Of a DNA stretch of 64,000 nt, positions 1 to 64,000 are shown piece by piece (positions within the stretch are counted from its first letter, which is position 1; the number at the start of each line of letters is the position of its first letter). A model generated the notes under the pieces. That model was not told the DNA's origin. It saw only the letters and a list, made by a program, of their open reading frames with translations, and searched no databases. The translations under genes and the position numbers were made by a program. Source of the stretch: Deltaproteobacteria bacterium (GTDB taxonomy: Bacteria > Desulfobacterota > Desulfobacteria > Desulfobacterales > Desulfosarcinaceae); the NCBI GenBank assembly GCA_021824175.1, contig JAKALP010000018.1:1-64000 (forward strand), read 5' to 3'.

Positions 1-158
1 TCCATGGCGGTAGGCCCTCCTGGGCTCAAGCATAGATGTTTAGCGCCGTCAAAATAAATGAAATACCAATGGTCTAAAAGCGTTAAGAAAAACCAGCAAG
101 AATAGACACCGGCTATTGCCGGCTTAGAAAAGAAAAAAAGTAGAAGCGAAGAAGAAAA

Positions 159-608
159 GTGGCTCCACTGAACCGGAAACCCTGGCTCCCTTTCTCACCG
201 GACAAAGTGGCACACTTTCTCGGTGGAACTAACAGCCGGACGGGCGATTGGGAAGCCTGGCTCGATTTCTTTGCTGAAGCCATAATAATTACTGCCACAC
301 AGGCCGTGGACACTGCCAGGCAGCTGGTCGATTTATCCAAACAGGATCAGGATAAAATCAGCACTCTGGGCAGGGCCGCGGCCTCCACCCTACGCGTCCA
401 TCGAGTCTTAATGGAGCATCCGATCGCAACTTCTGGTTTGCTGTCACGGAAAACAGGCCTTAGTGCGGCCACAGTCAACAAAGCCTTGGGGCATTTAGAG
501 CAGCTCGAAATTATAAGAGAACTCACTGCTCAGAAGCGAAACCGCCTCTTCAGTTATACCCGATATGTGGAGATCATGAATCAGGGCACTGAATTGCCTG
601 GCAGGTGA
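159..608 (+). pseudogene. Fic family protein, C-terminal remnant
   Basis: The 149-residue frame matches only the tail of a Fic (AMP-transferase) protein. From about residue 28 the GDWEAWLDFF segment corresponds to the stretch that follows the Fic catalytic core. It is followed by a helical linker and a C-terminal winged helix (about residues 75-140, with SRKTGLSAATVNKALGHLE resembling a recognition helix). The catalytic HPFxxGNGR motif is absent and there is no room for it between the window edge and this frame. The first 27 residues do not resemble the family. I infer a decayed gene left after a deletion or recombination. A stand-alone regulator made of the winged helix alone is possible but less likely. 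Confidence 0.6.
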
Positions 609-991
609 ATCCCCCCTTTGGGGTTTTCGTGGAAGCACGCCGTTTCCCGAAAAGCTGAAGTAATCATCCTGTCCAATAGCGGGCGTCGTATTTAAGCTGT
701 GGCATGCTTTTTCTTCGTATTCGTTTTTATTCTCTTATCGCAGATTAAATGAGACCTGAGATATCCTTCTTATCCCAAGAGCACTACCCCACTCAAAATA
801 GGTGATAGGCACAAATACTTCTTGAATGAATCTCTTCCATTGTTCTTCCGCGGTCCAGCGCCTTACGCCGGGCTGCGCACAGAGTTCTTCGGGTGGATGG
901 TTTTTCTTCGTTTACTTTTGGTTGTCGATCTTCGGGTGTGGAGGCCCGCCGGGAAGAGAAATTGCCAGCGGGCATTTTTGGGGTGGGTTGC
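609..991. other. Intergenic region without a recognised gene
   Basis: No convincing gene is seen. A short CCCC-CTTT-GGGG-TTTT hairpin lies just after the Fic remnant (about 606-622) and could be a weak terminator. On the minus strand an open stretch of about 50 codons (about 740-900) has no start codon and no recognised homologue. It may be further decayed coding sequence. Confidence 0.5.
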
Positions 992-2335
992 TTAAACCAG
1001 CTTGAGCAACTGGTTGGCCGCCACCAGCATGGGGTCCCAGGTGGGGCCAAAGGGCGGGGCGTAGGCCAGGTCGGTCTGGCTGAATTGCTCCACGGTCAGG
1101 CCGGCGTGCAGGGCCACGGCCGGGGCGTTGATGCGATGGGCCACGCCTTCGCGGCCCACCATCTGGGCCCCCAGCAGACGGCCGCTGTTTTTGTCGGCCA
1201 CCATTTGCACTTGGATCGGCGAGGCACCGGGATGGGAGTGGGCCCGGGATGAGGCGCTGATCACGGTGGTGGCCGGCTGGAAGCCGGCCTGTGCTGCCTC
1301 GGCCACGCTCAGGCCGGTGCGGGCCACTTGCAGGTCGAACACCTTGAAGACCGCCGTGCCGGCCACGCCCTGGAGGGACACTGGTTTGCCGGTCAGATCA
1401 TCGGCCACGGCCCATCCGGCCCGGTTGGCGCGCAGGGCCAGGGGAATCCAGACCTTCTGGCCGGTGACCACGTGATAGGCGTCGGCGCAGTCGCCGGCCG
1501 CATAGATGGCTGGATTGGAGGTGCGCAATCGCCGATCCACGGCAATGGCCTTGGCGGGCCCCAATTCCAAACCGGCCGCGGCGGCCAATTGGCTGTTGGG
1601 CTGGATGCCCACGGCCACGATCACCAGATCGGCCGCCAGGGTCTCGTTGCCGGCGGCCACCACGCTCAAGCCCTGGCCGGATTTTTCAATGCGCGCCACG
1701 TCAAACCCCGTGCGCACCTGCACCTGATGGGCCTGTAACTCCTGGCCCACGGTTTCGGCCAGCTCCGGCGCCATCCAGGGCAGCAATTGGGCCCTGGGTT
1801 TGACCATGGTCACTTCCACTTCCCGCATGCGTAGAGCCTCGGCCATCTCCATGGCGATATAGCCCATGCCCATGATGACCGCTTTGCGGATTGGACGCTC
1901 CTGGAGCATGGTTTTGATGTGCCGGGCATGGTCCAGGGTCTTGACCACCGCCACGCCGGGCAGGTCAAAGCCGGGGCGCCGGGGCATGATGGGATCGGCG
2001 CCGGTGGCGATCAGCAGCCGGTCATAGGGCAGTGTAAAGGGCCGGCCCGCCTCATTCCGGCCGGAAACCGTTGCGGTGCCGGGATCGATGCTCTCGGCCC
2101 GATGGCCGGTGCGCACATCGATGCCCGATTTTTTGCGAAATGCTTCCGCCGTGCGTACAACCAAGTCGTCGACCGCCCGCCGGGGGTCGGAGATATTGTA
2201 CGGAATGCCTCAGGCGCTATAGGAGACGGTCTGACTCTGCTCCAGCACGATCACCTCCAGCGAGGCGTCCTGGCGCTTGGCCCGACTGGCCGCGCTCATG
2301 CCGGCGGCGTCCCCGCCGATGACGATGAATTTCAT
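992..2335 (-). CDS. Selenocysteine-containing CoA-disulfide reductase-like flavoenzyme
   Basis: This is a pyridine nucleotide-disulfide oxidoreductase of the CoA-disulfide reductase/NADH oxidase/polysulfide reductase group, 447 residues when read through one TGA codon. The N terminus MKFIVIGGDAAGMSAASRAK is the FAD-binding GxGxxG fold. The single redox-cysteine motif of the family, S-[YF]-[AS]-x-C-G-[IL]-P-Y, reads SYSA-TGA-GIPY here, so the TGA (2210-2212) sits at residue 42 exactly where the catalytic Cys belongs. Frame and homology continue unbroken on both sides: a second nucleotide-binding segment IMGMGYIAMEMAEALR, GIQPNSQLA, YAAGDCAD, and the C-terminal dimerisation tail ending DLAYAPPFGPTWDPMLVAAN. 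The start ATG at 2335 has a GGAGGT Shine-Dalgarno 6 bases upstream. A SECIS-like hairpin follows the TGA. A conventional caller would start this gene at 2164 and lose the FAD motif. Selenocysteine is inferred; a nonsense mutation or sequencing error is the alternative. Confidence 0.85.
2170..2189 (-). promoter_or_regulatory. Putative bacterial SECIS element after the in-frame TGA
   Basis: On the minus strand, 20 bases beginning 20 nt after the TGA fold into a 5-bp lower stem CGACC/GGTCG, a one-base bulge, a 3-bp CCC/GGG upper stem and a GGC loop. The loop begins 28 nt after the TGA and starts with G. Bacterial SECIS elements are known to be stem-loops inside the coding region with a small G-containing apical loop about 16-37 nt after the UGA, bound by SelB. 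The fit is by eye; no folding was run. Confidence 0.6.
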
Positions 2336-2378
2336 AGCTACCTCCCAATTCTGAGCGAAACATTATTGATGGGTTCGT

Positions 2379-2402
2379 AAAAAGTCCGAACGTGGACTTT
2401 TT
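2379..2402. repeat. Perfect hairpin in the divergent region upstream of hrpA
   Basis: AAAAAGTCC and GGACTTTTT form a 9-bp perfect stem around a 6-base loop, flanked by GGGTTCG on both sides. It lies between two divergent genes, so a terminator role is not obvious. It may be a dispersed repeat or a binding site. Confidence 0.5.
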
Positions 2403-2440
2403 GGGTTCGGCCCCACGCGAATTCAAAACCGTTCAAAGAT

Positions 2441-5400
2441 ATGGTAAGAGAATTCCGCTCTGATCATTATATGTTGGATAGCGTAAGGATGCCCGTGTCG
2501 TCAATCATTGAACAGATCAAAATCCTTGAAGCCAAACTCGCAAACGCGCTGCTCAGCGACCGCATGGCGGCCTGGCACGAAATCAACGCGTTGCGCAAGG
2601 CCGCGAAAAACAAAACCACGCCGGTAGAAAAACTGCTGGCGCGCGGCCAACGCATCGAAGCACGCTTGGAACAATCGGCGTCCCGGCGCGCGGCCCGGCA
2701 GCTGCAGCAACTCAATCTCGGCATCGATCCGGAGCTGCCCATCCAGGCCAGGCAGGAAGAAATAATCGCCGCCATCCGCGGCCACCGGGTGCTGATCGTG
2801 GCCGGCGAAACCGGTTCGGGCAAAACCACCCAACTGCCCAAAATGTGCCTGGCCGCCGGCCGGGGGGTGGACGGCCTGGTGGGCGTGACCCAGCCCCGGC
2901 GCATCGCGGCGCTCACCGTGGGCCGGCGCATTGCCGAAGAGTTGGGAGAAGAGGTGGGCCGCACGGTGGGCGTCAAGATCCGCTTCCAGGATCAGACCAG
3001 CGACGAGACCCGCATCAAGCTGATGACCGACGGCATCCTGCTGGCCGAGGCCCAGACCGATCGCTTCCTCAACGCCTATGACACCCTGATCGTGGACGAA
3101 GCCCACGAGCGCAGCCTCAACATCGACTTTATCCTGGGCCTGCTCAAGCAACTGCTGGTCCGGCGCCGGGATCTGAAAGTAATTATTACTTCGGCCACCA
3201 TCGATACCGAGAAGTTCTCCCAGGCCTTTGACCAGGCCCCGGTCATCGAAGTCTCGGGCCGCATGTACCCGGTGCAGGTGCGCTACGAGGAGCCATCAAC
3301 TGAAAACGGCGAAGAGACCACGCATATCGAACAGGCCGTGCAAGCCCTGGATCGCTTGCAGACCAGCCATCCCAGAGGCGACATTCTGATCTTCATGCCC
3401 ACTGAGCAGGATATCCGCGACACCTGCGAGATCATCCGGGGCCGCCGTTATCCGGGCGCCGAACTCTTCCCGTTGTTTGCCCGGCTGTCGGCCGCCGAGC
3501 AGCAGCGCGTCTTCCATTCCGGCGGCGGCCGCAAGATCGTGGTGGCCACCAATGTGGCCGAAACCTCCATTACCATTCCCGGCATCCGCTATGTCATCGA
3601 CACCGGCCTGGCGCGCGTGCTGCAATATGCGCCGCGCACCCGCACCAACACGCTGCCGGTGGTGCCCATATCGCGCAGCAGCGCCGATCAGCGCATGGGC
3701 CGCTGCGGCCGCACGGCCGATGGTGTTTGCTTCCGTCTTTACAGTCAGGAGGATTACGAGCAGAGGCCCAAATATACGCCGCCGGAGATTTTGCGCGCCA
3801 ATCTGGCCGAAGTCATTCTGCGCATGATTGCTTTGGGTTTGGGCGATGTGGAAGCATTTCCCTTCGTGGACGCGCCCGCGCCGCGAAGCATTCAAGACGG
3901 CTATGCCCTGCTGCTGGAGCTGGGCGCCATCGTACCGGCCCAAAGCAAAGAGAAGCACAAAGGCAAATTCGCCTTGACCGAAAAGGGCCGGCTGATGGCC
4001 AAGCTGCCCCTGGACCCGCGCCTGGCCTGCATGCTGCTGGAGGCCCAGGCCCGCGACTGCCTCAATGACCTGGCCATCATCGCGGCGGCCCTGAGCATCC
4101 AGGACCCGCGCGAGCGGCCCATGGACAAGCAGGCCGAGGCGGACCAGGCCCACGCCCGGTTTGCCGATCCCTCCTCGGATTTCATCACCCTGCTCAACAT
4201 CTGGCACGCTTATGACGCCATTGCTTCCACCCGCACCAGTTGGCAGCCGGTCAAGCAGTTCTGCCGCGCCCGCTTTCTCTCCTGGCGCCGCATGCGCGAG
4301 TGGCAGGATGTGCACCACCAGATTAAAACCCAACTGGCCGAGCAGGGCATCCGCTCCACTCGACCGGCCATGCCGCCGGCCCAGCCCAGCGACATGGGCC
4401 ATAGCTGGTATGCGGCCGTGCACCAATCGATCCTTAGCGGCTTTGTCTCCAATATCGCCATGAAGAAGGAGAAGCAAATCTTCCAAGCCTCCCACAACCG
4501 CCAGGCGATGATCTTCCCCGGCTCGGGCCTGTTTAAAAATCCGGGGCCGTGGATTGTGGCCGCGGAGATGGTGGAGACGTCGCGTCTCTTTGCGCGCTGC
4601 GCGGCGGTCATCGATCCGGCCTGGATCGAGACCGCGGCCAGGGCCCAATGTAAATACACCTACCTCGACCCGCGCTGGGAGCGAAAGCGCGAAGCCGTGG
4701 TGGCCACCGAACAGGTGAGTCTCTTCGGCCTGATCATCGATCTCCGGCCGCGGCCCTACGGCCCGGTCAACCCGGAAGAGGCCGCCGAGATCTTCATCCG
4801 CCACGCCCTGATTCAGGGCGACGTGCGCCGGCCGCCGGCCTTCCTGCGCCACAACCTGGATCTCATGGCCCAGGTGGAGAAAATGGAAGAACGGCTGCGG
4901 CGCCGAGATCTGCGCGTTGAAGAAGAAATGCTGCTGCGCTTCTACCGCGAGCAGCTCGGCCAAACTTACGATTTGCCCGCCTTGCAGGCCCTGGTGAAGA
5001 AAAAGGGTAGCGATGCCTTCCTGCGGCTGAATCTGGATGATCTGCTCAACCATGCGCCCGGAAGTGAAGAATTGGAACAATATCCCGAGCAGATCGAGGC
5101 CGACGGCCTGCCCCTGGCATGTGATTATCGCTTCACGCCGGGCGAAGCCGAAGACGGCGTGACCGTGCGCGTGCCCATGCGGGCCGCGGGTGCGCTCACG
5201 GGCGACAGTTTCCAGTGGCTGGTGCCGGGCTTGCTCAAGGAGAAGATCGCGGCCCTGATCAAAGCTTTGCCCAAGGAGCTGCGCAAGCAACTGGTGCCGG
5301 TCAACGATACGGTGGCGACCATCGTGACCCAGATGCCTATCCAGCGCGATATCAGCCTGAGCACGGCCTTGAGCCGCTTCGTACGTCAGAAATGGCGCAT

Positions 5401-6466
5401 CGACATTCCGGCTGCGCTCTGGAATGAATCCCATTTGCCCGACCATTTGCGCATGCGCATCGCGCTCACCGACGACCATGGCCAGGTAGTGCGCGCCGGC
5501 CGGGATGCCTGCGTGCTCACCCAAAGCGAATCCACCGCCGCGCCGGAAACCTTTCAGCAGGCCCGCCAGGCTTACGAGCGCGGACCCATCGAGCAGTGGG
5601 ATTTCGAGGATCTGCCCGAAACCATTGTGCTGAGCGGTCCGGCCAAGACGCGCCACACCGCTTATCCGGCCCTGGAAGTGCGAGGGAATATCATCGTGCG
5701 CACGGCCTTCGCCGATCTGGCCGCGGCCCGCCGCGCCCATCCCCAGGCCGTCAAAGCCTTGTTAGTTCAGCGGCTAGGAACGGAGATCAAATTTCTGCGC
5801 CGCAACCTGGCCCTGCCCTACAGCACCGAGGCCCAGTGCCGCTACTTCGGCGGCCGGCCGGCCCTGGAAGAGCAGCTCTTCCAGCGCGTGCTGGACGATC
5901 ATCTGGCCAAAGATCTTCGCACCAGGGAAGCCTTCGAGACCCTGCTTGAAGAACTGCACCGGCAAAACATCGCGGCCTGGGGCCAGGCGCTCAAGCCCCA
6001 CCTGATGACCGTGCTCGACGCCTATCAGACTACGCGTATGGCCATGGCCGACCTGGAAAAGGCCCACCCGGTCAATGGTCCGTTGCATCTGTTTTTGAAT
6101 GAATTAAGGACCGGCCTTCAGCACCTGGTGCCGGAGCACTTCATTGCCCTCTATGATGAAAGCCGGCTGCAACAGCTGCCCCGCTATCTGCGGGCCACCG
6201 CCATCCGCGCCGAGCGCGCGGCCGTGGACCTGGAAAAAGATCGCGCCAAATCGCGGCAGATCGAACCCTATGAAGCGCGCTTGTCTGCTCTGATCCAGGA
6301 GTTGACTATCCACAGCAGCGAAGAAAAACGGCGGGCCGTGGAAGAGTTCTTCTGGATGCTGGAAGAATTTAAAATCTCCCTCTTTGCCCAGCAGATCAAA
6401 ACCCTGCGACCCATTTCAGCCAAACGCCTGGACGCCATGATCAGGGAGATTGGAGATCTGGTTTAA
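2441..6466 (+). CDS. hrpA: ATP-dependent RNA helicase HrpA (DEAH box)
   Basis: This is a full-length HrpA, 1341 residues against a usual length of about 1300. Visible helicase motifs are Walker A GETGSGKTT (about 122-130), QPRRIAA, DEAH (219-222), SATI (about 251), ATNVAETSITIPG and QRMGRCGR. The helicase-associated and OB-fold region follows, then the long C-terminal extension (DUF3418 type) typical of HrpA. It is expected to unwind RNA or resolve stalled translation complexes in the cytoplasm. The start is uncertain: ATG codons at 2441, 2471 and 2489 are all in frame and none has a well-spaced Shine-Dalgarno. The convincing family match begins after the last of these. The gene stands alone, divergent from the selenoenzyme. 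Confidence 0.95.
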   Translation: MVREFRSDHYMLDSVRMPVSSIIEQIKILEAKLANALLSDRMAAWHEINALRKAAKNKTTPVEKLLARGQRIEARLEQSASRRAARQLQQLNLGIDPELPIQARQEEIIAAIRGHRVLIVAGETGSGKTTQLPKMCLAAGRGVDGLVGVTQPRRIAALTVGRRIAEELGEEVGRTVGVKIRFQDQTSDETRIKLMTDGILLAEAQTDRFLNAYDTLIVDEAHERSLNIDFILGLLKQLLVRRRDLKVIITSATIDTEKFSQAFDQAPVIEVSGRMYPVQVRYEEPSTENGEETTHIEQAVQALDRLQTSHPRGDILIFMPTEQDIRDTCEIIRGRRYPGAELFPLFARLSAAEQQRVFHSGGGRKIVVATNVAETSITIPGIRYVIDTGLARVLQYAPRTRTNTLPVVPISRSSADQRMGRCGRTADGVCFRLYSQEDYEQRPKYTPPEILRANLAEVILRMIALGLGDVEAFPFVDAPAPRSIQDGYALLLELGAIVPAQSKEKHKGKFALTEKGRLMAKLPLDPRLACMLLEAQARDCLNDLAIIAAALSIQDPRERPMDKQAEADQAHARFADPSSDFITLLNIWHAYDAIASTRTSWQPVKQFCRARFLSWRRMREWQDVHHQIKTQLAEQGIRSTRPAMPPAQPSDMGHSWYAAVHQSILSGFVSNIAMKKEKQIFQASHNRQAMIFPGSGLFKNPGPWIVAAEMVETSRLFARCAAVIDPAWIETAARAQCKYTYLDPRWERKREAVVATEQVSLFGLIIDLRPRPYGPVNPEEAAEIFIRHALIQGDVRRPPAFLRHNLDLMAQVEKMEERLRRRDLRVEEEMLLRFYREQLGQTYDLPALQALVKKKGSDAFLRLNLDDLLNHAPGSEELEQYPEQIEADGLPLACDYRFTPGEAEDGVTVRVPMRAAGALTGDSFQWLVPGLLKEKIAALIKALPKELRKQLVPVNDTVATIVTQMPIQRDISLSTALSRFVRQKWRIDIPAALWNESHLPDHLRMRIALTDDHGQVVRAGRDACVLTQSESTAAPETFQQARQAYERGPIEQWDFEDLPETIVLSGPAKTRHTAYPALEVRGNIIVRTAFADLAAARRAHPQAVKALLVQRLGTEIKFLRRNLALPYSTEAQCRYFGGRPALEEQLFQRVLDDHLAKDLRTREAFETLLEELHRQNIAAWGQALKPHLMTVLDAYQTTRMAMADLEKAHPVNGPLHLFLNELRTGLQHLVPEHFIALYDESRLQQLPRYLRATAIRAERAAVDLEKDRAKSRQIEPYEARLSALIQELTIHSSEEKRRAVEEFFWMLEEFKISLFAQQIKTLRPISAKRLDAMIREIGDLV

Positions 6467-6525
6467 GTATAGCATCGAAGCCTTTCTTCCGTCATGCCCG
6501 CGTAGAGCATGGGAACACTCTGTCC

Positions 6526-7512
<987 letters not shown>

Positions 7513-7876
7513 GTTTTTTCCTCCCTCATCCAATGGGTTATTTAACTCCCGGCGGCCAGTGCCGCCATCCGCGCCTCAGGTGGTTCCCTTGATCAGGGGG
7601 AGAAACGTGCCGATACCATTACAGCCAGTGCCAAATCCTCATAGGCAAGCAGTGGGTCGTGGTGACATGGAGATACCATCCGATCGCGGAGTGCATAGAT
7701 CTATGACATTTTTGCTCGTTGTAAAGGGATAGCTCTTTGCCCCGCATTGACTTTGCCGACCGGCGCGTTACCATCAAGGTCAATTTTGGAGCGTGCAAAG
7801 CAGACCGCAACGCGCTATATTGCCAAGCCGTTGCTGGTTGGCCTAGGGACCGTTTAACAAAGGCAGGCGAAATCGA
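7513..7876. other. Divergent intergenic region upstream of the RND efflux genes
   Basis: The 364 bases between the aldo/keto reductase and the efflux operon contain no supported gene. No TetR- or MarR-type repressor is encoded here. The promoters of both flanking genes should lie within it, but I cannot assign clear -35/-10 boxes. Confidence 0.45.
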
Positions 7877-9010
7877 ATGGTTAAGAAGATCCTTTTTACC
7901 GTGTTGGGACTCCTGGTACTGGTGGCCTTATTGGGTGGCATCAAAGGATTGCAGATCCGCAAAATGATCGCCCAGGGTGCCCAATTTGTGCCGCCCCCCG
8001 AAACCGTCACCACGGCCGAGGCCCAAAATATGGAGTGGGAATCGGTTTTGACCGCCGTGGGGTCACTGGAAGCGGTGCATGGTATCATGGTGACCGCTGA
8101 ATTGAGCGGCAAGGTGGCGCAGATCAATTTCGAATCGGGCGCCAAGGTCAAAGCCGGCGATCTGCTGGTGCAGCAGGACATCTCCTCGGAAACCGCCCAG
8201 CTGCGCGCCGCCGAGGCCACCGTGGCTTTGACCAAACTCAATTACGAACGCGCCAAGCAGTTGCTGCCTGAAAAGGTGATGTCCCATGCCGACTTTGATA
8301 ATGCCGAAGCCCAATTCAAGCAGGCCTCGGCCCAGGCCGACACCATTCGCGCGGCCATTGAAAAAAAGACGATCCGTGCTCCGTTTACGGGCCGCCTAGG
8401 TATCCGCATGATCAATCTTGGGCAGGTGATCAATGCCGGACAGACCATTGTTTCCCTGCAATCCCTGGACCCCATTTACGTCAATTTTCAATTGCCCCAG
8501 CAGCAATTGTCCGAAGTCAGTCCCGGCTATACCATTCGGGTGACCAGCGATGCCTTGCCGGGTCAGGTGGTTGAAGGCAAAATCACGGCCATCAACCCGG
8601 AAGTCGATGCCGCCACCCGCAATGTGCGGGTGCAAGCCTCGCTGGCCAATCCCCAGGAGCAGCTGCGGCCCGGCATGTTCGCCAATGTCACCGTGGTGCG
8701 GCCCGGCAAAGAGCAGGTGCTGGCCATTCCGGGCACGGCCATTATGTATGCGCCCTACAGCAATTCGGTCTTTGTGGTGGAAGCCAAACCAGCGGCTCAG
8801 GACGGCAAGGCCGCCGGGCTGGCGCTGCGGCAGCAGTTCGTGGAGTTGGGCGAACGGCGCGGCGACTTTGTGGTGGTGCGCACCGGCCTCAAAGCCGGCG
8901 ACACGGTGGTCAGCACCGGCGTTTTCAAATTGCGCAACGGCCAATCCGTGGTGGTGAACAACGACCTCTCGCCTAAATTCAAATTGGCGCCGGAGCCGAA
9001 GGAGAGTTGA
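7877..9010 (+). CDS. RND efflux periplasmic adaptor (membrane fusion protein)
   Basis: Periplasmic adaptor subunit of a tripartite RND pump, 377 residues (AcrA/MexE family). Residues 5-25 form one N-terminal membrane anchor (VLGLLVLVALLGGIKG) without a lipobox. The lipoyl/hairpin/beta-barrel order is visible: GSLEAVHGIMVTAELSGKV, then a coiled-coil hairpin (about 100-160), IRAPFTGRLGIRMINLGQ, LQSLDPIYVNFQLPQQQLSEV and LRPGMFANVTVV. The 3' end overlaps an octamer-repeat element that supplies the TGA stop. The next gene is the inner-membrane pump, so the two form an operon; no outer-membrane channel gene is adjacent. Confidence 0.94.
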   Translation: MVKKILFTVLGLLVLVALLGGIKGLQIRKMIAQGAQFVPPPETVTTAEAQNMEWESVLTAVGSLEAVHGIMVTAELSGKVAQINFESGAKVKAGDLLVQQDISSETAQLRAAEATVALTKLNYERAKQLLPEKVMSHADFDNAEAQFKQASAQADTIRAAIEKKTIRAPFTGRLGIRMINLGQVINAGQTIVSLQSLDPIYVNFQLPQQQLSEVSPGYTIRVTSDALPGQVVEGKITAINPEVDAATRNVRVQASLANPQEQLRPGMFANVTVVRPGKEQVLAIPGTAIMYAPYSNSVFVVEAKPAAQDGKAAGLALRQQFVELGERRGDFVVVRTGLKAGDTVVSTGVFKLRNGQSVVVNNDLSPKFKLAPEPKES

Positions 9011-9200
9011 TTCGTTGATTCGTTGATTGGTTTATTCGTAAAAGGATTTTTTATATCATATGGTCAATGTCATTAACTTAAGCATTCCGGGCGGGCTTAA
9101 TGCCCGCCCGCATTGAACCCCAATGGCCTTAAGTTAACGGCATTAATCGTATGGTTTCAAAGCCACCCCAATAAACGAATCAACAAATCAACCAATAAAC
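9007..9200. repeat. Octamer-array inverted-repeat element, copy A
   Basis: The left arm (9007-9044) is a tandem array of the octamer TTGATTCG and variants (TTGATTGG, TTTATTCG). The right arm (9168-9200) is the reverse-complement type (CGAATCAA, CCAATAAA). Between them are nested inverted repeats: TTAACTTAAG (about 9073) against CTTAAGTTAA (about 9128), and GGGCGGGC-TTAAT-GCCCGCCC (about 9090-9110). The whole could form a large cruciform in the gap between the two efflux genes. It starts inside the stop codon of the adaptor gene. Bases 9011-9044 match the reverse complement of 12502-12535 exactly. Confidence 0.75.
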
Positions 9201-9249
9201 CCGAGTTCTTAAGAGAACCCCATAACCAACCAAGCACCGGAACTTCTCC

Positions 9250-12200
9250 ATGCGCTTTACCGATCTCTTCATCCGCCGTCCCGTGCTGGCCGTGGTCATC
9301 AACCTGGTGATCATCATCGCCGGCGTCCAGGCCATTCGTACCTTGAATGTGCGCCAATACCCCATCAGTGAAAATGCGTCGGTCACGGTGACCACGATCT
9401 ACGTCGGCGCCAGCGCTGATCTGGTGCGCGGCTTCATCACCACGCCGCTGGAACGCGCCATCGCCGCGGCCGACGGTATTGACTACATCCAATCCCAAAG
9501 CTCCCAAAGTGTTTCCACCATTACGGCCCGGCTCAAGATCAACCATGACGCCATCAAGGCCCTGGCGGAAATCAGTTCCAAAGTAGATCAAGTGCGCAAC
9601 GACCTGCCGCCCGAGGCCGAGGTGCCCGCCCTTAACGTGGTGTCGGCCGACAGCCAGTTTGCTTCGGCCTATCTGAGTTTTACTTCCGATGTGCTGCAGC
9701 AGAACCAGATCACCGACTACCTGGTGCGGGCAGTCCAGCCGCGGTTGTCGGCCATCGCCGGGGTTCAGCGCGCCGAAATTCTGGGCGGCCGCACTTTTGC
9801 CCTGCGCATCTGGCTCAATCCCGAACGTATGGCGGCCTATAACATCAGTCCGGTTCAGGTGCGTCAGGCATTAGCGGCCAACAACTTCCTGGCCGCCGTG
9901 GGCAGCACAAAGGGCTCCCTCATTCAGGTCAATCTGACGGCCAACACCGATTTGCGTTCAGTCGATGAATTTAAACAACTGGTGGTGCGCCAGCAGGAAG
10001 GCGCTCTGGTGCGTTTGGCGGATATCGGCCAGGTGGTGCTGGGTGCCGAGGACTATAATTCCGAAGTGCGTTTTACCGGCCAAACCGCAGTGTTCATGGG
10101 CATCTATCCCCTGCCCAACGCCAACTCCCTGGATGTCATCAACCGGGTGCGGGCCGAAATGGACCAGATCATCAAGGGCCTGCCCAGTGGTCTGAATGGC
10201 CGCGTGGCTTACGACGGTACCGATTACATCCGCAATGCCATCCATGAGGTGGTCAAGACCCTGAGCGAGACCCTGCTGATCGTGGTATTCATCGTTTTTC
10301 TGTTCCTGGGCTCGGTGCGTTCGACCCTGATTCCGGTCGTGGCCATTCCCCTCTCCTTGATCGGAGCGGTCTTCCTGATGCAGGCGTTCGGGTTCACCCT
10401 AAACCTGCTCACCCTGCTGGCCATCGTGCTTTCCGTGGGGCTGGTGGTGGATGACGCCATCGTGGTGGTGGAGAATGTGGAGCGTCACCTGAGCGAAGGC
10501 CGGCCGCCGCTGGATGCGGCTCTGATTGGCGCCCGGGAACTGGTGGGGCCCATCATTGCCATGACCATCACCCTGGCCGCGGTCTATGCGCCCATCGGCT
10601 TGCAGGGAGGCTTGACCGGCACGCTGTTCCGGGAGTTTGCCTTTACCCTGGCCGGCGCCGTGGGTATTTCCGGGGTAGTGGCCCTGACGCTGTCGCCCAT
10701 GATGTCTTCGAAGCTGCTCAAACCGGGACTGGCCGAGCACGGCCTGGCCGGCAAGATTTCCCGCGATTTCGTCAAAATCAGGGCCTTTTACGGCCGGATT
10801 CTTAACTTCACGCTGGATTCGCGTCCGGCCGTCTATCTGATCTGGGTGGTGGTGAGCCTTTTGGCCGTGCCCATGTTTATCATGTCGCCCAAAGAACTGG
10901 CCCCGACCGAAGACCAGGGAGTCATTTTCGGCATCATTGACGCTTCGGCCGACGCCACCCTCGACCAGACCCGCATTTTCACCCATGCGGTCAACCAGGC
11001 CTACATGAGTGTGCCCGAAACCCAATTCACTTTCCAGGTCACCACACCGACTTCGGGGTTTGCCGGCATGGTGGTCAAACCCTGGGAAGAACGCCAACGC
11101 ACCATCTACAAAATTTTGCCGGAGGTCCAACATAAACTTGGAGGGATTCCAGCGATTCGCGCCTATCCCATTTTACCGCCGGCTCTACCGGGCGGTGGAC
11201 AATTCCCCGTGGAATTTGTGCTGGCCTCCACGGCCGAACCTGAACAAATTTTGAGTTTTGCCCAGCAGATCCAGCTCAAAGCCATGAAGAGCGGCATGTT
11301 CGCTTTTCCACCCATCATCGACGTCAAGATCGACCAACCCCAATCCGAAGTGATCATCGACCGCGACAAAGCCGCCGACCTGGGATTGAACCTGCAGCAG
11401 GTGGGCGCCGACATTGCCTCCATGATGGGCGGCAATTTCGTCAACCGCTTCAACATTGCCGGCCGCAGCTACAAGGTGATCCCCCAGATCCAACGCATCG
11501 ACCGCCTCAACCCGTCCCAGCTCACCAATATCTACGTCACCGGCCCCAGCGGCCAGTTGGTGCCGTTAAGCACCATTGCCACCATCCGCAACAGCGTGGT
11601 GCCCCGTTCGCTGAATCGATTCCAGCAGCTCAACGCCGTGACCATCAGCGGGGTGGCCATGCGGCCCCTGGATGAAGCTTTGCGCTATCTGGAAGACGAG
11701 GCCGCCAAAATACTTCCCAACGGCTATGTCATCGACTACACCGGCGAGTCGCGCCAGTTGCGCACCGAAGGCAACAAATTCCTGCCGGCCTTCAGCCTGG
11801 CCGTAATCTTGATCTTCCTGGTGTTGGCCGCCCAATTCAACAGCTTCCGGGACCCCTTTGTCATCCTGGCCGGCTCGGTGCCCCTGGCCCTGTTCGGCGC
11901 TTTGCTTTTTACTTTCTTAAAGATCCCCAATCCCAACACGCCCTTCTGGACCAACGGCTGGACCACTACCATGAATATCTACTCCCAGGTAGGCCTGGTG
12001 ACCCTGGTGGGCTTGGTTTCCAAAAACGGCATTCTGATTGTGGAGTTCGCCAACCAGCTCCAACGCCTGGGGCGCTCCAAACGCGAGGCGGTTCACGAAG
12101 CGGCCCTGACCCGCCTGCGCCCCATCCTGATGACCAGCGGCGCCACCATTGCCGGCCACTTCCCTTTGACTCTGGTGAGCGGCGCGGGCGCCGCGGCCCG

Positions 12201-12318
12201 TAACTCCATCGGTCTGGTGGTGGTGGGCGGCATGGCCCTGGGCACCTTTTTCACCCTGCTGGTGATCCCGTCGATCTATATGCTGGTGGCCAAAGAACAC
12301 GCCAAGGAAGAGAAGTAA
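9250..12318 (+). CDS. RND multidrug efflux permease (HAE1 family)
   Basis: Inner-membrane proton-driven pump of the AcrB/MexF type, 1022 residues, full length. It begins MRFTDLFIRRPVLAVVINLVIIIAG (TM1). The large periplasmic porter/docking domain follows, then TM2-6 containing the family motif GLVVDDAIVVVENVERHL with the charged aspartates of the proton relay. A second periplasmic domain and the TM8-12 block (FLVLAAQFNSFRDPFVIL, GLVSKNGILIVEFANQ) complete the two-fold repeat. It pairs with the adaptor at 7877. The gap between the two is occupied by a cruciform repeat, unusual for such operons and a possible site of attenuation. Substrates cannot be predicted. Confidence 0.95.
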   Translation: MRFTDLFIRRPVLAVVINLVIIIAGVQAIRTLNVRQYPISENASVTVTTIYVGASADLVRGFITTPLERAIAAADGIDYIQSQSSQSVSTITARLKINHDAIKALAEISSKVDQVRNDLPPEAEVPALNVVSADSQFASAYLSFTSDVLQQNQITDYLVRAVQPRLSAIAGVQRAEILGGRTFALRIWLNPERMAAYNISPVQVRQALAANNFLAAVGSTKGSLIQVNLTANTDLRSVDEFKQLVVRQQEGALVRLADIGQVVLGAEDYNSEVRFTGQTAVFMGIYPLPNANSLDVINRVRAEMDQIIKGLPSGLNGRVAYDGTDYIRNAIHEVVKTLSETLLIVVFIVFLFLGSVRSTLIPVVAIPLSLIGAVFLMQAFGFTLNLLTLLAIVLSVGLVVDDAIVVVENVERHLSEGRPPLDAALIGARELVGPIIAMTITLAAVYAPIGLQGGLTGTLFREFAFTLAGAVGISGVVALTLSPMMSSKLLKPGLAEHGLAGKISRDFVKIRAFYGRILNFTLDSRPAVYLIWVVVSLLAVPMFIMSPKELAPTEDQGVIFGIIDASADATLDQTRIFTHAVNQAYMSVPETQFTFQVTTPTSGFAGMVVKPWEERQRTIYKILPEVQHKLGGIPAIRAYPILPPALPGGGQFPVEFVLASTAEPEQILSFAQQIQLKAMKSGMFAFPPIIDVKIDQPQSEVIIDRDKAADLGLNLQQVGADIASMMGGNFVNRFNIAGRSYKVIPQIQRIDRLNPSQLTNIYVTGPSGQLVPLSTIATIRNSVVPRSLNRFQQLNAVTISGVAMRPLDEALRYLEDEAAKILPNGYVIDYTGESRQLRTEGNKFLPAFSLAVILIFLVLAAQFNSFRDPFVILAGSVPLALFGALLFTFLKIPNPNTPFWTNGWTTTMNIYSQVGLVTLVGLVSKNGILIVEFANQLQRLGRSKREAVHEAALTRLRPILMTSGATIAGHFPLTLVSGAGAAARNSIGLVVVGGMALGTFFTLLVIPSIYMLVAKEHAKEEK

Positions 12319-12329
12319 AAGAAGATCAC

Positions 12330-12535
12330 GTTGATTCGTTGATTCGTTGATTATGGGAATTATTCCATCATTTATGCACAACGCAATAGATAATTTTCCA
12401 TCTTCAAATTTATAATACTTCTTTTCCGTATTCGAGAAACAGACTTTAGAAAGCACGGTGTCAGGCTTTACGTGCTCTGTATGATATAAACAGCTGAAGT
12501 TCTTTTACGAATAAACCAATCAACGAATCAACGAA
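12330..12535. repeat. Octamer-array inverted-repeat element, copy B
   Basis: The left arm (12330-12352) is TTGATTCG repeats and the right arm (12502-12535) is CGAATAAA/CCAATCAA/CGAATCAA repeats, separated by about 150 AT-rich bases with no gene. The right arm is identical over 34 bases to the reverse complement of 9011-9044. It lies between the convergent ends of the RND permease and the PEP-utilising protein and may double as a terminator. Confidence 0.75.
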
Positions 12536-12590
12536 ATAGCCCAAATGGGGCCGTTTTACGCAACGTTTCATCCTGGTGCATAGATGCGAC

Positions 12591-15179
12591 CTACGCTGTG
12601 GGTTCGCGCTGCTGGAAGGAGTAATTGCCCTTGAAGAACTGCTCGCTGTACCATTGAACCTGATGGTCATCGGCCAGCACCATGTCCAGCAGCCGGATCG
12701 AGCCCAGCAGCCGGCCGAGCATGTTGAGCCGGTGGGCGGTCTGGGCCTCGTCATACTTCTTCACCTGGCCGCGCACCATATCGACCTTCTGCTCTACCTT
12801 GAAATCCAGGCCTTTGAGGATGTCGGCGATCAGAATCGCCCGGCGGGCGCGGCGGCCGATGTCGGCAGCGCCGCCTTTAAAGGAAAAGGTGATGTAGTTG
12901 TCGTTTACCAGCGGGCCGCAATGGGTATCGATGGTGGCGAAATGATACCCCAGGCGTGAATTGAAGTTCATGTAATGCTGGGAGATTAAGGCGTAGTTGG
13001 GGCCGCCCATGCGGCCCTCCATCATGGGATCGCGAATCATGGATTGGGCCAGCACCGACACCAAGCCGGACCATTGCACGCCCACATCCTGATACCAGTT
13101 CACATCCTTATGGGACATACCCTCCAACATTGCTTTGAGGGGCTCGCACGTCAGGTCTTCGGGCTGGGCCACCTTGTTTTCCAGCGGCGCGCGCAAACCG
13201 CCGCCCAGGTCGATCATATAGATGTTCAGCGGCAAGGTGATCTTCAAGGGTACGGCCAGGCTGCGCTCATAATCCACATTGTCGCTGATGCGGAACATCT
13301 CCTGCATGGCCATCTCGTGGCAGAAGCGGATGATGTCGTGGATGGTGGTGCACCCTTTGGGCGAAAAGTTCTCCTTTTTGGGATCAATCAAATTCAGCGG
13401 CGCAATGCGCTGCAAGGCGGTGCGCACGGCTCGATAGATGGGGCTGTCTTTCATGGGGTTGATGGCGCACTGGGTCTCCAGAATTTCTTCCACCCGGCCC
13501 GCATAGACCCACCCGTGGGTGGCATCCAGAGTAATCTCCTGGCCGTGAGCGAGGGTCGTGGTGGCATGGCCGGTGCCCACCAGGGTGGGAATGCGAAATT
13601 CCCGCGCCACCGAGGCCATATGACCGGTGACGCTGCCCACGTCGGTGATCAGGGCTTGAATGCGGCCCATCAGCGGCACATAGCGCGGCGAGGTTTCACG
13701 CACCACCACAATGGCGCCTTCGGGCACATGGTGCAGCATGTGGTCTGAGGGCATGACAAAGGCCAGCCCGCTGGCCGTGCCTTCACAGGCGGTCGCGCCG
13801 CCGCGCAGCACAACCGTATGATCGGGCAAGGGCTCGGCCGCGGTTGATCCACTTTGCCCCTGATCCGATGGCCGCTGGGCGCTTTGCAGCGGTCGCGCCT
13901 GCAGGATAAAAAGCTTGTTGCTGGCGTCGATGGCCCATTCAATGTCCAGGGGTTGGCGGTAATGGTGTTCCAATCGCCGCCCGTAGTCAAAGAGCTGGGC
14001 GATTTGATCCGGCTGCAAACAAGGCTGGGCCTGCAATGGCTCCGGGACGGGGATTTGATGAACGCCGCCCTCGGGCTTGACGCGCAACTGCTCGGTTTGG
14101 ACCACCACGTCTTGCTGAATCACCTGGCCGCCCGCTTTGTCCAGGAGGAAGAAATCCATGGCAGCCGACCCTTCCACGGCATAGGCCGCCAGACCCCACA
14201 AGGCGCTGATCAGCATTACCGGACGGCTGGGATCGTTGGGGTCCACGGTGTACATCACACCGCTGATCCAAGCATCCACCATGGCGATACAGGCCACGCT
14301 CATGATCACGTCCTGGTCCGTGTATCCCCGGCGGCGGCGGTAAAATATGGCTCGGGGGCTGAAGGTGCTGGCCACTACCTCTTTGTAGGCCCCGATCAGA
14401 TTGGTGCTGTCCACGTTGAGCACGGTGGTGTGCTGGCCGGCAAAACTGGCCTCGCCATCCTCGCTGGTGGCGCTGCTGCGCACGGCCAGACGCATCTGGC
14501 CGCCCAGCTTGGCGTTCAGATCAGCCGCTGCTTCCATAAGGGCCGTGGATAGATCGGCCGGCAATTGGGCGCTCATGATGCGGGCCTGAATCTTCTGGCT
14601 GGCTTGCATCAGCAGCTCGGTCTGATTGACATCTAGATCCTTGAGCTGCTCTTGAATCCACGGCAGCAAGCGGCTCTTTTCCAAAAAGTATAAAGTGGCA
14701 TAGGCCGTGATCGCGAAACCGGGCGGCACCGGCAGATTGACCCGGTTGCTCACTTCGCCCAGGTTGGCGGCCTTGCCGCCCACATAGGCGGCATTCTCCT
14801 GGCTGAGCTGTTCCAAGGGAAATACCAGGCTGGTTTTCTCCACTTTGCTTTTGCGCACCAGGTCACCCAAGACCCGCACACCGATTTGCTCCGCGATATC
14901 GAAGAGCTCGGCATACTTGGCATTGGCCAGGGCATTGAGATCTTCCACCACGGTGAATACTTCCGCGATGAGCGCTTCGGTCCTGGAGACGATGTGATCT
15001 AAAGTAAAGGGCTTGTCCTGGTAGAAGTGGTGCTCCAGGTCGGCGATCAGCTCCAGCGCCTTATTATTAGCAGCCAGCAGGGCCTTGAAGCTGCGGTATT
15101 TTCTTTGAAAAACGGTTTCATCGTCGCTGATGCGCGACTTGAGGCGGCCTTTGCTGAAGAACTCCCAGATTTTGAACAT
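12591..15179 (-). CDS. PEP/pyruvate-binding (PEP synthase-like) protein with a non-standard C-terminal domain
   Basis: 862 residues. Residues 1-110 are a helical N-terminal extension. Residues about 125-430 are the ATP/pyruvate-binding domain of PEP synthase and pyruvate phosphate dikinase (GGKAANLGEV, RSSATSEDGEASFAGQ at about 234-249, ending DIEWAIDASNKLFILQARPL). Residues about 455-570 are the swivelling phosphohistidine domain: TDVGSVTGHMASVAREFRIP places the phosphorylatable His at 520. The PEP-binding barrel that completes PEP synthase is absent. Instead about 290 residues of unrecognised sequence follow (ISDNVDYERSL, VKKYDEAQTAHRLNMLGRLL). It is therefore unlikely to be an ordinary PEP synthase; a phosphotransfer enzyme acting on another substrate is an inference. 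It lies 18 bases downstream of the sulfatase gene on the same strand. Confidence 0.8.
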   Translation of the reverse strand: MFKIWEFFSKGRLKSRISDDETVFQRKYRSFKALLAANNKALELIADLEHHFYQDKPFTLDHIVSRTEALIAEVFTVVEDLNALANAKYAELFDIAEQIGVRVLGDLVRKSKVEKTSLVFPLEQLSQENAAYVGGKAANLGEVSNRVNLPVPPGFAITAYATLYFLEKSRLLPWIQEQLKDLDVNQTELLMQASQKIQARIMSAQLPADLSTALMEAAADLNAKLGGQMRLAVRSSATSEDGEASFAGQHTTVLNVDSTNLIGAYKEVVASTFSPRAIFYRRRRGYTDQDVIMSVACIAMVDAWISGVMYTVDPNDPSRPVMLISALWGLAAYAVEGSAAMDFFLLDKAGGQVIQQDVVVQTEQLRVKPEGGVHQIPVPEPLQAQPCLQPDQIAQLFDYGRRLEHHYRQPLDIEWAIDASNKLFILQARPLQSAQRPSDQGQSGSTAAEPLPDHTVVLRGGATACEGTASGLAFVMPSDHMLHHVPEGAIVVVRETSPRYVPLMGRIQALITDVGSVTGHMASVAREFRIPTLVGTGHATTTLAHGQEITLDATHGWVYAGRVEEILETQCAINPMKDSPIYRAVRTALQRIAPLNLIDPKKENFSPKGCTTIHDIIRFCHEMAMQEMFRISDNVDYERSLAVPLKITLPLNIYMIDLGGGLRAPLENKVAQPEDLTCEPLKAMLEGMSHKDVNWYQDVGVQWSGLVSVLAQSMIRDPMMEGRMGGPNYALISQHYMNFNSRLGYHFATIDTHCGPLVNDNYITFSFKGGAADIGRRARRAILIADILKGLDFKVEQKVDMVRGQVKKYDEAQTAHRLNMLGRLLGSIRLLDMVLADDHQVQWYSEQFFKGNYSFQQREPTA

Positions 15180-15197
15180 GCTGTTCTCTTAAGATCT

Positions 15198-16964
15198 TTA
15201 CTTCCCATTGGTTGGCGCAACGGCACTATGGCCGAAGTCGAAAAATGACGGTTCATAATCCATGGCATGGGCCATAATGGTCATATAATGATCCCGCAAG
15301 CCGGAAAGATCAAGGCGCTTGTCTGGCGAGGTGGCTTTGGCGGTCAGAGTGGGCTCGAATTTGGTGTGAGTGAGGTAGCTTATGATGATCTGAGGGATGT
15401 CGTAATGGTGAATGGTTTTAAGCTGAATGGGCCGGCCGTTCTCGATGATATAGACCCGATTCATATGGATGTAGTCATCCATTTTGCCAAGATAATCCAG
15501 GTCGCGATAGGTATTGGGCCCGTAAAGAAGCGGCGGCACGTGATCGCTCACAAGGATGATGATGCTTTTGGGATCGATCTGCATGAGCCCCTTCACGTAC
15601 TCGGCAAGTGCTTCGGTACGGTAGTAGTATTGATTGACGGCCCGCTCCAGCTGATCGTCGAAAAATTGTCCCATGCCCGATGCCTTGATGATCATGGGTC
15701 GCTTGTCGGTGTTGATCAGGTGGGGTGTATGCCCGTAGACGGTCATGATGTAGTTGAGCAGGGGTTTGCCGGGATTATTCTTGATCCAATCCGCCACAAA
15801 AGCCAGGTTCTGGGGCAGCAGATTGCCATCGAACATGAAGAACTCATCGGTGACGTCACCGGTGCTCAAATAGGTTTCGCACCCTGGCATATATTCACCG
15901 GGGTAGTAAATCTTTTGAAACCCCAAGCCTGTATAGGCATTGGTGGAATTGAAAAAATCAGGATAGAAGGCGTTCGTGGCGATGGTATGGTACCCGCCCT
16001 GGGCCAGGATATTCGGCAGGCAAAGGGTTTTGGCGCCGGTGAATACATCAAATTCAATGCCTGAGAGCTCCCGCATGGCCGGCACGCCGCAGAGCACTTC
16101 AAACTCGGCCTGGGCCGTGGCGCCGCCGAATACCGGCGAGATCGACAGCCCGCCTTTATTCTTGAATAGAGCCGTGAAGGCGGGGTGCTCGGGATTGCGC
16201 GAGAGTTGAAGTTTGCGAAAAAGATTGGGATCCAGGAAGCTCTCCAGCACGATCAAGTGGATATTATTCTTGGTCCCCAAGGCGCCGACCTTCTGCACTT
16301 CGTTATCAAAAGCCTTGATAAATGTGGAATTGCCTCGATAGGCCGCGGTTTTAATGAGCGAGCTTTTACGGCGGGCCTCATTGTACATGGTCATGCTGAG
16401 CCGGCCGCTGTGCCCCACGCTTTCAACATCCGACATCCATTCAATGGGTTTCTGGGTCTTTTCAAACGCCTTCATAAAAGAGTCGGGGAAATACTCCACC
16501 GCTATGACCAACGCAAGCAACGGCACCAATCCCACCAGGATCGGGCGAACTCGGCGCCATTGGATCGAAGCGGCGAACACCACCAAAGGCCCCCCTACCA
16601 CCAGCATGGCCACTATCTTAAGTTTAAGGGACATGACCTTTACCAGTTCAGGCAGTTCGGTCACTTCGGCCACGCGCAATAAACGGCCGTAGAGCAAATG
16701 GTAGGTGTCGAACAAAAAGTAGATCAGCACGATGGGCAGGGCCGCCACCAAAGGCTGGAACCAGGATTTACGGGTAATCCGGTTGAAATAGAAATATAAA
16801 TAGAGCAGCAGGGGAATTTCGAGGCGCCACGCCTCATGGATGGAAGGCAGGCCGCCGACCTGCTCAACCACCAGTGTGTAAACGATGAAAAACAGCAAAA
16901 AGCCGATGTATCGATTGGCTAGAGGTTTCAGGAACGAGAGAGTCTGGCGCCATCTTTTAATCAT
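15198..16964 (-). CDS. LTA synthase-like membrane sulfatase/phosphoglycerol transferase
   Basis: 588 residues. About five membrane helices occupy residues 18-155, followed by an extracytoplasmic sulfatase-fold domain of the alkaline phosphatase superfamily. Metal and nucleophile positions of the LtaS/OpgB group are recognisable: Glu241 in LIVLESF, the nucleophilic Thr283 in GGATAQAEFEVLCG, His412 in YGHTPH and Asp474-His475 in SDHVPP. In Gram-negatives such enzymes transfer phosphoglycerol or phosphoethanolamine groups to envelope glycans or lipids; the acceptor here is unknown. It lies between creA (33 bases upstream) and the PEP-utilising gene on the same strand, so the three may be co-transcribed. 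Confidence 0.88.
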   Translation of the reverse strand: MIKRWRQTLSFLKPLANRYIGFLLFFIVYTLVVEQVGGLPSIHEAWRLEIPLLLYLYFYFNRITRKSWFQPLVAALPIVLIYFLFDTYHLLYGRLLRVAEVTELPELVKVMSLKLKIVAMLVVGGPLVVFAASIQWRRVRPILVGLVPLLALVIAVEYFPDSFMKAFEKTQKPIEWMSDVESVGHSGRLSMTMYNEARRKSSLIKTAAYRGNSTFIKAFDNEVQKVGALGTKNNIHLIVLESFLDPNLFRKLQLSRNPEHPAFTALFKNKGGLSISPVFGGATAQAEFEVLCGVPAMRELSGIEFDVFTGAKTLCLPNILAQGGYHTIATNAFYPDFFNSTNAYTGLGFQKIYYPGEYMPGCETYLSTGDVTDEFFMFDGNLLPQNLAFVADWIKNNPGKPLLNYIMTVYGHTPHLINTDKRPMIIKASGMGQFFDDQLERAVNQYYYRTEALAEYVKGLMQIDPKSIIILVSDHVPPLLYGPNTYRDLDYLGKMDDYIHMNRVYIIENGRPIQLKTIHHYDIPQIIISYLTHTKFEPTLTAKATSPDKRLDLSGLRDHYMTIMAHAMDYEPSFFDFGHSAVAPTNGK

Positions 16965-16997
16965 GAAGGTTTCCTATATCACTAACTCGGCGGCGCT

Positions 16998-17489
16998 TCA
17001 ATGTGGTGCTTGCCACCCCATGATCGGCACGGTGCTGATGCTGTTTTTAGGGCTGCCGGTGAGTACCCGGTCGCTGTAGGAAACATAGACCAGCACATTG
17101 CGCTGGCGGTCAAAGAACCGCACCACCTGGAGTGACTTGAACACCAGACTGCGTTTTTCATCAAAGACCTGTTCGCCGTCCTTAAAATCCGCCAAGAATT
17201 GGATCGGCCCGATCTGGCGGCAGGCGATGCTGGCATCGCTGGCGTCCTCGGCCACGCCCAGGGCGCCTTTCATGCCGCCGGTCTGAGCCCGGGATATGTG
17301 GCAGGCTACCCCCTGAACCTTGGGATCGTCAAAACCATCCACCACGATCTTGTCATTGGGGCCCAGCCAATGGAAATTGGTGCTGACCGAACCTGTGGTG
17401 CCGCGCATGGGGCGACTGAAGAGCCACCATCCAAAAATCACGATGAATAGAACAAGGATAGCAGCGAGGCTCCAAGCGATCTTTTTCAT
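16998..17489 (-). CDS. creA: CreA family protein
   Basis: 163-residue CreA family protein, a conserved protein whose function is poorly defined. Residues 1-25 ([22 protein letters not shown]) are a signal anchor, so the rest is probably periplasmic. The conserved core reads [51 protein letters not shown], then [25 protein letters not shown]. The start at 17489 is chosen because it begins the signal segment. Upstream codons extend the frame to 17666 but show no family similarity. Confidence 0.88.
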
Positions 17490-17758
17490 GGACAATGGCC
17501 TTTCTATTTTAAGAGACTCCCAAGCTTGCTTTGCGATTGGAACAATAATGCAGTGCGGATAGAACCGCAATCGGGCATTCAAAGGAAAGGAATGGATGTG
17601 GTCCAGTTGCGGGGAGTGCACAAAATTATGGGGTGCACCAATGCAAACCACTCCCCTGCAAGCCACCTCACCTTCGAGACGGCTTGTAAACGCCTGAAGC
17701 GAAAAGCCAGGGGAGTTTGAGGGTCACCCGACCTTGACAGCCAGGGCTCGCCAGGCCA

Positions 17759-18904
17759 TCAATTGGCAAAGGCGTAGGCCAGTAGCTGGGGCAAATGGTG
17801 CCTCCAGTAATCCCGGATGACCTGCTTGCCCATGAACACTCCAATGTGCCCGGCCGGCATGACCGCCTTCTGAACAATTTCCGAACTCACATAATGCTCG
17901 GCGGCAAATAGCTGTGGCGGCGGGGTGATATCGTCCTTCTGCCCGGCCACCAGATAGAGCGGGTGATGGATGCGGCCCAGGTCCACCTTGCGGCCCAGCA
18001 CCTCCAGCTCACCCTGGATCAACTGGTTTTCTTTGAATAATTTCTTAACGATATTGAGATACATGGTGCCGGGTACGGCCTGCGTGTAGTAGTACCATTG
18101 GGTGAAGCGGCGGTGGCGCTCGATGAATTCGGCATCGGTGATGTTGCGCAGCAGGCCGGTGTCATCGCCCACAAACCGGTCATAGGGGTTCATCAACATA
18201 AAGCCCTGGACAATAAAGCAGCCCGGCATGTTGCCGTTTCCCAGCATGACCATCTGCTCGTAAGTGGACTGCGGTATGGCCTTGGCCCAGCGGGCAATGG
18301 TGGCATCGCCGGCATGGAAGTCGATGGGCGCGGCCGCCAGGGTCAAGGACCGCACATGTTCCGGGAACAAGGCGGCAAAGATGGCGGATTGCCAGCCGCC
18401 CTGGCACAATCCCACCAGATGGATCGGCTCGCCGATGGCCTCGGCACAGGCTTTCAGGGACAGGATACTGTCATCAATGTCATAGGCCGTATGCTCCGGC
18501 CCGGCCGGCTGCTTATCCACGGCATAGACATCGCCTGGGAAATGGTTCAAGGCGCACTCCACCAGGCTTTGTTCAGGACCATAATCCACGATATGGGCGT
18601 TATGGCCAGCCTCGGGCGCCACAAACACAATGGGGTGGCCCAGGTGCGTCCGATTGAATTTGCGTAAGGCCACCTTGAACCCTTCATACACCACCTGGTT
18701 GGGCGAAAACCAAGTCGGCCGCTCCATGGGCCGGCCCCGTTCGACCAGGTAGCGCCCCCATTTTTCGATCTCATTGGAAATGGGGGCCATAAAGGGATTT
18801 AACGCCATCAGACTTGAAAAGCCGAGATAGGTGGCGCCGGTGGTTCGAAGGTAGGACCCGTAGACATTAGACCAATGGAACAACGACTCGTCGAGATTCA
18901 GCAT
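17759..18904 (-). CDS. PhaC-like alpha/beta hydrolase (polyhydroxyalkanoate synthase-related)
   Basis: 381 residues, close to the length of class III PhaC. The nucleophile elbow is GLCQGGW with Cys167 in place of Ser, the G-x-C-x-G-G signature of PHA synthases. The general acid Asp lies in AGQKDDITPP and the His in PAGHIGVFMG, in the order expected. No phasin, PhaE, PhaA or PhaB gene is near, so granule synthesis is not shown by context. A PHA depolymerase or an acyltransferase of the same fold is possible. A GGGAGG site 6 bases before the ATG supports the start. Confidence 0.75.
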   Translation of the reverse strand: MLNLDESLFHWSNVYGSYLRTTGATYLGFSSLMALNPFMAPISNEIEKWGRYLVERGRPMERPTWFSPNQVVYEGFKVALRKFNRTHLGHPIVFVAPEAGHNAHIVDYGPEQSLVECALNHFPGDVYAVDKQPAGPEHTAYDIDDSILSLKACAEAIGEPIHLVGLCQGGWQSAIFAALFPEHVRSLTLAAAPIDFHAGDATIARWAKAIPQSTYEQMVMLGNGNMPGCFIVQGFMLMNPYDRFVGDDTGLLRNITDAEFIERHRRFTQWYYYTQAVPGTMYLNIVKKLFKENQLIQGELEVLGRKVDLGRIHHPLYLVAGQKDDITPPPQLFAAEHYVSSEIVQKAVMPAGHIGVFMGKQVIRDYWRHHLPQLLAYAFAN

Positions 18905-19372
18905 GATATCCTCCCAGCAGCAATAACCGCAGCGATAATTTCCAATTCAACAACCGCTTCAACTGCAATGCGCGTATCTATAACAATTATCTTCAGGCAG
19001 GACCAAAAGCACAAGGTGGATTTTTACCACGCAAGGTGCTTGCCAGGGATTGCGCCGAGAGGTAAAGCCAGGATCGACAGTAATTATTTAATAGATATGT
19101 TAAGTAATAACAAACCTTTAAATTACAGACAGATCCAATCCTGGAAGGCGTTGAGGATTCCCCTAAATCCCCAATGGGTTTTTAAACCATCAGATTTAGG
19201 AATGACATAAGTGGAACCGGGGGGCTTGAAGTGGTGGCATTTGCCTAAAAATCAAATGATGCCATGGGCAAATGCACATGAAAAACGACTGGTGCCCGGT
19301 CATAATTTGGGCATCGGCATCGGTATCGGAATGGCGCGATACCGATGCCGATACCGATCTATGCGGGATCTG
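18905..19372. other. Intergenic region with small inverted repeats
   Basis: No gene is supported in 468 AT-richer bases. It holds a CCTAAATC...GATTTAGG inverted repeat (about 19162-19200), a GGCATTTG...CAAATGatGCC inverted repeat (about 19237-19263) and the hexamer-array hairpin at 19310-19359. The promoter of the PhaC-like gene should lie at its left end. Confidence 0.45.
19310..19359. repeat. Hexamer (GGCATC/GGTATC) inverted-repeat hairpin, copy 1
   Basis: The left arm is GGCATC GGCATC GGTATC and the right arm CGATAC CGATGC CGATAC, with about 10 bases between them. The arms pair over at least 14 bp. It lies just past the stop of the radical SAM gene and may serve as its terminator. A degenerate relative is at 46745. 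Confidence 0.65.
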
Positions 19373-21001
19373 CTACCTGCCTTTGCTCCCCCGCAGTCCG
19401 ATTTGTGACAGTCCATTTAAAAAAGCACGCGTCAGACCGGCATCAATGGCATGGGGATATACTTCTCCGGCTGGATCGACGCCGCGGATGATGCCGTCGT
19501 AAAAAAACGCGGAGAGTAAAATCCGACCCGTGGCGGTGCGCTCTTTTGGGTTGGAAATCTTCTCGGGACAAGCTGCGGGCGCGGGCAGTTCCGAGCCGTT
19601 ATCGAGAAGTAATTTCATGAAATTGAGCACGCGGCCCAGGCGCAACAATGTGACGGCCTGAAGGCGGCTGGTGGTGTGTGCCAGGGGCAAGGTTGAAGCG
19701 CGCATTTGACCAAAAGTTTGAGGCAGCAGTCCCTGTCGCCGGCACCAGGAGTAATCGGCGCTGCCAGGGGCTGGGTAGAAAACCGAGACGCCGGCCAGCA
19801 CGGGACGCTGGGCCAGGAAAAGTAAATCCTGGACGGAAGCAGACGGATCCTGTTGCGGCCCGGCCACAATGAGATACACAACGCTATTCAATTCGCGGGC
19901 CGTGGCCATAGCCAGGACCCGGTCGAGATCAGCCGTAAGGTCTGGCCGGTTGAAGCGTTTGAGCTGAGCCGCCTGGGTGGTGATCAAAGCCAAGTTAAGG
20001 GTTTTGAAACCGGCCCGCCGCATGGCCGCAAGCATTTCTGCATCGAGGGAGGAAGCAAAGAGTCCGTTCATGGCCCGCAGTTCTATTGGCCGGTCCTGGA
20101 AGTAATCGTGCACGGCCGCCATCAGCTCCATGAACCACGGCCGCTCCGCGGTGAGGTGCTCGTCCTCGAAATCGATAAAGCCCAATGGGGCCATTTTATC
20201 CGCGGCCTCGATTTCGGCCATGACCGAGGAAACGCTGCGGCGGCGATAGCCGTGATGGCTGGTGGCATTCACGGCGCAATAGGTGCAGCGCAAGGGACAG
20301 CCGCGACCGGCGCTGATTGCCAGGCTGCCGCGTCTGTTGCGTTGATAAAAGCCCCAATCCACCAGATCAAAGGCGGGCACGGGCATTTCATTGAGATCGC
20401 GCTCTACCGCCGGCGGGTTTACTTTCAAGCCTTGGTCCGGTCGGCGCCACACCAGCCCTGGGATATGATCCAAAGGCTTTGCTTCTCTGAGCGCCTGGGC
20501 CAAAGGCGGCAGGCCCGCTTCGCCATCACCGCGCAGCACATAATCCACGGCCGGATGGTCAATTACTGCTTCGGGCAAGGCCGTGGGGTGGTGCCCCCCC
20601 AGTACGATGGGGGTGCCGGGGCAGGCTTTTTTTACTGCCGCGGCGGTCTCCAGAGCCACCTCCGAGTAAGCTGAAAAGAGCGCAGAGATGCCGATCAGCC
20701 AGGCTCCCGATTGGGCCGCCTGCCTGGCGATATGCTGTATGCTGTACCCAAAATGGCGCAACTGGTGAAACAGAGCAAAGGGCGACAAATCCGGCCGGCC
20801 GTAAAAGGGGCGCAGATGATCCATTTCATCGGACCATGGAATAGCGCGTGCTTTGGATGTGGCCAGCCCATCAATGATGGCGACGCTGAAGCCTGCTTGT
20901 CGCAACGCTGCGGCCACACAGGCCAACCCATAGGGCATGGTGCGTTTGGTCGTCAGGTAGAAATCCTGAATAGGCGGCTGGATGAGCAGGATGTCGGGCA
21001 T
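19373..21001 (-). CDS. B12-binding domain radical SAM protein
   Basis: 542 residues. Residues 1-190 form a cobalamin-binding-like domain (ILLIQPPIQDF start, VLGGHHPTALPEAVIDHPAVDYVLRGDGE). The radical SAM core follows with the [4Fe-4S] cysteines 235, 239 and 242 in GRGCPLRCTYCAV. This BchE/P-methylase-like architecture occurs in methyltransferases, cyclases and methylthiotransferases; the substrate is unknown. The canonical DxHxxG cobalamin-ligand motif is not evident in the N-terminal domain, so the cofactor may be bound base-off without it or not at all. No good Shine-Dalgarno precedes the ATG; that space is filled by an octamer array (21003-21035). Confidence 0.88.
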   Translation of the reverse strand: MPDILLIQPPIQDFYLTTKRTMPYGLACVAAALRQAGFSVAIIDGLATSKARAIPWSDEMDHLRPFYGRPDLSPFALFHQLRHFGYSIQHIARQAAQSGAWLIGISALFSAYSEVALETAAAVKKACPGTPIVLGGHHPTALPEAVIDHPAVDYVLRGDGEAGLPPLAQALREAKPLDHIPGLVWRRPDQGLKVNPPAVERDLNEMPVPAFDLVDWGFYQRNRRGSLAISAGRGCPLRCTYCAVNATSHHGYRRRSVSSVMAEIEAADKMAPLGFIDFEDEHLTAERPWFMELMAAVHDYFQDRPIELRAMNGLFASSLDAEMLAAMRRAGFKTLNLALITTQAAQLKRFNRPDLTADLDRVLAMATARELNSVVYLIVAGPQQDPSASVQDLLFLAQRPVLAGVSVFYPAPGSADYSWCRRQGLLPQTFGQMRASTLPLAHTTSRLQAVTLLRLGRVLNFMKLLLDNGSELPAPAACPEKISNPKERTATGRILLSAFFYDGIIRGVDPAGEVYPHAIDAGLTRAFLNGLSQIGLRGSKGR

Positions 21002-21002
21002 T

Positions 21003-21035
21003 GTGATTGGTTGATTGGTCGAGTGGTTGATTTGG
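21003..21035. repeat. Octamer array, single arm (copy C)
   Basis: Four tandem octamers related to TTGATTGG (TGATTGG, TTGATTGG, TCGAGTGG, TTGATTTGG) begin 2 bases before the start codon of the radical SAM gene, on its leader side. No opposing arm is seen. It occupies the expected ribosome-binding region of that gene. Confidence 0.6.
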
Positions 21036-21117
21036 TGCTCGTTCCCACGCAGTGGGAATGAGGACGCCGGTATTGAGCCCGAAAGGAGGTTTTGAAATTA
21101 CCCCAATTGCCAAACAC

Positions 21118-21216
21118 TAAAAATATGGAGGGCTCCTGTACCAAAATCCCGAAAAAGAGGCGCTGCACAAAAAGCCACTCTCCTCCGAAACATTAGCTCA
21201 GGAGCCCTCCAAATTT
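21118..21216 (-). terminator. Long-range inverted repeat after the NtrC-like gene
   Basis: Bases 21127-21138 (GGAGGGCTCCTG) and 21199-21210 (CAGGAGCCCTCC) are perfect reverse complements, with AAAAAT/ATTTTT extending the outer ends. The loop is about 60 bases. On the minus strand the structure starts just after the regulator gene stop and ends in a T-rich run, so a terminator or a structured 3' UTR is likely. Confidence 0.5.
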
Positions 21217-22362
21217 TTAACCCATTTTGGAAATCGTAGAAAAGGTCTGAATCTCCGCCGGCAGGTCGCCCGGTTGGATGGCCTCGGTGACTCCCAGAGC
21301 CAGCGCGCGTTCGATGACGTTTTCCAATTGGATCAGGTTGCCGGGCCAATGATAGCGCATCAGGATATCCAGGGCATCGGGCGAGACGCTGATGACGCGC
21401 CGGTTATGTTTGGCGCAGGCCTGATGCACGAAATGATTGATGAGCAGACAAATGTCTTCCAGCCGCTCGCGCAGGGGCGGCATGCGGATCACCACCGCGT
21501 TGAGCAGATCAAACAGATCCTTTTTCAAGGCACCGCTGGCGATCATCTCGCCCAACTCCTTGCTGGTGGCGGCAATCACCCGCGTAGTATTGGCGCTTTT
21601 GTTTTGTTCGGCCTCCAGGGCCTGCAAAATGGAAAGCCGCAATGCCGGCGCCAGTTCGGCGATCTCATCCAGATACAGAGTTCCCCCCTGGACCTTTTGC
21701 ATCAGGGCCGTCACGTGGGCCACGACCTTTTCTTCGGGCACCCCTTCGGTAATGCCGCTGCAATTGACCGGCACAAAGGCATTGGTGCGCCGCTCGCTGA
21801 GCTGATGAATGGTGCGGGCCACCAGTTCTTTGCCAGTGCCGCTTTCCCCCTGGATGAGCACCATGGGGTTTTGGCGGCTGGCCATCTCGATCATCTCGTA
21901 GATCTGTTGCATGCGGGCGCTGATGCCCACCAGGCCCTCGAATTTATAGCGTTCGCGGCCACGCTTGCGCACCAGGGCATTCTTGTCCTTGACCTTTTTC
22001 TCTTCGGTGATGCGGTCAATGATCAACTTGAGATGTTCCAGCTTAAACGGCTTTTGCAGGTAGTCATAGCTGCCGAACTTCATAGCCTGGATGGCTGACT
22101 CCATGGAGCCATATCCGGTGACGATGATCACTTCGATTTCCGGCTTGTACTGCTTGACCGCGGCCAGGAGCTCCAGGCCGTTGAATTCCGGCATTTTGTA
22201 ATCAGTAAAGATAATATCGATATCCTGATCCTTGACCAGGTCCAGGGCTTTGAGTCCGCTGTTCACCGTGGTGATATCGTACCCTTGCATCTGGAGGTAT
22301 TGCTCCACCATCATTAAGATATCCTTGTCATCATCGACAAAGAGAATACGGCACATTTTCAT
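21217..22362 (-). CDS. NtrC-like response regulator lacking GAFTGA and DNA-binding domain
   Basis: 381 residues. Residues 1-120 are a receiver domain with phospho-acceptor Asp54 (FTDYKMPEFNG) and the Lys in LQKPF. Residues about 145-370 are an AAA+ domain with Walker A GESGTGKE (about 172-179), Walker B GGTLYLDEI (about 226-234) and PPLRERLEDI. The segment that normally carries ELFGHEKGAFTGA, the sigma-54 contact loop, is shortened and replaced by GVPEEKVVAHVTALMQKVQ. The C terminus ends without the Fis-type helix-turn-helix. It therefore should not activate sigma-54 promoters in the usual way. I infer a phosphorylation-controlled AAA+ ATPase with another target or a decaying regulator. The reading frame is intact. 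GGAG upstream of the ATG supports the start. No partner kinase is adjacent. Confidence 0.85.
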   Translation of the reverse strand: MKMCRILFVDDDKDILMMVEQYLQMQGYDITTVNSGLKALDLVKDQDIDIIFTDYKMPEFNGLELLAAVKQYKPEIEVIIVTGYGSMESAIQAMKFGSYDYLQKPFKLEHLKLIIDRITEEKKVKDKNALVRKRGRERYKFEGLVGISARMQQIYEMIEMASRQNPMVLIQGESGTGKELVARTIHQLSERRTNAFVPVNCSGITEGVPEEKVVAHVTALMQKVQGGTLYLDEIAELAPALRLSILQALEAEQNKSANTTRVIAATSKELGEMIASGALKKDLFDLLNAVVIRMPPLRERLEDICLLINHFVHQACAKHNRRVISVSPDALDILMRYHWPGNLIQLENVIERALALGVTEAIQPGDLPAEIQTFSTISKMG

Positions 22363-22746
22363 AATTCACTCCGCTTCTGAAGGATGTTGCGCGAGACGGC
22401 AAACCACTGTGCCGCTCGGTTACAATCAGTGTTGAAGGGCGCAGCCGTTTGTTGGGATACGATCTCGCCGGGTCGCCGGCAACAACCAACGCGTTTTTTT
22501 ACCCACATGTAGGAGCAACTGGGGGTTGAAAAGTGATACCAGGGCAACAAGTACCATCGGTTATAGTTGAGGATGGTCAAAAGATCAAGGAGGGATCGGC
22601 ATTCAGACCACGCAGACGATGGCCTGAAGGAGGCCGGGGATTTGGAAAAGATGACGCCCGTGGATTGACAGGCAGGGGGGGCCTGCATTACAAGAAAGGT
22701 GTCACGTGGGGACAACTTATTGAAAACGTTAAAAACATCTGAAGCC
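22363..22746. other. Divergent intergenic region
   Basis: These 384 bases separate the NtrC-like gene and the phosphatase gene. Frames on both strands lack family similarity and no RNA gene is recognised. It presumably holds both promoters. Confidence 0.4.
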
Positions 22747-23265
22747 ATGCCCAAATCCACGCTCGAAATTCTGATCGTCTGCACCGGCAACATTTGCCGC
22801 AGCCCGATGGCCGAGGGGCTGCTGCGGCATCTGTTGCCCCCGGATGTCAAAGACCAAGTCACGGTTCGCTCGGCCGGGACTCAAGGTCTGCATGGCCATC
22901 AAGCCGCCCCTTTGGCCATTGAAGCCATTGCCCAATGGGGGGTCGATATCAGCGCCCATCGGGCCCGGATGTTGACGCGGGACTTGGTGCGTCAGGCTGA
23001 TTTGATCCTCGCCATGGAGAAAGACCACCTGGAAGCGGTGCTTGGCATGTCGTTGTTTTCCAGACCGAATGCCAAGCTGTTGACCCATTTTGGTCCCCCC
23101 TATCTTGAGCCGGAAATAGCGGACCCCTACGGCCAAGACCTGGCCGCGTACCAGGAGTGCCTCAGAATCATGCATCCGTGCATCAACGGCGTCATCCGTT
23201 GGCTGACCTCTGAAGATCCGCGACTGGATGAGGATGATCTCGTCAATATCATGCCCCCGATGTGA
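22747..23265 (+). CDS. Low-molecular-weight protein-tyrosine-phosphatase family protein
   Basis: 172 residues. The active-site P-loop CTGNICRSP lies about 12 residues from the N terminus, exactly placed for the family, and the general-acid Asp is in IADPYGQD. Such enzymes dephosphorylate phosphotyrosine proteins, often the kinases of polysaccharide export, and the fold is shared with ArsC arsenate reductase. The ATG at 22747 is chosen over an upstream GTG at 22699 because it fits the family N terminus. The HTH/Zn-ribbon gene follows 9 bases downstream and is probably co-transcribed. Confidence 0.88.
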   Translation: MPKSTLEILIVCTGNICRSPMAEGLLRHLLPPDVKDQVTVRSAGTQGLHGHQAAPLAIEAIAQWGVDISAHRARMLTRDLVRQADLILAMEKDHLEAVLGMSLFSRPNAKLLTHFGPPYLEPEIADPYGQDLAAYQECLRIMHPCINGVIRWLTSEDPRLDEDDLVNIMPPM

Positions 23266-23274
23266 GCATTTAAG

Positions 23275-23562
23275 ATGCAAACCCTCAGACAGCAAATCAT
23301 CCGCCTGCTCCAGGAAAAGGCCTTGGATACCTTGGCCCTGTCCCAGGCGCTGGCCGTGCGCGAGAAAGAAATTCACGACCACCTGCCCCATATCGCCAAA
23401 TCGGTGGCCGGCCGGGGTGGCCGGCTTGCCATGCAACCCGCCCACTGCGAGGGGTGCGGCTTTAAGTTCAAGGAGCGCCGGCGCCTGTCGCCGCCCAGTC
23501 GTTGCCCGCGCTGCAAATCCAACCGTATTCTCGGGCCTTGGTACCGGGTGACCGGCTTGTAG
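23275..23562 (+). CDS. Predicted transcriptional regulator, HTH fused to Zn ribbon
   Basis: 95 residues. The N-terminal half (about 1-50, TLRQQIIRLLQEKALDTLALSQALAVREKEIHDHLPHI) reads as a winged helix-turn-helix. The C-terminal half has two CxxC knuckles (CEGCGFKFK and CPRCKSN) that form a zinc ribbon. This is the architecture of the small COG3357-type predicted regulators. It sits directly after the phosphatase gene. Its target is unknown. Confidence 0.8.
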   Translation: MQTLRQQIIRLLQEKALDTLALSQALAVREKEIHDHLPHIAKSVAGRGGRLAMQPAHCEGCGFKFKERRRLSPPSRCPRCKSNRILGPWYRVTGL

Positions 23563-23658
23563 ATTGCCAATTGATCATTTGACATCCACCTCATGGCATG
23601 GTGTTAGAATCTTTGCCATTTCAAATGGCGCCCCGGCCATGCATTGCATTGAGCCGGG

Positions 23659-23687
23659 TTGACAGTTGATTGGAATTCTTTTAGTAG
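23659..23687 (+). promoter_or_regulatory. Possible sigma-70 promoter of the ABC operon
   Basis: A consensus TTGACA (23659-23664) is followed after 17 bases by TAGTAG (23682-23687), a poor -10 box. It lies 165 bases upstream of the ABC ATPase start, in the leader of the operon. The assignment is by eye only. Confidence 0.3.
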
Positions 23688-23851
23688 AAAGGGCTTCAAT
23701 AAACGCCAATGTCTGGCACGATCAACGCAGCGGCTCTACCGGGTGGAGATATCCACGCTTCCCTCCGTTGCCCAAAGCCGCTCGCAAAACACCATTAATA
23801 TACCAAAAGGACAAACCACCAACCGTTTGGAGCAAACTGAGGAGAGTACCT

Positions 23852-24790
23852 ATGATTCATGTTGAGGGACTAACCAAGTACTACGACGAACTATGCGCCG
23901 TGGATCACATCAACCTCGACATTAAAACGGGGGAAATTGTCGGGTTATTAGGCCCCAACGGCGCAGGCAAGACCACCACCCTGCGCATGCTGACCGGCTA
24001 TTTTCAACCCAGCGACGGCGACATCCAGGTCAAAGAGTTTTCCATTCACGAAAATCCTTTGGCTATCAAACGGCTCATCGGCTATCTGCCGGAGTCCGCG
24101 CCCCTCTATAAAGGCATGATTGTCTATGACTATCTGGATCATGTGGCCCGCATCCGGGGGCTGGCCCCCGAAGCCAAGCAAAAACGGCTCAAGGAACTGG
24201 CCGATATGTGTGGCCTGCGCGACATCATGCACAAGACCATCGAGACCCTCTCCAAGGGTTTAAAGCAACGCGTGGGGCTGGCCCACGCCATGATGAGCGA
24301 CCCTGAGATCCTGATTCTGGATGAGCCCACCTCGGGTCTGGACCCCAACCAGATTATTGAAATTCGGGAAATCATCCGCAAAATCGGAGAACAGAAGACG
24401 GTCATTCTCTCCACCCACATCCTTAGCGAAGCCGAAGCCACCTGTGACCGCATCGTGATTATCAACAAAGGCAAAATCGTGGCCGACGGCAACACCCAGG
24501 AGTTGACCGCCGGCAAAGGCCATGAACGCCATATTCAGATCGGTCTATTGGGAGCCGATGCGGATGCGGTACGCGATCGCCTGAAGACGATTAACGGAGT
24601 CAAGTCAATCGACGCCACTGCCGGCGGCATGGCCAAAGAGACGCGCGCCACCGTGATCTGCCAAGGCGAAAAGGACATTCGAACCGACCTGTATACGGCC
24701 ATCAAGCAGACCGACTGGGTCCTGGTGGAGATGACCCAGGAAACCCAAACCCTTGAAACCATATTCCGCGAATTGACCAGGGAGAATTGA
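23852..24790 (+). CDS. ABC transporter ATP-binding protein (GldA-like)
   Basis: 312-residue ATPase of an ABC-2 type exporter. Walker A is GPNGAGKTT, the signature LSKGLKQRVGLAHAM, Walker B LILDEPTSGLDP and the switch His STHIL. It starts at 23852 with MIHVEGLTKYYDELCAV, behind GGAGAG; the longer frame from 23666 has no family similarity. It is the first gene of a four-gene operon (ATPase, permease, GldG-like, DUF4340) that matches a system known from gliding bacteria but widespread in non-gliders, where its cargo is not established. Confidence 0.93.
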   Translation: MIHVEGLTKYYDELCAVDHINLDIKTGEIVGLLGPNGAGKTTTLRMLTGYFQPSDGDIQVKEFSIHENPLAIKRLIGYLPESAPLYKGMIVYDYLDHVARIRGLAPEAKQKRLKELADMCGLRDIMHKTIETLSKGLKQRVGLAHAMMSDPEILILDEPTSGLDPNQIIEIREIIRKIGEQKTVILSTHILSEAEATCDRIVIINKGKIVADGNTQELTAGKGHERHIQIGLLGADADAVRDRLKTINGVKSIDATAGGMAKETRATVICQGEKDIRTDLYTAIKQTDWVLVEMTQETQTLETIFRELTREN

Positions 24791-24791
24791 T

Positions 24792-25493
24792 ATGCGCCAA
24801 GCCTTGCTTATCTTCAACAAAGAGTTCAAAGATTACTTTACTTCGCCCATCGCCTATATCGTCATCGCCATTTTTATGGCGGTGACCGGATGGCTCTTCT
24901 TCTCAACCTTTTTCATCTTCGACCAGGCCGACCTGCGGCGCTTCTTCACTTTGCTGCCGCTGCTGTTGGCCCTGGTCGTGCCCATCATCACCATGCGGCT
25001 GTTTTCCGAAGAGCTCAATGTAGGCTCTTATGAGCTGCTGCTGACCTTGCCGGTGACCTTCCGGGATATCATTATCGGTAAATTCCTGGCCGCCGTGGCG
25101 TTTGTGGCCGCCATTTTGCTGCCGTCATTGTCTTATCCGATCTTCATCAGCTTCATCGGCGACATTGATTGGGGACGGACCATTGGTTCATACTTCGGCG
25201 CCCTGCTGCTCGGCGCGGCCTATGCCGGCATCGGACTGTTTGCATCATCGCTGACGCGCAATCAGATCATTGCGTGTATCGTGGCTATGGTGATCTGCGT
25301 GGCTCTGGCGATCATGGATCAAATGCTCTTTTTCTTTCCGCAAACCATTCTGGATGTCATCACCTACCTGAGCGCCAATGCCCATTTCACCAATGTCGCC
25401 AAGGGAATCCTCGATTCGCGCGATCTGCTCTATTTTCTGAGTGTCGCATTTCTGGGATTGTACGCCACTCACGTGGTCATGGAAGAGAAGTAG
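24792..25493 (+). CDS. ABC-2 type permease (GldF-like)
   Basis: 233 residues with six predicted membrane helices, among them YIVIAIFMAVTGWLFFSTFF, LLPLLLALVVPIITMRLFSEE and FLAAVAFVAAILLPSL. The conserved MRLFSEELNVGSYELLLTLPVT segment is typical of ABC-2 permeases of the GldF group. The start is 2 bases after the ATPase stop, so the pair is translationally linked and should form the membrane channel. Confidence 0.93.
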   Translation: MRQALLIFNKEFKDYFTSPIAYIVIAIFMAVTGWLFFSTFFIFDQADLRRFFTLLPLLLALVVPIITMRLFSEELNVGSYELLLTLPVTFRDIIIGKFLAAVAFVAAILLPSLSYPIFISFIGDIDWGRTIGSYFGALLLGAAYAGIGLFASSLTRNQIIACIVAMVICVALAIMDQMLFFFPQTILDVITYLSANAHFTNVAKGILDSRDLLYFLSVAFLGLYATHVVMEEK

Positions 25494-25507
25494 AGAGGAA
25501 AGAGGAT

Positions 25508-27709
25508 ATGAATATCAAGACACAACGACACAACAAATATATCAAATTCGCCCTGTATGCCGTGGTGGTCATTTTACTGAATGTGGCCGGGATCACACTC
25601 TTCTTCCGTGTGGATCTGACCAAAAACAGTATCTACTCCTTGTCGCCCGTCAGCAAAAAAGTGGTTTCCACCCTGACCGAGCCCATGACGGTCAAGGTCT
25701 TTTTTACTAAGGACCTTCCGGCGCCCTATAATGGTACGGAGCTTTACCTGCACGATCTGCTCAATGAATATGCGCTGAACAACAAAAAGCAATTCAAGGT
25801 GCATTTCTATAATGTCAGCGCCGAAACCGAAGGAGTCTCCGAAAACGCCAAGGGCAACCAGCAGATGGCCCGCGAATACGGCATCCGCCCCGTTCAGATC
25901 CAGAATGTCGAGCAGGACGAGGTCAAATTCAAACAAGCATACATGGGATTGGTGCTGATCCACGGCGATATTGTCGAGCAGATTCCCACCATCACCACGA
26001 CCGAAGGCCTGGAGTACAAACTGACTACGGCCATCCAGAAACTCAACCATAAAGTCAGCGCCCTGCTGGCGCTGCAAGATAAAATCAAAATCGAGGTATT
26101 GCTCTCATCGTCTTTTGACAAGGTCGGTCCCTTTATCGGTCTTAAGGAGATCGATAAATACCCGGATAGAATCAAAACGCTGGTTGAGAAACTCAACGCC
26201 AAGACCTACGACCGGCTGGAGTATAAGTATATCGATCCAACCACCGCCCCCGACGCGGTAAACGAGAAACTGGATCTTAATGCCATGCGCTTTAGCTGGC
26301 CGGCCATTGCCAAGGCCAATATCGAGGAAGGCAAAGGGATCATCGGGCTCATCATGGAGTATAAAGGCCAGGTCCGGGAGATCCCGCTGCTGAACGTCAT
26401 CCGTGTGCCGATTTTCGGCAATCAATACCAGCTCGCGTCCATGGATCAGGTGGAGGAGCTGATCAACACCAATATCGACGGCCTGATCAATATCAATCAG
26501 GAGATAGGCTATCTTGCGGATTTCGGCACGGTAGAACTATCGGGTGAAAGTCCGCTGGGACCCCAGGGAGATACGGCCGGAAGGTTCAGCGAACTGCTCA
26601 ATAAAAACTACTCCGTAAAAAGCATTCGACTCAAAGATGAGCCCATTCCCCAAGGTTTGAAATGCCTGATCATTGCCGGCCCCAAGGAGAAGTTCTCCGA
26701 CTACGCCCTGTACCAGATCGACCAGGCATTGATGCACGGCACCAACCTGGCGCTGTTTGTGGACGCCCTGGAAGAACAAAAAGACAACAACCAAGGCTTG
26801 ATGATGGGCAATCAGCAGATGCGCTTCCATATGCCCTTGAACACAGGGCTGGAGAAGATGCTGGCCGGTTACGGCGTGCGTATAAAAAATGCCATCGTCA
26901 TGGATGAGAAGTGCTATCGTCAACGCAAACCTCCCCAGCAGGGCGGCGGCGAGCAGCCCATTTACTTCATCCCTATGATTGAGAACGCCAACATCAATAA
27001 AAAGTTGGATTACATGAGGAATATCAAGGGGCTCTTCGCGTTTATCTGCTCACCTCTTGAACTGGATGACAAGCTCATCGCGGAGCAGAAGATCACCGCC
27101 TATAAACTATTTTCTTCATCCAAACGCTCCTGGGAGATGCGCGACCGCATTATGCTCAACCCCATGTTTATCTCGCCGCCGGCATCGGACAGCGAAATGG
27201 CCCAGCGCCCACTGGCCTACCTGTTGGAAGGCAACTTTACCAGCTACTTCAAAGGCAAGCCCATGCCCGAAAAACCAGCGGCTGAACCCAAAAAGGATAA
27301 ATCGCCGGAAGAAGATGCCGGCGCCGCCAAAGCCACGGAAGAGAAGCCCGATGCCGCCCAACTCCAGGGGCAAGGCACTTTCCGGGAAACGAGTCCCCCG
27401 GCAAAAATCTTTGTCATAGGCTCCTCTAAAATGATCAGTGATCAGCTCATCGATGAAAACGGCCAAAGCCCCAATACAGCCTTTGCCTTGAACCTCATTG
27501 ATGCGTTGAATGATCGGGCCGACGTGGCTGCCATGCGCAGCAAGGAACAACAGTTTAACCCCCTGAACCCCACCGGCGCGGGAACAAAGGCCGCTATCAA
27601 GGCCGCCAACATTGTGGGCGTGCCGCTGCTGGTAGTTGTGTTCGGCCTCATTGTTTGGGGCCGGCGGCATGTGCGCAAAAAGAACATCCAGATGATGTTT
27701 CAGAAATAG
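25508..27709 (+). CDS. GldG family protein (ABC system accessory, membrane-anchored)
   Basis: 733 residues. One N-terminal helix (FALYAVVVILLNVAGITLFF) and one C-terminal helix (VGVPLLVVVFGLIVWG) bracket a large extracytoplasmic domain containing the GldG-type core (RVDLTKNSIYSLSPVSKKVVSTL, EPMTVKVFFTKDLPAPYNG, GLEYKLTTAI). A lysine/glutamate/alanine-rich linker lies at about 600-640. The ATG at 25508 has GAGGAAAGAGG upstream; the much longer frame from 25169 overlaps the permease in another frame and is spurious. It belongs with the permease before it and the DUF4340 protein after it. Confidence 0.92.
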   Translation: MNIKTQRHNKYIKFALYAVVVILLNVAGITLFFRVDLTKNSIYSLSPVSKKVVSTLTEPMTVKVFFTKDLPAPYNGTELYLHDLLNEYALNNKKQFKVHFYNVSAETEGVSENAKGNQQMAREYGIRPVQIQNVEQDEVKFKQAYMGLVLIHGDIVEQIPTITTTEGLEYKLTTAIQKLNHKVSALLALQDKIKIEVLLSSSFDKVGPFIGLKEIDKYPDRIKTLVEKLNAKTYDRLEYKYIDPTTAPDAVNEKLDLNAMRFSWPAIAKANIEEGKGIIGLIMEYKGQVREIPLLNVIRVPIFGNQYQLASMDQVEELINTNIDGLININQEIGYLADFGTVELSGESPLGPQGDTAGRFSELLNKNYSVKSIRLKDEPIPQGLKCLIIAGPKEKFSDYALYQIDQALMHGTNLALFVDALEEQKDNNQGLMMGNQQMRFHMPLNTGLEKMLAGYGVRIKNAIVMDEKCYRQRKPPQQGGGEQPIYFIPMIENANINKKLDYMRNIKGLFAFICSPLELDDKLIAEQKITAYKLFSSSKRSWEMRDRIMLNPMFISPPASDSEMAQRPLAYLLEGNFTSYFKGKPMPEKPAAEPKKDKSPEEDAGAAKATEEKPDAAQLQGQGTFRETSPPAKIFVIGSSKMISDQLIDENGQSPNTAFALNLIDALNDRADVAAMRSKEQQFNPLNPTGAGTKAAIKAANIVGVPLLVVVFGLIVWGRRHVRKKNIQMMFQK

Positions 27710-27775
27710 GCCTGACGATTATTTGACCATTAATTGAATCGGCTCCAACACACAACAAATCAGAGGTAAGGAGAC

Positions 27776-28861
27776 ATGAAGTTCAAGAAAGAGTATATCA
27801 TTCTGATTGTCGTCATCGCAGCCCTGGTGCTTTATCTGACCACGCGTTCGGCCAATCATAATGTCGAGGGGCTGCCCCAATTGGCCAAACTGGACAGCAC
27901 CAAAATCAACCGCCTGGTAATCACCGTCAAAGAAGGCACCCCCCTTGAGTTGATCAAGAAGGATGAACACTGGGTCATTGAACCCAAGCAATATCCGGCC
28001 GACGGCATCAAAATCAAAAACATGGTCAATGCCATTGCCGATCTAAGCTTGACCGCAATGGTTTCCGAGGCCGGCAGCTATGACCGCTATGGCCTGACCC
28101 CCAAAGAAAAAACCGTGGTTCAAGCCTACAGCGAAGGCAAGGTGGTACGCAGCGTGGATGTGGGTAAAGCCGCACCCACCTTCCAACACACCTTTGTGAT
28201 GATTGAAGGCGATCCCAAAGTTTACCACGCCAGGGGACAGATCGACCACAATTTCGACCAGACTGTTGAAGCCCTGCGTGACAAAAAGGTTTTCGATGTT
28301 GACAAAGAGACGATCAAGGAGATTACTTTCTCCAAGGGCGACCAATCCATGACCCTGGTTAAAAAAGAGATCCCCAAGGAAGAAAAGAAAGAAGAAAAGA
28401 AAGAGGCGGCTGGTGAAGCCAAGGAAGAACCGAAAGCTCCGGCCGAACCCCCTCAAATCGAGTGGCAGAAGCCGGACGGCAAAGCCGTGGATAAAGCGGC
28501 CGTGGATCGCTTGCTGGGTGGTATCGCCCGGCTGGATTGCGATGGTTATCTGGCCGATGAAGACAAAGCCAAGTTGGTCAATGCAACGTATAACATCGCC
28601 TTCAAAACAGCTGACAACGAATACACTCTCTCCGTTTTCGCCAAGCAAGATGAAAAAGAGGAGAAGCTGCCTTCGAGTGCTTCGGCCAATGCCTATCCCT
28701 TTTATCTGACCAAGTGGCGGGTTGAAAAATTTGAGAAAGCCATCAATGAATTGCTGGGCATCAAAGAGCCGGAGAAGAAGACCCCCGAACCCCCCAAGAT
28801 GCCGGCCAAGGCCGAGCCCATTAAGGCGGATGCAAAGGATAAGAACAAGAAGACAAAATAA
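27776..28861 (+). CDS. DUF4340 domain-containing protein
   Basis: 361 residues. One N-terminal membrane helix (YIILIVVIAALVLYLTT) is followed by an extracytoplasmic DUF4340 domain: INRLVITVKEGTPLELIKKDEHWVI, YDRYGLTPKEKTVVQAY and VGKAAPTFQHTFVMIEGDP. A charged K/E-rich linker lies at about 200-225 and a second one closes the protein. DUF4340 proteins are usual partners of GldG-like genes. It is the last gene of the operon, ahead of a strong terminator. Confidence 0.9.
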   Translation: MKFKKEYIILIVVIAALVLYLTTRSANHNVEGLPQLAKLDSTKINRLVITVKEGTPLELIKKDEHWVIEPKQYPADGIKIKNMVNAIADLSLTAMVSEAGSYDRYGLTPKEKTVVQAYSEGKVVRSVDVGKAAPTFQHTFVMIEGDPKVYHARGQIDHNFDQTVEALRDKKVFDVDKETIKEITFSKGDQSMTLVKKEIPKEEKKEEKKEAAGEAKEEPKAPAEPPQIEWQKPDGKAVDKAAVDRLLGGIARLDCDGYLADEDKAKLVNATYNIAFKTADNEYTLSVFAKQDEKEEKLPSSASANAYPFYLTKWRVEKFEKAINELLGIKEPEKKTPEPPKMPAKAEPIKADAKDKNKKTK

Positions 28862-28880
28862 TTCTTAAAATAGAGTATTA

Positions 28881-28920
28881 AAAACCCCGGACCTGGTTAC
28901 GCCAGGTCCGGGGTTTTTTT
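28881..28920 (+). terminator. Rho-independent terminator of the ABC operon
   Basis: A perfect 12-bp GC-rich stem (CCCCGGACCTGG/CCAGGTCCGGGG) with a 5-base loop, followed by seven T. It begins 20 bases after the DUF4340 stop codon. Flanking A and T runs may make it bidirectional. Confidence 0.95.
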
Positions 28921-28966
28921 ATTGTTTTGTTGCTCGCGGCGCATTTACTTCTACGAGACTAAGCTG

Positions 28967-29073
28967 TTCAACGCAGAGGCGCGGAGGGCGCAAAGGTTCG
29001 CAGAGATTAAAAAGCAAAACTAAGATCTGGGTATGCATTTAAAAATAATACCTCTGCGTCTCTGCGTTGAAGA
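28967..29073. repeat. Nonamer-array inverted-repeat element
   Basis: The left arm (28967-29006) is four 9-base units (AACGCAGAG, GCGCGGAGG, GCGCAAAGG, TTCGCAGAG). The right arm (29051-29073) carries the reverse-complement type (CCTCTGCGTCTCTGCGTTGA). About 45 AT-rich bases lie between. Similar sequences are common intergenic repeats in several bacterial phyla. It sits between the converging ABC and tonB transcripts. Confidence 0.65.
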
Positions 29074-29149
29074 TTTATTCAGTCCCCCTTATCGTGCTTG
29101 AAACGAAGAAATCTTCATCTTAGACTTTATACCTTCAACCTTATAGCTT

Positions 29150-29884
29150 TTACTTCAACTCAAACCGCACCGGCACCCGCACCCACATTTCCACGGCCTG
29201 GCCCAGGCGCCGAGCAGGTTCAAAGCGCCACTGCCGCACGGCATTGAGTGCACTGCGATCCAGCATGGCAAAACCGGAGCTTTGATGCATCTTGACCTGG
29301 GCGGCCCGGCCCTGGGGGTCCACCAGCACATCAAGCAGTACGGTCCCTTGCGAGTTTCTGCGCCGGGCCGCATCCGGGTAAACAGGCACCGGATTTTGCT
29401 CATAGAGCGGCACCGAAGCCTGGATTGCACCTCCCCCCGTAACAACGCCTTGCGATGGCGCAGCCTTCGGGTCCTGAAATGCGCCTTCGGCTGCCGCGCC
29501 GTTTGCTTCCTCTCCTGTCGCCGCATCAGACGGAGCGTCTTCCGTGACAGCCGGCGGAGCGACCGGGGACGGCTCGGAAGCAGACGACGCGGTGGTCGCT
29601 TTGCGCTTTTTCACAACGGCTTTTACCTTCTTAGGCACAGATGGTATGGGCGCTACCGCCGCAGATGGCACTGCCTGCAAGGCCGGAGCACCATCGGGCG
29701 GCAAGGTGGTCAACGATAAAACGATCACATTACCGGCCGGAACGGCCCAAACCGGCTGGGTACTTAAATTGAACTTAAAGAGAAGAAAAACGAGCAAATG
29801 GCCCAACAGGGCCGCCAGCAGGGGGTAAATCCACTCCCTCTTGCGGGCGGTAAACGGATTCTCATGCTGGACAGCCCGGGTCAT
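29150..29884 (-). CDS. tonB: TonB family energy-transducing protein
   Basis: About 244 residues. One N-terminal membrane helix (IYPLLAALLGHLLVFLLFKF), a long A/P/K-rich periplasmic spacer with a VKKRK stretch, and a C-terminal TonB domain (YPDAARRRNSQGTVLLDVLVD ... SALNAVRQWRFEPARR). It transmits proton-motive force to outer-membrane receptors. It follows btuB with 9 bases between the stop and this ATG; a GTG at 29890 is an alternative start. It is thus probably dedicated to B12 uptake and under the same riboswitch. ExbB and ExbD are not adjacent. Confidence 0.9.
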   Translation of the reverse strand: MTRAVQHENPFTARKREWIYPLLAALLGHLLVFLLFKFNLSTQPVWAVPAGNVIVLSLTTLPPDGAPALQAVPSAAVAPIPSVPKKVKAVVKKRKATTASSASEPSPVAPPAVTEDAPSDAATGEEANGAAAEGAFQDPKAAPSQGVVTGGGAIQASVPLYEQNPVPVYPDAARRRNSQGTVLLDVLVDPQGRAAQVKMHQSSGFAMLDRSALNAVRQWRFEPARRLGQAVEMWVRVPVRFELK

Positions 29885-29893
29885 AGCCACTGC

Positions 29894-31936
29894 CTATTTG
29901 CCGCCGAAGCGAGCGCTGATCCCGGCCAGAATATTGAATTTGGGCGATGGGTAATATCCGGGTTCGTTAGTAAATGTCTGGGAATTGTAGCTAACCCCGC
30001 CGTAAGAAGCATACTCTTGATTGAAGATATTGTTCAGGTTCACGAAAAAAGTCAGCCAACGCCAATCGTATTTGCCATTGGCATTGATGACCGTATAGGG
30101 GTCCTGCTTTTTATAGACATTGTTAAAATCGCTGATCAGATAACGATCTCCCACATAGATGCCGTTCAAGCCCAACGCCAGACCCATGTCAAAGGCATAG
30201 CCAATATTTGCGCTGGCGCGATGTTCCGGCACGTCGGGAATGGTGGCGCCACTAAAAGTACCATCTTCGATGGAGGCATGGGTCTGGGTGTAGGTTGCGC
30301 CACCGGACCAGCCATTGCGACGGTAATCCACGCCCACCTCGAATCCCCGGCGCAATGTATCGCCATCCAGATTTTCATTGGAGTAGGTGACGGGATTATA
30401 GAAGATCTCCTCTTCGGTCTCGATATTGAACAGGTTGATGTTTAGGCCCATATGTTCGGTCATGGGCAACCGGGTACCCACTTCAAACTGGCGTGAAGTT
30501 TGGGGTTGCATTTGGGCATTAATTTCATTGGTGAAGTAGCTGAACAGCTCATCGATCAAGGGATAACGGAAACTGCTGCCATAGTTGACATACACCTTGG
30601 CGCCGCTCAAAGCATAATTGAGGCCGAAGCTGTATGCTTCTTCGTCAAAAATGCGCTCTTGGTCCGAATTGAATGCTTCGGAGTCGCTGGTACCATTGCC
30701 GCCCAAATTGAATTTGGCATTGTCGTAGCGATAGCCGGCGGAAAAAGTTAAGTTGGGCGTGATGCCCAAATCATCGTTGATATAATAACCGCTGTTCTCT
30801 TTATCCAAATTGAACTGGCCGATAGAAAGCGATGAGAAGTATTCGGAAGTATTGGTGACATCTTCCTTGGCGAGGGCGTAATCCATTCCCAGGACCACAC
30901 GGTTGGAGACATCGCCAAAATTCTCCTGGAAGGTCAGATGGGGTGTCAGAGTAATAGTGTTGATGGTGGAATCGCCCGCAAACCAGCCGCCTTCAAATGA
31001 AGCATATTGGGAGACATCCCGGGATCGATAGCCCAAATCAATTTTGAACGCATCCTGGGTCAAAAAGAAAAGTTCCACCCCCGCCTTGCCGTAGTAATCC
31101 TGGGTGTTGGCAAAATCGTCGGGGTGAAAAGTATCGGTAGGCTTGGCGCCGTTGTCAAATTCAGACTGCAAAATGGCTCCCGGCAGGCGGGTGTCGTCTT
31201 TGTGATAACCGCCACTGAAATCCAGGCTCACTTTCTCGTTGGGGTCCAGGCCCACATCGATGCCGGCATCCTTGGCTTCGGTATCGCTGTTGTCCCGATA
31301 GCCGTCGGACTTCAAATAGCTGCCGGTCAAATCCAGCGAAGCCATACCGATCGTGGCGCTGCCCCCGGCCATGCCTTTAAAGGTATCGTAGCTGCCATAT
31401 TGCACTGCGCCCCGGGCCGCATTGGCCGCGCCCTTTTTGGTAATGATGTTAATGACGCCGCCCGTGGCGTTATCGCCATATAATACGCTGCCGCGCGACC
31501 CCGGCACCACCTCGATGCGCTCGATGCGCTCCAGCGGGATCAAGGTCCAGTCCGTGCCGCTCAAATCCGGGGCATTGATGCGCCGGCCATCCACCAGCAC
31601 CAGCAAGTTGGCGGGCGCGCTTTCGCCGAATCCCCTTAAATCCACGGCGTAACTGCGATTGTTGCCGGCCACATCACTCACATGCAATCCGGCGGCGGCC
31701 AATACTTCCGGCACGTTCTGGGCATTAGACTGTTCGATCTCCTTGGCATCGATGACGGTCACATGGGCCGGTACTTTGGCCACCGTCTCCGCTTCGCGGC
31801 TGGCGGTGACCACCACTTCTTCCATGGTCGTCTGTGGTTTGCCTTGTTTGTCCGTCTCCTCGGCCCGAACGGTTTGCGTGATCGCGCTCAACAGCACCAA
31901 CACCCCGGTGGCCACTCCAAATACTACTCTGTGCAT
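29894..31936 (-). CDS. btuB: TonB-dependent vitamin B12 receptor BtuB
   Basis: 680 residues: a signal peptide (to about residue 24, ending VRA-EE), a TonB box in TMEEVVVTAS, a plug domain (LVLVDGRRINAPDLSGTDW, IERIEVVPGSRGSVLYGDNATGGVINIIT) and a 22-strand type barrel ending with the terminal aromatic-rich strand (KFNILAGISARFGGK). The B12 assignment rests on the cobalamin riboswitch in its leader. A GGGAGGA site precedes the ATG at 31936; a GTG one codon earlier is possible. The downstream tonB gene completes the operon. Confidence 0.93.
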   Translation of the reverse strand: MHRVVFGVATGVLVLLSAITQTVRAEETDKQGKPQTTMEEVVVTASREAETVAKVPAHVTVIDAKEIEQSNAQNVPEVLAAAGLHVSDVAGNNRSYAVDLRGFGESAPANLLVLVDGRRINAPDLSGTDWTLIPLERIERIEVVPGSRGSVLYGDNATGGVINIITKKGAANAARGAVQYGSYDTFKGMAGGSATIGMASLDLTGSYLKSDGYRDNSDTEAKDAGIDVGLDPNEKVSLDFSGGYHKDDTRLPGAILQSEFDNGAKPTDTFHPDDFANTQDYYGKAGVELFFLTQDAFKIDLGYRSRDVSQYASFEGGWFAGDSTINTITLTPHLTFQENFGDVSNRVVLGMDYALAKEDVTNTSEYFSSLSIGQFNLDKENSGYYINDDLGITPNLTFSAGYRYDNAKFNLGGNGTSDSEAFNSDQERIFDEEAYSFGLNYALSGAKVYVNYGSSFRYPLIDELFSYFTNEINAQMQPQTSRQFEVGTRLPMTEHMGLNINLFNIETEEEIFYNPVTYSNENLDGDTLRRGFEVGVDYRRNGWSGGATYTQTHASIEDGTFSGATIPDVPEHRASANIGYAFDMGLALGLNGIYVGDRYLISDFNNVYKKQDPYTVINANGKYDWRWLTFFVNLNNIFNQEYASYGGVSYNSQTFTNEPGYYPSPKFNILAGISARFGGK

Positions 31937-31997
31937 CACTGTCTCCTCCCATTTAGCGATCGTTGCGGCCGCACTGCCGGCCGTCGGGGTCCGGGAG

Positions 31998-32037
31998 AAA
32001 AAAAAATCCCGGACCGATAAGTTCTCGATCCGGGATT
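31998..32037 (-). terminator. Leader terminator (riboswitch expression platform) of btuB
   Basis: On the minus strand AATCCCGGA/TCCGGGATT (32037-32029 with 32013-32005) forms a 9-bp stem followed by a run of nine T. It lies between the aptamer and btuB, as expected for a B12-induced transcription stop. A mutually exclusive hairpin (32015-32007 with 31996-31988, GGTCCGGGA/TCCCGGACC) overlaps its 3' arm. Confidence 0.8.
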
Positions 32038-32121
32038 TCCCTTTTTTATCCGCTTGATCTATCTAAATGCGACCGATCTTTTCCGCCAACGGTGGTCCAC
32101 GCCATTGAACTTGGCCGCAAA

Positions 32122-32309
32122 CGCTCAGGCAGGTCTTCTGACTTCCCCACCCCACTCGCGGCCTTCCCATCCCAGCTGGACAGTGGCACACAGGGCGCTT
32201 GAGGTTCCCGATACCAATCGCATCGGGCGGGGTCACAGCGGCGGGCCCGTCCCCGAATCACACGGGGTTCCCTTTTCAGCTCCCAAAGCGGGAGCACCTG
32301 AACACCCAT
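32122..32309 (-). promoter_or_regulatory. Cobalamin riboswitch
   Basis: Read on the minus strand, the leader shows the conserved cobalamin aptamer blocks in order: GTTCAGGTGC near the 5' end, GGGAACCCCGTGTGA, ACGGGCCCGC-CGCTGTGACC, and AAGTCAGAAGACCTGCC near the 3' end. The last block is the B12-box region. It precedes btuB by about 185 bases with a terminator in between, so high B12 should reduce btuB-tonB expression. Confidence 0.93.
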
Positions 32310-32311
32310 GG

Positions 32312-32340
32312 CCCTAACGTATCGCGGCGGGCAATGTCAA
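32312..32340 (-). promoter_or_regulatory. Possible promoter of the riboswitch-btuB transcript
   Basis: On the minus strand a consensus TTGACA (32340-32335) is followed after 17 bases by TTAGGG (32317-32312), a weak -10. The predicted start falls right at the 5' edge of the riboswitch. The -35 box overlaps the stop codon of the acyl-CoA dehydrogenase gene. Confidence 0.4.
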
Positions 32341-33491
32341 GATGTTCTTTTCTTCGCGCCTTTATGCAGATGGTTGGCGATGATGACTTTTTGGATTTCC
32401 GTGGTGCCTTCGTAGACCCGCAATGGCCGGATTTCCCGATAGAGGCGCTCCACCACCGCGCCTTTGACCACCCCCACGCCGCCATGGATCTGAACGGCCT
32501 GGTCAATGCAGCGGAAAGCCGCTTCGGTGGCAAAGAGTTTGGCAATGGAGGAATGATAGGAAGCGCTGGGGTCGTTCTGATCCTTTTTCATCGCCGCCAG
32601 GTAGACCAGGCTGCGGGCTGCCTCGATCTCCACGGCCATATCGGCCAGTTTGAACGCAGTGGATTGAAATTCCGCGATGGGCCGCCCGAATTGCGCCCGT
32701 TTCTGGGCGTAGGCTAAGCTCTCTTGCAGGGCGACCTGGGCCATACCCAAAGCCGCGGCTCCCACGGACATGCGCATCAGGTCCAGGGTCTGCATGGCCA
32801 GTTTGAACCCACCGCCCACGGCTCCCAGCAGATTCGCCTTGGGAACCCGCAGGTGATGGATTTCAAACTCGACGATGTCATGGGCGGCCATCAAGTCGAT
32901 GCGCCAGTCCACATTCCAGCCGGGCATGGTTTTTTCCACAATAAAGGCCGAGATGGATTTGGGATTATCCGCGCTGGCAGTGCGGGCGAAAAGCACGCCC
33001 ATATCAGCGGAAAACCCATTGGAGATAAATCGCTTGCGGCCATTGATGACAAAACAATCGCCGTCGGGCTGGGCCGTGGTTTGCATGGCGGCCACATCCG
33101 AGCCAGCCTCGGGTTCGGTCAGGCAAAAAGTGGTCAGGCGCTGGCCCGCCGCCAGAGCGGGTAAATACTTCTTCTTCTGGGCTTCCGTACCGGCCAACAC
33201 GATGGGATATCCACCCAGTCCCTGCATGGCCAATGTGGTATCCGCCGGTCCGAAGACACCGGCGATGGCCTCGCGGGCCAGGCAGATACGCACCGCACTC
33301 AAGCCTTGGCCGCCGTACTCTTTGGGGTAGAGCGGGCCATAGAGACCGGAGTGCATCAAAGAATTTCGCAGGGCCGCGGGAACCTCGTTGATCTCGCCTA
33401 ATTTTTTAGCCAGGGGAGCCAATTGCTCCTGGGCATAAGCTTGGCACTGGGCCTTGAAAGCGAGATCTTCCGTGGAAAGAAGGCCATGCAT
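32337..33491 (-). CDS. Acyl-CoA dehydrogenase
   Basis: 384 residues, full length. The flavin-dependent family is shown by FCLTEPEAGSDVAAMQTTA, YAQKRAQFGRPIAEFQ, AVQIHGGVGVVKGAVVERLYRE and the catalytic Glu in VYEGTTEIQK. It would oxidise an acyl-CoA to the enoyl-CoA, passing electrons to ETF. No ETF, thiolase or CoA-ligase genes are near, so chain length and pathway are open. A GGGAGG site precedes the ATG. The ABM gene lies 59 bases upstream on the same strand. Confidence 0.93.
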   Translation of the reverse strand: MHGLLSTEDLAFKAQCQAYAQEQLAPLAKKLGEINEVPAALRNSLMHSGLYGPLYPKEYGGQGLSAVRICLAREAIAGVFGPADTTLAMQGLGGYPIVLAGTEAQKKKYLPALAAGQRLTTFCLTEPEAGSDVAAMQTTAQPDGDCFVINGRKRFISNGFSADMGVLFARTASADNPKSISAFIVEKTMPGWNVDWRIDLMAAHDIVEFEIHHLRVPKANLLGAVGGGFKLAMQTLDLMRMSVGAAALGMAQVALQESLAYAQKRAQFGRPIAEFQSTAFKLADMAVEIEAARSLVYLAAMKKDQNDPSASYHSSIAKLFATEAAFRCIDQAVQIHGGVGVVKGAVVERLYREIRPLRVYEGTTEIQKVIIANHLHKGAKKRTS

Positions 33492-33550
33492 GATTTGGTC
33501 CTCCCTTGCGTTTTAGGCCGCAAGCAGTCAAGCCCTGCGATGCAATCAGT

Positions 33551-33850
33551 TTAACGCACAACAACTTCCAGCTCGTCCATAACGGCGATGTCCGGCCGGC
33601 CGGCCAGAACGGTGGCCAGCTTGGCGGAGAACTCTTTGAAATGAGGGGTAGATGAGTGGGCGCCCAGGGCCTCTTTGTCTTTATATCGTTCCACAATCAC
33701 CAGGGTATTGGGATCCGAAGGCTTGCGGCTCAAGCTATAGAGCAAGGTCCCTGGCTCGGCGGCTACCTTTTCCATCATCTTTTTGAGCAGGGTGATGGTT
33801 TCCTCTGTTTTGCCTTCCTGAATCGTCAGTTTTGCTATCACGGTGATCAT
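33551..33850 (-). CDS. Antibiotic biosynthesis monooxygenase (ABM)-domain protein, YgiN-like
   Basis: 99-residue single ABM domain: MITVIAKLTIQEGKTEETITLLKKM, TLLYSLSRKPSDPNTLVIVERYKDKEALGAHSSTPHFKEF. The His of the TPHF segment is the conserved position of the YgiN/quinol monooxygenase group. These small dimeric ferredoxin-like proteins act on quinols or aromatic compounds without cofactors. A GGAGG site 6 bases before the ATG supports the start. Confidence 0.88.
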   Translation of the reverse strand: MITVIAKLTIQEGKTEETITLLKKMMEKVAAEPGTLLYSLSRKPSDPNTLVIVERYKDKEALGAHSSTPHFKEFSAKLATVLAGRPDIAVMDELEVVVR

Positions 33851-34242
33851 GTTTGCCTCCAGATGTTAAATTATCCGCCCAAAGAACGGCTTTCTCCTCA
33901 TAGGTATGGAACAGATCTGAACTCGCGCCGGGGGGGGGAAGATCGGTTGGAATTTTCGCTGATATCCGATCCAGGCGCCTATTGGGTGCTGGGTGGGGTT
34001 GTAGAAAAGTTCCAAGTGCTTGTCAATCCGCCATTGCCTCTTGCACTCTTTTTTACAACTGTGTTAAAAGTCCCCGCTTGCTTTACCAAGATCGCCATCA
34101 GTATTGGCCTTTTCCCGCTCCCATTGGATTTCTTGCAGCCTCCAGGTCTCGGCCGTTTGACGTTTTAGGCAATGCCCTTCCCCCCGCATGGCTGTTCTGC
34201 CCTTTGGCCGACCTGAAGTTGAATTGGAGATGAATTGCAGTT
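33851..34242. other. Divergent intergenic region
   Basis: 392 bases between the ABM gene and the hybrid kinase gene. No family-supported frame or RNA gene is seen. A run of nine G lies at about 33930-33938. Confidence 0.4.
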
Positions 34243-36255
34243 ATGGCACCACCGCCCAAAGATACAACCGGCACACTGTACCACCACAATAACGCATCAT
34301 CGGCTATTGCTCCGTCCCAAATCACATCCATGCCCCATGACATCCAAACGTATCAGCAATACTACCAGGCTCTGGCCGATCACCTGCGTGACGGGCTGGT
34401 GGTTTACCGGGCCGTGGACAATGGCAATGACTTCTTGATCATTGAGTTTAACCCAGCCGCTGAACGAATCGAACAAATCCGCAAAGAGCAGGTCTTGGGC
34501 CAGAGGCTGAGCAAAGTATTTCCAGGTGTGGCCCCATTCGGGTTGCTGGAAGTATTGCGGCGGGTTTGGCAAACCGGCCGGACCGAACATTTCCCCGTCC
34601 ATCGTTACGTAGATGACCGCATCAGCGGGTGGCGCGAGAATCTGGTGTATAGGCTGCCCAGTGGCGATGTTGTGGCGCTTTACAGTGACGAGACCCAACA
34701 TAAACAATATGAACAGGATCTCAAAAGAACCAACCAGGCTCACAAGGCCGCCCTGGCCATGGCCCGGCTGGGTTACTGGCAGTATGACGCTGCTCGTCGC
34801 CGGGTTGAATGGTCTGATCAGATGTTTTCACTGCTGGGCAGGGACCCCGCCCTGGGAGTACCCAGCCTGGATGAACATCTGCACTTGATTCACCCCGAAG
34901 ACCGAAATCTTATTGCCAAAACCACCCGTCGCGCTTTGGAAAAGGGGGAAAGCAGTGAAGTGGTGGTACGCATTTTAATGCCAAACCAAAACGTGCGTTG
35001 GCTAACCACCCAATGCCACCCCCAGTATAATGAGAGCGGCGCTATTACCGGCTTGAATGGAATTATTCTGGATATCACCGAAATCAAGGAGGCCGAAATG
35101 GCGCGGGAGTCGCTTGAACTCCAGCTGCATCGCTCCCAGAAGATGGAAGCCCTCGGCACCATTACGGGCGGCATCGCCCATGACTTCAACAATATTCTCG
35201 GTATCATCTTGGGCAATGCCGAACTGGCCAAGGATGAAGTGCCCCCCACCAGCGCGGCCAAAGGCAACCTTGATGAGATTGTGCAGGCCACGCTGCGCGC
35301 CAAGGAGATCATTCGGCAATTGCTCAGTTTTGCCCGCGATCCCAGCTACAAGCCCGTGCCCACGGATCTGGGGCGCATCGTAGAGGAATCGATCCAGTTA
35401 ATCCGTGCCGCGGTGCCGGCCAACATCCAAATCCGTCAAGCCATCCGGTCCTCCCATCCCATCATCCATGCCGATGCCAGTCAAATACGCCAAATTCTGC
35501 TGAACCTGTGCACCAATGCCATGCATGCCATGGAACCGGACGGCGGTCTTTTGGAAATCGCGGTCCATGAAGTAAAGGTCGCTGAGAGCCATTCCCATGC
35601 GGAAAAAAGGCTGACGCCGGGTGACTATCTCTGCCTCAGCGTTCGCGATACGGGTCATGGCATCGATCCGGAATGCATCGAGCGCATCTTTGATCCTTAT
35701 TTCACCACCAAGGAGGTGGGCAAGGGTTCGGGCCTGGGGCTGGCGGTGGTTCACGGCATCGTGCAAAAACATGGGGCCATGATCACCGTGGAGAGCAAGA
35801 AAGGCCGCGGTACGCTATTTTCCATCTTCTTTCCCCGCTGCCAATCACCGGATGGGGCCGCTAACTCAGGCACGGCCACCAAGGGCCATGAGTCCATTCT
35901 GGTGGTGGATGACGAGAAATCATTGGCCAATGCCTACCGCAAGATCCTCCAACAGTCAGGATACCAGGTAACTACGGCTGAAAACGGTGAGCAGGCTCTA
36001 TCGCTGATCCAAAAGGAGTCGTTGCGATTCGACCTGGTCATCAGCGACATGGCCATGCCGGGCATGCGCGGCGATGTTCTGGCCCAGCAGATTCGGATAA
36101 CCCGGCCGGACCTGCCGGTTTTGCTTTGCACCGGCTTCAGCGCTCAAATGACTCCCGAAAAGGCGCGGGCCATGGGGGTCCACTTTACCGAAAAGCCGAT
36201 CGGCCGGCACAGCCTGACTCAATTGGTGCGCCGGATCCTGGATGGCAAAAGATAA
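34243..36255 (+). CDS. PAS-containing hybrid sensor histidine kinase/response regulator
   Basis: 670 residues, no membrane helix, so cytoplasmic. Two PAS folds occupy about 35-155 and 165-290 (LGYWQYDAARRRVEWSDQMFSLLGRDP, GLNGIILDITEIKEAE). The dimerisation/phosphoacceptor domain has His313 in GTITGGIAHDFNNILG. The ATPase domain follows (N-box NLCTNAMHAM, DTGHGI, GSGLGLAVVHGIV). A C-terminal receiver (about 550-668) has Asp602 in LVISDMAMPGMRGD and the Lys of TEKPIG. The HDFNN type is common in soluble NtrB-like kinases. The start is uncertain; ATG 34330 (MPHDIQ) is an alternative. The output partner is not adjacent. Confidence 0.92.
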   Translation: MAPPPKDTTGTLYHHNNASSAIAPSQITSMPHDIQTYQQYYQALADHLRDGLVVYRAVDNGNDFLIIEFNPAAERIEQIRKEQVLGQRLSKVFPGVAPFGLLEVLRRVWQTGRTEHFPVHRYVDDRISGWRENLVYRLPSGDVVALYSDETQHKQYEQDLKRTNQAHKAALAMARLGYWQYDAARRRVEWSDQMFSLLGRDPALGVPSLDEHLHLIHPEDRNLIAKTTRRALEKGESSEVVVRILMPNQNVRWLTTQCHPQYNESGAITGLNGIILDITEIKEAEMARESLELQLHRSQKMEALGTITGGIAHDFNNILGIILGNAELAKDEVPPTSAAKGNLDEIVQATLRAKEIIRQLLSFARDPSYKPVPTDLGRIVEESIQLIRAAVPANIQIRQAIRSSHPIIHADASQIRQILLNLCTNAMHAMEPDGGLLEIAVHEVKVAESHSHAEKRLTPGDYLCLSVRDTGHGIDPECIERIFDPYFTTKEVGKGSGLGLAVVHGIVQKHGAMITVESKKGRGTLFSIFFPRCQSPDGAANSGTATKGHESILVVDDEKSLANAYRKILQQSGYQVTTAENGEQALSLIQKESLRFDLVISDMAMPGMRGDVLAQQIRITRPDLPVLLCTGFSAQMTPEKARAMGVHFTEKPIGRHSLTQLVRRILDGKR

Positions 36256-36284
36256 AAAAAGAGGCTCCCCGCCGGCGGGGAGCC
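36253..36284 (-). terminator. Terminator of the 1375-residue membrane protein gene
   Basis: GGCTCCCCGCC and GGCGGGGAGCC form a perfect 22-base palindrome, followed on the minus strand by TCTTTTTTT. It lies 40 bases after the stop of the minus-strand gene and just beyond the stop of the plus-strand kinase, so it may work for both. Confidence 0.85.
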
Positions 36285-36323
36285 AAATAGGGAAGTCGCG
36301 CGACTCGTTCTTGCTTCCTTTTT

Positions 36324-39300
36324 TTACTCCGCTGTCTGGCGCCGCCAAACCGCTTTGCGCCAGCCGCCATCTTTATTCAGACATTGCCAGCCCCATTTAA
36401 GCCAGCCCAGCAGCGCCACCACCAGCCACAAGGACCAGGCCAGCATCAAGAGACGGTAGACCCACACCGGCAGGCTCAGCACCCAGGGCTGGGGCAATAC
36501 CTGGCCCACTTGACCCTGGGTCCAGTGCAGGGTACGAAAATTGGAATCATTGCCTTGGATCTGCATTTCCGGAGAACCTGCCAAGCCGGCCTGGACCGCC
36601 AAATAGAGCACCACCAAAGCCGCCAGAGTCAACACCACCAATCCGATCTGCAGACTGTTATGGGGCAACCAATGCCGGGGCATGGCTTTTCTTTGGCGCA
36701 GCCCCAAGGCCAGAAGCCAGCCCACCACCAGCAACACCAGGGGCGCCGGGATCTGGGTCAATCCCAGACCCAACAGGACCCATTGCCAGCCCTTCAAAGG
36801 AGTCAACGGCCAGCGGGTCAACAGCAGCGCGGCCAGCACAATGGCCGCCAGATAGCTCCAAAAAAGCACTGCCGGCCCCCAGCGCGGACCGCCGGCCAGC
36901 AAAATCCAGCGTTGGTCCGGCATCCGCACCGTGATGCGGCCATTGACGGCCGCCTGACCGATATCCACGGGCGGCACTCGGTACAAGGACGCAAATGGCG
37001 CGAGCTGGTGCCATTGCACCCCAATTTGGTTTTGGCCCGGTTGCAGGGGGATGCTGATCTTATCCCCCTCCTGGCGAACCGGCAGGGTCTGTCCGTTGAC
37101 GGTTACCAGCTGCAAGTCGGCCTTGGGCGGGAAGATGATCGTATGCTGGCCCCCGCGGCTGGTGCGCAGGCTCAGGCTCAGTTCGCCAATTCCGAAGCGT
37201 GCGCCAGGGGTCAGCACCAATGCGGCCTGGTCAATGGTTTTGGTTTGACCGGGGGCGGCCGCCGGGCGCTGGACATGGATCAGCACCTTCTCCTCTGGCC
37301 AAGGCTGCCATTGGGGCTGCCACAGGCCGGCGCTATCTTGTCGATGAATCGGGGCGATGCCCTCGAACTCACAATGCCACACCGGACTGGCGTCCAGAAT
37401 CCAGGTTTCGCTCCAAGGGACGGCCCGGGGTGCCACGAGTTCGATTTGAGTCGCCATGGCCAAGCCGGATTGATAGTTCAATTCTTTCTGGTCCGATGCC
37501 ATGTTAATCAGAGCTTGGCCATTTTCCACCACAATTCCGGCCGTAGTCACCGATTCCGAGGCCAGCAAAGGGATACTGATGACCACCGGGCTGCCGATGG
37601 AGGTCAACCGGGTCACGGTGGTGGTAACCTGCCAGGTCAGGCCCAAATGGAGCACGCGCTCGACATTCAAGAATGGCGGCAGCGCGGCATTGCCCCGCTC
37701 GGCGGCATGATTGCTTTCAGCCTGCAGCCGCAACAGTTGAATGCTGGGCCCCACCTGGCCATCGGCCTGGATCCCTTCCACGCTCCAACCCTGGGCGGAG
37801 TAGCTGGCCATATGGGGTTTAAGCGGCAACGGGATCTGGAGGCGATTTTCCTGGCTCACGTTACCCAGAAGTACCAGCGTGTGCAGACCGGCCGGCACAA
37901 GGCCCCAGAGCTGGCCTTGAGCATCCCGATACAGGCCGCCTATGGGCGTGTTGTCCAGCATGATCTGACCCGGTGTCCATGATTTATTATTGACCGACAA
38001 CGGCACGGCCACGCGATGGGCGCAGTTGACCTTCAGGGTGAGCTGCAGCTGGTCCACCCCCGCTACCATTTCCATGCGGGAGATGTCAGCGCACTGGGGC
38101 AGGCAATCGGGTTTTTCCAGCAACCGCTGGCGCAGTTCATCCAACAGCGCTGGCGGGGGGAATTCATTGGTCGCGGCCGGGGCGTGGGTCGGCGGTACGG
38201 CAACCCAACACACCAAAATCCATAGCGCGGTCGCGGTCACCCCCATCTTTTCCTGCAGCCGCCGCCACCAGGCACGCACATCAAGCAGAACCCAGATCAG
38301 GGCCGCCAGCAGGCCAACTCGCAAAAAGGCCAGTAGTAGATTCAGCACAGGAGAGAGCAGATAGAGCCGCAGGGTCTGATCCTTGGCCACCGGACCGCTC
38401 CAACCCAGATCAATGCGTTGCCACTGCCAGTTCGGCAGGCCGGGCCCGGTGGGAATTAGGGCATCGGGGTCTTGCTGGGGCGTAGCTTGTATTCTATCTT
38501 TGGCGGCCTGCATCATTTCAGGAGATTCTTCTTTGAGGCTATCCTTTCTTTTAGCAAAAGACCCCATTTTATCGAACTCAGCTCTTTGGCGCTCTGCATT
38601 CATGTGGGCTTCACCGACTTCCCCTTGTTGGGCCTCCTCTTCTTCTGGCGCCATAAAAGGGGCTGCGGGAGACTCGGCCTGAACCATTTTTTTAGCCACC
38701 ACGAAGTCCATGGCGCCAGCCTCATAATAAGCACCAGCGGGCGCCAACTGGGGATAGATACCCCAGCGGATCTGCTGCACGACAAAAGGCACGACGATGA
38801 TCAGCAGGGTCACGGCCGCGCCCAAACCATACAGCCCAACGAGCCGCCTGAACCACCCCGCCGGCAACAGCGGCAGCAGGGCCAACGCAGCCAGCAGATG
38901 CAACCACACCAGCCGGGGCGCGTCCGGTTCATGAAAAATCAGGGCCATGGCCGCCAGGGCGATGGCAGCCCACCGCAGTGAACGCAGTCGAAAGACCCCC
39001 AGGGTGATAATCAACACCAAGAAGAAATCCAGCAGGGACCAGCGCTGCAACCAGGTATCGGAGACCGAATCCACTCCTGTGGCCGCCAGCAGTCGCCATC
39101 CGGGCGGCAGGTTCAAGGCGGCGCCCACGCTCTGAAAATCGTGATCCCAACCCACGGCCGACAGGGAACTGGATCGCTCGGGGATGCGGGCGTCGGCTTG
39201 CATTTGCAGCCGGCCATGGCGCAGTTCCACGCCCGATTTCTTCTCTTCACCTTGCTGGGTGATCACCCGATCTACGCCATCCACGGACACCCGGCCCAGC

Positions 39301-40451
39301 AGCGCGGGTCCATTCATGGCCAGATACCATTGGCGGCTCAAGGTGCCGCTGATTTCGTCGTGTACGGTCATTCCGCGACCATTGAAATCGAGCCACCAGG
39401 TACGGGCCAGGGAGAGCTGGTCGGGGGCCGGGTCTGGATCGCCCCGGCGCAACTCCTTGAGCACCATGGCGCTCTCCGGTTTGACCATAAAGGCTTGATA
39501 GGCGTGCCATTGCGCAGGCATCTCGGTTTGGCTGGGCTCCACGGGCGGCAGGTCCAGGATCTCCACCATGCGCAGATCGTGGCGGGGTTGGAAAGACCAA
39601 ATCTCATCGCCATAAGGGCAAGGGCCGGCGCTGATCTTGAATTGGGGACCGGCCAGGCGGGCCCGCACGCGCACTTCCCAACGGCCGGGCCGGGCTTGCA
39701 GCGTCAAGCCCCTGCCCTGCAACATCCGGGCGGGCAAGGGGCTCTCCAGGGCCATGGGGGTGCTGCCTTCCAAGAGCGCATCGGGCAGCTCAATCTCACG
39801 GGCCTTGCCCGAAACATCCAGTCGCAACAGGGTCACTACCTGCATGGGAATGGCATCCACCAGAAGCCGGAACACCTGGACCTTGAGAGCGTTTTGTTCG
39901 GTGGCCTGGATCGATCGTTTTTGCAGCCACAAGCGGCCCTGCTCATCTATGACCGGACTGGACACCACGCGACCATCCAAAGATAGGGAGATCAATCCCA
40001 ATGATGGCGGCACGGGCATCATCTCCGGCAGACGCGACCAGAAGAATCGGCCCATGATGCGATGCTCGCCGGGCAGCAGGCGCATCGAAGGGATATCGCC
40101 ACGGGCCACAACGGCCGCCGGTTGGCCGTCTAGCAAGACACTTTCAGGCCAAATTTCACCGCAGCCCGGCAAGGTTACCCACCCCTCGGCAAATACCTGC
40201 CAAGTCTGTTCGAACTTTCCACCATCAATACTGAGCTCCAAATTCAAGCGCGAGGGCCAGAAACACTCCACCGTTGCGCCATCATTATAACGGCTGGGGC
40301 AGAGGATCTGTTGCTGGCCGTGCAATACCCAGGATTGCCAGGGAGCCAATTGGGGCGGCAGTTCATTCATGTTCATGGCCGCTTCCGCGCAGGTACCCAG
40401 AGCCAGAAACAAAACGACCAGGAGCCAACCAACTAAGAAGAAATGTCTCAT
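36324..40451 (-). CDS. Large membrane protein of unknown function
   Basis: 1375 residues, not assigned to a named family. Residues 1-25 are a signal peptide. About 26-480 is a soluble, beta-rich, probably periplasmic region (ECFWPSRLNLELSIDG, WVTLPGCGEIWPESVLLDG, LPGEHRIMGRFFWSRLPE). Several membrane helices lie at about 495-600, then a charged E/Q/M-rich linker (about 610-690) and more helices. A second signal-like segment (ALWILVCWVAVPPTHAPAA) precedes a second periplasmic beta region (about 790-1235), and four to five helices close the protein. The two halves have parallel architecture and start with similar patterns (PPQLAPWQSWVL, CP, C versus PPALLDELRQRLLEKPDC), suggesting an old internal duplication. 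No operon partner gives a clue; the RmlD-like gene lies 39 bases upstream. Confidence 0.8.
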   Translation of the reverse strand: MRHFFLVGWLLVVLFLALGTCAEAAMNMNELPPQLAPWQSWVLHGQQQILCPSRYNDGATVECFWPSRLNLELSIDGGKFEQTWQVFAEGWVTLPGCGEIWPESVLLDGQPAAVVARGDIPSMRLLPGEHRIMGRFFWSRLPEMMPVPPSLGLISLSLDGRVVSSPVIDEQGRLWLQKRSIQATEQNALKVQVFRLLVDAIPMQVVTLLRLDVSGKAREIELPDALLEGSTPMALESPLPARMLQGRGLTLQARPGRWEVRVRARLAGPQFKISAGPCPYGDEIWSFQPRHDLRMVEILDLPPVEPSQTEMPAQWHAYQAFMVKPESAMVLKELRRGDPDPAPDQLSLARTWWLDFNGRGMTVHDEISGTLSRQWYLAMNGPALLGRVSVDGVDRVITQQGEEKKSGVELRHGRLQMQADARIPERSSSLSAVGWDHDFQSVGAALNLPPGWRLLAATGVDSVSDTWLQRWSLLDFFLVLIITLGVFRLRSLRWAAIALAAMALIFHEPDAPRLVWLHLLAALALLPLLPAGWFRRLVGLYGLGAAVTLLIIVVPFVVQQIRWGIYPQLAPAGAYYEAGAMDFVVAKKMVQAESPAAPFMAPEEEEAQQGEVGEAHMNAERQRAEFDKMGSFAKRKDSLKEESPEMMQAAKDRIQATPQQDPDALIPTGPGLPNWQWQRIDLGWSGPVAKDQTLRLYLLSPVLNLLLAFLRVGLLAALIWVLLDVRAWWRRLQEKMGVTATALWILVCWVAVPPTHAPAATNEFPPPALLDELRQRLLEKPDCLPQCADISRMEMVAGVDQLQLTLKVNCAHRVAVPLSVNNKSWTPGQIMLDNTPIGGLYRDAQGQLWGLVPAGLHTLVLLGNVSQENRLQIPLPLKPHMASYSAQGWSVEGIQADGQVGPSIQLLRLQAESNHAAERGNAALPPFLNVERVLHLGLTWQVTTTVTRLTSIGSPVVISIPLLASESVTTAGIVVENGQALINMASDQKELNYQSGLAMATQIELVAPRAVPWSETWILDASPVWHCEFEGIAPIHRQDSAGLWQPQWQPWPEEKVLIHVQRPAAAPGQTKTIDQAALVLTPGARFGIGELSLSLRTSRGGQHTIIFPPKADLQLVTVNGQTLPVRQEGDKISIPLQPGQNQIGVQWHQLAPFASLYRVPPVDIGQAAVNGRITVRMPDQRWILLAGGPRWGPAVLFWSYLAAIVLAALLLTRWPLTPLKGWQWVLLGLGLTQIPAPLVLLVVGWLLALGLRQRKAMPRHWLPHNSLQIGLVVLTLAALVVLYLAVQAGLAGSPEMQIQGNDSNFRTLHWTQGQVGQVLPQPWVLSLPVWVYRLLMLAWSLWLVVALLGWLKWGWQCLNKDGGWRKAVWRRQTAE

Positions 40452-40490
40452 GGGGTGAAGCCTCGCTTACGAGTTGTTAAAGAAATTGGA

Positions 40491-41423
40491 TTACATGGGG
40501 TTATAAAGATTACGATAACACGCCACGGTTTGTTGTACGGCCAGCTCCAGCGCCGCCGGGTGATACCCCAAAGCATAGGCCCGCTGACTGACCAGGGAGC
40601 AATCCGAGGCCCGCTTGTAGGGAAGATCCCCGTCCCAAATAGAGGCTGCCACAATCATTTCCGTTGTCGCTTGCATGGCCGCGGCCATCATGAGGCCAAG
40701 GTCATAACGTGAAATCCGGGTCTGGCCGCCCAGATGCAAAAGCCCTTGGGCCCGGCCCAGCACGGTCAGAATGCCCTGGGCTGCGCTGACAGTGTCCACG
40801 GGCGTGCGGTACTCATCCGCAAAAAGGCGCAAGGGGCGGCCATGGGCAATGGCAGTCAGCATTTGGACACTGAAATTGTTTCTAATGTGGGGCGCCCAGC
40901 CAAACAACAAGGGCAGCCGGCATATCAAAGCCGTGGAATGGTTTTTCAACACCGCCTTTTCGGCCCGCACCTTCTGATCGCTATACACACAAAAGGGCGC
41001 GGGCTGCGCCTGCTCATCATAGGGCGCCCGGGTGCCGTCAAACACCAGGTCAGAAGAGATATGAACCAGGGGGATTCGCCGGTCGGCGCACAGCTGGGCC
41101 AGACGGGCGGGAACAGCCACATTGATCCGTTCGGTTTGCTGCGAATGGGCTTGGCACTCGGCCACTTGAGCCGCCGCGGCCGCGTGGATCACTGCTTGGG
41201 GCCGTACCGTATCCAGCAACTCTTCTGGGCAGGATGTTTCGGTCAGATCCCGCTGAATGGCCACCAACCCATCCAATTGGGGGATGTTATTGCGGTAAAC
41301 CGCGTGCACGCGCCACTGTTCGCGGGCCAGCCGGCATAAGGGGTGGCCCAGCAAACCGCTGGCTCCGGTGATGAGAAGGGCCGGCTTTAGGTCAGATCCA
41401 TCATTGGCGCAAAGCGTCTCCAT
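40491..41423 (-). CDS. RmlD-like SDR family sugar nucleotide reductase
   Basis: 310 residues of the dTDP-4-dehydrorhamnose reductase (RmlD) group. The NAD(P)-binding motif is ITGASGLLGHPL, the strand VIHAAAAAQVAECQ follows, the catalytic Tyr and Lys are in YSDQKVRAEKAV and ISSDLVFDG carries the Ser/Thr position. It would reduce a 4-keto sugar nucleotide or a related substrate; no rmlA, B or C neighbours are seen, so rhamnose is not proven. ATG 41423 is preferred; a start at 41459 adds 12 residues without similarity. Confidence 0.82.
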   Translation of the reverse strand: METLCANDGSDLKPALLITGASGLLGHPLCRLAREQWRVHAVYRNNIPQLDGLVAIQRDLTETSCPEELLDTVRPQAVIHAAAAAQVAECQAHSQQTERINVAVPARLAQLCADRRIPLVHISSDLVFDGTRAPYDEQAQPAPFCVYSDQKVRAEKAVLKNHSTALICRLPLLFGWAPHIRNNFSVQMLTAIAHGRPLRLFADEYRTPVDTVSAAQGILTVLGRAQGLLHLGGQTRISRYDLGLMMAAAMQATTEMIVAASIWDGDLPYKRASDCSLVSQRAYALGYHPAALELAVQQTVACYRNLYNPM

Positions 41424-41622
41424 GGCTATTGACCTATCCCTTTGCGTTGGGCATTTCATACTGCCGAAGTTCGAAACCGAGTTCCCCTATATGGCCTAAT
41501 CAATGAGAAATTTAGGGTTTTCGCCCTATATAATGGGAGTTTCCCCAATTGTCCGGGGCAAGTCGAATTTGTAATAAACAAATTGAAGCGCAACCTTTTA
41601 CTGGTGTCTGGAGTTACATCAT

Positions 41623-41928
41623 ATGCTGGCCTACTACGGATTGAACGAAGCGCAGGTGCCCATTGTTATCCTGAAAGACCACTTCGATGGGCAAACCAAT
41701 CCACCCTCGGATCGCATTGTCCAACTGATTACCGACCACTACGGCTCTGAATCCATTGCCAAGAACTACCTGAAGATCAAGGTTCGACCCGATTGCTTCA
41801 AGAACGGTCTGCCCCAGGAACTCATTGTGTACCGCCTGTTCCGGGACAAATACTACTATGAAGCCGACCGGCTCATTGTGGATGAAACCTTTGCCGTGAT
41901 CGGGGAAGAAAAGAATATTCGCATATGA
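41623..41928 (+). CDS. Small protein of unknown function
   Basis: 101 residues, no family recognised. The composition is that of a real soluble protein, with a hydrophobic/charged pattern (VPIVILKDHFDG, IVQLITDHYG, ELIVYRLFRDKYYYEADRLIVDE). GGAG lies 9 bases before the ATG. It is divergent from the RmlD-like gene and convergent with the RodZ-like gene, 20 bases from its stop. The antisense frame over the same bases looks like a shadow. Confidence 0.6.
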   Translation: MLAYYGLNEAQVPIVILKDHFDGQTNPPSDRIVQLITDHYGSESIAKNYLKIKVRPDCFKNGLPQELIVYRLFRDKYYYEADRLIVDETFAVIGEEKNIRI

Positions 41929-41948
41929 AGCCCTCGCCGCGCAGGGAG

Positions 41949-42641
41949 TCATTTCGACTTGCGCATTGAGGTGGCCGCCGTCTTGTTCTTTAGATACCCG
42001 GCAATAACGTGCTTTGGATCGATTTGCATCATCTGTGCGTAGGTCTTGAGAAACCCCTTTAGAAATACTTCAGCCGGCAAACTTTCATAACGATTTTCTT
42101 CGATGGCGGTCAGCACCGCCGTGGAGATACGCGTCAATTCAAAAATTTCTTCCAACTGAATATCCAGCGTCTGGCGTAATTTCTTCAGATCAGAACCGGA
42201 TATCGTATCCCGGGCCGAAATCTCAGCGACAAGACCTTTAATCTCTTCTTCCAGCGATCTCTTCTGCACCCAGGTTCGAAGATCACGATGCTTCGGCGAG
42301 GGCGCTACAACCTTGATTGTTGGCGTCGGCGCCGGCGCAACTTCGGCTTTGGCTTCCTCTGGGGGATTTGTCTGAAACGCGGCGGCTTCAGCCACGCCGG
42401 AATCAATCAGGTATTGATTGTAAGCCGCCCGGCGCTCGGCATCCATCAAGGTATGATACGCCTCATCAATGGCTTGCAGCAGATCGGAGCGCTGATCTTC
42501 GCTGAACAACGTGTAGGTAATCAGCGAGTTTTCTTCGTAAATCTCCAACGCCTCCCTGTAAGCCCGTTCGATTTCTTTGACATCGGCGTTCAAGGCGATT
42601 TTCAAAATCTCATAATGGTGTTGGCCCTCAAAGGTATTCAT
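41949..42641 (-). CDS. RodZ-like helix-turn-helix protein with a J-domain-like N terminus
   Basis: 230 residues. Residues about 8-80 resemble a J domain (HHYEILKIALNADVKEIERAYREA ... AYHTLMDAERRAAYNQYL) but the HPD tripeptide needed to stimulate DnaK is missing. A P/A-rich linker follows. About 150-220 is a RodZ-type HTH (LKKLRQTLDIQLEEIFELTRIS, YESLPAEVFLKGFLKTYAQMM). No membrane helix is present, so it is not a true RodZ. It overlaps the MinD-like gene by 4 bases (ATGA), so the two are translationally coupled, and it probably serves as that ATPase's partner. Confidence 0.82.
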   Translation of the reverse strand: MNTFEGQHHYEILKIALNADVKEIERAYREALEIYEENSLITYTLFSEDQRSDLLQAIDEAYHTLMDAERRAAYNQYLIDSGVAEAAAFQTNPPEEAKAEVAPAPTPTIKVVAPSPKHRDLRTWVQKRSLEEEIKGLVAEISARDTISGSDLKKLRQTLDIQLEEIFELTRISTAVLTAIEENRYESLPAEVFLKGFLKTYAQMMQIDPKHVIAGYLKNKTAATSMRKSK

Positions 42642-43558
42642 GACACCTCGGACATACGATCCGCCAATGATCGCTTCTGGGACAATCGTTCGGCAATGTT
42701 TTTCAAGGCCGCGGCCGCCTCTGTATCGGGGTAATGTAAGGCGAACAACTTCTTCTTCAACACGCTTTCAGAGACGCGCTCGTCAAACGCCACATTGCCA
42801 AAAAATTGAAATTTGGAATAAAAATGGCGATTGCAAACCGCCTTCATCTTCTCCCCGATATCCGGGGCGATGTTCTTTCGAAATTGGTTCATGATAAAGC
42901 CGAATTGAAAACGGCTGATGCTTTCGCGCAGAAACATCTCCCGGCCCGGATCATATTTTAAGACGATGTCAATGATGTCAGAGGAGCCCAAGTCGCCTCG
43001 GCCCGACTCGAGCACCGCATGCTTGACCATTTTGTTAAACGCGTTGAGGTTGATAATCTGTTTGAGCTTGCGCAAATAGGCGGATTTAATGAATCGGAAA
43101 GCATTTTCGATGGCCGTGGGTTCAGGCGTACACACAAAGATGCCTTTTTCCGAAGCCAAAAAAAAATCGAGGGTATTAAAATTGGTCCCCGCGCCCAGGT
43201 CCATGATGATAAAGTCAAAGGGCAGCGTTTTAATGGCACTGACCAGCTTCACCTTCTGGGCATGGAAGAGATTGGCGATCTCCATGGAGCAGTGCAGGGA
43301 ACTGATAAACGTCAAATTGGCGATGGGTGTGGGCTCGGCGACTTTTTCAAGGGTGGCTGCTTTTTTGCTTAAAAAATCATCAATGCCGCCCCTGGGATTC
43401 TTGATCCCCAAAAGGGTATGAAGATTGGAGGCCCCCAGATCCAAATCCAACAGCACCACGCGATGACCGCTATTGGCTATCAAGGCGCCGAGATTGACCG
43501 CGACAAAGCTTTTGCCAACGCCCCCTTTACCGCCGCCTATGGGTAAAATTTCCGGCAT
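42638..43558 (-). CDS. MinD/ParA-like P-loop ATPase
   Basis: 306 residues of the MinD/FlhG/Mrp group. The deviant Walker A is GGGKGGVGKS with both lysines, then VVLLDLDLGASNLHTLLG and FIIMDLGAGTNFNTLDFFL with TPEPTAIENAFRFIK. Residues at the C terminus lack a clear amphipathic membrane-targeting helix. It resembles the FlhG-like ATPases common in Desulfobacterota that position organelles or regulate flagella. Paired by a 4-base overlap with the J-like/HTH protein. No flagellar genes are in the window. Confidence 0.88.
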   Translation of the reverse strand: MPEILPIGGGKGGVGKSFVAVNLGALIANSGHRVVLLDLDLGASNLHTLLGIKNPRGGIDDFLSKKAATLEKVAEPTPIANLTFISSLHCSMEIANLFHAQKVKLVSAIKTLPFDFIIMDLGAGTNFNTLDFFLASEKGIFVCTPEPTAIENAFRFIKSAYLRKLKQIINLNAFNKMVKHAVLESGRGDLGSSDIIDIVLKYDPGREMFLRESISRFQFGFIMNQFRKNIAPDIGEKMKAVCNRHFYSKFQFFGNVAFDERVSESVLKKKLFALHYPDTEAAAALKNIAERLSQKRSLADRMSEVS

Positions 43559-43831
43559 GGTCTGTTCAACGCCTTAAGGGTCCAACAAGAGATATCCGGT
43601 ACGATATGGGAAGGCCCCAACGTCGTCATCGCCCCACAAAGGGACAACTTGCGCTCAATCATATAACCAACTGGGAATATTGTAAACTGCTACTATTTGG
43701 GGGGCATGGCGAATGGTTTTATACGCCTAGTCGGTCCCCGATATCGGCGGGTTTGGGGCCACGCTGTCCAGTTATTCTGTTGCCAATCGCGATACTGGTG
43801 CTGGATGAAGAATTTTTATTACGACCCATCT
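43559..43831. other. Intergenic region upstream of the MinD-like gene
   Basis: About 270 bases without a supported gene. A plus-strand frame of about 77 codons (43606-43839) has unconvincing composition and no homologue known to me. Confidence 0.4.
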
Positions 43832-43864
43832 CAAAATAAAGAACCGGCGGAATCGACCGCCGGT
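43832..43864 (-). terminator. Rho-independent terminator of rpmB
   Basis: ACCGGCGG/CCGCCGGT forms an 8-bp stem with a 6-base loop (43843-43864), followed on the minus strand by TCTTTATTTT. It lies about 40 bases after the L28 stop codon. Confidence 0.85.
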
Positions 43865-43901
43865 CCATCAAAATTTCAGCGATGTAGCGCAAAGAGGAAG
43901 G

Positions 43902-44093
43902 TCAGGCTGCCTTGATCACCTTGCCTGACTTGATGCAATTGGCACAAACCACCATTTTTCTGGGCTGCCCGTCTTGAATGGCGCGCACGCTCTGCAGATT
44001 GGGTTTGAAGCGCCGTTTGGTGACATTATGGGCATGACTCACATGGCAGCCCACCATTGGTTTTTTCCCGCAAATTTCGCACACTCTGGCCAT
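43902..44093 (-). CDS. rpmB: 50S ribosomal protein L28
   Basis: 63 residues, the full L28. [34 protein letters not shown] is diagnostic. It is the zinc-binding form, with CEIC and CANC knuckles. The ATG at 44093 is the family start; the open frame extends to 44150 without similarity. It has its own terminator. No other ribosomal protein gene is adjacent. Confidence 0.97.
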
Positions 44094-44248
44094 TGGTCGT
44101 CTCCATTTAAAAGAATCACCCGCTCTTGGCCGCGGGTTTTGCACACACAAAGAAGCCGGATACTTACATCCTTTTTTGAAGTGTGTAAATACTTATTTTT
44201 TGAGCGTGGTCAGTTCTTTTGTGCTCTCAAGGGGATTTTTTGGCGGCC

Positions 44249-45880
44249 CTAGCCGCGCCGGGAGGTTGCGGCGATATCGTTGAGGGCATTGGCCAACCCC
44301 ATCAGCATCGAGGCGCTGGAATTGACCTGGGTGCTGTTGGCAGCCACCTCACCAGCCGCGGCGCTGACGCGGGAAATGTCATCTGAAATGCCCCCCGCGG
44401 CTTCACTGTTTTGAATGATGGTGCGCCCCAGAGAAGAGATCTCCTGTGAGGCTTCGGTCATGGCCGCCGCAATTGCTTTAGTGGTGGCGGACTGTTCTTC
44501 CACAGCATGGGCTGAATCGGTGATGGATTGATTGATCTGGGAAGTGATGTCGGAAATGCGCCCAATCTCCCCCACGGTCGCCGCGATATCGTTTTGAATG
44601 GTATCGATTTGCTGCTTGATCTGCAGCGTGGCATCAGCGGTTTGCATGGCCAGGGCTTTGATTTCATTGGCCACTACCGAAAAACCCTTGCCGGCCTCGC
44701 CGGCCCTGGCCGCCTCGATAGTGGCATTCAGGGCCAGAAGATTGGTCTGCTCGGAAATCTCTTTGATTGCTTCGGTAATTTTACCCACCTGTTGCGCCGA
44801 AGAACCCAGTTGGCTCACCTTCTGGGTGGCGCTGGTCGATTGCTTTACAGCGTCATCGGCAATGCGCTTAGTATTCTGACTGGCCTGGGAAAGACCGTTA
44901 ATAGTGTCGGTCATGCCGTGAATGGAGCTCACGACCTGACTGGTTTTGTCCGTCAGGTGTTGCATCGATTCAGCCACTTGCCGGGAATTGGCACTGAAAT
45001 CCACGGCCGCTTCGGCCACGCGATAGGAATCAGCGGACATGGCCTCAGCCCCCTGGGACATCTGGCCCGAAATGCCGGACAATTGGGTGGAGGCCTCTTG
45101 CAGCTCCTGACTGTTATGAGCGATTTCATCCACCACCTTTTCCAGACTGGCCTTTTGCAGGTTGAGCTTCTCGATAGTGGTCAAGCTGGACCAGAACATG
45201 TGGTGGTTGTCCTTGATCATGAGGATCAACGCGGCCACAAAGATGCACAATAACACACCCAAAGTGACCGAAGGCCGGGTTTGCCCGTAAAAACCCATCA
45301 GCACAATGGGAACGATCAATATCAGCACATAGGCCCTGGCAAGATGGGCATTGGGCGCCAGTGACGAAGTGGCGGCCGCGGCGATGCCCGCGGAGCTGAG
45401 CACGAGCAGCAAGAAGACCCATCCGGTCTGGTAGAACACGAAGGTGGTGCCCACGAATAACGCCCATACCAGGGCCACAAACACCGTGGCCACACTGTAT
45501 TTGAAGAGCCAAGCCGAAGTATCGGTAGTGTCATTCACATTGTAGGCTTTGGCCATCCAAACCCTGATCACTATGCTTAGGACCAGCAGGAGGCCGATGC
45601 CGAAGGTGGCTTGAGGATGCTCGTCGAAAAATGGCGTCAACAACACGAAGACTGTGTAGATCAGTACCATGGCCAAAGAAGCGGCCGTTCGTTTGGCCAG
45701 CTGCTGGTGGGCTTTGGCGTCCAATAACCGCTGAAAGGCGGCATCATCCATGATTTTATGGAGTGCTTGGGGAGAAGGGCGACCTTCGCGCCTGGGATGG
45801 GGCTCGGCGGCCCGGTCCAATGGTAGAGGAGTTAAAGCGGATTTTCCCGATACGGCTCGACGGGACGGCAATGTTTGCAT
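44249..45880 (-). CDS. Methyl-accepting chemotaxis protein with multi-helix membrane sensor
   Basis: 543 residues. An N-terminal basic tail of about 60 residues is followed by six membrane helices (about 65-225) with short loops and no periplasmic ligand domain. No HAMP domain is evident. The cytoplasmic coiled coil holds the signalling tip [38 protein letters not shown], which contacts CheA and CheW. Such helix-bundle sensors usually detect membrane-soluble signals or energy state. Other che genes are absent nearby. Confidence 0.92.
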
Positions 45881-45989
45881 TGTGATCTATCCTCTATATT
45901 GGCTTCGGTAACATCATTTTTGGGCGCCTGGGCGTGCCCCAGCCAGCACAAAACTACGCCGGGATGATTCATATATCGGATGGAAGGGC

Positions 45990-46610
45990 TCAAACTTTAG
46001 GTAGCTGCTTGCGCTGCGACAAGGAGGCGATGTTGCCGCGATGAAACCAGACAATGGCTGCCGTGGTCGCAATCACGGCGGCAATACCAGGGATATCCGG
46101 CCACCAGTGGCCAAGGCCGAATCCGGCCAGGACGGCCAGCATGCCGAAAGAGGCAATGAATGGAATTCTGAAAATGGCAAAAACCGTGAGGTAGGTCACC
46201 ACACCCAAAACAGTTCCCATGGGCAGCAATATGGCGCAAAAACCGAGATAATTGGCCACCCCTTTGCCCCCCTTGAATTTGTGAAAACAGGGGAAGTGGT
46301 TGCCCAAGATCAGGCCGAAACCGGCCCAGGGCACCAGGTGCACCCGCAAGAAATGGCTGGCCGCCAATGCAACCCCCGCGGCCCGGCCCACATCCAGCAG
46401 GAGCACCAGACCCGCCACAGTCCACCCGGCCTGGCGAAACACATTGGTCACGCCTGGATTGCCGCTGAATTGGGACCGGGGATCGCCCTTGCCCAGCAGT
46501 CGGAATAAGAGAATGGAGAAATTGACCGATCCGGCCAGGTAGGCGCAAAGCATGCCAAGCGCAAATACCATGATGCTGCCCGGAGCAAAATTTGTACTGA
46601 GCCAATTCAT
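45990..46610 (-). CDS. plsY: Glycerol-3-phosphate acyltransferase PlsY
   Basis: 206 residues with about five membrane helices. PlsY motifs are present in variant form: GSVNFSILLFRLLGKGDPR, SGNPGVTNVFRQAGW, and GNHFPCFHKFKGGKGVA. It transfers the acyl group of acyl phosphate to glycerol-3-phosphate, the first step of phospholipid synthesis. AAGG upstream supports the ATG at 46610; the longer frame to 46724 lacks similarity. Confidence 0.9.
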   Translation of the reverse strand: MNWLSTNFAPGSIMVFALGMLCAYLAGSVNFSILLFRLLGKGDPRSQFSGNPGVTNVFRQAGWTVAGLVLLLDVGRAAGVALAASHFLRVHLVPWAGFGLILGNHFPCFHKFKGGKGVANYLGFCAILLPMGTVLGVVTYLTVFAIFRIPFIASFGMLAVLAGFGLGHWWPDIPGIAAVIATTAAIVWFHRGNIASLSQRKQLPKV

Positions 46611-46957
46611 GCGGTTGCCTTGCAGTCTTGAGCTGGGGTAATGAGCGAATCTTGGTAACCGCCCGCAAAATACCAGCTTGTGGATAAAAAGTCCGCCAAA
46701 AATTTCAGTGCACATGTAACTCATGGCTGTTAGACAACCTTATATTCGGTATCGGCATCGGTATCGATTCAATCCCGATTTCGATGCTGATCCCGATGTC
46801 GACGCCGATAAAAGTGACGACCCGAATAAAAGCGTTCAAATGCAGTGACCCTCCCCGTGAATCGCTCAGCCCTTGACACCCAGGCCATCTTCCCACTATA
46901 GGCCGTGGCGAAGCATAACGAATTTCGTCCATTGACCCCCTGATCAGGAGCCCAACC
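46611..46957. other. Intergenic region between plsY and ychJ
   Basis: 347 bases, divergent, without a gene. It contains the degenerate hexamer-array hairpin at 46745-46810. The promoters of plsY and ychJ presumably flank it. Confidence 0.4.
46745..46810. repeat. Hexamer (GGTATC/GGCATC) inverted-repeat array, copy 2
   Basis: ATTCGGTATCGGCATCGGTA begins a period-6 array whose opposing arm (about 46772-46810, CCCGATTTCGATGCTGATCC and on) pairs with some mismatches. It is the same kind of element as 19310-19359 but more degenerate. Confidence 0.55.
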
Positions 46958-47446
46958 ATGGAACAATGTCCCTGTGGCAGCGGCCGAACCTATGCCGAAT
47001 GCTGCCAGCCCTTGATACAAGCCACCCAGCCGGCGACCACGGCCGAAGCGCTGATGCGCTCCCGGTATACTGCCCATGTCAAAGCGGAAATCGATTATAT
47101 CGTCGATACCACCCATCCCTCCAAACGCGGCAGCGTCAACCGCAAGGAGGTGACGGACTGGGCCCACAAGGCGGAATGGCAGTCCTTTGAAGTGTTACAG
47201 ACCGAAGCCGGCGGCGCCGAAGATTCCGAAGGCTGCGTAGAGTTCGTGGCCGCCTATCGCCAAAAGGAAAAACTCATCAAACACCACGAAATCGCTGAAT
47301 TTAAGAAGGTCGAGGGTCGCTGGTACTTTTTCGACGGCAAGGCACCCAGACCCCAAACCATAGTGCGCCAGGGTCCAAAGCTCGGCCGCAACGATCCCTG
47401 CTCCTGCGGCAGCGGCAAGAAATTCAAGAAGTGTTGTGGCGCATGA
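46958..47446 (+). CDS. ychJ: YchJ family protein with SEC-C motifs
   Basis: 162 residues. A SEC-C zinc motif stands at each end ([15 protein letters not shown] at the N terminus, [15 protein letters not shown] at the C terminus) around the YchJ core ([35 protein letters not shown]). The family is thought to bind zinc and is of uncertain function. AGGAG precedes the ATG. The stop overlaps the start of the epimerase gene (ATGA), so the two are coupled. Confidence 0.93.
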
Positions 47447-48390
47447 AGGTTCTGATTACCGGTGCGGCGGGCAATCTGGGCTGTTTGCTGGCCCGCCACC
47501 TCCGGGACGGCCATCCGGAGCTTGAGCTGCTGCTCATGGAGCATCACAAAAGGGTTCCACCTGATCTGCGGGGCCACCCCGGTATCCACATCAGACCCGC
47601 GGATCTCGCCAAACCGGGGACTCTGCCTGGTTGTTTGACCGGCGCCAATGTTATTGTCCACTTTGCAGGCGTACTGTTTAGGGCTAGGCCGGAAAAATTT
47701 CTGCCCACCACCAACACCCTCTACTTTCACAATCTGCTGGCCGCAGCCCGCAAGGCCGGTGTGCCGAAGGTGATCCTGATCAGCTTCCCCCATGTGGAGG
47801 GCCCCTCCTCGCCGGCCCGACCCGCGACCGGACGCCTGGACGGTCAGCCGGAGTCCGTGCATGCCAAGACCCGGCTTGAAGAAGAAAAACTTCTTTTTCA
47901 GCAAATTGACAACCCCATTAGCCTAAGAGTGGGCATGGTTTATGGTCAAGGCATCCTGATGATTGACGCCGCCGAATGGTTTGCCAAACATCGTCTTCTG
48001 GGGGTCTGGAAAAAACCGACGGCCATCCATCTCATCTCCAAGACCGATTTCTGCAGGGCCGTGGCGGCGGCCATCATAAGTCCAGCGGCCCAAGGCACTT
48101 ACCATGTGGGTGACGAGGGGCAGGACACCTTGCAATCTTTTCTTGATCTGGCATGTGGTGCATGGGGCTGCCGGAAACCGTGGCGCCTGCCTTTGGGACT
48201 GATCTATCTGGCGGCCGGACTTTGTGAAGCTGCCTCGGCGCTCTTCAAGACGTTTAGCCCCCTGACCAGGGATTTCATCGATATCGGCCGCGTGAGCTAC
48301 CATGGAGATACCACACGATTCAGACGGGAGTTGTTGCCGGTGTTGAAATATCCTACCATTGCCGAAGGTATGGAAGAGATGAAATACTAA
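47443..48390 (+). CDS. NAD(P)-dependent epimerase/dehydratase family protein
   Basis: 315 residues, extended SDR fold. The nucleotide-binding motif is [16 protein letters not shown] and [12 protein letters not shown] follows. The usual YxxxK catalytic pair is not clear: in the expected place [12 protein letters not shown] has a Lys but no Tyr four residues earlier, so catalysis may differ. ATG 47443 overlaps the ychJ stop and is preferred to upstream codons. The substrate is unknown. Confidence 0.82.
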
Positions 48391-48517
48391 TAGCGTCTTG
48401 ATTTAACTTTTCCTGGGTAGCAGCCGATGGTTTAATCTACGGGCCGGTAAAATGAAGTTCCCGCCCAATTGGGCCGAGGGGAAAGCCGTCGACCTTCAAA
48501 AAAAAGGAATCTTACCT

Positions 48518-48952
48518 ATGCCCCATTCCATGGAGTATATCGCGCATGAAAACGGGCTGATTATTATCTGGTCCGGAATGGTTAAAGGCGAGGAAGTGAT
48601 TCAATCCTATGAAGCTCGATTTTCTTCCACGGAACGCTTGGCCAAGCTGCGTTACGTCATTACCGATTATTCCAAGGCACTCGATTTCGACATGACCCCT
48701 GACCAAATCAAGACCATTGCCCGCATTGCCAACAAGGCGGCCTTAACCAATCGTAAGCTCTTCGCCGTGGCGGTCATGCCAACGGATATCTCTTTTGGCA
48801 TGGCGAGGATGTTTCAAGCCTATGCCGGCGATGACACTACTGGCTGGCATACCTTTGTCACGCGCAACCGCCGGGATGGGGAAGTCTGGCTACGGCAGCA
48901 TCTGACCGCGGACCTCACCTTTGCCAATCCCGCCGCCTCTTCTCCGTCTTGA
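48518..48952 (+). CDS. Hypothetical protein, possibly SpoIIAA/STAS-like
   Basis: 144 residues. No family is assigned with confidence. The pattern of alternating strands and helices (ENGLIIIWSGMVKGEEVIQSYEA, LRYVITDYSKALDFDMTP, KLFAVAVMPTDISFGMARMFQAY, GWHTFVTRNRRDGEVWLRQ) recalls the small SpoIIAA-like fold; this is inference. AAGGA lies 8 bases before ATG 48518, which is preferred to 48452. Confidence 0.6.
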   Translation: MPHSMEYIAHENGLIIIWSGMVKGEEVIQSYEARFSSTERLAKLRYVITDYSKALDFDMTPDQIKTIARIANKAALTNRKLFAVAVMPTDISFGMARMFQAYAGDDTTGWHTFVTRNRRDGEVWLRQHLTADLTFANPAASSPS

Positions 48953-48982
48953 AAAAGCCCACAAGCAAAAGCGGAAGACGAG

Positions 48983-49789
48983 CTAGGCGAATGCTCTTTT
49001 GTGATGACTATGGATATAATCCCCGATGCGCCGCATGCGTTCCAGCTCCTGGGCGGACAACGGCCCCAGCGTCAAGGCCTTGAGGGCCTGGCGCATCTGT
49101 TCTGTGTCCTTGGGACCGGTCATGCACACATCCACGGCTGGCTGGGACAAGACGAACCGGTAGCAATCGGTGGCGGTAAGCGGCGCTTCGCCGGCCGGTA
49201 TCTTTTCGGGATTGACCAAATCTCCCCAGCGGGTGGCGGTGTAGGTGACGATTCCTGGCCGACCAGCGGAGGGTAGATGCTCGAAAACTTCATTTTCGGC
49301 GCCGCGATGCACGGCGTTGTAGCGGATATGGAAGAGATCAAAGGTCAATTCATGGGCCAGATCGGCGAACATCGGCCGGTGGTGGCCCGAAATTCCCAAG
49401 AAGCGAAACATACCCCGCTCTTTCATTCGCAGGGCGCGCTCCAGGATGCGCCCGGAGGGAGGTTGGTTATGCCAACCCAGCAGTAAAATATCGGCGGCAT
49501 CGATTTTGAGCTTTTTCAAAGCCCGCGCAAAGAAGTATTCCATGAGGGCGGCCGAGCGGGAATAACTCTGAATCAAGATTACCAGTTGATCGCGCTGGCC
49601 GCGGGCAATGATGTTGCGGATGGCCACGGCCATGGCTTCCTTGCGCGTGGAGCCCCAGTAAAAGTAGTTGACCCCATGATCAAAGGCTTCCTCAAAGGCT
49701 TGGGCGGGCGCCCCATAGCTGCATGCCACGCCCAGGCGACCAACCTTTAAACCAGTGCGACCCAAAGTACGGATGTTCAAGCTTTCCAT
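48983..49789 (-). CDS. Aldo/keto reductase-fold protein lacking the catalytic tetrad
   Basis: 268 residues with the barrel pattern of aldo/keto reductases (LGRTGLKVGRLGVAC start, FLGISGHHRPMFADLA, QALKALTLGPLSAQELERMR). Aligned by eye with the intact reductase at 6526-7512, the catalytic residues are gone: Asp is Tyr44 (NYFYWG), Tyr is Arg49, Lys is Gln74 (LVILIQS), and the His position holds Gly in ILLLGWHNQP, though a His lies two residues on. The frame is intact, so a non-reductase role is likely. It has a GGGAGAAG site upstream. It follows two aldolase genes on the same strand, past an inverted repeat. Confidence 0.75.
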   Translation of the reverse strand: MESLNIRTLGRTGLKVGRLGVACSYGAPAQAFEEAFDHGVNYFYWGSTRKEAMAVAIRNIIARGQRDQLVILIQSYSRSAALMEYFFARALKKLKIDAADILLLGWHNQPPSGRILERALRMKERGMFRFLGISGHHRPMFADLAHELTFDLFHIRYNAVHRGAENEVFEHLPSAGRPGIVTYTATRWGDLVNPEKIPAGEAPLTATDCYRFVLSQPAVDVCMTGPKDTEQMRQALKALTLGPLSAQELERMRRIGDYIHSHHKRAFA

Positions 49790-49824
49790 GGTATTCTTCT
49801 CCCTGCCTGAAAGAGTGCAGTGCC

Positions 49825-49872
49825 AGCCATCTCAAAAAAGGCTTATGGCCCAAAATCTTTTTTGAGATGGCT
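49825..49872 (-). terminator. Perfect 15-bp inverted repeat between aldolase and pseudo-reductase genes
   Basis: AGCCATCTCAAAAAA (49825-49839) and TTTTTTGAGATGGCT (49858-49872) are exact reverse complements with an 18-base loop. It lies 33 bases after the HMGL-like aldolase stop and 36 bases before the next start, so it may stop or attenuate transcription between them. Confidence 0.5.
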
Positions 49873-49904
49873 TGTAACCAGAAAGCCATTGGCGCCAAAT
49901 CGTA

Positions 49905-50855
49905 TTATACCAAATCCGTGGCGCTGGTAATCCGGTTGAAGAAGTCGCTGATTTTATCCTTCTGATCCGACTCCATATGCGCCATGGCCGCGCGCGGATG
50001 CTGATTGAGCACGCCGGTAATCATGTACGGAATGTAGTAGCCCCAATCGATCTTCTTGGTCCAGGGAAGAATTTGAGACTCGATTACTTCAACCAATGGT
50101 TTCAGTCTGAACTTGGGATTCTTCAGAAAAGAGATGAGCAATTCCAGGGGGCAATTGCCCGCGCCGCGGCCGATGCCATAGAGGCTGCCGTCCAAAAAAT
50201 TGACGCCGTTAATGATGGCGGCGATGGTATTGGCAAATGCCAGTTGCTGATTGTTATGGCAGTGAATACCTATGGTTTTGTCCGGCAGGCTAGCCATATA
50301 CTTCTGCGACAGAGTGTCGATATCTTCGGAATAAAAAGCGCCGAAACTATCCACCAGGTAAATGATGGGCACCCGGCTTTTGGCCAAATCGTCTAAGGCC
50401 TCTTCCAGATCGCGCAAGCCCACCGTGGAGACCGCCATCAAGTTGATAGTGGCTTCGTAGCCTTTCTCCATGCAGTGATGGGCCAAAGCAATGGCCGCAT
50501 CCACTTGGTGAACGTAGCAGGCCACGCGCACCATATCCAGAGAGCTTTCGGGCTTGGGCGGGATGTCATTGTACTCGATGCGCCCGATATCAGCCATGGC
50601 CGACAGTTTGATCTTCTTATCAATACCGTTGATGGCCCGTTGAATATCAGCTTCGGAGCAGAACTTCCAGGCGCCGTACTCTTGGCGTGAGAAGGCGGAC
50701 TCGGAGCTCAAGTAACCGATTTCCATGTAATCAATATTGGCGGCATTGCAGGCCTTAAATACTTCCCGCACGAACTCGTCGCTGAACTGCCACTTGTTCA
50801 TCAATCCGCCGTCGCGCACCGTACAATCCATGACTTTAATCTGGGGTCGAAACAT
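49905..50855 (-). CDS. HMG-CoA lyase-like (DRE-TIM) aldolase
   Basis: 316 residues of the DRE-TIM metallolyase superfamily. The divalent-metal and proton-transfer site is visible: VMDCTVRDGGLMNKW at the N terminus (Arg-Asp pair), IGIHCHNNQQLA (metal-ligand His residues) and GSLYGIGRGAGNCP. It is close to the catalytic domains of 4-hydroxy-2-oxovalerate aldolase and isopropylmalate synthase, but lacks a regulatory domain. The product is unknown. GGAG precedes the ATG. The KDPG aldolase-type gene is 20 bases upstream on the same strand, so both aldolases form an operon. Confidence 0.85.
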   Translation of the reverse strand: MFRPQIKVMDCTVRDGGLMNKWQFSDEFVREVFKACNAANIDYMEIGYLSSESAFSRQEYGAWKFCSEADIQRAINGIDKKIKLSAMADIGRIEYNDIPPKPESSLDMVRVACYVHQVDAAIALAHHCMEKGYEATINLMAVSTVGLRDLEEALDDLAKSRVPIIYLVDSFGAFYSEDIDTLSQKYMASLPDKTIGIHCHNNQQLAFANTIAAIINGVNFLDGSLYGIGRGAGNCPLELLISFLKNPKFRLKPLVEVIESQILPWTKKIDWGYYIPYMITGVLNQHPRAAMAHMESDQKDKISDFFNRITSATDLV

Positions 50856-50875
50856 TTTACTCTCCTATTCACTCT

Positions 50876-51487
50876 TCATTGAAGCGCTGCTCGCAGAAAC
50901 TTTTTGACATTCAGGCCAATCTCTTGGGCTGATCGTTGTTTCAGGGCCTGAGGCCCAAAGAGGCTGTCACCCACACCCACGGCACGGGCGCCGGCCTCAA
51001 AATAAGATTTCACATTGTCTTGGCGCACCCCACCCACGGCCACCAGCGGGATGTGATCAAAGGGACCGCGCAGCTCCCGGATATACTGCGGCCCGATGCT
51101 GCCGCAGGGAAAGACCTTAACCATCTGCGCACCCGCCGACCAGGCCGCATACACCTCGCTGGGGGTAAAGGCTCCGGCGATAATCGGGACTCCCTGGGAG
51201 ACGGCATAACGAATCACTTCCACATCGGTGTTGGGGGTCACCAAAAACATGGCGCCGGCCGCTACGGCTTTCCGGGCTTCATCCAGGTTTCGGATGGTAC
51301 CCATGCCCAGCAGCTTACCAGGGGGTACCAAGGGGCGGTGACTACGGAGGATCTCTTCGGCGCGATCGGTATTGAACGTCACCTCAATGGCTTGCAGGCC
51401 GGCCTCAAAGGCCGCACCCATCACGGGACCGAAAAAATCGTGGGCTATGCCTCGTAGGATGCCGATGACGGGGACCTCCAGTCGCAT
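50876..51487 (-). CDS. eda: KDPG/KHG aldolase
   Basis: 203 residues of the 2-keto-3-deoxy-6-phosphogluconate/4-hydroxy-2-oxoglutarate aldolase family. The catalytic Glu is in AIEVTFNT and the Schiff-base Lys in MVKVFPCGSIGPQYI. PVIGILRG and AVGVGDSLFG complete the signature. ATG 51487, behind GGAGG, is the family start. It cleaves KDPG to pyruvate and glyceraldehyde-3-phosphate or the related hydroxyoxoglutarate. Edd (KDPG dehydratase) is not adjacent, so the substrate is open. Confidence 0.9.
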   Translation of the reverse strand: MRLEVPVIGILRGIAHDFFGPVMGAAFEAGLQAIEVTFNTDRAEEILRSHRPLVPPGKLLGMGTIRNLDEARKAVAAGAMFLVTPNTDVEVIRYAVSQGVPIIAGAFTPSEVYAAWSAGAQMVKVFPCGSIGPQYIRELRGPFDHIPLVAVGGVRQDNVKSYFEAGARAVGVGDSLFGPQALKQRSAQEIGLNVKKFLRAALQ

Positions 51488-51678
51488 TACAACCCCCTCC
51501 AAATATATACCGCTCCACAATTGCAGCGACCCTAATCGCACTTCAGATTGGGATCCGCCGGATATGGTGACGCCGACCTACGGCTCTTTATGAATGGAAA
51601 TCAGCCTAACTTGATGCAACGGGCTTCTATAACAAAATCAACCAAAGGCGGCAACTGGATAGTGCGGGCAGGGCGCGG

Positions 51679-52422
51679 CTACCGCCGCTGCAGAAACTGG
51701 CGCTGGATACGATAGATAAGCTGGGTGAGTTTTTTCAATTCATCGGGGGCGACATCGGTGAACTCGAAGGCATACTTGTAGATTTTGCGGTCCTGGTCGT
51801 GCTCGATTCTGCGGACCTCAGTTCTCTTAATAATTACAATTTGTTCCTCATTTTCATCATCGGCCGGAAAGAGGATGCCAACATTGAGGATGCGCTGGCC
51901 AACCTCCAACAGTGAGCTGCTGCGTCCATTTTCGCTGGGTTTGAGCAACGTTCCGTAGGCTCCGCCCAGACTAATATTGATTAAGCCGAGCACGGCATGG
52001 ATCTTATCCAGCTTGAGAAACATCTTGGTGCCAAGGGGTGTTTCCATCCGGAAATTTCGGCGGCGCTGCAGCCGTTCCATATGGTCGGGGAAAGGCAGGT
52101 GCAGCTCCCGCCCGTTGATCCGGCCGCCTTTGGTTGTGAAAATATACTCCAGCCGATCCGGCCCATTGAAATTAAAACGCAGGATCAGCTCCGAGGAACT
52201 TTGGGCCTCGGCCTTAAAATTATCGGGTAGGTCTACAACAAAAAATGGCTGGGGGTTTTGGCTCATCTGGGTCACGCATGTCAGGCGCTCAAAACTGGTG
52301 CCCACAATATGCATGGAAATGATGATCCGTTTATCAATCAAATAGCCTAAAATTTCAGCTATTTTATTACCTTGAAGTTTGCCTGGCGCGTTTGTTTCCA
52401 CGGTCCCCACTCTGGTTAGCAT
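51679..52422 (-). CDS. PilZ-domain c-di-GMP receptor (YcgR-like)
   Basis: 247 residues. The N-terminal half (about 20-115) fits the YcgR-type beta domain. The C-terminal PilZ domain has the c-di-GMP motif RRRNFRMETPLG (RxxxR) and LINISLGGAYG (D/N-x-S-x-x-G). It should bind c-di-GMP and act as a flagellar brake or secretion switch. The VWA-FHA gene lies 68 bases upstream on the same strand. Confidence 0.88.
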   Translation of the reverse strand: MLTRVGTVETNAPGKLQGNKIAEILGYLIDKRIIISMHIVGTSFERLTCVTQMSQNPQPFFVVDLPDNFKAEAQSSSELILRFNFNGPDRLEYIFTTKGGRINGRELHLPFPDHMERLQRRRNFRMETPLGTKMFLKLDKIHAVLGLINISLGGAYGTLLKPSENGRSSSLLEVGQRILNVGILFPADDENEEQIVIIKRTEVRRIEHDQDRKIYKYAFEFTDVAPDELKKLTQLIYRIQRQFLQRR

Positions 52423-52490
52423 AAAGACATCCGAAATAGTATCGGCACAAAATGTGGGCTTCTTTACTGAATTTAGAGGTTGGTGTGCAA

Positions 52491-54383
52491 TCAGGCCACC
52501 CGGCCATGATGGTCAAAATCCAAGGCCAGCATGGCCTTCTCCGCTTCATTGAGAAAATCCACGGACATGATCTCCACCGGATCTTCCTCTTCGCGCGTGG
52601 GGACAATGGTGAGGCTGACCCAGGTGGCCGGGTCCTGGCCAAAAGTGACCACGCACAAACGGCCGCACTGGGAGGATTGATATGTATCTGACTTGATCCA
52701 TTTCATCAGAAACTGGGTGAATCCATTGTGGTGGGTCCCATACCAATCGGCGGCAGACTTAATAGAAACCGGCAAGCTGCACACCAGGTAAAACACCTTG
52801 GATTCAATGATGGACTCACAGTGGAGCTGGCCGTCGCTCTGGGTTTTGGTCAGATTTTCGTGGGCTTTGGCCGCAATCAGCTCCAGCGTGTCGTAGGCAA
52901 AGTGCTGGTTGATGAACTCCCTGTATTTAGGCCCCATGGCGTGCAACTGGAGCAGATGGCTCTGCATGCAGTTGACAAGCCCTTGACTGCTTTCGGCATC
53001 ATTGAGGTCAATGACCACCGTGGAGCCCGACTCTTGTCCTTCCAGCGCGGTCATGGAAACCATGGCTGTCTCGCCAAAGGGAATCTGGTTGGGAATCACA
53101 AACCGGTATTGATAAGTGGCGAAATGAATGCGATCCCCGCTTTTTAGCCGGATCGGCATGTTGGGTTCAAGCTTTTTGTCGTTTAGCTTGGTGCCATTGG
53201 TGCTGCGCTGATCTTCTAAAAAGAAGACCATGTTACGGTACTCAATGGTGGCATGAAAGCTGGAAACCGTCGGCTTTTCGATAGCCAAGTCATTGCGAAG
53301 GTCTCGGCCGACCGTGACGCGCTCCTTTTTGATATCCAATTGCCCACCCGCCTGGGATAAATCCTCCAGGTAAGCGTCCGGCGGAACGAGCGGAAGGGTA
53401 ACCCGGGGCAGGCTTTTTTTCATTATTTTCAACTGTTTGAGATAGATGAAAACCAACACCCCCGACAATATCGTCACGACAATGGCCAATACCACGAAGA
53501 TCAGTTGCAGGCCGCTTTCCTTGGGTGGCGCGCCGGCATTTTCCACTGCCGGCGCAGGTGGTCGCTGCTGGCTGGCCGGGAAGGGCTGTGGGGCAGCAAT
53601 AACGCCCGGCGCGGCCGCCTCAGGCCTTGCCGTCGGCATCGGTTCTGGGGGCGCGGTGGGCAGGGGTTCCGGCAGCTTGGGCGACAAGTGGTTCAGGATA
53701 TCATCAAGGACTTCTGAGATTTTGGAGGCCTCATAAGTCCGGTAGTACTCCCCATCGGTACGGGAAGCCAGGGCCTGGATCAGGACAAAGTCCGCCGCCT
53801 CGCTGAAAGCGATGCCGAATATACGGACTCCCAAGGCGCGGCATTCTGCGGTGAGGTCCTGTTTGAGCCACTGATTGAGTTCCTGATCCTTTTTAAGATT
53901 GCCCGTATCCACGATTCCATCGGTGAGGAACACAATCCCTTTTTGCGCATCTTTGCGGCCATTGGCTTTCAATTCATACAACGCACGTTCTATGCCGACC
54001 GCGCTGTTGGTATAGCGACCTTTATAATCGATTTTGGACAGCCCAACCACAAAAGCTTCCTGGGCTTCCTTGGAAATAACCGACGTAAGGGGATTGACCA
54101 GGCGGGCGGTCTGATCAAAGACCACCATCCCCACCCGCGCCTCCAAAGGCAGCCGGTGGACGAAAGTGTCCACCACTTTGGGCGTGATGAACTCAGGATC
54201 GTTCTTCCGCATGCTGCCAGAATTGTCGATGACAAACATGATTTCGATGGTGCCGCTGGGGGTTTGTTGGGCCTGGACGTTGGCCGGCCAGGCCATGTTG
54301 AAACAGGCTGCCGCCAAGAGCAGCACTAAAGTGCCGCGTAAAATTGAAGCAGACAAACCGCGCTTAAAAAAAGTGGCCGTCAT
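52491..54383 (-). CDS. VWA domain-FHA domain membrane protein
   Basis: 630 residues. A signal peptide (to about residue 38) is followed by a VWA domain (about 45-225) with an intact MIDAS start DNSGSMRKND and FLTDGIVDTGN. A proline/alanine-rich linker leads to one membrane helix (LIFVVLAIVVTILSGVLVFIYL, about 295-318). The cytoplasmic part has an FHA domain (about 350-410: VTVGRDLRNDLAI, SSFHATIEYRN, STNGTKLNDKKL) and an unrecognised C-terminal region of about 200 residues. It would link an extracytoplasmic metal-dependent binding event to phosphothreonine recognition inside. AAGGA precedes the ATG. Confidence 0.88.
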   Translation of the reverse strand: MTATFFKRGLSASILRGTLVLLLAAACFNMAWPANVQAQQTPSGTIEIMFVIDNSGSMRKNDPEFITPKVVDTFVHRLPLEARVGMVVFDQTARLVNPLTSVISKEAQEAFVVGLSKIDYKGRYTNSAVGIERALYELKANGRKDAQKGIVFLTDGIVDTGNLKKDQELNQWLKQDLTAECRALGVRIFGIAFSEAADFVLIQALASRTDGEYYRTYEASKISEVLDDILNHLSPKLPEPLPTAPPEPMPTARPEAAAPGVIAAPQPFPASQQRPPAPAVENAGAPPKESGLQLIFVVLAIVVTILSGVLVFIYLKQLKIMKKSLPRVTLPLVPPDAYLEDLSQAGGQLDIKKERVTVGRDLRNDLAIEKPTVSSFHATIEYRNMVFFLEDQRSTNGTKLNDKKLEPNMPIRLKSGDRIHFATYQYRFVIPNQIPFGETAMVSMTALEGQESGSTVVIDLNDAESSQGLVNCMQSHLLQLHAMGPKYREFINQHFAYDTLELIAAKAHENLTKTQSDGQLHCESIIESKVFYLVCSLPVSIKSAADWYGTHHNGFTQFLMKWIKSDTYQSSQCGRLCVVTFGQDPATWVSLTIVPTREEEDPVEIMSVDFLNEAEKAMLALDFDHHGRVA

Positions 54384-54592
54384 GTTGTGTCCTTATAGAA
54401 AAGATGGGGCAAATGCACGAATGAATGGCGATACTATTCGGGTCACTTACTAAACCATTGAATAAATAGGGTCAAGTGGCAGAGTGGGATTGACCCCCAT
54501 CGTCCAGTGTTATACCTTTCCGCGGTTCCGGCCCATCTCGATTCATGGACGCGGGGCCAGCATCAACCCAAATGCCATAAAGCTTATCGCGC

Positions 54593-55930
54593 ATGAATCC
54601 AGCACCGTCCACTTCCCCCAGCGTCTCACAATTGGCTCGTTTTTTTGTTCCCTTGGCCCTGCAGTCCGCCTCCCAGGGTTTGACCTATCCCCTGGTGGCC
54701 ATGGTGGCCTCCCGGGGGGAAGGCGGCCCCTTGAACATGGCCGGGTTGGCCCAATCCAATACGTTGATGTTCATCTTGGGCACCCTGGGCTTTGGTTTGA
54801 TCACCACTGGCATGGTGTATGGTAAAAACCGCGAAGGCTTCTTAAAATTTCGCTCGGTCACCTTGCTTCTGGCACTGGCCGTCGTGGTGATCCAGGCGCT
54901 GCTGTGTATTCCGGTGGCAGCCCACCAGCTCTTTGAACATTGGATCGGCCTGCCGGCCTCCATTGCCCGACCGGCCCACATTGCCCTGGTGGCCAGCCTG
55001 CCCCTGCAGTTTCTTTTCTTCCTGCGCATCCCATTCCAGGTGAGCATGTACAATGGATTGGCCTCGGGGCGCGCCAGTCTGGCGACCCTCATGCGCATTG
55101 GATTGACGGCCTTGCTGGCGCCGCTCTTCTGCTACTTCGGTGCAGTGGGCCCGGTCTGGGCCATTGTATGCCTGACCCTGCCAGTGGCCTTGGAGGTGTG
55201 CGCCTCGGCCATACTGGCGGCCCCTTTTATAAAGGCCCTTGAACCGACCCGCACACCGCCGCCCAGAAAAAAGGAGTTGCTGCTCTTCAACCTGCCCCTG
55301 TCCATCGGCGGCTGCCTGCTTTCCCTTTCCGCCATCATCATGGGGGCCTTCATAGCCCGGTCCGCAGCTCCCGAGCGCATGCTGCCGGCTTATTATCTGG
55401 CGCTGGGGCTGGCCACCCCCGTAGCCTTTGGCGCCACCCGGCTGCAAGAAGTGGTACTGACCTTTGCCCCCCGGCACGACAAAGACCGGCGCACTTTGTG
55501 GTTTGCCCTGGGAGCGGGAACGGCCTTAGGACTTCTGCCGCTGCTCTTCACCCTGCCCGGGCTGGCCGAGTTCTACTACGTGCGCCTGCAAAACCTGGCT
55601 CCCGGCGATTTGCCGCTGGTCCGCATCACGGCCTGTGCGCTGGTCATCTTCCCCATGGGCGTGGCCTTGCGCGCCCAGGGTGAAGGTTTGGCTGGCTTTG
55701 CCAAAAAGCCCTTTACCATTATCGCGGGTCAGGGCGCCTACATCACTACCATTTTACTCTCCGGCGCTGCCGGCCTATGGCTGGGCCTGCCCGGCAATCT
55801 CATCGGCGCCACGGGCCTGTGTCTGAGCAACATAGCCTCCACCAGCACGGTGCGTCTGCTGCTGGACCGCATCAAGCGCCACGATCATCCCGTGCCACCC
55901 ACGATTACTTCATTTGGGCAGAGCCGGTAG
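54593..55930 (+). CDS. MATE-like/polysaccharide flippase-like multi-pass membrane protein
   Basis: 445 residues with about twelve predicted helices in two six-helix bundles (SVSQLARFFVPLALQSASQGLTY to LPVALEVCASAILAAPF, then LFNLPLSIGGCLLSLSAIIMG to the end). This is the MOP superfamily layout of MATE exporters and lipid-linked sugar flippases. A cytoplasmic loop rich in Arg and Lys (EPTRTPPPRKKE) joins the halves. No transported substrate can be assigned. Confidence 0.75.
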   Translation: MNPAPSTSPSVSQLARFFVPLALQSASQGLTYPLVAMVASRGEGGPLNMAGLAQSNTLMFILGTLGFGLITTGMVYGKNREGFLKFRSVTLLLALAVVVIQALLCIPVAAHQLFEHWIGLPASIARPAHIALVASLPLQFLFFLRIPFQVSMYNGLASGRASLATLMRIGLTALLAPLFCYFGAVGPVWAIVCLTLPVALEVCASAILAAPFIKALEPTRTPPPRKKELLLFNLPLSIGGCLLSLSAIIMGAFIARSAAPERMLPAYYLALGLATPVAFGATRLQEVVLTFAPRHDKDRRTLWFALGAGTALGLLPLLFTLPGLAEFYYVRLQNLAPGDLPLVRITACALVIFPMGVALRAQGEGLAGFAKKPFTIIAGQGAYITTILLSGAAGLWLGLPGNLIGATGLCLSNIASTSTVRLLLDRIKRHDHPVPPTITSFGQSR

Positions 55931-55946
55931 GGTGAAATTGCAGTTT

Positions 55947-56022
55947 GGTTGATTGGTTCATTCGTTGATTCGTTAATTGGTGGGGTATTTTTCTGGTTCA
56001 ACCAATAAACCAATAAACCAGT
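55947..56022. repeat. Octamer-array inverted-repeat element, copy D
   Basis: The left arm (55947-55980) is TTGATTGG, TTCATTCG, TTGATTCG, TTAATTGG and the right arm (55995-56022) CCAATAAA repeats. The loop is only about 15 bases, so it forms a near-continuous hairpin between the converging MATE-like and flavoprotein genes. Confidence 0.7.
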
Positions 56023-56108
56023 CGACGACTAGACGCGAAGCGATACCCTCGGCGAATCCACATAGAAAGTTTACCGGCAAGGCTTGCGACAGCCCCTATT
56101 ATCCACCA

Positions 56109-57590
56109 TCACGGTCGCCAAGCGCGGATGCTGAGCAGATCGGGAAATGCTTCGGGTTTGTAGATCGACTTACCCATGAGCAACCGCAAGCACTCCTGAA
56201 TACCTTCGGTAATAGTGGGATGAGGAAACATGGAGTCTATCACATCCTGGGCGCTTTTCTCCTGGTCAATGAGCAACGCAAGGGACATGATGGTGCTCGA
56301 CACTTGTGGGCCGGCGGCACGCATGCCTATAATTTTGTTCGCACCGTCGTCGCTGACAATGATTTTGACAAAGCCACTCAGGGCCCGCATGGCAATGGCC
56401 CGTGTGACCAGGGCATTGGCATAGGTGGCCACACGGTAGGGGATCTGCTTCTTGCGGCACGCTTTCTCATTGAGGCCCACGGCGGCCACGGCCGGGTAGA
56501 AGAACATCACCGTGGACATGTTGGGAAAGGTTAGCGGTTTGGTGGGCAGGCGGAACATATGCTTGACCGCATGGCGGCTCTCCATGACGGCCATGTTGAC
56601 CAATGCCGGCCGGTGGGTGACATCGCCGGCAGCATATATATGACCTTGCACGCGGCAATCCGCGTCGCAATCCAGGTAGCCAGCCGCATCGGGTATGATA
56701 CCGGCGGCCGCCAGGTTGAGGGAGCGGGTATTGGGGTCCCGGCCAATGGAGACCAGCACGGCATCTACTTCCACCACCGTGGCATGACCGTCAACAAAAT
56801 CAAGCACTACTTCCAAATGATCGCGCTTTTGAATAATTTCGCGCAACTGTGTGGAGTGGAAGATCTTCACCCCATTCACCGCCAGGTTATTGCTGACGAA
56901 GTTGCTCACATCCTCATCTTCGGAGGGAATCACCCGCTCCTGATGATCTACGAGAAAGACTTTGGTCTGGCCGAAATTGGAAAAGATGGTGGCGTATTCG
57001 CACCCCGTGACACCGGCGCCGATGATCATCAGCCGCTTGGGAAAGCTTTTGAGCTGGAGAATTCCGTCCGAATCGAAGATGCGATCCTGATCCACGGCCA
57101 CGTGGGCAAAGTGCCTGGGTTTGGAGCCGGTGCAGAGTAGAAAATGGTCGGCCGCGATCTTCTTCGTCTGCCCGTCGGCCATGGCCACCAATACATGATG
57201 AGCGTCATCAAACTTGGCCCAGCCGCGCAGATAGGTGACCGTACCGGGTCCTTTCCAGTGGCCGTGGGCGAAGGTTTCCAATTGGGAAAGCAATTGATAT
57301 TGCTTTTCCTTGACTGCTTCATTGACCGTATCGATCACGGCCTGATAATCAACCCTCAACTCCACGCTGCGATATCCGCGGTCGGTCTTGGCGGCCACGG
57401 CATAATCCTTGGAGAGTTCCCACATGGTCTTGGAAGCCAGGGCGCCCCATTTGACGCCCGTACCGCCAATCTCATCGCCTTCGATCAGGCACACCGTGCG
57501 GCCTGCGTCGATGGCGCGCATGGCCCCGGCATATCCGCCCGGCCCGGCGCCGATGACGCACAGATCATATTTCTCTGGTTCGCTGGTCAA
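56109..57590 (-). CDS. Dihydrolipoamide dehydrogenase-like flavoprotein lacking redox cysteines
   Basis: 493 residues, class I pyridine nucleotide-disulfide oxidoreductase fold. FAD motif VIGAGPGGYAGAMRA, NAD motif IIGAGVTGCEYATIFS, second FAD motif IYAAGDVTHRPALVNMA and the C-terminal dimer His-Glu in HPTITEGIQE are all present. The redox centre, normally GGTCLNxGCIPSK, reads GGTGVKWGALASK: both Cys (positions 45 and 50) are Gly and Ala. It cannot use a disulfide relay; a transhydrogenase- or NAD(P)H:quinone-type hydride transfer like SthA is an inference. The start is TTG at 57590, overlapping the stop of the upstream gene (TTGA). Confidence 0.85.
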   Translation of the reverse strand: MTSEPEKYDLCVIGAGPGGYAGAMRAIDAGRTVCLIEGDEIGGTGVKWGALASKTMWELSKDYAVAAKTDRGYRSVELRVDYQAVIDTVNEAVKEKQYQLLSQLETFAHGHWKGPGTVTYLRGWAKFDDAHHVLVAMADGQTKKIAADHFLLCTGSKPRHFAHVAVDQDRIFDSDGILQLKSFPKRLMIIGAGVTGCEYATIFSNFGQTKVFLVDHQERVIPSEDEDVSNFVSNNLAVNGVKIFHSTQLREIIQKRDHLEVVLDFVDGHATVVEVDAVLVSIGRDPNTRSLNLAAAGIIPDAAGYLDCDADCRVQGHIYAAGDVTHRPALVNMAVMESRHAVKHMFRLPTKPLTFPNMSTVMFFYPAVAAVGLNEKACRKKQIPYRVATYANALVTRAIAMRALSGFVKIIVSDDGANKIIGMRAAGPQVSSTIMSLALLIDQEKSAQDVIDSMFPHPTITEGIQECLRLLMGKSIYKPEAFPDLLSIRAWRP

Positions 57591-57931
57591 GGTTTGGCTC
57601 CCCCTGTTTTGTTCTGAAGTGCTTCCAGAAGATGAATGATGCGTTCCTGCTGCTGAAGCACTTGCAAATTGGTCTCCACGGTGTAGCGGGTGGCGATGGC
57701 GATCTGGTGTAAATACTCCTCGGACATGTTGGTGGAAATGGTTCGGCCTTGCCCGTCCGGCTTAAGATCGCGGTAGAAATCTTCGGTCATCTGTATGTAA
57801 ATACCCACCGGGGGATAGGGACGACGATCCGGCGGGTTGGGGCGGCGATCATCGGCCCCGGTGACGGAAGTAATAATGCCAAACAACACGATGGCTGCCG
57901 GCCATAAAATCCATCGCCAATATACTTTCAT
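57587..57931 (-). CDS. Small secreted or periplasmic protein of unknown function
   Basis: 114 residues. A signal peptide (about 1-26, ending VTGADD) is followed by a proline/arginine-rich stretch (RRPNPPDRRPYPPVG) and a helical, probably coiled-coil C terminus (TVETNLQVLQQQERIIHLLEALQ). GGAGGTGACC before the ATG at 57931 decides the start. It overlaps the flavoprotein gene by 4 bases, so the two are coupled. No family is recognised. Confidence 0.65.
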   Translation of the reverse strand: MKVYWRWILWPAAIVLFGIITSVTGADDRRPNPPDRRPYPPVGIYIQMTEDFYRDLKPDGQGRTISTNMSEEYLHQIAIATRYTVETNLQVLQQQERIIHLLEALQNKTGGAKP

Positions 57932-58118
57932 GGTCACCTCCATTATGGGGTTGATAGGCTTTCGAATTGTACTGGTGCTTGACCTTTTATTCCGATCTGC
58001 GAGGCCGCAACGCCCAATTCGTTGGGGCCATCTCTCCCCGTATTCCTGCACCCCTCAGCACACTTCCAGGCACGTTTTGGATGTGTAGCGCCTTGGCTGC
58101 CCGTCGCGCCCCTGGATG

Positions 58119-58964
58119 TCAAGGCGCCAGGTACAGCAAATCAGCATCGGCGCTGGTGACACTCCCCTTGTCCAAGCTACCGGGGGTTTCGGGCAGCACG
58201 ACGATAAATTGCCGGAAATCGCGCTTGATCAGCTGGGAGGGGATGCCCTGCTTCTGGGCATGACCGGCGCCGGCCAGCAGAACCATGCGGGTTTCGGGAT
58301 TTTGCCGCAAATACTTTAGAGCATTTGCGGCCATGGCTGTATCCCATACCAGCTGGGCCTGGCAGAAATGATCGAAGTTCATCTCCCCATGGGCGTGGGC
58401 GCCAAAAGCCTCGCGGATATAGGCGCGATAATCGTCCGTGACATCACAGGTCAAGGGACCCAAGGATGCTTTTTGCTCATCGCTGAGGGTGTCATATCCA
58501 TGGGCCGCCACCTGGCGGGTCAGCCCTTTGTCCACATTCAACCCCACCATGGGGATCTTATGCTCCCGGGCATATCGAAAAATGGGACGATAGAGCGCCC
58601 AGTCAAAACTCCAATTGTCCTGGTAGGCGGCGATGAATTGGGTTTCATCCATTTGCCCCTGCACCCAGCGGTCCAGCTCGGCCTGGCTTTGCCGCCGAAA
58701 CATCTCCAAACCGATGGCGACCGGGCCGCCGGATTGCTCCAAAGCACGAATCACGGCCAATTGGGCCTGATGGTGATCAACATTGGTGTGTTGCTCACCC
58801 ACCAAAACGAGACGCGCCTGCCTGAGCCGCTCCACGGCCTCCGGCCCGCCCACCTCGTGGCCGCTGGCCACGTCATAAAAACGCAGGGTGTCGTTGCCGA
58901 GCATGGCACGGCAGCCGGTGAGGAGCAGCAACAGGGCCAAACCCGGCCCGAGCCATTTATTCAT
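58119..58964 (-). CDS. ChaN family lipoprotein
   Basis: 281 residues. A lipoprotein signal with lipobox LLTGC (Cys18) and the ChaN core: VLVGEQHTNVDHHQAQLAVI, GLEMFRRQSQAELDRWVQG, AAYQDNWSFDWALYRPIF, AHGEMNFDHFCQAQLVWD and MVLLAGAGHAQ. ChaN binds haem and some relatives are peptidase-like (TIKI fold); its role here is not known. It stands alone on this strand. Confidence 0.9.
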   Translation of the reverse strand: MNKWLGPGLALLLLLTGCRAMLGNDTLRFYDVASGHEVGGPEAVERLRQARLVLVGEQHTNVDHHQAQLAVIRALEQSGGPVAIGLEMFRRQSQAELDRWVQGQMDETQFIAAYQDNWSFDWALYRPIFRYAREHKIPMVGLNVDKGLTRQVAAHGYDTLSDEQKASLGPLTCDVTDDYRAYIREAFGAHAHGEMNFDHFCQAQLVWDTAMAANALKYLRQNPETRMVLLAGAGHAQKQGIPSQLIKRDFRQFIVVLPETPGSLDKGSVTSADADLLYLAP

Positions 58965-59102
58965 AACAATACCTTTCCCAGCAAATGGCTTAGAATGCTT
59001 TCAATTTAAGGGCCGGCCGGCTCTCTGTCAAAAGCAGGATTGGACTTTTGAATGCACTTGGCATAATTTTACTCTCCAAAACAACCACGGCTTGGAACTG
59101 AA

Positions 59103-59531
59103 ATGAACTCATTCTGGGAAAACAAAACCTTAGCGCAGCTGACCAAAGAGCAGTGGGAAGCGTTGTGTGATGGCTGCGGTCGCTGCTGCCTGCAAAAGCT
59201 AAAAAATCCGACCACCGGAAAAATCTACTATACCTGGGTCGCTTGCCATTTGCTCGATATCGAATCGTGCCGCTGCAGTGGTTATGAGTTGCGCCATATC
59301 CTGGTGCCCGATTGTCTGGAGCTATTCCCCGGCAACATCCTCCGCTTGCGCTGGCTGCCCAAAACATGCGCCTACCGTCTGATCGCCGAACAGAAACCGC
59401 TGCCCGAATGGCACCCTCTCATCAGCGGCGACATAGAAACAGTTCACGCTGCCGGCATCTCCGTGCGCGGCCGGGCCATTTCTGAACTCCATGTTCGCCC
59501 CGACGACATCGAAAAGTATCCCATGAAATAA
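59103..59531 (+). CDS. YcgN family cysteine cluster protein
   Basis: 142 residues of the UPF0260/YcgN family. Conserved cysteines are in LCDGCGRCCLQKL, ACHLLDIESCRCSGY, PDCLEL and PKTCAYRLI, probably a zinc or Fe-S site. The function is unknown. It converges on the kinase-like gene with a shared terminator. Confidence 0.92.
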   Translation: MNSFWENKTLAQLTKEQWEALCDGCGRCCLQKLKNPTTGKIYYTWVACHLLDIESCRCSGYELRHILVPDCLELFPGNILRLRWLPKTCAYRLIAEQKPLPEWHPLISGDIETVHAAGISVRGRAISELHVRPDDIEKYPMK

Positions 59532-59532
59532 T

Positions 59533-59572
59533 TTTTTCTCCCAAATGGCCGAATGCGCATTTGGGAGAAAAA
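59533..59572. terminator. Bidirectional terminator between YcgN and the kinase-like gene
   Basis: TTTTTCTCCCAAATG and CATTTGGGAGAAAAA form a perfect 15-bp stem with a 10-base loop, with A/T runs at both ends. It fills the gap between two convergent stop codons. Confidence 0.9.
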
Positions 59573-61966
59573 TTACATGGTGGCTTGATAAGTAGTAATA
59601 TCCGTGGCCAAAAAGGAGCTGGAACCATAGAGTCGGGGCGTCAGGGAGGGCCAGGTTGAGGGATACATAAGCGAATAGACTCTTTGGAACATGACTTCCA
59701 GCAGTTGATCGGCCGCGATGAAGGGTTTAGGCGCGTGGATGGTTTCCACGGCCCGCTGTTTGCGTTCCAGACGTTCCTTGAGCTCTTCCAAAATCTCAAA
59801 ATAGAGCACCACCTGGCCTTGGGATTGACCGGTGCCGCTCTCCATTTCCTGACTCAATTTGCTTTTCATCTGCCCGATCTTTTCCGCTGACGCTACTTTC
59901 AAAAAACGACGTTTATCCCCGCTATTAAAAAAGGATTGATCGGCCACGGACTTGGCCACGATTTGATCAATCTCTTTGATCTCTGATTTGAGGCCATTGA
60001 GAATATCTTCCACCAAACCTTGGGGCACCGCGACTTCCACTCTTGCCAACACCGCGGCGTGCTGTGCCATGCTGGATTCAAATTCGGCCAGCGCACTGCT
60101 CCAAAACAACCCCTGAATACGAATAATATCTTCTTTCATATCCGGACCGGCCGGGTCGAGCAGCTTCATGCGATTGAGGATCTCCGGAAATACATGGGCC
60201 GTGGTGCCGAACAACGCCTCGCCCGTGATCAGCTTAAAAAGAATAGCCAGGGTGGCATACCAATCCTGTAAATGCAAGATGGTGGATAGATCCTCGTATA
60301 CTTCCATTAAAATGGAATTGGCCATCAGATGGGCCGGGGTGGCATAGAGCGGTGTCCCGGCCAGTTGGGGTTGGGGGATGAGTACCGGATCTTCGGCATC
60401 GATGGGCACCGCGGTTTCAACGTCAATCAACCCGATGGAGAATTTCTCCACGTCATTGAGAAAGCCGGGATATTCAGCGGGGTTGCCGGCCACGAAGAGA
60501 TTTTCAGGTTTCAAATCGCGCAAGGCCAGACCCTTTTGGCCGATCCAGTGCAGCAGATCCAAAATATTGGTGGCCAAACTCTCCACCTGATGCCGGTATT
60601 GGGAAAAACGAGTCTGGTGGATATACTCCTTGAGCTGCTGCCTATACTTTTGTACCGCCTGACGGTTTTGCTGGACCACTTCGGCCATCAACAGATTGAT
60701 ATTGGAGACCACATCGGACGGTATATCCACTTCCCCCCGCCGCACCACTTCGCCCACCATATGCGCTAAAAACCACTGCTTGATATGATAGGTCGTGACG
60801 ACTTTGGCCAACCCAGCCTGTTCCACCAACGCGCGCAAACGGCTTTCACAGCGGTAGTAAGCATCCTGCAGGGCCTGGCAGACTGGCCCGGACTCATCAC
60901 CGTAGCGACACACAAAGGCATGCTGGTCCCACAGGATTTCAGGGTGCTGGTTGGCTTCATCGATCAGGCGGCTGTAACCGCTGTGGATCTCATCCAGAAC
61001 ATTGCTCAGGAAGAAGTATTTGGCCAAGTCCATGAAAAACGCGAAGGAGTCACCGATTTTCAAATTCTCCTGAAGCTGGGGCTGGCTCTCCACCACACGC
61101 ATGTATTTGACTTCCAACTGTTCTTCGGACAATCGGGCGTTATCCGGGAAACCATGGACCGCCTTCAAAATCACCGAAATGCGGGGGACGATGCATTGAC
61201 GAGGCGCCAGACGCTCGACGATACGCCCTTCGGCCGCCACCTGGCGTTTGTATTCACTGAACTTGAGCATGGGCACCGGCGGTATCTTGATCACCATATG
61301 GGTGTCATAGATCACATAGAAACACCGGCTGCGGCTGCCGCCGCCCTGACCCAGCAGACCGATGGACATGCGCCGGGTGACCCAATCGTCTTTTACCATT
61401 ACGCGCATCTCATAGGTCTCATCGGGGCAGGTGGGACGGGTTTCGACACGCACGATTTGGGCAGGGGCGTCTGCTTCGCCATTGGACTGGGTTTTGAACA
61501 GTTGCAGGAAAAAACGCAACACCTGCTGTTGATCGGAGAGCTTGGCCGTGGTGCGCGGCGTCCGCGCCACGGCCGGTTTAGGCGCAGGCTTGGGCCTGTT
61601 TTCGGGGATGGATTGAGGTGGTCCCAGGACCCGCTCATGCTGGGGGATACGTCTCGGTCGTAACATCATGGCAATGAGAATGGCCACCACCAGTACTGGC
61701 GCGCCAATGACCCATTTTGTGTAGAGCCGCACGATTTCAGGATCGATGCGGCCCAGTTCGTGTTTGATGGTGTCCCAAAGCGAACTCTCGGATTTCGAGG
61801 AGCTATCCTTGGTGGAAGAATCCTGGGGAGTGGGGGTGGAAACACCGGCCTCTTGCTCATCATCCGGACCGGCCGAGCAAATGATCGGTGCGGTGCACAT
61901 CAACAGCATTGCGATGAGCAACAGGGTCGGAACAACCCAATAGTATTTTTTTATACCCATCTGCAT
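59573..61966 (-). CDS. Membrane-anchored protein kinase-like protein
   Basis: 797 residues. A signal/anchor segment at about 8-32 and a second helix at about 85-102 are followed by a P/K-rich linker. The rest is cytoplasmic and carries kinase motifs: a glycine-rich loop (GLLGQGGGSRS, about 203-213), the beta3 Lys227 (VIKIPP), catalytic loop LRDLKPEN (Asp484, Asn489; Leu in place of the His of HRD), metal-binding Asp515 (IDVE in place of DFG) and an activation-like AGTPLYATPAHL. About 200 residues lie between the Lys and the catalytic loop, much more than usual. All residues needed for phosphotransfer seem present, so activity is plausible but unproven. The FHA gene lies 87 bases upstream on the same strand. 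An ATG at 61960 is an alternative start with better Shine-Dalgarno spacing. Confidence 0.78.
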   Translation of the reverse strand: MQMGIKKYYWVVPTLLLIAMLLMCTAPIICSAGPDDEQEAGVSTPTPQDSSTKDSSSKSESSLWDTIKHELGRIDPEIVRLYTKWVIGAPVLVVAILIAMMLRPRRIPQHERVLGPPQSIPENRPKPAPKPAVARTPRTTAKLSDQQQVLRFFLQLFKTQSNGEADAPAQIVRVETRPTCPDETYEMRVMVKDDWVTRRMSIGLLGQGGGSRSRCFYVIYDTHMVIKIPPVPMLKFSEYKRQVAAEGRIVERLAPRQCIVPRISVILKAVHGFPDNARLSEEQLEVKYMRVVESQPQLQENLKIGDSFAFFMDLAKYFFLSNVLDEIHSGYSRLIDEANQHPEILWDQHAFVCRYGDESGPVCQALQDAYYRCESRLRALVEQAGLAKVVTTYHIKQWFLAHMVGEVVRRGEVDIPSDVVSNINLLMAEVVQQNRQAVQKYRQQLKEYIHQTRFSQYRHQVESLATNILDLLHWIGQKGLALRDLKPENLFVAGNPAEYPGFLNDVEKFSIGLIDVETAVPIDAEDPVLIPQPQLAGTPLYATPAHLMANSILMEVYEDLSTILHLQDWYATLAILFKLITGEALFGTTAHVFPEILNRMKLLDPAGPDMKEDIIRIQGLFWSSALAEFESSMAQHAAVLARVEVAVPQGLVEDILNGLKSEIKEIDQIVAKSVADQSFFNSGDKRRFLKVASAEKIGQMKSKLSQEMESGTGQSQGQVVLYFEILEELKERLERKQRAVETIHAPKPFIAADQLLEVMFQRVYSLMYPSTWPSLTPRLYGSSSFLATDITTYQATM

Positions 61967-62053
61967 TCCAATGGCACCACGGTCATTGGGGATTTAATTT
62001 GAAATCGCCTCCAAGGCAATCGCATCACAGGAAATGATCTTGCAGAAGCAAAC

Positions 62054-62857
62054 TTATGCGGCTTTGCGGTCGCCCAGCCTGAGTTGTAGCTTGACCGGTC
62101 CGATGGCCACCACGTCGGCATGGCTCAGTTTGACCGTGCCTTTGACGCTGGAGCCATTGCGTTTGGGTTTGATCAAGCCGCCCGCATAGCGCAAAAAATA
62201 GCTACCGGCCTGCTTGGTGATCACCGCCGCCGGACCGCCCACGATTAAGGCCCAGAGGCCGTTCACTACGATGTCGGCGTCGCTGTTCTTGCCGATGGCG
62301 ATTTGCTTCTTGGCAATCAATACGTCACCCTCGCCACCGGAAAGAAAAGAGAGATAATCAGGTTTCGACGAACTCTTCTCCTTGGATGCCGCCGGACCTT
62401 CAGCGGCCAGCGCCTCTTCAGTCATCGCAGCGCTACGCGCGGCGACCGGACGAACCGGCAGGCTTTCCTTCTCCTTGGACCGGGGGCTCTGTAAAATCAT
62501 GGTCTGGGCCATATCCGCGCCCACCGCTTCGGCTGACGCCGCAGCCCCGGGTTCCACCGCCATGGTATCGGTCCAATCGGCCTGTAAAATGTGCTTGCCG
62601 ATGATGATGGTATCCTTATCGACAATGGCGCAACGCGTCACCGCCTGACCGTTTCGCAGGGTGCCGTTTTTGCTGCCCAGGTCCGTGAGAATGATTTCAG
62701 CCCCCAGATGTTCGATTTGGGCGTGATGGCCGGACACCGACAAATTATCGATCACAATATGGTTGTCCGGATGGCGGCCGATGGTTAACTTCGCTCCCTC
62801 GGCTAACGGGTGAACGCTGAGGAGTTTATCCTTGAACATCAGAATCAGCTTTGCCAT
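62054..62857 (-). CDS. FHA domain-containing protein
   Basis: 267 residues. An N-terminal FHA domain (about 1-95) has GRHPDNHIVIDN, SGHHAQIEH and DLGSKNGTLRNGQAV, the phosphothreonine-binding residues. An A/S/K-rich linker of about 70 residues separates it from a second FHA-like half (about 180-260: IAIGKNSDADIVVNG, KRNGSSVKGTVKL) that lacks the SxxH pair. It probably reads phosphorylation, perhaps by the kinase-like protein encoded just downstream; that link rests on neighbourhood only. Confidence 0.85.
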   Translation of the reverse strand: MAKLILMFKDKLLSVHPLAEGAKLTIGRHPDNHIVIDNLSVSGHHAQIEHLGAEIILTDLGSKNGTLRNGQAVTRCAIVDKDTIIIGKHILQADWTDTMAVEPGAAASAEAVGADMAQTMILQSPRSKEKESLPVRPVAARSAAMTEEALAAEGPAASKEKSSSKPDYLSFLSGGEGDVLIAKKQIAIGKNSDADIVVNGLWALIVGGPAAVITKQAGSYFLRYAGGLIKPKRNGSSVKGTVKLSHADVVAIGPVKLQLRLGDRKAA

Positions 62858-63111
62858 AAACGATTCCTTTTGTGGGAGAGGGCTGCTTATAACTGCCCGT
62901 TAGTTCATAAAAAACATCAAACACCCCAGGGTGTCAAGGGGCCAGACGGCACAAGCGCCGGCCTGACGCATTTTGTCAGCGGCGCTGAAAAAAGTTTACT
63001 TCGCCACTACCCAAAGCAGCTACTGTGCCGCTTGGTTTGACAAAAAAGCCGCCGTGTTTAAATTTATGCAAATTTTGGACCATAAATCGAGGCAGTTGTC
63101 GAGGAGGAACG

Positions 63112-64000
63112 ATGCGCTACGATAAATTCACCATCAAATCCCAGGAGCTCATCCAGAGCGCACAGAGTTTGGCAGGACAGCACGGTAACCAGCAGATTGA
63201 GCCCGAGCATCTGCTATCAGCCATGCTGGCGGAAAAAGAGGGGGTGGCCAGAGCCATTCTGACCAAACTGGGCGTCTCCGCGGACACCATTGCCCAGGAA
63301 TGTATTTCAACCCTCAACCGTCTTCCCAAAGTCTCCGGTGGTGCGGATACCTACCTCTCGGCGCGCAGCAAATCGGTTCTGGAAAAAGCCTTTGCACTGG
63401 CGGCCCAGATGAAAGACGAGTATGTGAGCGTGGAGCATATTCTTCTGGCCGTGGCGGATGAGAAAGAGGGTCAGGCCGTTAGATTGCTGCAACGCCACGG
63501 GGTCACACTGGACAGCATCCTGAAAGTGCTCATGGAGATCCGCGGTTCCCAGCGAATCACCGATCCCAACCCCGAAGAGAAATATCAGGCGCTGCAGAAG
63601 TTCAGCCGCGACCTGACCGAACTGGCGCGTCTGGGCAAGCTGGACCCGGTGATCGGGCGCGATGAAGAGATTCGGCGCGTGGTGCAAGTACTTTCCCGGC
63701 GCACCAAAAACAATCCGGTGCTCATCGGCGAGCCAGGCGTGGGCAAGACCGCCATTGTCGAAGGACTGGCCCAGCGCATCGTGGCCGGCGATGTCTCCGA
63801 ATCTCTCAAAAATCGTCGTCTGGTGGCCCTGGACATGGGCGCCCTGATCGCCGGCGCCAAATATCGCGGTGAGTTTGAAGACCGCCTCAAGGCCGTGCTC
63901 AAGGAAGTAGAAAAAGCCGAGGGTGAAGTGATCATGTTCATCGACGAATTGCACACCCTGGTGGGCGCCGGGGCCTCCGAAGGAGCCATGGATGCTTCCA
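63112..64000 (+). CDS. clpB: ATP-dependent chaperone ClpB (3' truncated by the window)
   Basis: The first 296 residues of ClpB, cut by the window end. The two-part N domain ([20 protein letters not shown] ... [17 protein letters not shown]) is followed by the start of the first AAA+ domain with Walker [19 protein letters not shown], Walker [14 protein letters not shown] and the conserved [17 protein letters not shown]. It disaggregates proteins with DnaK. GAGGAGG precedes the ATG. A TTGACA at 63037-63042 could be a -35 box; no clear heat-shock (sigma-32) or CIRCE element is seen. Confidence 0.95.

Follow-up and report, generated by a model that had tools for sequence, protein, structure and literature searches.

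In the excerpts available of PMC6026696 and PMC7969121, CoA-disulfide reductase (CoADR) and Npsr are described as enzymes whose single Cys works with bound CoA. Selenocysteine (Sec) counterparts have entered selenoprotein catalogues under several names. The accessible part of PMC1794560, from 2006, counts 'NADH oxidase' among the bacterial selenoprotein families with one member, from Geobacter metallireducens, and an ocean survey includes one 'NADH oxidase' selenoprotein (PMC2398784, in the portion at hand). The selenoprotein tables of PMC9312934 and PMC13188914 contain a 'FAD-dependent oxidoreductase (CoA-disulfide reductase)', for which the excerpted entry in PMC13188914 gives the family model TIGR03385, the motif UGxP and the example WP_011365774.1; the main text of PMC5029168 contains neither of the terms 'NADH oxidase' and 'CoA-disulfide'. 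A first-pass annotation of the DNA studied here had left open whether a Sec form of this family was already catalogued, and these entries (PMC1794560, PMC9312934, PMC13188914, as excerpted) answer that it has been since 2006. A different way of reading UGA, the selC* tRNA-Cys/selB*/cysS* arrangement, has been described for Desulfobacterales (PMC7609411, in the part available). Our literature search, mostly at the level of listings, returned no publication joining a TGA-containing reductase with the selC*/selB*/cysS* system, and a search combining Desulfatitalea with selenoprotein returned nothing.

The window, a stretch of 64,000 nucleotides from a Desulfatitalea-like lineage, carries a gene that by family model and motif appears to belong to this catalogued selenoprotein family: TIGR03385 is its best NCBIfam match, the predicted Sec falls on the single catalytic Cys, and UGIP fits UGxP, a likeness drawn from the model and the motif. 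What is added here is the lineage, the breadth of the TGA forms in the phylum, the evidence for a hairpin and the fact that the genome also has a UGA tRNA system charged with Cys. The features on which the argument rests are as follows.

992 to 2335, minus strand: coding sequence, with UGA as codon 42, of the reductase, a CoADR/persulfide-reductase-like FAD and NAD(P)H enzyme, assigned from the translation, Pfam, NCBIfam and PDB matches and an AlphaFold2 model
2341 to 2346, minus strand: GGGAGG, probable ribosome-binding site, 5 nt before the ATG, read in the sequence
2300 to 2317, minus strand: GGDAAG, codons 7–12, upstream of the TGA, which we take to be the FAD-binding motif; G7 and D9–G12 are invariant in 28 aligned rows
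2210 to 2212, minus strand: in-frame TGA at codon 42, the place of the catalytic Cys, where Sec is predicted
2170 to 2189, minus strand: predicted SECIS hairpin of 8 pairs with apical loop GGC and one bulged C, beginning 20 nt after the TGA, from a computed fold and pair conservation
1838 to 1870, minus strand: GMGYIAMEMAE, codons 156–166, conserved columns, presumably the NAD(P)H-binding motif
1061 to 1063, minus strand: codon of Tyr425, Tyr in 101/101 homologue rows and 24/24 further TGA homologues, assumed to be the active-site Tyr
2441 to 6466, plus strand: divergent gene, presumably for an HrpA-like helicase, a conserved neighbour of TGA forms by flank comparison

The gene runs from an ATG at 2335 to a TAA stop at 992 and comprises 447 codons, the single odd one being TGA 42 in the context SYSAUGIPY. 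The first-pass annotation had read the gene as the Sec version of a CoADR-like enzyme, with one in-frame TGA at the catalytic Cys of the motif SYSACGIPY and a good ribosome site at the true start; the translation and the homologue column confirm the first of these details, and the GGGAGG agrees with the second. From sequence comparison, we consider that the gene encodes a selenoprotein of the CoADR/persulfide-reductase-like pyridine nucleotide-disulfide oxidoreductases, with Sec at UGA 42, at a probability of about 0.88. The proposal is carried by the Sec machinery of the genome, the conservation of the TGA, a strict alternation of Cys and TGA among homologues and a hairpin that is stronger in the TGA forms. 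On this reading, SelB and Sec-tRNA-Sec would use the hairpin to insert Sec at UGA 42, and the selenol, lying beside FAD, would take electrons from NAD(P)H via FAD and pass them to a small disulfide, persulfide or polysulfide, CoA possibly being bound as well. The mixed disulfide or sulfenic acid of the Cys enzymes would be replaced by a selenenyl-sulfide or selenenic-acid state.

The family similarity that had been claimed for both sides of the TGA is borne out by the Pfam matches (Pyr_redox_2 over residues 2–303, Pyr_redox over 151–225 and Pyr_redox_dim over 329–430) and by TIGR03385, the CoA-disulfide reductase model, over residues 2–439. Because the score of 393.4 bits lies far below the cut-off of 578.8 bits of this equivalog, the '-like' in the earlier designation 'CoA-disulfide reductase-like' is right, whereas CoADR as such is not established. 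The nearest solved sequence is 6ruz (E 1.1e-100). An AlphaFold2 model built with 28 aligned rows (mean pLDDT 91.6) is predicted to have the CoADR fold, including the FAD, NAD(P)H and dimer domains, and in Foldseek searches with this predicted model ranks 1–20 are taken by CoADR and persulfide reductase structures (query TM 0.93–0.95, 32–42% identity). The enzyme resembles these reductases in fold, domain order, catalytic position, Tyr425 and the C-terminal DLAYAPPF segment; it differs from them in having a Sec codon in place of Cys, in residues 367–368 and in its score below the CoADR cut-off. Unlike Npsr (PMC7969121, as excerpted), the 447-residue reductase has no C-terminal rhodanese domain. 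Three Cys paralogues in the same genome are more distant, at 31–37% identity.

One alternative concerns the substrate, which could be H2O2 or O2 in place of a disulfide or persulfide; the protein would then be a Sec NADH peroxidase or oxidase, a reading that we regard as unlikely. The group of single-Cys enzymes includes such proteins, their folds match the model with a query TM of 0.91–0.94, the TIGR03385 score falls short of the cut-off, and 'NADH oxidase' was the name under which the Geobacter form was catalogued in 2006 (PMC1794560, in the part available). The active site adds a further point in its favour. The S. aureus CoADR has two active-site Tyr residues, Y361 and Y419, named in PDB entry titles, which we assume to map to the 367–368 region and to Tyr425, respectively. 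At residues 367–368 the enzyme has S-H and its close subfamily mostly A-H, as opposed to Y-Y in three aligned reductase sequences, so that the substrate may differ from CoA disulfide; in more distant TGA forms these two residues are variable. Against this alternative, oxidases and peroxidases rank after the reductases in the structural search, at 24–28% identity, and Tyr425 together with the segment DLAYAPPF.P.WDP matches the reductases.

The evidence that codon 42 calls for Sec or a Cys-like residue comes from the homologues. An order-level search with the reductase protein covered 389 genomes, of which 184 matched at E 1e-100 or better. Within the same genus, 11 genomes were sampled, counting the own one: nine have a match, each with one TGA, and the other two (G126 and G331) gave no reductase match at E 1e-100; thus each sampled member of the genus having the gene carries the predicted Sec codon. 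Beyond the genus, at least nine more genomes of the order contain a match with one TGA, giving at least 18 in all among the matches listed. For alignment, 130 loci were assembled (the own locus, 29 search loci, 80 of 150 relatives and 20 further stretches) and reduced to 101 distinct rows by removal of identical proteins. The sought Cys homologues are plentiful: the codon-42 column contains solely Cys (80 rows) or TGA (21 rows), and in all 21 TGA rows codon 42 is the sole stop. One Cys protein, represented by two loci (L102 and L155), was retained with its stop at position 187 written as X.

The TGA forms recur across the phylum. Among 395 genomes searched at this level, 122 matched at 1e-90, and 45 (own included) have a match holding one TGA, among the matches listed. 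The position of the TGA was checked in 24 of the other 44 genomes, four of them near and 20 at about 38–44% identity, and it fell on codon 42 in 24/24. TGA forms are widespread in the phylum, and those at about 40% identity may include WP_011365774.1. The residues after Sec are more variable than those after Cys: CGMP is found throughout the 80 close Cys rows, codons 42–46 read UNLPY and not UGIPY or UGMPY in two TGA forms (L149 and L153), and distant TGA forms have USEPY, UELAY, UPMPY and others.

A putative SECIS hairpin, computed to lie just downstream of the UGA, is the candidate target of SelB. In the genus it has the form CGACC-CCC-(GGC)-GGG-c-GGUCG. When codons 46–59 were folded and each row was compared with synonymous shuffles, the mean z was −1.35 for the TGA rows (n=21) and −0.14 for the Cys rows (n=80; Mann–Whitney p 4.6e-8), and single rows reached p 0.05 in 4/21 and 4/80 cases, respectively. 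All 72 pair cells of the nine same-genus rows are standard pairs, with one compensatory change within the genus (C-G in six rows, U-A in three). Of five pair measures, the observed percentage paired and the covariation score were reached by 12 of 500 pair-count shuffles, the number of pairs changed on both sides by 385/500 and that of further pair types by 500/500, figures that the tool does not offer as probabilities. Within the genus, codon conservation along the gene is strongest in an eight-codon stretch that starts at codon 51, inside the hairpin. Other TGA clades have loops GGUC, GGC, GGU or GGA on stems that differ. An Rfam scan of the window found no SECIS-type family, its sole match at gathering scores being a cobalamin riboswitch.

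The genome has the canonical machinery for inserting Sec. A search for selA, selB, selC (tRNA-Sec) and selD, whose absence would have refuted Sec according to the first-pass annotation, found all four: selA at 620 bits, selB at 379 bits, a UCA tRNA-Sec at 73 bits and selD twice, at 375 and 366 bits (C22:180507 and C51:42445), each copy with one in-frame TGA. After its TGA the C51 selD has CCCGGUCGGG, nearer than in the reductase; in the computed fold of that stretch CCCGGUCGGG is not used as a simple hairpin, which gives no support either way. Across the 18 TGA genomes among the matches listed, 10 have a tRNA-Sec of at least 72 bits and one (G200) a 59-bit match, while six, with completeness of 86% or less, gave no tRNA-Sec at 1e-8. 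A further comparison is with G152, a genome of the same genus listed as 100% complete: it has canonical SelB (31% identical to SelB*), one tRNA-Sec match, the same TGA and an identical hairpin core, and SelB* was not found there at the thresholds used, canonical SelB being the only one seen. As the only system found in G152 is the canonical one, Sec is the default reading of this codon.

The own genome also contains a second UGA-reading system on another contig, and it leaves some doubt over the amino acid in a Sec assignment that is otherwise supported. Its genes form a cluster on contig C22.

C22:173696-182147 of the own genome (G000; L030:7697-16147): tRNA(UCA, U73), selB*, cysS*, double-cubane-cluster protein, activase, second double-cubane protein, selD and yedF, in this order

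The tRNA, a second, tRNA-Sec-like UCA tRNA at 52 bits, lies 24 nt before the second selB and has U73 and a terminal pair A1.C72, against A1:U72 in six other copies read. SelB* is 32% identical to the own canonical SelB, and the cysS* product is a cysteinyl-tRNA synthetase of 418 residues. The order tRNA(UCA, U73)-selB*-cysS* is shared with the Desulfobacterales system (PMC7609411, in the part available). The gene beyond the cluster has 56–64% identity to counterparts in six same-genus genomes and 42–48% in nine others, and because it is closer within the genus, C22 looks native.

The UGA of the reductase could therefore in principle be read as Cys in this genome. It might be decoded wholly or partly by tRNA-Cys(UCA, U73) with SelB* and CysRS*, yielding either a Cys enzyme or a mixture of Sec and Cys forms that depends on the selenium supply, an alternative that we hold to be improbable. 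In its favour, the genome has selC*, selB* and cysS*, next to a gene that is native to the genus, and Cys is tolerated at position 42 in 80 of the 101 homologues. In E. coli, related tRNAs reportedly insert Cys at UGA together with SelB (Vargas-Rodriguez 2018). Against it, an association of the TGA reductase with SelB* is absent across the 389 genomes: a SelB*-like protein (identity of 34% or more) occurs in 32 of them, namely in 2/18 TGA genomes among the matches listed versus 30/371 others (Fisher p 0.65). Proteins clearly closer to the cysS* product than ordinary CysRS is were seen in just two genomes, the own one and G153, and perhaps in a third, G117, next to its SelB*. G152, in which no SelB* was found, has the same hairpin core.

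G153 has a close cysS* (57%; L302, G153 C100:8000-22000) alongside a TGA reductase and canonical SelB, and although it is 98% complete, no canonical tRNA-Sec was found at 1e-8, only a selC*-like tRNA; this counts against Sec as the sole reading in that genome, unless its tRNA-Sec was lost in the assembly. A related proposal is that the same UGA and hairpin are served both by SelB with Sec-tRNA-Sec and by SelB* with Cys-tRNA-Cys(UCA) charged by CysRS*, Sec being inserted if selenium is plentiful and Cys if it is scarce. We think this rather improbable too; if true, the catalytic site would hold a programmed two-amino-acid codon. The genome is also a test bed for the role of the Desulfobacterales Cys-charging UGA tRNA, since a UGA gene calling for a Cys-like residue coexists with both tRNAs.

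The first double-cubane protein of the cluster is 76–83% identical in four other selB* loci (L302, L304, L305 and L307), where selB* is 48–61% identical, and its greater conservation may point to a functional link. No copy was found in L303, whose contig ends inside selB*, or in L306 and L308. In-frame stops were sought in selB*, cysS*, the first double-cubane gene, the activase and selD of four other selB* loci, and as the only one seen was in selD of L302, no dedicated SelB* target was found. Literature on double-cubane proteins with selenium genes, surveyed by title, showed no description of a C22-type cluster.

The interruption of the frame, for which the ORF list of the window gives only a downstream ORF of 390 codons, would also fit a pseudogene, an error in the sequence or TGA having been reassigned throughout the genome, yet any of these is barely credible, as the same TGA occurs in 21 distinct homologues with no other stop, both sides of it are constrained and TGA is an ordinary stop in the window. 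The constraint follows from comparison of the own gene with the eight other same-genus TGA genes, which gave dN 0.06–0.30 and dS 0.50–1.68 for codons 1–41, and dN 0.19–0.29 and dS 0.70–0.98 for codons 43–445. TGA counts as an ordinary stop because it terminates 14 of the 37 ORFs of at least 200 codons in the window, ORFs that were picked mechanically. Translation solely from the TTG at 2164 was rejected as well, codons 1–41 being both constrained and conserved.

On a tree of the 101 rows the Cys/TGA label needs at least five changes, a number as low as which was reached by none of 500 shuffles (mean 19.3). The starred branches of this tree force two changes, and a single TGA clade is not rejected by the AU test (p 0.149). 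Such switches between Cys and TGA on one tree provide natural pairs for asking what Sec adds to the chemistry. In rows having 700 nt or more of 5' flank, the presumed helicase gene adjoins the reductase in 17/18 TGA rows versus 8/71 Cys rows, so that the TGA form tends to one gene neighbourhood. On the other side of the reductase, an ORF at 159 to 608 (plus strand) resembles, by eye, the C-terminal region of a Fic-type protein; in six related loci its place is taken by a conserved small gene downstream of the reductase, which we take to be YjbQ-like. Farther along the window, the cobalamin riboswitch lies at 32111 to 32316 on the minus strand (104.3 bits).
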